From: Nanobdellota archaeon
Lineage (GTDB): Archaea > Nanobdellota > Nanobdellia > Parvarchaeales > Parvarchaeaceae
Direction of reading: 5' to 3'
NCBI GenBank assembly: GCA_021791655.1
Contig: JAJYWD010000007.1
Coordinates: 1-36,971, forward strand
DNA: 36,971 bases
Both the position numbers and the translations under genes were made by a program. The notes below the pieces were generated by a model. That model was not told the DNA's origin. It did not search any database and saw nothing but the letters and a program-made list of their open reading frames with translations. Below, piece by piece: positions 1 to 36,971 of this stretch (position 1 is the stretch's first letter; each line of letters starts with the position of its first letter).

Positions 1-18
1 GCATATACTAAATAATGA

Positions 19-1005
19 AAAATAGCTAAAGAACTTGAAAGCATATATTCTACAAAGCTTGGCTCTGTAAGATTGTGGTTAGCTCCGAAATTTTACAAGA
101 AAGACAAAATATTGAATGTTTCGACCAAGGACGATCTGGTGGGTAAGCTTGTTGTCGGCCTGGCACCGCACACCTCGGGTGGTACGGTCGGCAGAATCAT
201 CGGATTTTCCAATACGCAGGGCCTGTTTTGTCACCCCTTTTTCCATGCGGCAATGCGAAGAAACTGTGATGGCGACGAGGCGGCAGTGATGCTTTTGGAT
301 GACATGCTATTGAACTTCGAGCGTGGACTATTACCGGATTCCAGGGGTGCTCGATACATGGATTCCCCGTTGGTTCTGTCGGCTATACTGGACATGAACG
401 GTATAGACTCAGAGGCTTATAATATGGACATAGTGGCAACATATCCAAATGAATTTTATGAAGCCACACTCAGATACGCAAAGCCTTCGGAGGTAGTGAT
501 ACCGCAGGCTAAAGGGCTGCTGAAAGATCAGTTAAGAACTTTCTTTTTCACGCATGACACGGACGATATAAACGGCGGAGTCAATGTTTCTGCGTATAAG
601 ACGCTAGAGACCATGCAAGATAAAGTATTCGCGGAGATGGCTCTTGAGGAAAAGATTCGAGCCGTAGATCTGGTCGATATTGCCAGAATCATAATAGACA
701 AACACTTTATAAAGGACATCAAGGGAAATCTGCGAAGGTTTGGAACAGAAGAATTCCGGTGCTCTAAGTGCAGCCATAGATTCACGAGGGCACCACTGCT
801 TGGTAAGTGTACACGGTGCGGCGGAAATCTTGTTCTTACCTCTAGTGAGGGCAATGTGAAGAAATACCTTAAAATATCCATAGACATAGCAGAAAAATAT
901 GCTGTTCCCACGTATCTAAAGAATGAACTTTATCTGTTGAAAAGCGAGATAGACGCTATCTTCGGAGAAACTATAAATAAGCAGCTATCTCTGGCGGCAT
1001 TCTGA
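19..1005 (+). CDS. polC: DNA polymerase D large subunit (DP2), C-terminal part; reading frame runs back to codon at 19, no convincing native start
   Basis: Protein contains GLAPHTSGGTVGRIIGF..HPFFHAAMRRNCDGDEAAVMLLDD, FTHDTDDI, EFRCSKCSHRFTRAPLLGKCTRCGG, all hallmark DP2 motifs. Homology-like sequence extends upstream of the tracked TTG start (73) to stops TAA TGA at 13-18. Confidence 0.9.
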   Translation, partial: KIAKELESIYSTKLGSVRLWLAPKFYKKDKILNVSTKDDLVGKLVVGLAPHTSGGTVGRIIGFSNTQGLFCHPFFHAAMRRNCDGDEAAVMLLDDMLLNFERGLLPDSRGARYMDSPLVLSAILDMNGIDSEAYNMDIVATYPNEFYEATLRYAKPSEVVIPQAKGLLKDQLRTFFFTHDTDDINGGVNVSAYKTLETMQDKVFAEMALEEKIRAVDLVDIARIIIDKHFIKDIKGNLRRFGTEEFRCSKCSHRFTRAPLLGKCTRCGGNLVLTSSEGNVKKYLKISIDIAEKYAVPTYLKNELYLLKSEIDAIFGETINKQLSLAAF

Positions 1006-1013
1006 TTTTTGGG

Positions 1014-1490
1014 TCACTGCTTTTCGTACTCTTCCACTTCATTGCTGAGAACGTCTAGGACTACACCCGTCTGCTTTAGAATGTCCCGGCTTTCCTGGGC
1101 GGCGTGATACTTTTTTGCGCACACGACTCTCTTTATTCCAACCGCAGCTATCAGCTTTGCGCACGTGGAGCAAGGCTCCATCTTGCTGTATAGCGTTGCC
1201 CCCTCGAGAGATATACCGAATCTTGCCGCCTGAGTTATAGCGTTTTGTTCGGCGTGAATCGTCCTAAAACAATGCATCGTTATCTTTCCATCGTCGTCTA
1301 TGACCTTCTTTAGTAAATGCCCAACCTCGTCACAGTGTGGCATGCCGGGCGGAGAGCCAACATAACCAGTCGAAAGGATGCGGTTCTCCCGGGTTATCAC
1401 GCAGCCGCTCTTTCCTCTATCGCACGTTGCTCGTGTGGCTACAGTCTCACCCAAGTCTATAAAATACTGGTCCCAGCTTGCCCTTGTCAT
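1014..1490 (-). CDS. deoxycytidylate (dCMP) deaminase family
   Basis: HAEQNAI and PCSTCAKLI zinc-deaminase motifs, with GYVGSPPGMPHCDEVGH typical of dCMP deaminases. Confidence 0.88.
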   Translation of the reverse strand: MTRASWDQYFIDLGETVATRATCDRGKSGCVITRENRILSTGYVGSPPGMPHCDEVGHLLKKVIDDDGKITMHCFRTIHAEQNAITQAARFGISLEGATLYSKMEPCSTCAKLIAAVGIKRVVCAKKYHAAQESRDILKQTGVVLDVLSNEVEEYEKQ

Positions 1491-1545
1491 ATTTTCATTA
1501 TGCTTCTGTCAATTATTTATACTTTAAATGCGAATCTAAGCTGGT

Positions 1546-1839
1546 ATGACAGAAGCGCCACATTTTAGGTATCCCAAGGGGGAAGAACTTTTGGGTTATG
1601 TAACACAGTTACTCGGCTTTGGGAGGATGTACGTTAAGTGCTCTGACAACAGAATACGCATCTGTCAAATAAAAGGTAGCCTTAGCAGATACCTGTGGGT
1701 GAGAGAAGGCGACATTGTAATAGTAAAGCCTTGGTTAATAGAAGGGGAGAAAAAGGCGGACGTAATGTACAGGTACGAAAAGAATGCGTGGAATGATCTA
1801 AAAGCTAAAGGGTTGTTAAAGGATTCACTTTTACAATAG
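1546..1839 (+). CDS. eif1A: translation initiation factor aIF-1A
   Basis: S1/OB-type protein: EELLGYVTQLLGFGRMYVKCSDNRIRICQIKG..LWVREGDIVIVKPW. TATA-like TTTATA about 26 nt upstream of ATG. Confidence 0.92.
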   Translation: MTEAPHFRYPKGEELLGYVTQLLGFGRMYVKCSDNRIRICQIKGSLSRYLWVREGDIVIVKPWLIEGEKKADVMYRYEKNAWNDLKAKGLLKDSLLQ

Positions 1840-1842
1840 CGT

Positions 1843-2292
1843 TCAGGCCGTGGCTCCTTCTATAGTAGTTCCCCTACTAAGTAGGTTGCTCGGGTTTGTA
1901 GCATTTTCACTGTTAAAAGAGTAATAAGAGATATTTATAGAATACCAGCGACCGAGTTCTGAACATGGTACGCTGCCGTAGACCTTAAAAATCTGCCTCG
2001 GCATTGCCTGTGAACTTTGAACGGTTAGTGGCCGTACTCCGTTTGCGTAAGTAAGTGTTACAGACAATAGTTCTATCCCGTTTGGCAGATTATTCTGTAT
2101 CGATGCATTGAACCTGCTGACATTGCAGGCAGCGTACATTACAGGAAACTGCTCGTGGTTTAGTGCTCCTGTCAAGTAGAATGCGGATAGCAGCACGCCT
2201 GCAACTATAACGGCAATAAAGGATATCACGCCGAATATAGCAAATGCCAGTTCTATCTTGTAGCCTTTGGGGATTGCCGTGCTGTTTTTCAT
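1843..2292 (-). CDS. hypothetical protein with one N-terminal transmembrane segment and extracytoplasmic domain
   Basis: Hydrophobic segment FAIFGVISFIAVIVAGVLLSAFYL followed by a polar N-glycosylation-sequon-containing domain. Confidence 0.6.
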   Translation of the reverse strand: MKNSTAIPKGYKIELAFAIFGVISFIAVIVAGVLLSAFYLTGALNHEQFPVMYAACNVSRFNASIQNNLPNGIELLSVTLTYANGVRPLTVQSSQAMPRQIFKVYGSVPCSELGRWYSINISYYSFNSENATNPSNLLSRGTTIEGATA

Positions 2293-2342
2293 TCTGTTTA
2301 TTAATGTCGTAATGATCTTTTGTGTGTAACTGACCAGCAGAT

Positions 2343-3098
2343 CTAAACGACCTTTGAGGTCTCTTTTATCTCTTCTTCCAGATTATCGAAGGCCTCCTCA
2401 AATATATCTTTCACAGTTAGCTGGCCCCAGCTTTCTATCTCGAATACAAGCTTGTTTTTGTCAGCGGATATTTTTATTACGTCTTCTCCAGCGTAATCCT
2501 GGCATGCCATACAAAGTATACACTCTTGTAGGTGTCCTTTTTTCACGGATAATTTATTGTTTTCTCCGTCAAGAATATTAACCGGACATAACGATGCAAT
2601 CTTACTTGCGCCCTTTATCTCAGATTTGGTCGTTTCTATGGAAGGATATGCGTGGTAAAATACGTGGGCGGGTGCAAATTTTGCGTGTTCCGCGCCCGTT
2701 CCAAACGTAGCCTTAGCTTCGAGTTCTATCTTCTCCCCTTCCTTGAGAGTTAAAAGAATAGTATCACCGTATACTGGTTTTATATCAGGATCTTCCGGAA
2801 CCAAGTCATAAGCGTACACCGTTTTGGGCCCTACTTGCTCGAGTTTGAACTTGAATTCTTTTTTGCCTTTGCCGCCATACTGTATGCTCCTCAACGGAAG
2901 CAAGCCGAGTCTAGAAGCCAAGACCTCATCATACATAGTGCTGCTGTTTTTATACATCGTAACGTCTTCGATGGCCAGTGTGTGGACGTTGTTCAGAATA
3001 GAACGCCTTAGTGCATTCATTAGTGGGATATTATAACCCACTATCAGTATACTCGCTGCGTTGTCGCTGTGATTTATAAGTGATGCTTCCATACTCAC
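2343..3098 (-). CDS. rpoD: DNA-directed RNA polymerase subunit D
   Basis: N-terminal [20 protein letters not shown] (alpha/D motif); [19 protein letters not shown] Fe-S-like cysteine region; follows rps11 with 4-bp overlap. Confidence 0.95.
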
Positions 3099-3493
3099 AT
3101 TCTTCTTCCTTTTCTGCCCCCCCTCCTTTTACAGCCATCGTGCGGTACCGGCGTGACATTCTCTACACTCAGTATCCTCAGTCCTGCTCTTTCCAGCGCC
3201 TTCACGGCCGGTCTTGCTCCCGGGCCAGTAGTCTTTGATTTTATGCCGCCGGCAGCTCTTATCTTAACGTGTACACTGCTTATGCCCTTAGCTATAGCTT
3301 CCTCCGCAACCTTTTTCGCCGCGTCCATCGCCGCTCTAGGGGACGAACCAAGCCTATCCGCCTTTACCTGAGAGCCGCCACTGTGCATCGCAAAAGTGTG
3401 GGCGTTACTGATGTCTGTAACCTGTATTATTGTGTTATTCATCGTCGCGTAAATGTGTGCTATGCCGTCTTTTCCTCTTTCCATTTTAAGCAC
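3095..3493 (-). CDS. rps11: 30S ribosomal protein S11
   Basis: [54 protein letters not shown]. Confidence 0.97.
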
Positions 3494-4025
3494 CTTTAGC
3501 CACTACCTCGTTGCTATCCTGCGTAGGCGCACCCTTCGAGGCGAATGGCGACCTTGAGGAAAATTTTATTTTCTCTTCCTCGTTTCTTTTTACCATGTAA
3601 TTAGGGGCATCTACCAGTTTTTTGTCAATAGTTATATGGTGATGCGCTATCATTTGCCTCGCTTCCTTTATGCTTCTACTCATTCCTTTTTTAAATACCA
3701 CGGATTGTAATCTTCTCCCCATTAAGTCTTCCAGCTCCAAATCAAGAACATCATCTAGACTTGCCTTTTCGTCTACAAGCCCGCTGGAACTTATCTTTCT
3801 TACGAACTCCTTCTCTTCTTTGGAACCTTTACCAAGCGCTTTAAGAGCAATCAGGTCTCTCGCCCTCTTTCTTATGCTCCTTAACTTCGATTCCATTTTC
3901 CAAAGTTCCCTTTTGGTTTTGAATCCGTGTTCTTTCTTTAGGTCTTTGTCCCTTTTTATCCTAGTGGTATCCCATGTTCTAAGGGGGTGCTTGTATCTTT
4001 TTTTCTGTTTCTTGCTAGTACCCAT
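3486..4025 (-). CDS. rps4: 30S ribosomal protein S4 (start moved to [14 protein letters not shown])
   Basis: Archaeal S4: [57 protein letters not shown]. Tracked ORF extends 14 codons too far upstream, to 4067. Confidence 0.95.
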
Positions 4026-4026
4026 A

Positions 4027-4581
4027 TCATTTCTTTTCTTCAGTTTGCGTTTTCTGCATTGCCGCAACTGTTTTCTTCGTTACGCCAACGATACCGCCAG
4101 TTCTACCTCTGAAGCCGGCGCCCCTGGACTTGACTCTCTGTCCGCGCATTTTGTAACCAAAGGAATGTCTATATCCTCTGTACGAACGGCTGTTCTTTAG
4201 AGACTGTATATTCAGTGCTGTCTTTGACCTCAACTCGTTTCCTATATAATGTTTAGTTGATCCGGTAACCGCGTCTCTCCGCCAGTTGAACATCCAGTCC
4301 GGCACACCATAATTTCTTGGATTTGAGAGTGCCTCTTTCAATTTCTCAGTTAACGTATCATCCAAATCCTGCAGTTTTCTATCCATCGGAATGCTTAGGA
4401 CTTTTGTTATAGTAATGGCGTATGAGTATCCGACACCGGGTATTCTATCTATCGCTCTCCAGACCATGTCATCGCCGTCAAGGTCGGTGTCGGCGATTCT
4501 TATTATTTTCCTTTCGGTGCCCTCTTTCTCCTGCATTTTCGGTTTCTGTTGCGCTTTCTGCGGCGTCTTTTCGTTATTCAT
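4027..4581 (-). CDS. rps13: 30S ribosomal protein S13 (start moved to MNNEKTPQ)
   Basis: RIPGVGYSYAITITKVL, RSYRGYRHSFGYKMRGQRVKSRGAGFRGRTGGIVGVTKK. The tracked start at 4614 would overlap the 5S rRNA. Confidence 0.95.
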   Translation of the reverse strand: MNNEKTPQKAQQKPKMQEKEGTERKIIRIADTDLDGDDMVWRAIDRIPGVGYSYAITITKVLSIPMDRKLQDLDDTLTEKLKEALSNPRNYGVPDWMFNWRRDAVTGSTKHYIGNELRSKTALNIQSLKNSRSYRGYRHSFGYKMRGQRVKSRGAGFRGRTGGIVGVTKKTVAAMQKTQTEEKK

Positions 4582-4601
4582 AACCCTGTTTTCATAATAA
4601 A

Positions 4602-4717
4602 GTGATAGCATCAACTTGCTTTTCCCCTTTTACGGAGTACTTGCAAGACGCGCTAACGATTATCTTCCGTGTTCGAAAAGGGAACGGGATTTGCCGTCAG
4701 CCTATTAACGCTATCAC
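4602..4717 (-). rRNA. rrf: 5S ribosomal RNA
   Basis: Minus strand reads GTGATAGCGTTAATAGGCTGACGGCAAATCCCGTTCCCTTTTCGAACACGGAAGATAATCGTTAGC..GTCTTGCAAGTACTCCGTAAAAGGGGAAAAGCAAGTTGATGCTATCAC. Core CCC(N)TTTCGAAC.CGGAAGATAA matches the archaeal 5S consensus. Pairing: helix I GTGATAGC/GCTATCAC, II GCTGACG/CGTTAGC, III CCGT/ACGG, IV CTCC/GGGG, V CTTGC/GCAAG. TATA (TTTTAAA) about 27 nt upstream of 4717. Confidence 0.9.
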
Positions 4718-4739
4718 AAACTTAGTTTATGTAAGACAT

Positions 4740-4749
4740 CGTTTAAAAG
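4740..4749 (-). promoter_or_regulatory. TATA-box for 5S rRNA
   Basis: Minus-strand CTTTTAAACG centred about 27 nt upstream of the inferred 5S 5' end. Confidence 0.5.
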
Positions 4750-4763
4750 CCTTAATTTTTGTG

Positions 4764-5618
4764 TTATACGCGGGTTTTTGACTCGCGTTTCAGCTCTCTA
4801 TCGAGTTTTGTAAAGGAGTCATATTTTATTATCCTGTACTGCTCTGACCTTGTCAATAGTCTTTTAAGCATAATCTTCTGCGTGCCCGTTCTCTTCAGCG
4901 TATCAAGAGCGTCTGACATAGCCTTCGCGGCGGCCCTGAAAGGTGTTACCGGAAATATCACATATTTGTAGCCCATTTTGTGGAACTCTTCAGCTTTTAT
5001 GATAGGCGTCTTACCGAATTCTGTCATGTTAGCTAACAATGGGGCCTTAACTGCCTTCGCGAATTTCGCGAATTCTATCGCACTTAAAAGTGCCTCTGGG
5101 AATATTATGTCCGCTCCTGCGCGTTTGTACGCATTTCCCCTAGCGATAGCATCATCTAGGTCTTTCACAGCCCTCGCGTCCGTCCTTGCTATCACAAGCG
5201 TGTTTCTCCTCGCCCTAATAGCTGCTCTTATCTTCTCAATCATGTGTTCTGGCTCTACTACTTCCTTTCCTTCAAGATGACCGCAGCGTTTCGGGTTTCT
5301 CTGATCTTCTATCTGTACAGCATCGGCTCCCGCCTTTTCGAGTCTTTTTGTCGCATTGTATACGCTAATAGCTTCACCGAACCCAGTGTCTATGTCGACT
5401 ATGAGGGGGATATCAACTGCGGCCTTTATCTCTCTCACAGTGTCCTCTACGTTGTCGATTGTTAGCAGCCCTATGTCAGGCACGCCTTTCGATGATGACA
5501 GCGCAGCGCCGGAAAGATAAGCCGCTTTGAATCCCTTTTGAGCTACTTGCAGCGCTACAAAAGGATTGAATACGCCCGGGATAAGAAAAAAGCCAGGGTA
5601 TAAAAGTCTATTTCGCAA
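4764..5618 (-). CDS. prpB: 2-methylisocitrate lyase / isocitrate lyase family (PrpB-like)
   Basis: PGVFNPFVALQVAQKGFKAAYLSGAALS, DIDTGFGEA, QIEDQRNPKRCGHLEGKEVV (KRCGH motif), IARTDAR. Confidence 0.93.
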   Translation of the reverse strand: MRNRLLYPGFFLIPGVFNPFVALQVAQKGFKAAYLSGAALSSSKGVPDIGLLTIDNVEDTVREIKAAVDIPLIVDIDTGFGEAISVYNATKRLEKAGADAVQIEDQRNPKRCGHLEGKEVVEPEHMIEKIRAAIRARRNTLVIARTDARAVKDLDDAIARGNAYKRAGADIIFPEALLSAIEFAKFAKAVKAPLLANMTEFGKTPIIKAEEFHKMGYKYVIFPVTPFRAAAKAMSDALDTLKRTGTQKIMLKRLLTRSEQYRIIKYDSFTKLDRELKRESKTRV

Positions 5619-6903
5619 GAGAACTCACCCTTTTTCCGTCAGTCTTCAGTATATCGTCAAAGTCTTTAGGGGCGCCGCCAAGTCTTACGAATTTAGCCTT
5701 TAATTCTTCGTTTGACATGGGGTTTTTCCAGTGTCCCCGCGGGAGGTCCAACTTATCTTCATAAACTTCTTTTCTCGTATAGATTTTTATCTTTGTAGGC
5801 AACGAAGTGGGGTATACCTTCGAGTATTCGCTGTTCTCATAGACCTTTGTCAGTCTCATAAGTTTTCTGGTAGCCGGATCTTTAAGCTTGAGGTAGTTTT
5901 CAAGCCAAAAATCTTTGTGCGCAAGTGCGGAGCAAACTATAAATGGGAGGCTATGATCGGCAGTTTCTTTGTTTGTGGGATCCCATTTTTCGGAATCTGC
6001 AAGTATCGACTTTCCAGCTTCGTACGTGATAATCTCAATCTTCTTTATATCCGGCCAGTTTACCCGCCTTGCTAGCCTTAGTGCCAAGTCTACCGCAACT
6101 TGAGCATGATACTCCACCGGGTATTTCTTTATGAAAGTGTGTGTTATCGCGTATGGATCGAATGCCCTACTTTTTAATCTCATGTCCGGCGCAATCTCCT
6201 TTATAAAGCCCATCTTTCCAGTTATTGGCGTAGCGGGTGCCGTGAATCCATTCCTTGCTAATATCGACGCAAATACAGACACTCTACTCGCGTCCGCAGC
6301 CGCCCCAGCTTTCCACATAGAAAGAGCGCCAACACGAGATTCCCTAAGGGCTACGTGCGGGATTATAGTCATCGATATCGCATTTCTTGTCTGTGCGTCG
6401 CTCAGGTTTAGCATCTTTGATAGAGCAGCCGTCGCACCAACTTGCAGGAAATTCACATGGTCGTATCCTTTCTCCCTCAATGAAGTTGAATCGCACAGTT
6501 TCATACTTATATCATACCCTAGCGCTGTGGGCAGGAACAAATCTCTCAAACTAACATTTTTCAGCGACCCTACGGAAAACAGGGCGCCAAGCATATCACT
6601 CGGGTGAAGCGGTTCCTTTGAAAGATAAGTGTCATTAAAGTCAATGTACCTTATAAGGAGCGTGTTGTAAAAGGCTGCCATATCCGGGGAAGTGCGATTC
6701 CCATTTAGCATCAATGCGTTGCCTTTGTACTCCTTTGCCGTATTTGCGGCGATTTTCGCGGGCAGAGACTTTAATGCGCCACGTGCAACGCCGATAGAGT
6801 CTATTATCCTTCTTTTTATTTCGTTTATGCTATCAGATGGCAAAGAATCGAAATCAGCTTCCGATATTACGTGACTTATAACATCCTCCGCCGCATTATT
6901 CAT
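5608..6903 (-). CDS. prpD: 2-methylcitrate dehydratase (MmgE/PrpD family)
   Basis: RRIIDSIGVARGAL, NTLLIRYIDFNDTYLSKEPLHPSDMLGA, HSLPFIVCSAL; overlaps prpB by 11 bp. Confidence 0.9.
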   Translation of the reverse strand: MNNAAEDVISHVISEADFDSLPSDSINEIKRRIIDSIGVARGALKSLPAKIAANTAKEYKGNALMLNGNRTSPDMAAFYNTLLIRYIDFNDTYLSKEPLHPSDMLGALFSVGSLKNVSLRDLFLPTALGYDISMKLCDSTSLREKGYDHVNFLQVGATAALSKMLNLSDAQTRNAISMTIIPHVALRESRVGALSMWKAGAAADASRVSVFASILARNGFTAPATPITGKMGFIKEIAPDMRLKSRAFDPYAITHTFIKKYPVEYHAQVAVDLALRLARRVNWPDIKKIEIITYEAGKSILADSEKWDPTNKETADHSLPFIVCSALAHKDFWLENYLKLKDPATRKLMRLTKVYENSEYSKVYPTSLPTKIKIYTRKEVYEDKLDLPRGHWKNPMSNEELKAKFVRLGGAPKDFDDILKTDGKRVSSLAK

Positions 6904-6961
6904 AACATAGTATAATGCGAATGTAATAAATGCTTATATCTTTCCGACGTTTTATTAAAGC

Positions 6962-8176
6962 ATGTCTAGTGATTCACACAAGACATTGAAATTGGAGGAG
7001 GTGATAAGTGAGAATCACAATGTTATGGCAGAAGAAAAACCTGTTATAAACGTCGGTCTTCAGGGCATTTACATAGATGAAAGTTCTATATGTAAAGTTG
7101 ATGGTGTCCTAGGTAAACTATACTATAGAGGTTATTCTATAGAGGAGTTGGCAAATAACTCTTCATACGAGGAAGTTGCTTATCTTCTTTTATACGGTTC
7201 TTTGCCAAAGAAAGAAGAGCTGGAAAATTTTGAGTCCCAGCTTAAGGCCAATAGAACCCTCTCTGAAAGTACAATAGGCATCATAAAGTCGATGTCCAAA
7301 AAAGCACACCCCACTGATGTTCTTAGGACAGCAGTCTCCTCTCTTGCGGCGGAAGACTTGGAGATGTCAGATAACAGTGAAGACGCTAATTTTAGAAAAG
7401 CCGTGCGTCTTATCGCCAAAATGCCGACAATACTAGCAGTTATAGACCGAACCAGAAATGATTTGGAGATCGTACCACCGGACGCCTCTCTGGGCCATAC
7501 AGATAACTTTATGTACATGCTAACAGGCAATAAGCCGAATGAGCTGCAATCTAAGCTGATAAACCTTATGTTCATTCTTCACGCCGAGCACAGCTCTAAT
7601 GCCTCTACCTTCTCAGCGTTGGTAACCGGTTCAACATTAGCGGATCTTTATGCCGCGGTTACTTCCGGCGTAGCAACGTTAAAAGGACCACTGCACGGGG
7701 GTGCAGATGAAGCTGCACTTAAAATGCTTAAGGCAATCGGCAGCCCGGCGAATACTGAAACTTACATTAATGATGCTCTTGCCGGAAAACAAAGGATAAT
7801 GGGCTTTGGTCACAGAGTTTACAAGACATACGACCCGCGTGCAAAGCTGTTAAGGGGTTACCTTGAAGAGAGCGTAAATAGTGCACCGCCGGATGTAAAG
7901 AACCTTACACAGATTGCGCTTGCCGCGGAAGAAATAATGATAGACCGTTTGGGACAGAGTCATGGAATCTGGCCGAACATAGATTTCTTCGCTGGACCGT
8001 TATACGTATGGGCGGGAGTTTCGGCGGATTTGTTCACACCCATATTCGCTGCGAGTAGGGTTGTAGGATGGTGTGCACACATGATAGACTACTGGCGGGA
8101 CAATAAACTTTTCAGACCCCTCGAATATTACACTGGTCAATTGGATTTGAAGTACGTTCCGATTGAGAAGCGTTGA
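6962..8176 (+). CDS. citrate synthase / 2-methylcitrate synthase (type II)
   Basis: GLQGIYIDESSICKVDGVLGKLYYRGYSIEELA, LHAEHSSNASTF, LKGPLHGGADEAAL, IMGFGHRVYKTYDPRA; divergent from prpD. Confidence 0.94.
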   Translation: MSSDSHKTLKLEEVISENHNVMAEEKPVINVGLQGIYIDESSICKVDGVLGKLYYRGYSIEELANNSSYEEVAYLLLYGSLPKKEELENFESQLKANRTLSESTIGIIKSMSKKAHPTDVLRTAVSSLAAEDLEMSDNSEDANFRKAVRLIAKMPTILAVIDRTRNDLEIVPPDASLGHTDNFMYMLTGNKPNELQSKLINLMFILHAEHSSNASTFSALVTGSTLADLYAAVTSGVATLKGPLHGGADEAALKMLKAIGSPANTETYINDALAGKQRIMGFGHRVYKTYDPRAKLLRGYLEESVNSAPPDVKNLTQIALAAEEIMIDRLGQSHGIWPNIDFFAGPLYVWAGVSADLFTPIFAASRVVGWCAHMIDYWRDNKLFRPLEYYTGQLDLKYVPIEKR

Positions 8177-8201
8177 CTGGAGGAGTTTACAGTTTCTCTT
8201 G

Positions 8202-8915
8202 ATGTGGTCTTACGTAGGGACATCCGGTTGGATTTACCAATGGAATGAAGGCAATAGTCTCGATTGGTACGTGGCGGAATCGGGTCTTAACGCCGTGGAG
8301 CTAAACTCTAGTTTCTACCGTTTCCCGTCCCCAAATCAAGTCAAGGCATGGGCTTCAAAGGGAAAATCACTGGCTTGGAGCATCAAGGTCAACCAGCTTA
8401 TAACCCACAGGTTTAAGCTTAACAGGAACAGCTATGACGCATTTAGCAGATTTTTAAGACTGTTCCATCCGCTAGAAAGTAACATAAAGTTCTATCTTTT
8501 CCAATTTCCCCCGATTTTGACGCCAAATTCCATAGAGAACATAGAGAAATTCGCAAACAAATTTCCGCTTCAGGAAAAGTTCGCACTTGAGGTAAGAAAT
8601 ATCAAATGGTTTAATCCCGAGGTGTACAAACGGATCAAGACTCTAGGTCTGACAATGGTGAGTATAGACGCTCCCATTGGCACTTTTCTAATGAAGACCT
8701 CCCACTACGTCTATATACGTTTTCATGGCAGAGGCTCCTGGTACAGTCATCGCTATTCCGCAAATGAATTGTCTGAGACGCTCACGAGCGTACAAAAGCT
8801 AAAGCCACACTCGCTGTTCGCATTTTTCAATAATGATCATGACATGCTAGAAAATTCCCGTCAATTTTTAAGTTACTCGCTTTCCCGCAAGCGAAAGTTA
8901 AAATATATGAACTAA
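8202..8915 (+). CDS. DUF72 (YecE-like) family protein (start moved to MWSYVGTSGW)
   Basis: YVGTSGWIYQWNEG, NAVELNSSFYRFPS, FQFPP, ALEVRN, YIRFHGR..WYSHRYS, FFNND. Confidence 0.88.
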   Translation: MWSYVGTSGWIYQWNEGNSLDWYVAESGLNAVELNSSFYRFPSPNQVKAWASKGKSLAWSIKVNQLITHRFKLNRNSYDAFSRFLRLFHPLESNIKFYLFQFPPILTPNSIENIEKFANKFPLQEKFALEVRNIKWFNPEVYKRIKTLGLTMVSIDAPIGTFLMKTSHYVYIRFHGRGSWYSHRYSANELSETLTSVQKLKPHSLFAFFNNDHDMLENSRQFLSYSLSRKRKLKYMN

Positions 8916-8935
8916 TCATATCAGAGCTGTACATT

Positions 8936-10252
8936 ATGAAATATGATCTGGTTATAGTAGGTGGTGGCGTGGCTGGCACGGCTCTTTTCTACACGATTTC
9001 CAATTATTCCGATGTAGAGCGTGTTTTGTTACTAGAGAAGAGGCCGGAATTGGGCGCGCTAAATTCGGATAGTAGAAGCAACAGCCAAACCTTGCACTTC
9101 GGTGATATCGAGAGCAATTACACCGATGAGAAGGCTGCTGAGACAAGAAACGCCTCGTCAATGGTTTTGAATTACCTTGGCGGGTTACACCAAGAGGAAC
9201 GTTCGTTGTTAGTCCATAAATGCCAAAAAATGGTACTCGCAGTAGGCGATGAGGAACTAAGAACGCTGGATGACATGGAGAAACGTAGACGTTCTATTTT
9301 TCCAAATCTAGAAAGACTTGGCGTCGATAGGCTTAGAGAATTAGAGCCCGCAATAGTTAAAGAAAGAAGAAGTGGCGAACGCATAGCCGCGCTTTCTTCC
9401 CCAGACGGGTACATGGTGGATTTCGGAGGTTTGGCTAAATCTTTCATTAAAAACTCTAGGCGCAGCCACGACCTTGATGTTCTATTGACTTCCGATGTTA
9501 TGAATGTAAGGAGAGACGGTGGGGTTTATGAAATTTTCACCGCGGATAAATCTTACGAGGCAGAGTCGGTGGTCTTCTCAGCCGGCTCTTACAGTCTATT
9601 CTTCGCAAAGATGATGGGTTACGCTACCGACACTTCTATTCTTTCCGTAGGCGGTAATTTTTACCATACGCCTAAAGTCCTGAATGGGAAGGTGTATAGA
9701 ATCGAACGTGGAAGCATCCCGTTCGCAGCGGTACACGGAGATCCAGATATAAATTTCCCAGATAAAACCCGGTTTGGACCGACTGTAGAAGTAAAACCTT
9801 TCCTTGAGAAAAACAATATATTTACGTTAAAAGATTACGTGAGCACCTTCGGGGTAGGAACGGAAACCCTCGCTGCTCTCGGCAAGATTGTACGCAAGAA
9901 AGACATTTTTAAGATTATGGCCAGCAACCTCGCTTATTCTGTGCCAGTGGTCGGAAAGGAGCTATTCTTGGTTAAAGAAGTACAGAAAATAGTGCCATCA
10001 TTAAAATATTCGGATTTAAAGAAGTACAGGAGCGGCGGTGGTATAAGGCCGCAGTTGGTGGACTTAAAGATGGGGAGGCTGATTTTGGGTGAAAAGAGAA
10101 TAGAAGGCCCCGGAATCGTTTTCAACGTCACGCCATCGCCCGGCGCCACATCGTGTTTGAGACTGGCTTTCCAAGACGCATACAAATTAAGCGGCTTTCT
10201 GGGTAAGAATTTCTATCTCGATAAGTTTAAAGAAGATGTGGGCTCGATTTAG
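8936..10252 (+). CDS. FAD-dependent oxidoreductase, malate:quinone oxidoreductase-like
   Basis: N-terminal DLVIVGGGVAGTAL; SNSQTLHFGDIESNYTDEKA typical of Mqo-like/LhgO-like flavoproteins; TCA gene context. Confidence 0.75.
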   Translation: MKYDLVIVGGGVAGTALFYTISNYSDVERVLLLEKRPELGALNSDSRSNSQTLHFGDIESNYTDEKAAETRNASSMVLNYLGGLHQEERSLLVHKCQKMVLAVGDEELRTLDDMEKRRRSIFPNLERLGVDRLRELEPAIVKERRSGERIAALSSPDGYMVDFGGLAKSFIKNSRRSHDLDVLLTSDVMNVRRDGGVYEIFTADKSYEAESVVFSAGSYSLFFAKMMGYATDTSILSVGGNFYHTPKVLNGKVYRIERGSIPFAAVHGDPDINFPDKTRFGPTVEVKPFLEKNNIFTLKDYVSTFGVGTETLAALGKIVRKKDIFKIMASNLAYSVPVVGKELFLVKEVQKIVPSLKYSDLKKYRSGGGIRPQLVDLKMGRLILGEKRIEGPGIVFNVTPSPGATSCLRLAFQDAYKLSGFLGKNFYLDKFKEDVGSI

Positions 10253-10261
10253 TTCCAGGTT

Positions 10262-10885
10262 TTACTTCTGCCCGAATTCATTGCCTAGCCTATACAATGT
10301 TTCGTCTAGCGCTCTTTTTACTACGCCCTTCTCGTCGGAATTGATAAAACTGATGTCATTTATCGTTGGGTAGACTGTCCTCTTTATGTATTCTATGTGC
10401 AGTCCTTCGAATCTGCCATGAAATTGATCAGTGTTCATCCTTCTACTCAAATACCAATACAGATCGTTACTCAAATCATCCATAAGTTTCATTCCCTTTG
10501 CGGATTTCGAGTTAGAATCGTATAAACTGTTCGAGGCTGGCATGTCTCTTACAAATTTTTCACTCTGCGAACCGTAGGTATCTGAAGCATGGTCTTCGTC
10601 GTTTTCATCCGAAGCTCGTCCTTTAGACGGCTTTACTATATCGTCTAAGTACTTGGGAGTGAAGTGTACTCCCCTGTCACTGGCGACATTTAATCTGCTG
10701 ATAGGACTATTTTCTTTGTGTAGATAAGTTATTATCGTGGACGCCATATTTTCAAGTTTTGCCCTTTCTCCATCACTAATCTGAAAGGATTTAGTAGTAC
10801 GTTCCGGCATGTTTACTGACGTCAGCGTTTCATAAACATCGTGATCTATACCGTCTAAATTGGCGTTGTTCTTATTTTCCATCAA
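10262..10885 (-). CDS. hypothetical protein, 207 aa, acidic/polar
   Basis: Uninterrupted ORF flanked by AT-rich promoter-like DNA; no recognised motif. Confidence 0.55.
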   Translation of the reverse strand: MMENKNNANLDGIDHDVYETLTSVNMPERTTKSFQISDGERAKLENMASTIITYLHKENSPISRLNVASDRGVHFTPKYLDDIVKPSKGRASDENDEDHASDTYGSQSEKFVRDMPASNSLYDSNSKSAKGMKLMDDLSNDLYWYLSRRMNTDQFHGRFEGLHIEYIKRTVYPTINDISFINSDEKGVVKRALDETLYRLGNEFGQK

Positions 10886-10990
10886 TATATGAATGATATT
10901 ATTATATATAAATACTTTTTCTATTTATAAGTAGTGAATTAATTTAAATACTATATTAAAAACAGCGAAATTTTTGATTAATCCAACAGC

Positions 10991-12400
10991 CTATCGTTTT
11001 CTCGGTTTTCCTGGAGATGTCAGGTTGTATGGATCGAATATCTCATCCAATTCCTTATCGGTTAATATTTTCATCTCCTTAGCCGTTTCCTTAATACTCT
11101 CCCCTTCTTTTATAGCCCTTTTTACCACTTCAGCCGCCTTTTCATATCCTATGTAAGGGTTTAGTGCCAAACCTACTCCGGGCGTCTTGTTGAGTAATTC
11201 CGCCATTCTTTTTCTATCCGCTCTTATGCCCGTTAACGCCTTTTCCGTGAGGGTTGAGCACGCGTTGGTCATAATCTTTGCACTGCCAGCCAAATTGATT
11301 ATCACTAATGGCATCATAACGTTTAATTCCAACTGGCCGGCTTGTGCGCTCAGCATAACAGCGGAGTCGTTGCCAATCACCTGAAAACACACCATGCACA
11401 CTGCCTCTGCAATGCTTGGATTCACCTTCGCAGGCATTATTGAAGAGCCGGGTTGAACGGCCGGGAACGATATTTCTCCTAATCCCGTAACAGGACCAGA
11501 ATTCATTAGCCTCATGTCATTAGTTATCTTTATGAGATCCACCGCTATGGCCCTTAGGACGGAGGAAGTCTCCAGAAAATCTGCAAGGGACTGGGTGATC
11601 TCTGGCATGAATTCGGCCTTTCTAAGTTTAAGCCCGGTTATTTTTGTGAGTTCCTCAACCATATAATCCCGATACCGGGAATCCGAGTTCAGACCTGTTC
11701 CTACGGCGGTCGCTCCTATGTTAAGCTCGGACAATTTTTCTATAGCGACTTTTATTCTCGCTTCTGTCTTAAGCACCATTCTGGCCCACGCCTCAAATTC
11801 TTGTCCTAGCCTTACTGGTGCAGCGTCCATGAGATGTGTTCTTCCGCTTTTTATTACACCGTCAAATTCTTTGGCCTTTTGCATTAATACGGTGTGCATC
11901 CTTAAAATTGTCTTATTCAGGTTATTTAGCAGAATAATCATCGTCAGGCGCATAGCCGTGGGTATAACATCATTGGTTGATTGTCCTTTGTTTACATCAT
12001 CATTCGGATGCACCATCTTATAATCCCCCTTCTTGCTTCCCAGTAGTTCTATTGCCCGGTTTGCTATGACTTCGTTTACGTTCATGTTCGTGGAAGTGCC
12101 GGCTCCCGCTTGATAAGCGTCCAGCACAAATTCTTTTAAGTGTTTTCCTGCTATTACCTCATCCGCTGCCCTCGCTATCGCGCTCGCTTTATTTTTGTCC
12201 AGTAGACCAAGCCTAAAATTCACCATTGCGGCTGCTTTCTTTACAACGGCTATTTGTGTTATGTATTCGCGAGGGGGTTTTATTTCGGAGATGTTGAAGT
12301 TACCTATCGCCCTCTGCGTCTGTGCGCCCCAGTACGCCTCCTCCGGGACTTTTACGTTGCCCAGATAATCGTGCTCTATCCTGAAATTTTTCTCTTTCAC
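10991..12400 (-). CDS. class II fumarase / aspartate ammonia-lyase
   Basis: Superfamily signature GSSIMPAKVNP, STNDVIPTAMRL, GAGTSTNMNVNEVIANRA, TGLNSDSRY. Confidence 0.93.
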   Translation of the reverse strand: MKEKNFRIEHDYLGNVKVPEEAYWGAQTQRAIGNFNISEIKPPREYITQIAVVKKAAAMVNFRLGLLDKNKASAIARAADEVIAGKHLKEFVLDAYQAGAGTSTNMNVNEVIANRAIELLGSKKGDYKMVHPNDDVNKGQSTNDVIPTAMRLTMIILLNNLNKTILRMHTVLMQKAKEFDGVIKSGRTHLMDAAPVRLGQEFEAWARMVLKTEARIKVAIEKLSELNIGATAVGTGLNSDSRYRDYMVEELTKITGLKLRKAEFMPEITQSLADFLETSSVLRAIAVDLIKITNDMRLMNSGPVTGLGEISFPAVQPGSSIMPAKVNPSIAEAVCMVCFQVIGNDSAVMLSAQAGQLELNVMMPLVIINLAGSAKIMTNACSTLTEKALTGIRADRKRMAELLNKTPGVGLALNPYIGYEKAAEVVKRAIKEGESIKETAKEMKILTDKELDEIFDPYNLTSPGKPRKR

Positions 12401-12464
12401 CTAACTTAGACAAATCCTCAAAATTTATATCTATCCCGCAAGGAGCACATTCACGATATCTGTG

Positions 12465-13709
12465 TTAAAACAGTCTGGATGATACCCCACTGCCCCTCAC
12501 TATCCCCCTCTTTCTTAACACAGCACCCACAATGGTTATCAGATTTGTAGATATTATCACGAATGTGACAAGAGGGATAAACTGGCTTGCAAGTTGAACC
12601 CCGTCCACAATTGCAAGGCTCATAAGCACAAGAGGTGTTACACCCTGCGCACACATCAGAAATATGCTAGTTTTGTCCTTGCTCAATTGCGATTTGTATG
12701 TCGATACATTTACAGCGAGCGCTCTTGCACCCAAGAGTATCAGGAGTGTAAGACCGCCAAATATAAGCGTATACATGAGATTAGAATAAGATATGTTGAA
12801 TAATAAACCAAGAAAAACGAAGAAGAACGTGGTTAAAAGAAAAGTCATTTCCCCTTGAAATTCAAACAGTCGCTCCTTAACGCCCAATATCCGTACCTTC
12901 TTTTTGAAAATGATTGTAAAAAGTTTGAAATTGCCCAGTACTACACCAAATATTAAAACTGAAAAAATTCCGCTACCCCCAAGCGCTTCGCTTATTGAAT
13001 ACGTAATCAGCAGAAGGCCAAGGGTGAGTACATATATGTGCCTGTGCCTATTCAAATTGTGCAAAATGAATATCCAGAACAAAGAGACTACCAGACCTAC
13101 GACTATCCCCGTGGAGAATGTAGAAACTAAGGAGTTAACTGCATTGTTGATATTTATGCCGGTACCTATTTGATAAATTGTAACAAAAGAAATGAATAGT
13201 ACCGCTGTAAGCACAGAATTCAGTGCCGATTCTAACATTATAAAACTTTTAGGCGACTCTTTAAAGCCCATACTCATAGCTAATGGCACTACAACCGCAC
13301 CGCTTGTCTCTCCTCCGACTATGGACCCGAATATCAGCGCCTCTATAAGTGGCCATCCAAGAAAGTAACTTAGCAAATATGCTATGATTACGGTGCTTGA
13401 TATTACGTATATACTAACTTGTGCGGCCGTGCGTCCGCTATTCGATAGCAGGGCTCTTATCCTCATCGTCATCCCTCCGTAGAAAAGCACCATTATAAGT
13501 GTAAGTGTCGCGAAGAGCGGCAATAACGGTGTAATCAGAGATGTCGGTACAAATCCAAAGACTGGCCCAATTATCACTCCAACTAGCAGTAAAAACAGTA
13601 TCGGCGGTATGCCCGTCTTCCTAAAAATCACATCACCAGCAAATCCTATAAAAATTATTATCGCTGCTATGGAAAAGCCTAAAGTGACTGGATCTACCAT
13701 ATCGATCAC
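12465..13709 (-). CDS. CPA-type cation:proton antiporter (paralogue 1)
   Basis: About 12 hydrophobic segments; GSIVGGETSGAVVVPL..IMLESALNSVLTAV aligns with the CPA TM5/TM6 core; SEALGGSGIFSVLIFGVVLGN. Confidence 0.85.
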   Translation of the reverse strand: MIDMVDPVTLGFSIAAIIIFIGFAGDVIFRKTGIPPILFLLLVGVIIGPVFGFVPTSLITPLLPLFATLTLIMVLFYGGMTMRIRALLSNSGRTAAQVSIYVISSTVIIAYLLSYFLGWPLIEALIFGSIVGGETSGAVVVPLAMSMGFKESPKSFIMLESALNSVLTAVLFISFVTIYQIGTGININNAVNSLVSTFSTGIVVGLVVSLFWIFILHNLNRHRHIYVLTLGLLLITYSISEALGGSGIFSVLIFGVVLGNFKLFTIIFKKKVRILGVKERLFEFQGEMTFLLTTFFFVFLGLLFNISYSNLMYTLIFGGLTLLILLGARALAVNVSTYKSQLSKDKTSIFLMCAQGVTPLVLMSLAIVDGVQLASQFIPLVTFVIISTNLITIVGAVLRKRGIVRGSGVSSRLF

Positions 13710-14974
13710 TGAGCTTGACTGCCAGAAGGCGGTTCCTGCTGTTTCAGCCGTTTGTAGATAGCGTTAAACCTGGCGAACATGACCCCGTTTATAAATACTG
13801 TGACAAGAATAATACTGAAAAATACTGTTATCAAAGACGGATTGAAGACGTTGTACGCCACCAGTAAAGCGGCGGAAACCGCAGCGCCAGTTCCTCTCGT
13901 CATCATCGAGGATAGGAAAAATTTGTCCACCTTGGGCGTGCTAGACCTAGCGAGCGAGGTCCACGTACCTATCTGCCTGGCTATAATTATAGTTAGTCCG
14001 ATTGCCACTCCCACGACCAAGCTGTATATGTCCTGTGGGATTACCAAGCCACCAAAATACACGAAAAATGCCGATGTTGTTATGAACGATATGAGGTCGT
14101 TGAAATATCTGGACTCCCTGTTTAAAGTGAAATACTTGTTGTGTTTATACTTCAGCAGATGATAAAGTCCCTCCCCATTGGCTATAAGGAGCCCGAAGAT
14201 TAGTGCGGCCATAGGTCCGCTTCCACCTATATCCTGGGTAACTATGTATAAGATGAAAACCACGGCTAACGAGGACACATAAGAATATTCGTATTTGTGG
14301 TGCTGCATGAACGCCATTAATGGAACCCATGCAAAGCCAAACAGCGCACCGAGTACGATAGCTGTGGAGAACTGGCCCACTATCGTAGTGAGTATGAGCT
14401 CCATATTAGTGGTGTTTAGAGCTGCGACTACTATCAGGATAAGCACAAATATTACGCTCAGCGGTTCGGTTATCATGGCCTCCAAATTTAGTAATATGTT
14501 CGTTTTCTCGTCGACCAAACGAGAAATGCTGCCAAACGGCAAGATAACCGCACTTGTCCCCCCGACAGCAAAGCCTATCAGGGCGGAATCCAGATAATTA
14601 TAACCTATGAAGTGTGTAACTATAAACACGAGCAGGACAGATGCTATGAAATTTGCAGATAACAAAAGGGAACTCACACTAATCTGCTTGATTAATTTGT
14701 GGGCGTTTAATCCCAACCCAAAATTAAACAGCACTATAGTTATTACAACACTAGCTACATCTGGCATTAACGCTAAGAATGTCCCTCTGGAAAAGAGCCC
14801 AAACACAGGTATTATTATTATACCAAGAACCATAAGCCACAAAATGTGGGTTATACCAGTTCTCTTGGCTAGCGCCCTACCTATGAAACCGGTTATGAGG
14901 ATTGCCGCTACCCCTATCATGAAATAGTTTAGGGACAGCGCATCTGCCGTCATAATCGGTAGCCCATTAACCAT
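13706..14974 (-). CDS. CPA-type cation:proton antiporter (paralogue 2)
   Basis: Multi-TM; GFAVGGTSAVILPF..LLNLEAMITEPLSVIF; TQDIGGSGPMAALIFGLLIANG; 4-bp overlap with paralogue 1. Confidence 0.85.
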   Translation of the reverse strand: MVNGLPIMTADALSLNYFMIGVAAILITGFIGRALAKRTGITHILWLMVLGIIIIPVFGLFSRGTFLALMPDVASVVITIVLFNFGLGLNAHKLIKQISVSSLLLSANFIASVLLVFIVTHFIGYNYLDSALIGFAVGGTSAVILPFGSISRLVDEKTNILLNLEAMITEPLSVIFVLILIVVAALNTTNMELILTTIVGQFSTAIVLGALFGFAWVPLMAFMQHHKYEYSYVSSLAVVFILYIVTQDIGGSGPMAALIFGLLIANGEGLYHLLKYKHNKYFTLNRESRYFNDLISFITTSAFFVYFGGLVIPQDIYSLVVGVAIGLTIIIARQIGTWTSLARSSTPKVDKFFLSSMMTRGTGAAVSAALLVAYNVFNPSLITVFFSIILVTVFINGVMFARFNAIYKRLKQQEPPSGSQAQ

Positions 14975-15179
14975 ATGGTTATGGAATGTTTTCCGAATTA
15001 AATACTATGCATTTTGGCGTGTGGCGGTGAGTGTCGCTTTTTCCGTCACTGTCTGTGCAATGCATGCAGAAGTGTTAATATTGTGTGCGTAAACGCGTTC
15101 TATCGTGTAAAGGTTAAATAACTGCATGACAATAAATAATAGTCTTTATTACAGAACCTTTCAAAGGGACGTATACGGC

Positions 15180-16907
15180 ATGAAGATGGAAACCAAGTCG
15201 ACAGAGTATAAAACGGTAGTTTCTGATGTACTCATAATAGGCGCTGGGGGAGCCGGTCTTAGAGCCGCAATAGAAGCTTGCGATGGCGGTGCATCGGTAG
15301 TTATAGTGTCAAAATCCCTCTTAGGAAAGGCACACACTGTCATGGCGGAAGGAGGAATAGCAGCGTCAGTCGCCGACGTAGATCCAAAGGATAATTGGGA
15401 AGTACACTTCAGTGACACTATCAGAGAAGGGGTGTACATGTCGGACTGGAGAATGGTTGAGATACTGGTGAAAGAAGCGCCTAAGGCCGTTTATGAACTG
15501 GAAAGTTACGGCGCACTTTTTGATAGGACCCCCGACGGTAAGATAATGCAGCGCGCGTTCGGCGCGCACACTTATAAGAGACTTTGCCACGTGGGCGATA
15601 AGACCGGCATGGAATTAATAAGGACGCTTGAAGATCAGGTCCTGCACAGAGATATAAAAGTTATGGATGAGCTCTTCATAACCAAGATTATTACTAAAGG
15701 CAATGCAGTGAGTGGGGCTTTCGGTCTAGAGCTAAGAACCGGTAAATTTGTGGTCTTTCAGACTAAAGCAATAATAATGTGCAGTGGCGGTTGCGGCAGA
15801 CTGTATAAAGTCACGTCAAACTCTTGGGAATCCACTGGCGACGGCGTTGCTCTGGCTTACAATGCCGGGGCGGTACTGAGAGACATGGAAATGATACAGT
15901 TTCATCCAACCGGGATGGTGTATCCGCCAGGGGTCAGGGGGCTTTTAGTAACGGAGGGAGTGAGAGGCGAGGGAGGCATACTTTTGAATTCTAATGGCGA
16001 GAGATTCATGCTTAAGTACTCTCCGATTAAAAAGGAGCTAGACGCGAGGGATGTTGTAGCTAGAGCCATTTATGCCGAGATAGAACGTGGTCGTGGCACG
16101 AAACACGGTGGAGTTTATCTAGATATTTCCCATATGGGAGCCGCCTTCATACACAAGAAGCTGCCTGCCATGTACACGCAGTTTAAGGAGTTTGCCGGTG
16201 TCGATATAACAAAAGAGGAAATGGAGGTTGCGCCGACCGTGCACTACCAGATGGGCGGTATACGCGTGGATCCGGAGTCGTGCAAAACTAATGTTAAAGG
16301 GCTGTTTGCGGCAGGAGAAGTAGCAAGCGGCGTTCACGGTGCCAATCGCCTCGGTGGGAATTCCTTGGCTGACATCTTGGTGTTCGGGAGGCGCGCAGGT
16401 TTTTCTGCCGCTAAGTACACCAAGAGTGCTAAGCACATATATGCCGTGGATGAGAAAGCAATAAACGAACAGATTGCAAGAGTTAATTCTTATGCGAGCA
16501 TAAAGAACCCCGTTAATCCGTATGGACTGATGGAACGGCTCAGAAATGCGATGTCAGAACACGTAGGCATAATAAGGGATGCAAACGGCATGCAAAAGGC
16601 GTTAAGCACAATAAAAAGAATAAGAGAGAAAGCCGGAAGAGTCGGCGTTTCTGGCGGTCTGAGATTCAATCCGGGACTGCTAGTGTGCCTTGAATTGGAC
16701 GGTATGCTAATCGTGGCAGAAGCGATAATAAGAAGCGCGCTGGAGAGGAAGGAGAGCAGGGGCGCACACGCAAGAAGTGACTTCCCGAAGAATAATCCAA
16801 ATTATGCCAAGAATATACTTTGTTACAAGAAGAATGAAGAAATGGAACTGTCCATGTCTCCGGTGCCGGAGATGCCGGATAGACTAAAGAAGTTGGTAAT
16901 GACATGA
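15180..16907 (+). CDS. sdhA: succinate dehydrogenase / fumarate reductase flavoprotein subunit (start possibly at 15180)
   Basis: DVLIIGAGGAGLRAAIEA, HTVMAEGGIAAS, QFHPTGMVYPPGVRGLLVTEGVRGEGG, GANRLGGNSLADILVFGRRAG. Confidence 0.96.
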   Translation: MKMETKSTEYKTVVSDVLIIGAGGAGLRAAIEACDGGASVVIVSKSLLGKAHTVMAEGGIAASVADVDPKDNWEVHFSDTIREGVYMSDWRMVEILVKEAPKAVYELESYGALFDRTPDGKIMQRAFGAHTYKRLCHVGDKTGMELIRTLEDQVLHRDIKVMDELFITKIITKGNAVSGAFGLELRTGKFVVFQTKAIIMCSGGCGRLYKVTSNSWESTGDGVALAYNAGAVLRDMEMIQFHPTGMVYPPGVRGLLVTEGVRGEGGILLNSNGERFMLKYSPIKKELDARDVVARAIYAEIERGRGTKHGGVYLDISHMGAAFIHKKLPAMYTQFKEFAGVDITKEEMEVAPTVHYQMGGIRVDPESCKTNVKGLFAAGEVASGVHGANRLGGNSLADILVFGRRAGFSAAKYTKSAKHIYAVDEKAINEQIARVNSYASIKNPVNPYGLMERLRNAMSEHVGIIRDANGMQKALSTIKRIREKAGRVGVSGGLRFNPGLLVCLELDGMLIVAEAIIRSALERKESRGAHARSDFPKNNPNYAKNILCYKKNEEMELSMSPVPEMPDRLKKLVMT

Positions 16908-17674
16908 GTTTTGATCATATGGATAAAGTAAAGATAAGCGTGTTCAGGCAGGACCCGTCCGTAGACAAGGAAGGCAGGTATCAGGATTACGAAGTTCCTG
17001 CGGAGGAGGGGATGGTCGTGCTGGATGCAGTGCACTATATAGAAAATAATATTGACCCCACGTTATCCGTGCGGTGGAACTGCAAAGCGGCACGCTGTGG
17101 TTCGTGTTCTGCGGAAATAAATGATTTTCCCAGACTAATGTGCAAGACCCGCATAGACACACTTGGCAGTCACATAAAAGTCGGGCCGATCCGCGCTTAT
17201 CCCCTAGTGAAAGACCTAGTAACGGACGTTTCCCACAATTTTGAGATTGCTAAGAGAATTCCGGCCTTCAAGCCTAAGAGAGGCCTTAAGGAACCATTCA
17301 CAATGAACGAAATGGATGTACTGAGGTCGCAAGAATTCAGGAAGTGCATCGAGTGTTTTCTGTGCCAAGACGTCTGTCATGTAATACGGGAACACACCAC
17401 AAACTATGTGGGGCCAAGGCACGTAGTAAAGGTGGCTTCTCTTGACATGCATCCGCTTGATGATCTTGACAGATCCGGTTTTCTAAATTCAAACGCAGGG
17501 TTAGGCTACTGTAATGTCACTAAATGCTGCCAGGAGGTCTGCCCCGAGCACATAAAAATAACAGATAACGCCATAATACCGGAAAAGGAGCGGGCAGTAG
17601 ACGGGTCATATGACCCGATATTCTGGCTTGCAAGGAAAATAAAAGACACAGGCAGAAGTAAACATGAAAAATGA
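16904..17674 (+). CDS. sdhB: succinate dehydrogenase iron-sulfur subunit
   Basis: WNCKAARCGSCSAEING-like [2Fe-2S] site, CIECFLCQDVC and CNVTKCCQEVCPEHI cluster motifs; ATGA overlap with sdhA. Confidence 0.96.
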   Translation: MSFDHMDKVKISVFRQDPSVDKEGRYQDYEVPAEEGMVVLDAVHYIENNIDPTLSVRWNCKAARCGSCSAEINDFPRLMCKTRIDTLGSHIKVGPIRAYPLVKDLVTDVSHNFEIAKRIPAFKPKRGLKEPFTMNEMDVLRSQEFRKCIECFLCQDVCHVIREHTTNYVGPRHVVKVASLDMHPLDDLDRSGFLNSNAGLGYCNVTKCCQEVCPEHIKITDNAIIPEKERAVDGSYDPIFWLARKIKDTGRSKHEK

Positions 17675-18374
17675 AAACCTTTTTCTACAGATAGTTCCGT
17701 CGGAACTACTAGAGCCGAATTGGAGGCTTTGGTCATTTATAGCCTTACTAATTTTAGGGATGGGCACATTGCTAATGTTCCCAATGGGAAAAGTTAATGG
17801 ATACATAGATCCTTTCTATGCCCCTACAGTCCTAGTCGTGCCGATAGCAGGTCTATTCAGGCTTACTTGTTATGCCTACAGAAAGGATTATCACAAACAC
17901 CTGTTCAGACACCCAAATTCATGTACTCTATCTATAAGAGGTGACAGTACTATGCGCGGGTATTCTGGCGAAACAAAATTATTCAGAATAGAAAATCTAC
18001 ACAGATATTTTGTGTATGCGGGCATCGCAATACTACCTTTTTTTTATTACGATTTCATGATATCACTAATGTACGGAGGTATCTTTTCGCTGAGATTGGG
18101 GAGTGTATTGCTGCTGCTTAATGCAGTGCTTATTACGTTGTGGATATCTTCGTGCCACGCAATTAGACATCTCGCTGGCGGAAGAACTGATTGTTATGGG
18201 TGTGCATTCGCGGGTAGACAGAGAAAATCCTTATTTAATAAGCAGTCTTTCCTGAATGCTCATCATGAACTTTTTGCATGGCTGAGTCTGCTGGTTATAA
18301 TAGGCATAGACCTTTATCTCAGAGGGCTGTCTGCGGGGTTGCCACTTGATTTAAATATACTTAAACTTTTATGA
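17664..18374 (+). CDS. putative succinate dehydrogenase membrane anchor subunit
   Basis: Polytopic protein overlapping sdhB by 11 bp; conserved-looking LTCYAYRKDYHKHLFRHPNSC, ENLHRYFVYAGI, WISSCHAIRHLAGGRTDC, LNAHHELFAWLSL (His-rich, potential haem or quinone ligands). Confidence 0.75.
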   Translation: MKNENLFLQIVPSELLEPNWRLWSFIALLILGMGTLLMFPMGKVNGYIDPFYAPTVLVVPIAGLFRLTCYAYRKDYHKHLFRHPNSCTLSIRGDSTMRGYSGETKLFRIENLHRYFVYAGIAILPFFYYDFMISLMYGGIFSLRLGSVLLLLNAVLITLWISSCHAIRHLAGGRTDCYGCAFAGRQRKSLFNKQSFLNAHHELFAWLSLLVIIGIDLYLRGLSAGLPLDLNILKLL

Positions 18375-18538
18375 GACGATACATACCTGCTAGATATAGA
18401 TACCCGTTGTTCTTTATAGGGTTAATGATGATTATAACGACAGGCATAATATACAAGTTCATACGGATTCAGATGACTATGGTGGAGGTTAGCGTTGTTA
18501 TCGGATTTCTTATTTTCGCTGCGTCGTTTGCACTGTAG
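18371..18538 (+). CDS. small (55 aa) membrane protein, candidate extra Sdh anchor; not in the supplied ORF track
   Basis: MRRYIPARYRYPLFFIGLMMIITTGIIYKFIRIQMTMVEVSVVIGFLIFAASFAL*; ATG overlaps the TGA stop of the preceding gene (ATGA); two predicted TM helices. Confidence 0.7.
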   Translation: MRRYIPARYRYPLFFIGLMMIITTGIIYKFIRIQMTMVEVSVVIGFLIFAASFAL

Positions 18539-18606
18539 TTTTATAAAGAACTTAAACCTAGTTTAATGCCAGGTAAGGTTCAATGTTTTGAATAAGAGAA
18601 TGAAAG

Positions 18607-18914
18607 TTAGGTTTTTCGCTCCGGCTTTGCGTCGTAGAATTCCTCCAAAGTATCGAACGGTACCAACTCTTTTATCTCTGCGAATTCCTTTTAATTTATA
18701 GGCCTGCAACTCTTGCATGGGCGGTAACATTCAGCTATGGCGTCCTCAAGGCAGTGAAAAATACCCTGTTCGCTGGGTTCATTTTGTATCCGTAAGTGCA
18801 CGCATCATAGACCCTGCCGAAGATGCTGGTAGTCTTGCAACCGGCATATGCGCCGCGCGGTACTTTCTATTATTTTCCCACCTTTCGGTATCTGTATAAT
18901 CTGGTAGTGCGCAT
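18607..18914 (-). pseudogene. degraded Ada-type metal-binding-domain-like protein
   Basis: Minus-strand conceptual product MRTTRLYRYRKVGK**KVPRGAYAGCKTTSIFGRVYDACTYGYKMNPANRVFF/HCLEDAIAECYRPCKSCRPIN*KEFAEIKELVPFDTLEEFYDAKPERKT*. Needs one inserted base at T5 (18757-18761) and has internal TAA TAG and TAA. CYRPCKSCRP resembles the Ada zinc-binding motif. Confidence 0.65.
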
Positions 18915-18971
18915 TATAAAGCTAGAAGGCTGCTATAATTTATAGGTTAGGCAAGTACTTCGGCGATGGTA

Positions 18972-20255
18972 CTACCGCCTAAATCCCTTGGATATTATAT
19001 TTTTCGCGTTTTTATAAAAGAACTCAAAATTCCCCCTTATAGCGGAGTTACCAGATTTTGATGCGTATTCAGCGACCGACGCTGCAACCACGGCGTGAAG
19101 GTTCTGGTAGCCCATTTTCGGCAGTATGAACTCCCTTTTAAGTCCTTTTCTTTCTGCGATCTTGGCAATTGCTTCTGCTGCGGCTATTATCATACCGTAG
19201 TCTATCTTTTTTGCGCGCGAGTCTAGTACGCCCCTGAATAATCCGGGGAATACGAGGCTGTTATTTATCTGATTAGGATAGTCAGATCTGCCCGTGGAGA
19301 CTATGTATGCACCGGCCTTTTTAGCTGCTGCGGGCCATATCTCTGGTGTGGGATTCGCATTGGCGAACACTATAGATTTTTTAGCCATTCGTTTTATCCA
19401 CGAAGGCATTATTGAGCCGCCCCTACTGAAGCCTACTATCGCATCTGCATCATCGAAAGATTCGTCTATCTCCATTACGCCAGTATGGTTTGATCTTTCA
19501 AGCACGTTATACTTCCATCGGTTTGATATTTTTATCTCTTCTATATCCAGTCTGTTTTTATTGAGCGGGCCTTTGCTGTCTCCCACTATTATATTCCCAA
19601 CATTGACACCGTACTTCTCTAGAAGATTAAACAAAGCAATGTTGGCAGCCCCAGCACCCACTAGCACTATCTTTGCGGTTTTTAGGTCTTTTTCGACTAG
19701 CTTGAACGCGTTTATCAGTCCGGCAAGTGTGACTCCGGCTGTACCCTGCTGGTCGTCGTGCCATACTGGTACGGAGATGCGCTCGCGCAGCCTCTCCAAA
19801 ACATCGAAGCAGAACGGGGAAGCTATATCCTCTAGGTGTATCCCTCCCGCGGTTATTGATATCGCATCTACGACGTCCGTGAACTCCCGCGGGTCCGTGC
19901 TCTTTATCGGTATAGGGATGGCATTTACGCCACCGTATAGTTTATACAGCAGCGACTTTCCCTCCATCACCGGCAGCGAAGCAAGTGGACCTTCGTTTCC
20001 TAGGCCGAGCACTCGGGTGCCGTTGGTTATTATGAATATAGTGTTCCACCGCCAGGTGAATTCATACGATGATTCTGGGTCTGCAACTATTCTCTCCGAT
20101 ACTGCCGCTATACCTGGTGTGTAAACCGCCGAAAGATCTGCCATAGATCTTACCTTCACTGTGGGTTTGATTGTTATCTTCCCGCCATATTTTGAAGATA
20201 GATACAGGGCTTTTTTGTCGTAATTCTTTTCTTTCCGCGCCATAAAGATTCTCAA
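18972..20255 (-). CDS. malic enzyme (malate dehydrogenase, decarboxylating)
   Basis: AVYTPGIAAVSERI, GLGNEGPLASLPVMEGKSLL, VWHDDQQGTAGVTLAGLINA, VLVGAGAANIA, FANANPTPEIWP, NNSLVFPGLFRG. Confidence 0.94.
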   Translation of the reverse strand: MRIFMARKEKNYDKKALYLSSKYGGKITIKPTVKVRSMADLSAVYTPGIAAVSERIVADPESSYEFTWRWNTIFIITNGTRVLGLGNEGPLASLPVMEGKSLLYKLYGGVNAIPIPIKSTDPREFTDVVDAISITAGGIHLEDIASPFCFDVLERLRERISVPVWHDDQQGTAGVTLAGLINAFKLVEKDLKTAKIVLVGAGAANIALFNLLEKYGVNVGNIIVGDSKGPLNKNRLDIEEIKISNRWKYNVLERSNHTGVMEIDESFDDADAIVGFSRGGSIMPSWIKRMAKKSIVFANANPTPEIWPAAAKKAGAYIVSTGRSDYPNQINNSLVFPGLFRGVLDSRAKKIDYGMIIAAAEAIAKIAERKGLKREFILPKMGYQNLHAVVAASVAEYASKSGNSAIRGNFEFFYKNAKNIISKGFRR

Positions 20256-20344
20256 AACACAGTATAAATTACGTTTTCTAACGGTTTATACGTAACTGTA
20301 TCTAATTTCTGGTGGTCGACAGCGGGCTTTGATTCCCTCTTATT

Positions 20345-21367
20345 TTATATCATCTTTGCTATAGCGATACCTACTTCAGAACACTTAGAGTGACCGCCAA
20401 GATCGTACGTGAGCGTTTTGCCCTCTTTGAGTATGCTCTCTACCGCATTGTATACCGCTTGTGCTGCGTCTTTGTATCCCATCCAATCCAGCATCATCTT
20501 GAAGGACAATATTGTGCCTATGGGATTTACTTTGTCCTGACCAGCATATTTTGGAGCCGAACCGTGTATAGGCTCGAACATAGCATATTTATCCCCTATG
20601 TTTGCCGACGGGCCCACGCCAACCCCTCCGACCACCATGGCTGCTTCGTCCGATATTATGTCCCCGAAAAGATTTTCAGTGACTATAACATCGTAGTCCT
20701 GTGGATTCTTTATCAGCCACTGTGTCATTGCATCCACATGGGCGTCGTCCACCCTTACTTCGGGATACTCTTTCGCTATCTCAGCGACCACCTCCTTAAA
20801 CAAGCCATCCGACGCTTTTAGTATGTTTGCTTTGTGGACATGTGTAAGATGTTTTTTCCTGCCCTTCGAAAGCTCAAATGCGAATCTCGAAATGTGTTCG
20901 CACGCCGTCCTCGTTATCACACGCATGCCTATGGCCGTGTCTGCATTCACCCGGAAGTCAAGGCCAGAATACATCCCCTCTGTGTTTTCCCTTACTATCA
21001 CCAAGTCTATTCCAGGTTTTATGCTCGGTACATTTGGAAGGGTCTTTGACGGCCTTACGTCCGCGTATAAGTCGAACATCTTCCTTATCTTTACTGCGGC
21101 GCTCTGTTCGGACCCCGACCCTTCTGGGGTCGTCATCGGGCCTTTAAGAATGCAATCGGAGCTCTTTAAGAGTTCCACTGTCTTTTCCGGGAGGTTTGTA
21201 CCTTCCTTCTCTATACAGTTAAAGCCCGCTTCGCCATGGGTAAGCTCTATGTTAAGTGAGAATTTCTTTTTGACGGCTTCTATAACTGGCAGAGTAGCCT
21301 TCATGATATCGGGACCTGTACCGTCCCCATTAAGCACGGCGACCTTCCAGGTCTTATTTGTCTTCAT
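20345..21367 (-). CDS. icd: isocitrate dehydrogenase (probably NADP-dependent)
   Basis: NGDGTGPDIM, LYADVRPSKTLP, VIVRENTEGMYSGLDF, TENLFGDIISDEAA, EPIHGSAPKYAGQDKVNPIGTILS, KTLTYDLGGHSKCSEVG. Confidence 0.88.
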   Translation of the reverse strand: MKTNKTWKVAVLNGDGTGPDIMKATLPVIEAVKKKFSLNIELTHGEAGFNCIEKEGTNLPEKTVELLKSSDCILKGPMTTPEGSGSEQSAAVKIRKMFDLYADVRPSKTLPNVPSIKPGIDLVIVRENTEGMYSGLDFRVNADTAIGMRVITRTACEHISRFAFELSKGRKKHLTHVHKANILKASDGLFKEVVAEIAKEYPEVRVDDAHVDAMTQWLIKNPQDYDVIVTENLFGDIISDEAAMVVGGVGVGPSANIGDKYAMFEPIHGSAPKYAGQDKVNPIGTILSFKMMLDWMGYKDAAQAVYNAVESILKEGKTLTYDLGGHSKCSEVGIAIAKMI

Positions 21368-21446
21368 ATAATTGATACTGCATGAAAATATTAATACTTA
21401 CAACTACACCGCTTCTGTGTCTGAAGAATTTTTGCACACGCGTTTT

Positions 21447-21725
21447 CTACTGCGCTTTAATTTCTTTGAGTGCGACTTCTATGTTTTCCAGATTGTCCGC
21501 TTTAATCGCGTCTATAAGCCTTAATTTTTCAGCCTTTCTTATCTTTATCTTATTACCGCCCCTGAGCACCTTAACCGTCTCCTTGTTTATTTCTAAAGCG
21601 GGCTTCCCTTCCTCCTTGGGAAAAGAGTCTTCTTTAAGTTCTTTTTTTGAGTAAAGTACTTCGTATTCCCCTATCTTAATCTGTCTTTTAACCTGTCCCT
21701 TCAAAAATTTATACCAGTTTTCCAT
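21447..21725 (-). CDS. hypothetical basic/charged protein, 92 aa
   Basis: Intact ORF in an otherwise unexplained gap; Lys/Glu-rich; no motif recognised. Confidence 0.5.
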   Translation of the reverse strand: MENWYKFLKGQVKRQIKIGEYEVLYSKKELKEDSFPKEEGKPALEINKETVKVLRGGNKIKIRKAEKLRLIDAIKADNLENIEVALKEIKAQ

Positions 21726-21797
21726 ACAGTATCTTGTACAACATCATTTTTAACACTTTCTTTTCATGCTTTAATACGGTCCTCTCTTAATCTAGTT

Positions 21798-22316
21798 ATG
21801 GCTGTGTTGACAAGGGGCGAGATAATCATACTCTTAAAGAAAGGCAGACTAAAGATAAGCCCTTTCAGCTACAAACAGATAGGCGCCGGATCGATAGACT
21901 TGCACCTAGGCAGTACATTTAGGGTGTTCAAAAAGACGCACGGGATATTTTATGTCAACGATAACGCGGACTACAAAAAAATAACGCAGTTAGTGAAAGT
22001 TAGGAACGGTGATAGTTTCATAATACTGCCGGGAGAACTCGCGCACGGCATAACGGAGGAAAAGATAACTCTCCCTGTCGGTATATCCGCAAGGATAGAC
22101 GGCCGTTCTAGATTCGCGCGCATAGGCCTTTTGACGCATCTGAGTAGCAGCTTTGTGCAGCCTGGCACCGCAGGAAAGATAGTTTTGGAGATAGCAAACC
22201 TGTCGCCGATACCCCTGGCCATAAAACCTGGCACAAAAATCTGTCAGCTAATTCTTGAAGAGACAAAAGGAAACGCCAAATACAAGGGTAAATTCTACAG
22301 TCAGACGAAACCGTAG
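21798..22316 (+). CDS. dcd: dCTP deaminase / dUTPase superfamily
   Basis: SYKQIGAGSIDLHLGSTFRVFK, GRSRFARIGLLTHLSSSFVQPGTAGKIVLEIANLSPIPLAIKPGTKICQLILEE. Confidence 0.88.
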   Translation: MAVLTRGEIIILLKKGRLKISPFSYKQIGAGSIDLHLGSTFRVFKKTHGIFYVNDNADYKKITQLVKVRNGDSFIILPGELAHGITEEKITLPVGISARIDGRSRFARIGLLTHLSSSFVQPGTAGKIVLEIANLSPIPLAIKPGTKICQLILEETKGNAKYKGKFYSQTKP

Positions 22317-22361
22317 TGATACCCAACCTGTTTAAAAAGTAACCTATACTATGTAATTATT

Positions 22362-22799
22362 ATGCGGAGCAAAAGATACGAAGATAACGCACTGCCCGAT
22401 AGAGAATTCATGAGGCACTATGGCGCATACGGGATGCGCAGACATTACTTTTGGTCCGGTGTGGTGTCCTTTTTCTTCGTTATGATAATAATCTCGATAG
22501 TCAATAGTTTCTTAGGCAGCTCGTACCCGGTACTTAATTGGGTGGCAAACGTTGGCTGGTCGCTGTTCGGCGTATTTCTGATAATTGGAATACTGCCTTA
22601 CTTATTTTTGTGGCCCTGGCGCACTTATAGATATTCCGCTTATGCGTATCCGCCCTTCTTTTTCTTGGGCTCACGTCAGTATGGATACGACGAGGATATC
22701 GCTATTCAGATTGCTAAAGAGCGCCTTGCGCGGGGAGAAATAACCGTAAGGGGGTACAGAGTTATAATCGCCGAAATAAAGAGGAACGCCAGAAAATGA
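22362..22799 (+). CDS. two-TM membrane protein with C-terminal SHOCT-like motif
   Basis: Two hydrophobic segments, then DIAIQIAKERLARGEITVRGYRVIIAEIKR, which resembles SHOCT. TATA-like TTTAAAAAG about 28 nt upstream. Confidence 0.7.
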   Translation: MRSKRYEDNALPDREFMRHYGAYGMRRHYFWSGVVSFFFVMIIISIVNSFLGSSYPVLNWVANVGWSLFGVFLIIGILPYLFLWPWRTYRYSAYAYPPFFFLGSRQYGYDEDIAIQIAKERLARGEITVRGYRVIIAEIKRNARK

Positions 22800-22821
22800 G
22801 CGCAACCCGTATTGCCAGCGC

Positions 22822-23844
22822 ATGAAACTGCTTTTTATAGGGAGATTCCAGCCGTTCCATAAAGGCCACCTTAAACTTATACGTACAATTTTGGGTAAAG
22901 ATGATAAACTCGTGATAGGGATAGGCAGTTCACAGTACTCTTTCACGGAAGACAATCCGTTCACCTCAAGCGAAAGGCGGGAGATGATAGCCTCTTCTCT
23001 TACGGCAACCGATATAAAAAACTTCAATATAGTTGACATACTGGATTTGCATTCTAACGCTAGGTGGAGTTCCCTGATTGGTAAGTTGATACCGGATTTC
23101 GACGCCGCATATACAAATAACCCGCTTGTGAAGTCGCTTCTGTCGGATAGGGGGCACACAGTACGCACGGTCGGGCTATTCGGTCGAAAAGAACTGTCTG
23201 GGACATCTATACGAAGAAAAATGAGGGAAGCCGGGGCTTGGACCAATCTAGTAACTAAGGAAACGTGCAGAGTTATAAACAAATTGGACGGTGTAAACAG
23301 GATAAAAAGTATACACGCTCAAAAAAGCCAGAGGATTTTCACCATCGGACATTCTACTAGGCCCATAAACGAGTTCATAGCATTACTAAAGGAGTACTAT
23401 ATAGACAGATTGGTTGATGTTCGTTCGATACCGCGATCGCTGCATAACCCTCAGTTTGAACAATCGGCGCTTACAAATTCGCTTTCGGGTGCTGGTATAA
23501 GGTACGTGCACATAAAAGGATTAGGTGGTCTTAGACCTTCCCAAAAAGATTCCATAAATCTCGGGTGGAGAAATTCCTCGTTTAGAGGTTTTGCTGATTA
23601 CATGAAAGAGGCGGGATTTTATCATGGGATGTCGAGATTGCTGTTCCTCTCAAAAAAGACGCGCGTTGCTATAATGTGCGGGGAGGCAGTGCCGTGGCGT
23701 TGTCACCGCTCTCTTATATCTGATGCTCTGATAATAAGAAGAATACCGGTGACACACATCCTGGACCACAATCAAACCAGAGAGCATTCTCTAACCAGCT
23801 TTGCAGTTGTTAAAGGCAATCGCATAACATATCCGACGAGTTAA
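22822..23844 (+). CDS. fusion: archaeal NMN adenylyltransferase (NadM-like) + DUF488 domain
   Basis: N-terminus MKLLFIGRFQPFHKGHLKLI..GIGSSQYSFTEDNPFTSSERREMI..SGTSIRRKM (NadM). C-terminus RIFTIGHSTRPINEFIALL..LVDVRSIPRS..NPQF..LGGLR..FRGFADYM..MCGEAVPWRCHRSLISDAL (DUF488). Confidence 0.9.
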   Translation: MKLLFIGRFQPFHKGHLKLIRTILGKDDKLVIGIGSSQYSFTEDNPFTSSERREMIASSLTATDIKNFNIVDILDLHSNARWSSLIGKLIPDFDAAYTNNPLVKSLLSDRGHTVRTVGLFGRKELSGTSIRRKMREAGAWTNLVTKETCRVINKLDGVNRIKSIHAQKSQRIFTIGHSTRPINEFIALLKEYYIDRLVDVRSIPRSLHNPQFEQSALTNSLSGAGIRYVHIKGLGGLRPSQKDSINLGWRNSSFRGFADYMKEAGFYHGMSRLLFLSKKTRVAIMCGEAVPWRCHRSLISDALIIRRIPVTHILDHNQTREHSLTSFAVVKGNRITYPTS

Positions 23845-23893
23845 GTTCCGGTTAAGCGTATAAGTTTTTATACTAAAGAGGTCTAGTGTTAAA

Positions 23894-24367
23894 ATGAGTA
23901 TAAATGTCGGGGATAGGGCACCGGATTTCGACTTGATAGACAGTGATTTGAAACCTAGAAAGCTTTCTGAATTTAGGGGCCAAAAGGTTGTGTTGCTTTT
24001 CTTTCCTGGGGCGTTCACAGACGTGTGCACTAAAGAATTGTGCACTGTCAGGGATTCTATGATGGACTTTAACAACGTTGGTGCACAGGTGTTGGCAGTC
24101 AGCGTGGACCAGCCTTTTTCTCAGGCAAGATTCAAGACGGAGAACAACTTCGTTTTTACTCTGCTCAGCGATTTCGATAGAAAAGTGGGTAGTAAATACG
24201 GTGCACAACACAGCGATTTCTTGGGTGTTATAGGTATGACGGTAGAAAAACGAGCGGCATTTGTGATCGATAAAGACGGTGTAGTGAGATACGCTTGGGT
24301 GAGCGAAGATCCGAAAGTAGAACCAAATTACAGTGAGATAAAAAATATAGTAACGGGATTATCATGA
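23894..24367 (+). CDS. peroxiredoxin (AhpC/TSA-like, AhpE/Prx5-type)
   Basis: GDRAPDFDLIDSD, VVLLFFPGAFTDVCTKELCTVRD (peroxidatic Cys), VDQPFSQARF, LLSDFDRKV. Confidence 0.92.
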   Translation: MSINVGDRAPDFDLIDSDLKPRKLSEFRGQKVVLLFFPGAFTDVCTKELCTVRDSMMDFNNVGAQVLAVSVDQPFSQARFKTENNFVFTLLSDFDRKVGSKYGAQHSDFLGVIGMTVEKRAAFVIDKDGVVRYAWVSEDPKVEPNYSEIKNIVTGLS

Positions 24368-25455
24368 AAATAAGAGTCAAAGAAGTCAACGCTGCCGTAA
24401 TTGCATCAGTAATTTTTCTTATAGGGCTTTCGATATCGCTTGGATTTTTTAGCGGTCCTTCATACGGACAGGGATACGGTGCTTCCTCCGTAACCATTGC
24501 TCCGAGCAGTGTTAACGTTTCGCAAGGCTCAACTGAGTCAATTTCCTTTACTGTGAAGTTGGCAAGCGGCGGAACTTGGGGCACACAATTTGAATCGGCA
24601 AACTCTTCGCTGCCGAGTGGATTGTCTATAACCGGGCTTCCCAGTGGCGTACAAGACCCACCATTCTCCGGTTCTTTCTCGGTTTCGGTCGCAAATGGAA
24701 TATTACCCGGTATTTACGAATTATTTTTTAAGGCGACTGGCGACGATCCGTCTTCTAGTGACGCAGTATTGACACTGAACGTGGCAGCTGCACGGGTACA
24801 AAATTCCTCTAAGACAGTGTCAAACGTAACAAGTTCGAATACAACGTCCAATAATGTATCGAAGACTAACACGACCATGCTTCCAAGTCTCCCGCTTCCG
24901 CCACCACCATTCGGTTTCGGTACGCCTTTCCCGTTCGGATCTACTTCGGTTTACGGTTTCGTGGGCTTGACTATACTCGCTCTCAGTTTCATCTTTGCAT
25001 TCTTGTCGATTAAGACTAAACGTATACAATCGTGGATAAAGCCAAGAATAAACTATTTTGTGGGACTTGCTGTGATAGCCGGTGCCTATCTACTTGCGTT
25101 TGACAAAAATCTACTCAATTTGGGTTTCTTACACTGGGAGATACTGTTAGCTTATACACTATTTAATTCTTTGCTACTGTTGATTATCTGGCTTAAGGAA
25201 GACTACTACCACAAGCTGCCGTTCTTTGTAATACCCACACTATTCGTTTTTGCTATGTTAATAGACCTTGTCGCGAATCTGCCGTTTACAGCTCTCTACA
25301 GCGGAAGCGTTAATGTTAGCTGGCCGTACTTGTTTGGATTTGGTCTTGGACCAAGCTCATCCTTCGGAAATTCCGTGGGGTTTTCACTCGTGCTTTTCTC
25401 CTCTATTCTCATAGCACTTAGGTCAGCGGCTGACTTTTTCCGCTACAAAAAGTAG
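24364..25455 (+). CDS. membrane protein: signal/TM segment, Ig-like extracellular domain, sequon-rich and proline-rich linker, C-terminal polytopic domain
   Basis: N-terminal hydrophobic helix; SVTIAPSSVNVSQGSTESISFTVKLASG; NTTSNNVSKTNTT linker, LPLPPPPFGFGTPFPFG; several hydrophobic segments after it. Confidence 0.7.
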   Translation: MKIRVKEVNAAVIASVIFLIGLSISLGFFSGPSYGQGYGASSVTIAPSSVNVSQGSTESISFTVKLASGGTWGTQFESANSSLPSGLSITGLPSGVQDPPFSGSFSVSVANGILPGIYELFFKATGDDPSSSDAVLTLNVAAARVQNSSKTVSNVTSSNTTSNNVSKTNTTMLPSLPLPPPPFGFGTPFPFGSTSVYGFVGLTILALSFIFAFLSIKTKRIQSWIKPRINYFVGLAVIAGAYLLAFDKNLLNLGFLHWEILLAYTLFNSLLLLIIWLKEDYYHKLPFFVIPTLFVFAMLIDLVANLPFTALYSGSVNVSWPYLFGFGLGPSSSFGNSVGFSLVLFSSILIALRSAADFFRYKK

Positions 25456-25553
25456 AAAATCGGCGGCCCACCAATAAAATCCCGCCAATGCACTGTTTTT
25501 ATACTTGAGGCGCTTGATTCAAAACTGTAAGGGTTTATGTGCTGGGTATCTCG

Positions 25554-26105
25554 ATGATAACGAACAATTATGACGCGGCATTGGTTGTTGATAAAATCAT
25601 AAAAGCCAGGGTGAGGGACATTAAAGATTTCCCGGTAAGTGGCGTGCTTTTCAGGGATATAACCCCTCTGCTCTCCGACGGTCCAGCATTCAAACGGTGC
25701 ATTGACGAACTGTACAAAATAGTCAATGGCATGGAAATAGGCGCCATAGCAGGTATAGAATCACGGGGGTTCATAATAGGCGCACCGCTAGCCTACGAAA
25801 TGGGCGTAGGTTTTATACCAATAAGAAAGTCTGGTAAGCTTCCGTATAAGAAAATAAATAAGGACTATGAACTGGAATACGGTAAGACCTCCTTGGAGAT
25901 GCACATGGACGCGGTTGAAGACGGTAAGAGTGTGTTGATAGTCGATGATATTCTAGCAACCGGCGGCTCTGCTTCGGCTGCAGCGTCGCTGATAAGAGCC
26001 GCCGGAGGAAGAGTAGCCGGTTTCGCATTTTTAATAGAGCTCTCTGAGTTAAAAGGAAGAGAAAAGCTTAAGGGAGCGCCAGTAATAGTTCTGACTACTT
26101 ACTAA
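25554..26105 (+). CDS. apt: adenine phosphoribosyltransferase (start probably ATG at 25554)
   Basis: DFPVSGVLFRDITPLL, GIESRGFIIGAPLAYEMGVGFIPIRKSGKLP, VLIVDDILATGGSASAAASLIRAAGG. Confidence 0.94.
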   Translation: MITNNYDAALVVDKIIKARVRDIKDFPVSGVLFRDITPLLSDGPAFKRCIDELYKIVNGMEIGAIAGIESRGFIIGAPLAYEMGVGFIPIRKSGKLPYKKINKDYELEYGKTSLEMHMDAVEDGKSVLIVDDILATGGSASAAASLIRAAGGRVAGFAFLIELSELKGREKLKGAPVIVLTTY

Positions 26106-26151
26106 CCTGACTGATTCAAATTATTAAATACTTGAATGTTTTAATTCTAGT

Positions 26152-26874
26152 ATGGAAGATTCTTCAGTAATGGATTCTGGTATTACTTCTCGCAAGCGTA
26201 TAAGTTTCGGTGCCGAAGGCTTGGATAGGGCTCTTAACGGGGGCATACCAAAGGGAGATGTTATTCTAGTATCAGGTCCTACCGGTTCGGGAAAAACCAT
26301 ATTGTCTATGCAGTTTCTAGTAGAAGGTGCCAAGAAGGGAGAAAAAGGTCTATTCTTTGCGATGGAGCAAAAAAGCAGCGAGGTCATAGAGCAATTCTCC
26401 GCGTTCGACAAAAATTTTATAAACCTAGTAAATTCCGGCGCTATAAAATTAGTTGATGTACAAGCTTCTGATTTTGATTCGTTCATGGGTATAATAAGTT
26501 CGGAGATGGAATCCATAGGCGCAGAGCGGGTCGTTATAGACTCCATAACTTACTTTCAGATGTTTTTCGGAACGTCTGCGGATATAAGAAAAGCAATAAT
26601 AGAGACGCAATTCCTGATAAAGCAGAGAAAAGCAACAGGGTTGCTCGTTTCTGAGGTCCAGTACGGTAAGAACTATCTTTCGTATTTCGGCGTTGAAGAA
26701 TTCATAACGGACGGCATAGTCTCGCTTAAAGCTATAAAGCGATTGGGGGGCATAGTGCGCGGGCTGAGAGTAATAAAGATGAGAAATTCCAGTCACATGA
26801 CCAAGCTTTGCCCGATGGAGATAACTGAGAGTGGTATAGTCGTGTATCCAGAGAATCCAATGCCACTGCCGTAA
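26152..26874 (+). CDS. KaiC/RAD55-like RecA-superfamily ATPase, single domain
   Basis: RISFGAEGLDRALNGGIPKGDVILVSGPTGSGKTILSMQFLVEGAKKGEKGLFF (Walker A); RVVIDSITYF (Walker B). Confidence 0.88.
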   Translation: MEDSSVMDSGITSRKRISFGAEGLDRALNGGIPKGDVILVSGPTGSGKTILSMQFLVEGAKKGEKGLFFAMEQKSSEVIEQFSAFDKNFINLVNSGAIKLVDVQASDFDSFMGIISSEMESIGAERVVIDSITYFQMFFGTSADIRKAIIETQFLIKQRKATGLLVSEVQYGKNYLSYFGVEEFITDGIVSLKAIKRLGGIVRGLRVIKMRNSSHMTKLCPMEITESGIVVYPENPMPLP

Positions 26875-26881
26875 TCACCGA

Positions 26882-28192
26882 TTATTCTGTTGATAGTGTA
26901 TTCTCCATTGTCTCTAATGCTTTATCAACATCCTTTTTTTCTGCTATTAACGGCGGACGGAATCTTATGCTCTTTTCGCCGCATTTTAGCACCAGAAGCC
27001 CTGCTTTGAGGAGATGCTCAATATACCTATCCCGTGATGTACTGTCTTTAAAGTCTATCGCACACATAAGGCCCCTTCCTCTAGCATTGCTAAAGTATTC
27101 CGGGCGATCGATTTCCAGATCCTCTAACCTGCGTAGTAGATAGGCGCCTACCTTTTTGCTATTCGCCACAAGACTCTCATCCTTCATTATTCTGATTATC
27201 TGCTTCCCTCTTACCATGTCGGCAATATTCCCGCCCCACGTAGAATTAATCCTGCTGTCTACGCTGAAGACATTATCCTTGATTTCGTCTATCTTCTTTC
27301 CTGCTGCTATACCACACACCTGTGTTTTCTTGCCGAAGACCATTATATCGGGCTTTACATCGAAGTGCTGGTACGCCCACCACTTACCGGTTATGCCCAT
27401 ACCGCTCTGCACCTCATCCACTATAAAAAGTATATCATTTTCTGAGGTTATTTTCTGCACGGCACGTAGATACTCGCCTCTGAAATGATTATCCCCGCCT
27501 TCCGCCTGTATAGGCTCAATTATAAAAGCGGCAATGTCGTCCCCATATCTGTCTATTGATGCCTGTATCTCTTCGAGACTTATATTCTCAAGTTCTTTCA
27601 CTTCCCTTAGATTTTTGTCATTTAACGGGAAAGTTATCTTAGGGTTTGTCACCCTCGGCCAGTCAAACTTCGGAAAGTATTCGGTTTTCCTCTTGTCAAA
27701 AGTGTTTGTAAGCGAAAGTGTATAGCCAGACCTTCCGTGAAACGCACCCTTAAGATGTATGATTCTACTGCCACTCTCATCCCCCCCCTTTAGCAGGTTT
27801 TTTCTCACTTTCCAATCGAACGCCGTTTTAAGAGCGTTTTCTACTGCGAGTGCTCCGCCTTCTATAAAGAACAGGTGCGGCATATTTTTTGGGATAACGG
27901 TTGAGAGTTCCTTGACGAAATTTGCCATCTCTACCGTGTAAACGTCGCTGTTGGTTACCTTGTTTAAAGAAGCGTGTTTCAATTCTTCCAGAAAGCGCGG
28001 TTCCAGTAATTTTGGGTGGTTCATGCCAAGGGCCGAGGTAGCAAAGAAACCGAAAAAATCCAGTATCCATCTTTTGTTTTGGGAGTCCCACAACTTCATT
28101 CCCCTGCTTTTCTTCATGTCTAATACCATATCATAGCCTGTAGCTAGTATGTGTTTGGCGAGGAATTTTCTTGTGTTCTTTGGAGTTAACAT
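26882..28192 (-). CDS. lat: L-lysine 6-aminotransferase (class III aminotransferase)
   Basis: FLAKHILATGYDMVLDMKKSRG, FFIEGGALAVENALKTAFDWKVRKN, HLKGAFHGRSGYTLSLTNT, FIVDEVQSGMGITGKWWAYQH, FGKKTQVCGI, RINSTWGGN. Confidence 0.88.
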   Translation of the reverse strand: MLTPKNTRKFLAKHILATGYDMVLDMKKSRGMKLWDSQNKRWILDFFGFFATSALGMNHPKLLEPRFLEELKHASLNKVTNSDVYTVEMANFVKELSTVIPKNMPHLFFIEGGALAVENALKTAFDWKVRKNLLKGGDESGSRIIHLKGAFHGRSGYTLSLTNTFDKRKTEYFPKFDWPRVTNPKITFPLNDKNLREVKELENISLEEIQASIDRYGDDIAAFIIEPIQAEGGDNHFRGEYLRAVQKITSENDILFIVDEVQSGMGITGKWWAYQHFDVKPDIMVFGKKTQVCGIAAGKKIDEIKDNVFSVDSRINSTWGGNIADMVRGKQIIRIMKDESLVANSKKVGAYLLRRLEDLEIDRPEYFSNARGRGLMCAIDFKDSTSRDRYIEHLLKAGLLVLKCGEKSIRFRPPLIAEKKDVDKALETMENTLSTE

Positions 28193-28290
28193 ATTAAATC
28201 TAACCTCTCCGTATTTAAAAATCCCGTAGCGTCCTATTTTGCTATGGGGATACGAATGAGATTTATAAGGGTGTGGCTTATATTGAGCTT

Positions 28291-28782
28291 ATGAAGAGCA
28301 AGATTAGCATAACTCTAAATGATAGCCTTACAAATTTCATAGATCTCTTCAGAGGAGACGTACCAAGGAGCAAGTTCATAGAGAACTACCTGCGCGACAG
28401 CATGGGTGTTCTGGAGGCTGTTTGGACATTTTCTGACGAAATGAAAGGCATCGGCGTCAAGAGGCGTCTCTCCTCTGATTTAAGCCAACCGCTTGGTAAA
28501 CAGCTACACGCACATGAAGGATTTGTGTACGTAAACGAAAACGCACTAAATTTCTACGACAAGGCATTACAGCTGCTTATATCCGCAAACAAGAACGACA
28601 TAAAGAATGTTAAGGTTTCTTTTGACAGCAATTTCAGGCGGCTTCGTGATTCAAGAGGACTTAACCCGCCGCTCACTTTCAGGCTGGGAAGAAGGAAAGT
28701 TTACTTATTCGCAAAGAAGATTGGAGATACGACGTTTAGAGGAGACAACGAGTATCTAGTAAAGCGCCTCCCTAAAATTTAA
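28291..28782 (+). CDS. ribbon-helix-helix-like protein with unknown C-terminal domain (start moved to MKSKISITL)
   Basis: KISITLNDSLTNFIDLFRGDVPRSKFIENYLRD resembles an RHH N-terminus. TATA (TTTATAAG) is 26 nt upstream of 28291, which supports this start. Confidence 0.6.
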   Translation: MKSKISITLNDSLTNFIDLFRGDVPRSKFIENYLRDSMGVLEAVWTFSDEMKGIGVKRRLSSDLSQPLGKQLHAHEGFVYVNENALNFYDKALQLLISANKNDIKNVKVSFDSNFRRLRDSRGLNPPLTFRLGRRKVYLFAKKIGDTTFRGDNEYLVKRLPKI

Positions 28783-28819
28783 GGCTTATAAGCGACATGC
28801 GGTCATTATCCTCTTTAAT

Positions 28820-30349
28820 ATGAGAGGAATTTCATACCTAAAGAATATACATAGTACAGCATTCTCCTCAAGTTGCGTACAATCCCTCCAGGACGGACTT
28901 GAAGCCGTTTTATCGGAAGGCCGCGGCGAGCGCAGTATGCAGTTGGAGGGAAGCGCACTATTGAAAAGTCTGGAAGCACTTTTTGGATTAAGAACCATAC
29001 TGTACCGCGATGAGGTAGAAGACAGCGGAATAGTTCCCAGGACTAAGGAATTCTTACTAAAAACAACTGACAGTAAGGTACATAGCAATAGTATGCGGTA
29101 TGCTCTGCAGGAAGTGGTGAAATCCGATGCATTTTATTCGTTGGTAGACAATATACTCGGTTTGGGTATAGACATAGATGACACATACATACGCTTAATA
29201 ATAAATAACTCAAACAAGGACCGGTTGATAGCATCGATATACAATTCTCTCACTTCCGTAACATCCGGGGGAGAAACCTTCGATTCGTTTGTTGAGGCAT
29301 TGATAAAAGCAGCGAATCCGCAACAGCGCAATCAGCTTAAGGAACGCGTTTTAAAGTACCTAAACAATGCCGACACGCGTAATCTTGCCCTTAATACGTA
29401 TATGGACATCCCGCGTGCATTGGGCGTACTAAACAGGTTGCAGTCGAATTCTGGATTTAGCGCAACAGTCGACGATCTTTTTGTTCTTGAGAAGGTATTA
29501 GAACGGAATCGGGACTTTGAGGAATCTCTTGACTCGGACATAACAAAAAATGTGCACGGGTTGCTTACCGGGAGTCTTGAAACGTGTTTATTGGGTACGC
29601 CGAAAGAAAGCTTGAGAGATAAAGTCGTTGATTCTGTAAGCCGTATAAATGATATTTCTTACGATGAATTACACGCCTCGTTTTCTGAGTTGTGCGACCT
29701 TACTCTGGGAGATAGAAAGAGGCGGGGGCGGGACGCTAAGTGGTTAGAGCTCAATAGGCTATGTGCAAACCTAGACGTTGCGCTCGGGAGATATGAAATA
29801 AAAGCGATAACGCCGAAGGACTCTGCTAGAGAAATAGAAAAGATGGCACGAGACGTAGATCTTTGCTGGGACACAGATGAATTTTCTAGATTCAGCGATT
29901 CGTACATGCAGGACATAAAGGATAGCGGGGGAACTGTAATACTCGGTATAAAGAATTATAGGAGCGGCGAATACGTTGCATTTTCCCGCGCATTTATAGG
30001 AATAGACGGCAATTCAAAAAAGTATCTCCACATAGACATAATAGAGGGTAAGAATTGGTCTCATGGCCCCTTAGAGTTCGAGAGGGCTTTGGACATACGA
30101 GATCCGTATCCATTCTGGCTGTCATTGGCTTCATTTATCCGCGTGGCTAAATCTATAGGAGTTAGCTACATATCAGCGGGAGACATTGGCGTTTCTGGTG
30201 TGTTTCGGTCATTGGGTTTGAGTCAGAAGAAAATAAAGAGGAAGTACGCCAATTATAAAATAGGAATGGGGGCAGCGTCAAATCCGGATTGCAACAGAGT
30301 GAAGGCTTACTACTTCAATAGAGAACAGTACCGTGCTCTACCGGTTTAA
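28820..30349 (+). CDS. hypothetical protein, 509 aa, orphan
   Basis: Long uninterrupted ORF 37 nt downstream of the RHH gene; no confident motif. The C-terminal about 150 aa could be acyltransferase-like, but this is weak. Confidence 0.75.
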   Translation: MRGISYLKNIHSTAFSSSCVQSLQDGLEAVLSEGRGERSMQLEGSALLKSLEALFGLRTILYRDEVEDSGIVPRTKEFLLKTTDSKVHSNSMRYALQEVVKSDAFYSLVDNILGLGIDIDDTYIRLIINNSNKDRLIASIYNSLTSVTSGGETFDSFVEALIKAANPQQRNQLKERVLKYLNNADTRNLALNTYMDIPRALGVLNRLQSNSGFSATVDDLFVLEKVLERNRDFEESLDSDITKNVHGLLTGSLETCLLGTPKESLRDKVVDSVSRINDISYDELHASFSELCDLTLGDRKRRGRDAKWLELNRLCANLDVALGRYEIKAITPKDSAREIEKMARDVDLCWDTDEFSRFSDSYMQDIKDSGGTVILGIKNYRSGEYVAFSRAFIGIDGNSKKYLHIDIIEGKNWSHGPLEFERALDIRDPYPFWLSLASFIRVAKSIGVSYISAGDIGVSGVFRSLGLSQKKIKRKYANYKIGMGAASNPDCNRVKAYYFNREQYRALPV

Positions 30350-30866
30350 ACTGCCCTTTTTCCGCTTACGCCGAAGGAACAGTAGCAATGCCCCCCACGT
30401 CTTTGCGTCGTTTATTGACCCGTTTTCTACCATTTTCGACCCTCTTTATTGACATGGGAACCACCTTTATGCGCTCAGTTTCGTCCAATATCTGTTTTCC
30501 ACGTTTTAGTTCGGTAGCCGTAAATATGTGAGCTATCTCGTCTGTAAATCCCGGAGACGAGTATACCTCGATCAGTCTTTTTAGTTTCTCAGCTCTAAAC
30601 CCAGTCTCTTCCAGCAACTCTCTTTTTTGCGGCACCGGTCGATGTCTCACCTTTTTCCATGGTTCCCGCCGGGATGACCAGTATCCATTTTCCTATCACG
30701 GCCCTGAATTCTCTTACCATCGCTATATTATTGTTGTCTATAAGCGGAATCACCATAACAGAGTCCGGTCTTTTCACCTTCTCGCGATAATACGATTTGC
30801 TCCCGGGATTCTTACTTTCATCCTGTAAACAGAAAAAATCACCTTGGAAAATAGTCTCATAGGCAT
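30338..30866 (-). pseudogene. NUDIX hydrolase (ADP-ribose pyrophosphatase-like), frameshifted
   Basis: Pieces in three frames assemble into MPMRLFSKVIFSVYRMKVRIPG / SKSYYREKVKRPDSVMVIPLIDNNNIAMVREFRAVIGKWILVIPAGTMEKGETSTGAAK / RELLEETGFRAEKLKRLIEVYSSPGFTDEIAHIF..VPMSIKR / MVENGSINDAKTWGALLLFLRRKRKKGSLNR*. The Nudix box is split by an A6 run. Confidence 0.85.
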
Positions 30867-30900
30867 CAAAATATTTAAAGAATTCCTGCTATAAATTCAA

Positions 30901-31344
30901 ATGGACAAAATTATACAAAAAATACAAGCCGTGATATTTAGACGAACGCCGTCATTAGAGTTTTTGCTTCTTCAAAGGACGAATGAGCGAGGCGGATACT
31001 GGCAGAGTGTTACAGGGTCGGTTGAGGACGGTGAGTCGATAGTGGATGCGCTTACACGCGAGATAAAAGAAGAGACCGGGATAGTAGCGGCCGATATCCT
31101 TACTTCTTCTGAAATTTTCTCCTTTATATTCGTTAATCGTGCGAGAGACACGGCAAATGAGCATGTGTTCATGGTTGAGGTTAAGGCGGATGTAAAAGTT
31201 AATATAAGTAATAATGTGTATACCGAGCACAAAAAATTCGCGTGGATAGGCTTTAAAGACGCAAGCAGAATGGTAAAATTCGAGGCGAATAGGAGAGCAG
31301 TGGATAAAGTCGGTAAAAAATTTGGCGTTATCTCCCGAAAATAG
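30901..31344 (+). CDS. NUDIX hydrolase, intact
   Basis: GSVEDGESIVDALTREIKEETGI matches the Nudix box Gx5Ex7REUxEExGU; TATA 26 nt upstream of ATG. Confidence 0.92.
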   Translation: MDKIIQKIQAVIFRRTPSLEFLLLQRTNERGGYWQSVTGSVEDGESIVDALTREIKEETGIVAADILTSSEIFSFIFVNRARDTANEHVFMVEVKADVKVNISNNVYTEHKKFAWIGFKDASRMVKFEANRRAVDKVGKKFGVISRK

Positions 31345-32197
31345 ATGCTAACGCCAGTGTTGCGTGTCCCTGTTCTTTTAGGCGTCTAATAGAATAATCT
31401 ATCCATTCTTCCCCGAATGGAAGGTATATGTGAATGTTTTCACCATCAACAGCTAGCTTAAGAGCCACGTTGCTTCTTATGCCCTTCAACATGCCAAACA
31501 TTACCCTTGTATTTTTTGCGCTTTCCATTTTCCTAGCCATATTTATAATATTGATATCGTGAGTTGCAACCATAAATTTAGCGCCATTAGAAAACAACAT
31601 CCGCATAATCTTTATGTAATTTGTATCGACAGCTTCTCGCGTTGTATACCCCACAGCAGCCGGTGTCTTGTACGCTCCCTTGACAAGTCTTATTATCCCG
31701 CCACGTTTAGCTATAAATTCCGCATTTTTGTAAGCTGATTTTAGGCGCGCTTGAATGCATACACCGGTTTTTGTACCTTTGCTCCCCCTGTTGTTAAGCA
31801 CATGCAGGTACGCTGAATTTGTGACCGATATCGTGCTAGGCATCTCGGCGTCCAGCCATACAAAGACCCCCGTCTTGCGTGCTACGTTCGTTATAATGAC
31901 ATAGTTGTTTCTAAACTCAGACTCGCTTAATTTTAAGCCTAGCTGCGTTGGTTTCACTGATATCTCAGCGCGTAATCTCTGCCTGTTTATCTCTTTTATC
32001 AGACGGAGATAAGTGTCAACAGAGTTATCTATTGCATTTTTATCTACAAGTTCTTCTCCTAGGTAGTTTATAGTGGCGATTTCATCTCTTTTGTTCATTT
32101 TCTTAGCTAGTTCTAGAGCTTCCTCCGGATTCACGCCCGCGATCCACTTTCTTGCTAGTATCACCGCCTTAGCACTCAATAAATCATAAAGTGACAT
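31328..32197 (-). CDS. proline dehydrogenase
   Basis: TINYLGEELVDK, AEISVKPTQLGL, GGIIRLVKGAYKTP, FMVATHDINII, YLPFGEEWIDYSIRRLKE. Confidence 0.9.
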   Translation of the reverse strand: MSLYDLLSAKAVILARKWIAGVNPEEALELAKKMNKRDEIATINYLGEELVDKNAIDNSVDTYLRLIKEINRQRLRAEISVKPTQLGLKLSESEFRNNYVIITNVARKTGVFVWLDAEMPSTISVTNSAYLHVLNNRGSKGTKTGVCIQARLKSAYKNAEFIAKRGGIIRLVKGAYKTPAAVGYTTREAVDTNYIKIMRMLFSNGAKFMVATHDINIINMARKMESAKNTRVMFGMLKGIRSNVALKLAVDGENIHIYLPFGEEWIDYSIRRLKEQGHATLALASIFGR

Positions 32198-32213
32198 GGT
32201 CCCTCAGAGTTAT

Positions 32214-32912
32214 CTAGGTTTCATCACGAAATCTTTTTACGCCGTGGTCTATAGCGTTCATAAGTACACGTTTACCAGTATTGCATCTTAATTCTATAGG
32301 TAGCTCCAATTGTATTCCGTTAACCAAATTAGGCACGCAGAAAGTGGATATTACGGTTCCGTTAAGACTTCCCTTGAAATACTTGTCTACAACGAATTCT
32401 ATATTCGCCAGACTGAAAGCATTTGTAAAAGCAGTAAGACTGTCTTTGCCTATGGATTTACCATTTGCAGTACCCATGTCTATATAATTTGACCCTCTTT
32501 TGCCGTGTAGGTCTATTATCAGCACTCTCTTTGTGCTTCCTTTTATAAGTTTGCATATAATCTTTCTGAATGGATGGTAATCAGAAACTTTCCTATTAAG
32601 ATCTACTTCGTGTCTGGATACTTTTCCTATCAAAGCTGTGAAGCCACTTCGCTTGGCTATCTCGGCCGCTAGTTCGCCAGTGAACATGTCCGAATCCGGT
32701 GGCATAGCGTGCGTAGCGGTTATTATCACATCTTTGTCGCCCCTGAATAAATCATATTCTCGTGGATGATCGAATGCGATCTGTGACCATGTTTTAATTG
32801 CCCTTGAAAATATTATCATCCCTGAGTTGCGCCGTTGGGCGGCGGTTAGAACCATAGAATTTAAACCAGTATCCAGATAATAAGCATTATGGCGGATAGA
32901 AATTATAAACAT
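32214..32912 (-). CDS. N-formylglutamate amidohydrolase-like protein
   Basis: ITATHAMPPDSDMFTGELAAEIAKRSG, KVSRHEVDLNRKVSDYHPF, IIDLHGKRGSNYIDMG, GIQLELPIELR. Confidence 0.72.
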   Translation of the reverse strand: MFIISIRHNAYYLDTGLNSMVLTAAQRRNSGMIIFSRAIKTWSQIAFDHPREYDLFRGDKDVIITATHAMPPDSDMFTGELAAEIAKRSGFTALIGKVSRHEVDLNRKVSDYHPFRKIICKLIKGSTKRVLIIDLHGKRGSNYIDMGTANGKSIGKDSLTAFTNAFSLANIEFVVDKYFKGSLNGTVISTFCVPNLVNGIQLELPIELRCNTGKRVLMNAIDHGVKRFRDET

Positions 32913-32973
32913 CCTAAGCGGGCAGATGTAAAACGGCTGTAAATCTTATAAATCTGGAAGGAGCCTTTACGCT

Positions 32974-33531
32974 ATGAAAGAAAATGTAAGGGTTCTAGCA
33001 TTATCGAGTGGGCCGATACAGCATAATAAAAGAGTCCCACTCATTGGTGTTGTCGCCAGAGCCGGGGGGCTAGTAGAAGGAGTTCTAGCCTCGTTTGTGG
33101 ATGTCAACGGAAGTGATGGCACTCAGCGGATAATAAAGATGTTGAGAACTTCTCAATTTCGTGAGCAGGTTAGAATAATCGCCTTGAATGGCATAGCGAT
33201 TGCTGGGCTTAACGTCCTGGATCTGGAGGGATTAAGGAGAAAGCTTGGAGTAGAAGTAATCTCACTAACTAAACGAAAACCGCACAAACGTGAACTTCTG
33301 CGTGCTATAAAATCTTTCTCCAAACGTACACACGAGGATACGCATGCCAGAGAAAATTTTATAAATTCTCTAAAAGGGAACGAGTTCGCCGAACACGATT
33401 TCTACTTTCAAACTACCCTGCCGCAGAAATATGCGGGAAAGATCGCTGTCAAGGCATGGGATCTGATACGCCTTTCTTATCTGATAGCCCGGGGAATAGG
33501 CCCCGTTCTTAAATCTAATCTAATAATTTGA
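32974..33531 (+). CDS. DUF99 family protein
   Basis: VRVLALSSGPIQ..VPLIGVVARAGGLVEGVLASFVDVNGSDGTQRIIKML, QVRIIALNGIAIAGLNVLDLEGLRRKLGVEVISLTKRKP. Confidence 0.85.
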   Translation: MKENVRVLALSSGPIQHNKRVPLIGVVARAGGLVEGVLASFVDVNGSDGTQRIIKMLRTSQFREQVRIIALNGIAIAGLNVLDLEGLRRKLGVEVISLTKRKPHKRELLRAIKSFSKRTHEDTHARENFINSLKGNEFAEHDFYFQTTLPQKYAGKIAVKAWDLIRLSYLIARGIGPVLKSNLII

Positions 33532-33581
33532 TAATGCGGAGCCGACCGTAAATTTATAAGCCTCATTATACATCATAGGAT

Positions 33582-33983
33582 ATGTCCGGCATAGATGCTT
33601 CTTTTTTGAAGAGCGTTGACAAAGTTATAAGCAGTCATTACAGGGAGCTGTTAAAAGAGAGAGAATACGAACACATAAAACATGCTTTTAATGATGTGAG
33701 TAAGCACACTACCGCCTCACGTAAGTACCACAGCAATTATGAGACTATCGCAAAAGAACTAAGATTGCGACTTCTATCTAATGAACAGATCTTGAGTTTG
33801 AGGGAGCAGAAGGCACTATACGATTCTATACTGATGCTTGAGAGGCTTACCGATGAGAGAGTTGAACCTTCTGTATACTCCGCCACTCTTGTTGAATATA
33901 TCGAAGAGACTTTCAAGGCGCTGGAAGATGCCGACGAATTAATAAGGAGATACATCCGCGAAGAAACTGATGTATCCAAATAG
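33582..33983 (+). CDS. hypothetical helical protein, 133 aa
   Basis: Intact ORF; TATA (TTTATAAG) 26 nt upstream of ATG. Confidence 0.65.
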   Translation: MSGIDASFLKSVDKVISSHYRELLKEREYEHIKHAFNDVSKHTTASRKYHSNYETIAKELRLRLLSNEQILSLREQKALYDSILMLERLTDERVEPSVYSATLVEYIEETFKALEDADELIRRYIREETDVSK

Positions 33984-33992
33984 ATGATTTGA

Positions 33993-34658
33993 ATGGATCA
34001 GTATCCTAGCAAGGGGCAGATAACTTTTAAAGAGGAAGGGACAGCGAAATTTGCGATAAAAGCGTATAACAGATTAAATTCCAGTAAATGGTATATAATC
34101 GCCCTTTTTTCGAGCGCTATATACCCAATTGCGGCTAGCCCGCAGAGCAGGTTGGAGCGAGAACTCGCCTTTTTTGACTACAAAATCGAGGGTGTAAAAA
34201 AGCCTAGAGTGGTTAGCTACGATCTCGAAGAAAAGATTTTGAAAAGAGAATACTTGGAAGGGGAAATACCATACGATAAACCGGACTTAGTAAGTAAAGC
34301 ACTCTGTTATATACATCGTGCAGGTTACGTCCTTGGCGACACAAAAATAGAGAATTTTCTCGTTGACAAAGAAGACTCTGTCTCTGTAATAGACGCAGAA
34401 CAAGCCGTTGGTTCATTTGACTACAGGCTGCGGGCTTGGGATCTGTTGCTTTTGTTTGGGTCCATGGCTTACAAACACCTGTATGATTTAGATAAGTATG
34501 GTGAGAAAGTTGAGAAGATAATTCACGCTTACAATGACTGGGATAATATAAGCGGCGAAATTTATAATCCGCTAAATTCACTTTTGCTCGCGGTTATACC
34601 ACTGCCACATCTTTTGAGACTGGCATCAGCTATAAGCGCTAGAGGAAGAGAATCGTGA
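33993..34658 (+). CDS. small protein-kinase-like (Bud32/RIO-like) protein
   Basis: KFAIKAYNRL (VAIK Lys), ERELAFFDY (alphaC Glu), ICYIHRAGYVLGDTKIENFLVD-like catalytic loop (GDxKxxN), SVIDAEQA (metal-binding Asp). Confidence 0.78.
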   Translation: MDQYPSKGQITFKEEGTAKFAIKAYNRLNSSKWYIIALFSSAIYPIAASPQSRLERELAFFDYKIEGVKKPRVVSYDLEEKILKREYLEGEIPYDKPDLVSKALCYIHRAGYVLGDTKIENFLVDKEDSVSVIDAEQAVGSFDYRLRAWDLLLLFGSMAYKHLYDLDKYGEKVEKIIHAYNDWDNISGEIYNPLNSLLLAVIPLPHLLRLASAISARGRES

Positions 34659-34677
34659 GCACAGAAACAATTCAAAC

Positions 34678-35901
34678 ATGACAACAATTTTATCGCGGAG
34701 GAGTAAGTTCGTGGGGACCGCTATCCAGGAAGAGGAGGGTCTGGCCGAGGAACTTTCACGCAACGGCAAAACCATAATAAAACTTAACCGGGGTGATCCA
34801 GCTGCTTATTTCCCAACCCCCAGCTACATAATTGAACCGTATATAAAGGCTCTTCAGGCTAGGAAGACCAGTTATTCCAGGGCGCAAGGAATCCCAGAAC
34901 TGCAGATGGCAGTATCAGAAAGATACAAGAGAAGATACGGAATTAATGTGAATGGCGATAATGTAATAGTCACCTCCGGACTGGCCGAGGCTATATCTTT
35001 CATAAATGGCGCGGTTGTAAATGCGGGGGAGTATGCCATACTTTTCCGGCCTTACTATGTGCAGTACTTATCAGCACTTAAGACAAACGGAGGATTGCCC
35101 GTGTTTGCCGATTACCAGGAGAAGGCAAATTGGAGTGTGGATGTGGACGCGCTCGAAAAAGCCATTAAACTCGCTAAAAAAAGGCATGCATGCATAAAGT
35201 ATCTGCTTATAACTAATCCAAATAATCCCACAGGAACAGTACTATCAAGAAAAACTCTGGAAGAGATTGCTAGGGTAGCAAACAAGAACAATATCTTTCT
35301 TATTAGTGACGAGATATACGATGAGATAGTGTTCGGCGGTGCGAGCTTCACTAGCCTATCACAGGTAGCTGGGGGCCAGCCGTACGCTGTACTGAACGGG
35401 GCGTCCAAGACATTCGACGCAACTGGCTTTAGACTGGGGTATGTGATAATTCCGGGTAGAGATCGTGGGTCTGTAGACCTCAGAAAGAAACTCGTAGATT
35501 ATGCAAGAGTGCGACTGTCCGCCAATACTCCTGCTGAATACGCATTCGCAGTCGCCCTGCGAAATGAAAGGGAGCATTCCAAAGCAATTAAGAATATGGT
35601 CTCAAAAATAGAGAGGATAGTTGACACGGCTATGAAAATGCTAGCCAAAAACCCCTATCTCGAAACGGTGAGACCAAACTCCGCGTTCTACATATTTCCA
35701 AGGATAAGACTGGATCTGCTAGACCTTAGAGATGACAGTGAGTTTGTGGAAAAACTGCTTAGAGAGAAATATGTGCAGACCACGCGCGGCTCGGGATTTG
35801 GTGCGCCATCGCATTTCAGGATAGTCGCACTGGCGCCTAAAGATGTCACGGAAGAAGCAATTCGAAGGATAAATGACTTCTGCGACGCACACGCCAAGTG
35901 A
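34678..35901 (+). CDS. class I/II PLP aminotransferase (aspartate/alanine aminotransferase-like)
   Basis: KLNRGDPAAYFPTP, YSRAQGIPELQMAVSERYKRRYG, LLITNPNNPTGTVLS, ISDEIYDEIVF, LNGASKTFDATGFRLGYVI. Confidence 0.92.
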   Translation: MTTILSRRSKFVGTAIQEEEGLAEELSRNGKTIIKLNRGDPAAYFPTPSYIIEPYIKALQARKTSYSRAQGIPELQMAVSERYKRRYGINVNGDNVIVTSGLAEAISFINGAVVNAGEYAILFRPYYVQYLSALKTNGGLPVFADYQEKANWSVDVDALEKAIKLAKKRHACIKYLLITNPNNPTGTVLSRKTLEEIARVANKNNIFLISDEIYDEIVFGGASFTSLSQVAGGQPYAVLNGASKTFDATGFRLGYVIIPGRDRGSVDLRKKLVDYARVRLSANTPAEYAFAVALRNEREHSKAIKNMVSKIERIVDTAMKMLAKNPYLETVRPNSAFYIFPRIRLDLLDLRDDSEFVEKLLREKYVQTTRGSGFGAPSHFRIVALAPKDVTEEAIRRINDFCDAHAK

Positions 35902-35964
35902 ATTGTCTGGCTAAAAGGCGCTCTGGAAGAAAGCTTTAAATTATAAAGAAGCATCTGCAGTCAT

Positions 35965-36971
35965 ATGAAGAGTTTTGTTATAGGTTTATTAGTGATAGTG
36001 TTGTTGATTGCTGTCGGCGCATCCCATGCACAATCCTATCAATTTGTTCCATCTGCAAATAACACCGTAATATTAACGACCGGAATAAATAGCATAGACG
36101 GCTTTTCTGCTTATCCTATTGCTTCAATACACGGCTTACCAATTCTATCTATAAATGGAACCAACGTTTCCGCTGCGTTTGCAGAAAACCTTTCGGCGCA
36201 GGGTGTGAAGAATGTCATAATAATAGGTGGTCCAGCCGTAATATCCAACTCAACAGAAGCGCTATTAGAATCGTACGGTCTAAACGTACTTAGAATAGCT
36301 GGCATAACCGCTCCAGAAACGGCGGTTGATTTGGCTGAATACTTTAGCCCATCTCCGGTTTTTAAGTGTGCGATTTTGGCAGAATACAACGAAACGCCAT
36401 CGGCTACTTACAGATACGAGTTTGCAGCCAGCACTTACGCAGCTGTGCACAAATGCTATCTGTTTCCAGCCTATTTTGGAAATGTCCCGGCCGATATAAT
36501 CGCCTACCTACAGAGTGGTGGCGTAACCAATGTAACATACTTTGGGTCGTCGCCATTGAATACTACTAGATTACCCATAAATGTCACACAACATGTTCTT
36601 AATGCCACGGCCGTTATAGGTCCGCGGGTTAGTAGTAGACTGCTGATAGTAGGCGTTAATGGTAATGCTTGGAATGCTTCCCTAGGCCTTGCATCCAATG
36701 TTGCGGTTAACGCTTCATTCGTACTGGTAACGAATGCCACCGCCCAGATGCCGGGTATAATCACGTACATAAATAGTCGCCCCGGTCTCACTGTTAGAGT
36801 TGTCGGCGTACCATTGATAGTTTCACAGATAGACGCTTCACTCGGTGCGGCCGGCATTGCCTTTACCTCTTACGGGGGCATAGGAGAATTGCTTGCGGAG
36901 AAATTGCTATTTCACTCAAAAAATCTTCTGGAATCTGAGCAGAGGGAGTTCAGAAACCTTTCTACAGTCTC
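35965..36971 (+). CDS. secreted surface protein with cell-wall-binding-repeat-2 (CWB2)-like repeats, truncated by window end
   Basis: ATG at 35965 with open frame to the window end (absent from track because no stop). Signal-like MKSFVIGLLVIVLLIAVGASHAQS; NNTVILTTGINSIDGFSAYPIASIHGLPILSINGTNV..FAENLSAQGVKNVIIIGGPAVIS..LNVLRIAGITAPETAVDLAEYF matches the CWB2 pattern. TATA 26 nt upstream. Confidence 0.8.
   Translation, partial: MKSFVIGLLVIVLLIAVGASHAQSYQFVPSANNTVILTTGINSIDGFSAYPIASIHGLPILSINGTNVSAAFAENLSAQGVKNVIIIGGPAVISNSTEALLESYGLNVLRIAGITAPETAVDLAEYFSPSPVFKCAILAEYNETPSATYRYEFAASTYAAVHKCYLFPAYFGNVPADIIAYLQSGGVTNVTYFGSSPLNTTRLPINVTQHVLNATAVIGPRVSSRLLIVGVNGNAWNASLGLASNVAVNASFVLVTNATAQMPGIITYINSRPGLTVRVVGVPLIVSQIDASLGAAGIAFTSYGGIGELLAEKLLFHSKNLLESEQREFRNLSTV

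Follow-up and report, generated by a model that had tools for sequence, protein, structure and literature searches.

The 36,971-nucleotide stretch of archaeal DNA analysed here (the window) contains one gene that encodes an NadM-type NMN adenylyltransferase and a DUF488 domain in a single chain. The window is a contig of an 831,740-base genome that is 98.7% complete and probably belongs to Candidatus Parvarchaeum, a tiny acid-loving archaeon. The best-supported reading is that the product of the gene has two functions, combining an intact NadM with a tethered DUF488 domain that is likewise intact and probably depends on a cysteine. This is a new domain combination of an already known type of NadM fusion. 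We infer that both halves are active, that the DUF488 half uses cysteine chemistry and that its substrate is linked to NAD. The first-pass annotation of this DNA had described one uninterrupted 340-aa frame joining the two domains; our reading of the open reading frames and profile matches to both halves bore this out, and all of the motifs it had placed along the protein are found in the sequence (Table 1).

Table 1. Positions of the fused gene, its domains and motifs, and the antiporter and fumarase genes in the window
Feature	Position	Strand	Basis
Fused gene nadM-DUF488	22822-23844	+	ATG at 22822, stop codon at 23842-23844; 340 aa plus stop, no internal stops; homologous fusions in relatives
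NadM-type NMN/NaMN adenylyltransferase domain, residues 1-168	22822-23325	+	NF002243, PDB 1f9a, Foldseek 1m8f
GRFQPFHKGH nucleotide-binding motif, residues 7-16	22840-22869	+	Sequence
SGTSIRR motif, residues 126-132	23197-23217	+	Sequence
Inter-domain junction/linker, about residues 165-171	23314-23334	+	Identical length, without indels, in all fused relatives
DUF488 domain, residues 170-340	23329-23841	+	PF04343 match; AlphaFold2 model
TIGHST motif, past strand 1, residues 174-179	23341-23358	+	G176, H177 and S178 invariant in 46 rows
DVR motif, past strand 2, residues 199-201	23416-23424	+	D199 and R201 invariant in 46 rows
CGEAVPWRCHR cysteine loop, strand 4 to next helix, residues 286-296	23677-23709	+	46-row alignment, model
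Fumarase (10994-12400) and antiporter (12468-13763)	10994-13763	-	Named by eye from sequence

The N-terminal half was recognized by the family profile for archaeal nicotinamide-nucleotide adenylyltransferase, NF002243, with 185.3 bits at residues 1-169 (cut-off 127), and by Pfam PF01467 with 49.5 bits at residues 4-132. The TIGR01527 equivalog scored 161.7 bits, which is under its stricter cut-off of 181.2. NMNAT structures were matched in the PDB (1f9a, E 3e-40; 1ej2/4yp7), and a Foldseek search returned 1m8f (E 7.6e-13). Alignment of the fused proteins showed that R8, H13 and H16 are present in all ten NadM rows that cover these sites and that S126, T128, I130 and R131 are present in 11 of 11. 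The catalytic residues R8, H13, H16, W82 and R131 are kept in the window's protein and in every fused row covering each site. In a salvage route to NAD, this half would be the cell's NadM and transfer the AMP moiety of ATP to NMN or NaMN. The genome encodes NadE, and there is a weakly matching NaPRT-like protein nearby, which is consistent with salvage through NadM. No match to an NAD kinase was found in the window's genome; we gave this absence no weight because relatives carry divergent copies that score near the cut-off.

The C-terminal half had been assigned to DUF488, and Pfam agrees: PF04343 matched residues 182-303 with 96.9 bits (cut-off 22.2), covering profile positions 2-121 of 121. 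In an alignment of 46 DUF488 proteins drawn from archaea, bacteria, plasmids and viral contigs, the residues G176, H177, S178, D199, R201, S206, F266, C286, E288, C294, H295 and R296 are invariant. The window's domain thus contains the family-invariant pattern GHS, D.R, C.E.....CHR. AlphaFold2 modelled the full-length fusion with a pLDDT of 85.9 and a pTM of 0.69, and the DUF488 domain alone with a pLDDT of 96.4 and a pTM of 0.91. A strand is predicted at residues 282-286 and a helix from residue 296, which puts C286 at the end of the strand and R296 at the beginning of the helix that follows; in the model, the invariant polar residues sit mostly at the C-terminal ends of strands. Both halves keep their signature residues and, judged by sequence, appear catalytically intact, as had been proposed. 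DUF488 had also been described as having no firmly established function, and the portions of the searched literature that were available assign it no activity. Three DUF488 proteins from viral contigs (L152, L153 and L158) have a Cys/His-rich stretch at the N-terminus that by eye resembles a SWIM zinc finger; Pfam gave no confirmation of such a finger in L152.

When the DUF488 model was compared with the PDB using Foldseek, PTP-fold cysteine phosphatases took ranks 1-5, 7, 9, 11 and 17. Such phosphatases were also top-ranked among viral models, where several scored equal to or better than the sole listed DUF488-annotated protein (CampHawk, E 0.065). In both libraries these matches are weak (E 3e-3 to 6e-2, TM about 0.45). 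Across 41 DUF488 proteins, no Pfam model for PTPs or rhodaneses matched even at E 10, and a relationship of DUF488 to either family by sequence was rejected on this result. Because no phosphatase or rhodanese model backs it by sequence, we treat the likeness of the modelled C286/R296 site to that of PTPs as a lead. The DUF488 half would be an active enzyme, probably using C286 in a Cys-loop-Arg site like those of PTP-fold hydrolases. Profile searches found no solved DUF488 structure, the best matches having E 0.55 or worse. A Nudix-like C-terminus was rejected as well, there being no Pfam Nudix match.

The fusion is present in 11 of the 28 Candidatus Parvarchaeum genomes. It is intact in nine (that of the window and G001, G002, G005, G008, G010, G021, G174 and G384) and cut by contig ends in G009 and G014; the two G014 contigs overlap by 41 residues inside the gene. 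Full-length fusions in genomes of the genus show 47-51% identity where measured. The first-pass annotation had called for a check for an indel between the halves. Genome comparison served for this, and eight other genomes of the genus carry full-length fusions with an identical, indel-free junction. An assembly chimera or a missed stop between two genes is exceedingly improbable, and we rejected it: the same fusion recurs in 10 other separately assembled genomes of the genus, and we found no evidence in favor of an artefact. Both halves evolve under purifying selection, with dN/dS of 0.08-0.25 for each in those pairs whose dS is measurable. Beyond the Parvarchaeum clade, no NadM-DUF488 fusion was found in 371 genomes of the phylum. 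None was found in 84,980 species scanned with one peptide pattern (K/R/Q-R-x-F-T-I/V-G-H-S-T/N), which other such fusions could escape, and no description of one was found in the available portions of the literature searched. Besides its cut fusion, G009 contains a second, strongly diverged NadM-like gene (G009:C5:3576-4022).

A tree of NadM sequences places all 11 fused proteins in a single clade (support 97/88), next to seven unfused NadM proteins from Parvarchaeum. The fused domains do not form one clade in the DUF488 tree, where the window's domain groups with stand-alone proteins and not with the other fused ones; a single clade of fused DUF488 domains was not rejected (AU p 0.128). The NadM clade and the identical junction argue for a single event, and the fusion probably arose once, in one Parvarchaeum clade. 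Two independent fusions are disfavored on the same grounds, together with the AU result. The sister clade keeps nadM and DUF488 as separate genes, and in four unfused genomes (G012, G013, G016 and G020) the order is antiporter, nadM, fumarase, with the flanking functions assigned by eye. There is no nadM between the antiporter and fumarase genes of the window, and the two are only 67 bp apart. The site has thus been vacated, and nadM now lies fused about 10 kb away. The gene would have left the antiporter/fumarase site and then joined DUF488 once, in the ancestor of one Parvarchaeum clade. In fused relatives the order is FAD oxidoreductase, fusion, dCMP deaminase, usually followed by a peroxiredoxin-like ORF, with functions taken from the homologues in the window. 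In the window itself a peroxiredoxin gene lies directly downstream of the fusion and a dCTP deaminase gene lies upstream.

Other NadM proteins of the phylum also carry a domain at the C-terminus. This is a Nudix domain in seven proteins (five identified by Pfam, two by eye) and a CinA/PncC-like domain in three. Both kinds of partner act in NAD recycling, and the NadM C-terminus of DPANN archaea has repeatedly served as a docking site for enzymes of this kind. Another protein resembling NadM, about 389 aa long, ends in a region that Pfam did not match. An experimental precedent exists in COG1058-PncC: the domain joined to PncC, whose function had been unknown, was shown to be an ADP-ribose pyrophosphatase, and NadM-Nudix was discussed in the same light (Sorci et al. 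2013, PMC3680494).

The first-pass annotation had taken the fusion as guilt by association, placing DUF488 in nucleotide or NAD metabolism. This remains plausible because the same NadM slot otherwise holds Nudix or CinA/PncC, and the PncC-fused precedent points the same way. Tentatively, the likeliest single idea in our analysis is that DUF488 acts on a nucleotide that is adenylated or linked to NAD. Its substrate would be a nucleotide linked to the NadM reaction, for instance a by-product of NAD, NMN or ADP-ribose type or some other metabolite that is adenylated, and its role would parallel that of the Nudix and PncC domains on the same end of the phylum's other NadM proteins. Repair or hydrolysis of damaged dinucleotides, which had been offered as an example, is one possibility within this NAD-linked reading. 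Other observations speak against the association. Only one clade within a single genus has the fusion, which probably has one origin and hence counts as a single data point. The DUF488 domain also persists in genomes where neither NadM nor NadE was detected, is found beside aminoacyl-tRNA synthetase genes in the sister clade, and in the 13 annotated bacterial contexts neighbors DNA-repair and stress genes.

Almost as plausible is that DUF488 has a job unrelated to NAD, the fusion being an accident of co-expression or tethering that became fixed in one lineage with NadM only as carrier. Such a job could concern damaged or modified nucleic-acid bases or be linked to translation. Five Parvarchaeum genomes (G006, G011, G015, G017 and G022; 83-91% complete) gave no NadM match and no convincing NadE match, which suggests that they have lost NAD synthesis and depend on a host; three of these (G006, G015 and G017; 83-90% complete) keep a stand-alone long DUF488. 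In six unfused genomes the DUF488 gene adjoins or overlaps a gene for a class-I W/Y aminoacyl-tRNA synthetase, and the synthetases belong to two different paralogues that are 34-39% identical. None of 13 annotated plasmid contexts has an NAD-synthesis gene near DUF488. The plasmid neighbors were DUF2945 (6/13, sometimes overlapping), MGMT (3/13) and DNA glycosylases (2/13). Among relatives, short YeaO-type DUF488 genes lie beside UDG-superfamily ORFs at three loci (two identified by Pfam, one by eye). PADLOC returned single-protein profile matches to the candidate defence systems PDC-M45B and PDC-M19A. An unrelated job fits less well with the retention of the fusion across strongly diverged genomes with both halves constrained, or with the NAD-recycling role of the Pfam-identified C-terminal partners of the phylum's other NadM proteins. 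On one Agrobacterium plasmid, two adjacent DUF488 genes lie by genes for TcmP and DUF5131 in what resembles a candidate defence locus.

It is also conceivable, but unlikely, that DUF488 serves NadM as a regulator or sensor, binding a nucleotide or sensing redox state through C286 and C294 and thereby adjusting NAD synthesis without turnover. The two invariant cysteines are compatible with this, as are the peroxiredoxin gene directly downstream and the peroxiredoxin-like ORF that most fused relatives have close to the fusion. NadR is an example of an adenylyltransferase coupled to regulatory parts. Against a sensor, the placement of the invariant polar residues at strand ends resembles an active site, and the same residues are equally invariant in stand-alone DUF488 proteins, which have no NadM to regulate. 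A more specific and rather improbable proposal is that DUF488 is a hitherto unrecognized hydrolase family, cysteine-dependent and distantly PTP-like, that clears a nucleotide by-product, toxic or dead-end, shared by the adenylate-transferring enzymes NadM and class-I tRNA synthetases. This would explain both the NadM fusion in one clade and the synthetase neighbor in its sister clade.

DUF488 has a wide distribution that takes in bacteria, archaea, plasmids and some phages, and a link to NAD may not extend to the family as a whole. For the NadM-DUF488 protein, the conserved fusion, the intact cysteine motif and the confident fold model together give a short list of candidate substrates for DUF488.

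Comparison with characterized archaeal NadM enzymes (NF002243/TIGR01527; PDB 1f9a, 1ej2) shows that the first 169 residues of the fusion match in full, with the HxGH and SGTxIRR motifs and about 40-44% identity in structural alignments. The characterized enzymes have no C-terminal DUF488, and the fusion scores below the TIGR01527 cut-off. As a member of PF04343 (long form), the C-terminal half has all of the invariant motifs and is 57% identical to a stand-alone protein from Saccharibacteria; the other members that we saw are stand-alone or have other partners, and none outside the Parvarchaeum clade is fused to NadM. The best fold matches of this half are PTP-fold cysteine phosphatases (4kyr, 3ro1/2i6i, 5z5a, 2f46), which likewise have a catalytic-type cysteine at a strand end and an arginine at the start of the next helix. 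It differs from them in the low TM, the lack of sequence support, the second invariant cysteine and the loop: the C-x5-R phosphate loop of PTPs is absent and the window's protein has C286-x9-R296, a C-to-R spacing of 10 residues versus 6.

The bifunctional NadM-Nudix proteins (PRK05379; PDB 2qjo, 2qjt, 2r5w), which Foldseek also matched, are laid out alike, with an NMN adenylyltransferase in front and an enzyme domain at the C-terminus, but their Nudix domain is unrelated to DUF488. The NadM-CinA_C proteins of DPANN archaea similarly join NadM to a C-terminal domain of NAD-recycling type, which in their case is CinA/PncC (a PncC-like NMN deamidase) and not DUF488. COG1058-PncC has no known relation to DUF488, and biochemistry was done there whereas NadM-DUF488 is known from sequence and a model. 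It nonetheless provides a precedent in which an uncharacterized domain on an NAD-recycling enzyme acted on an NAD breakdown product (PMC3680494).
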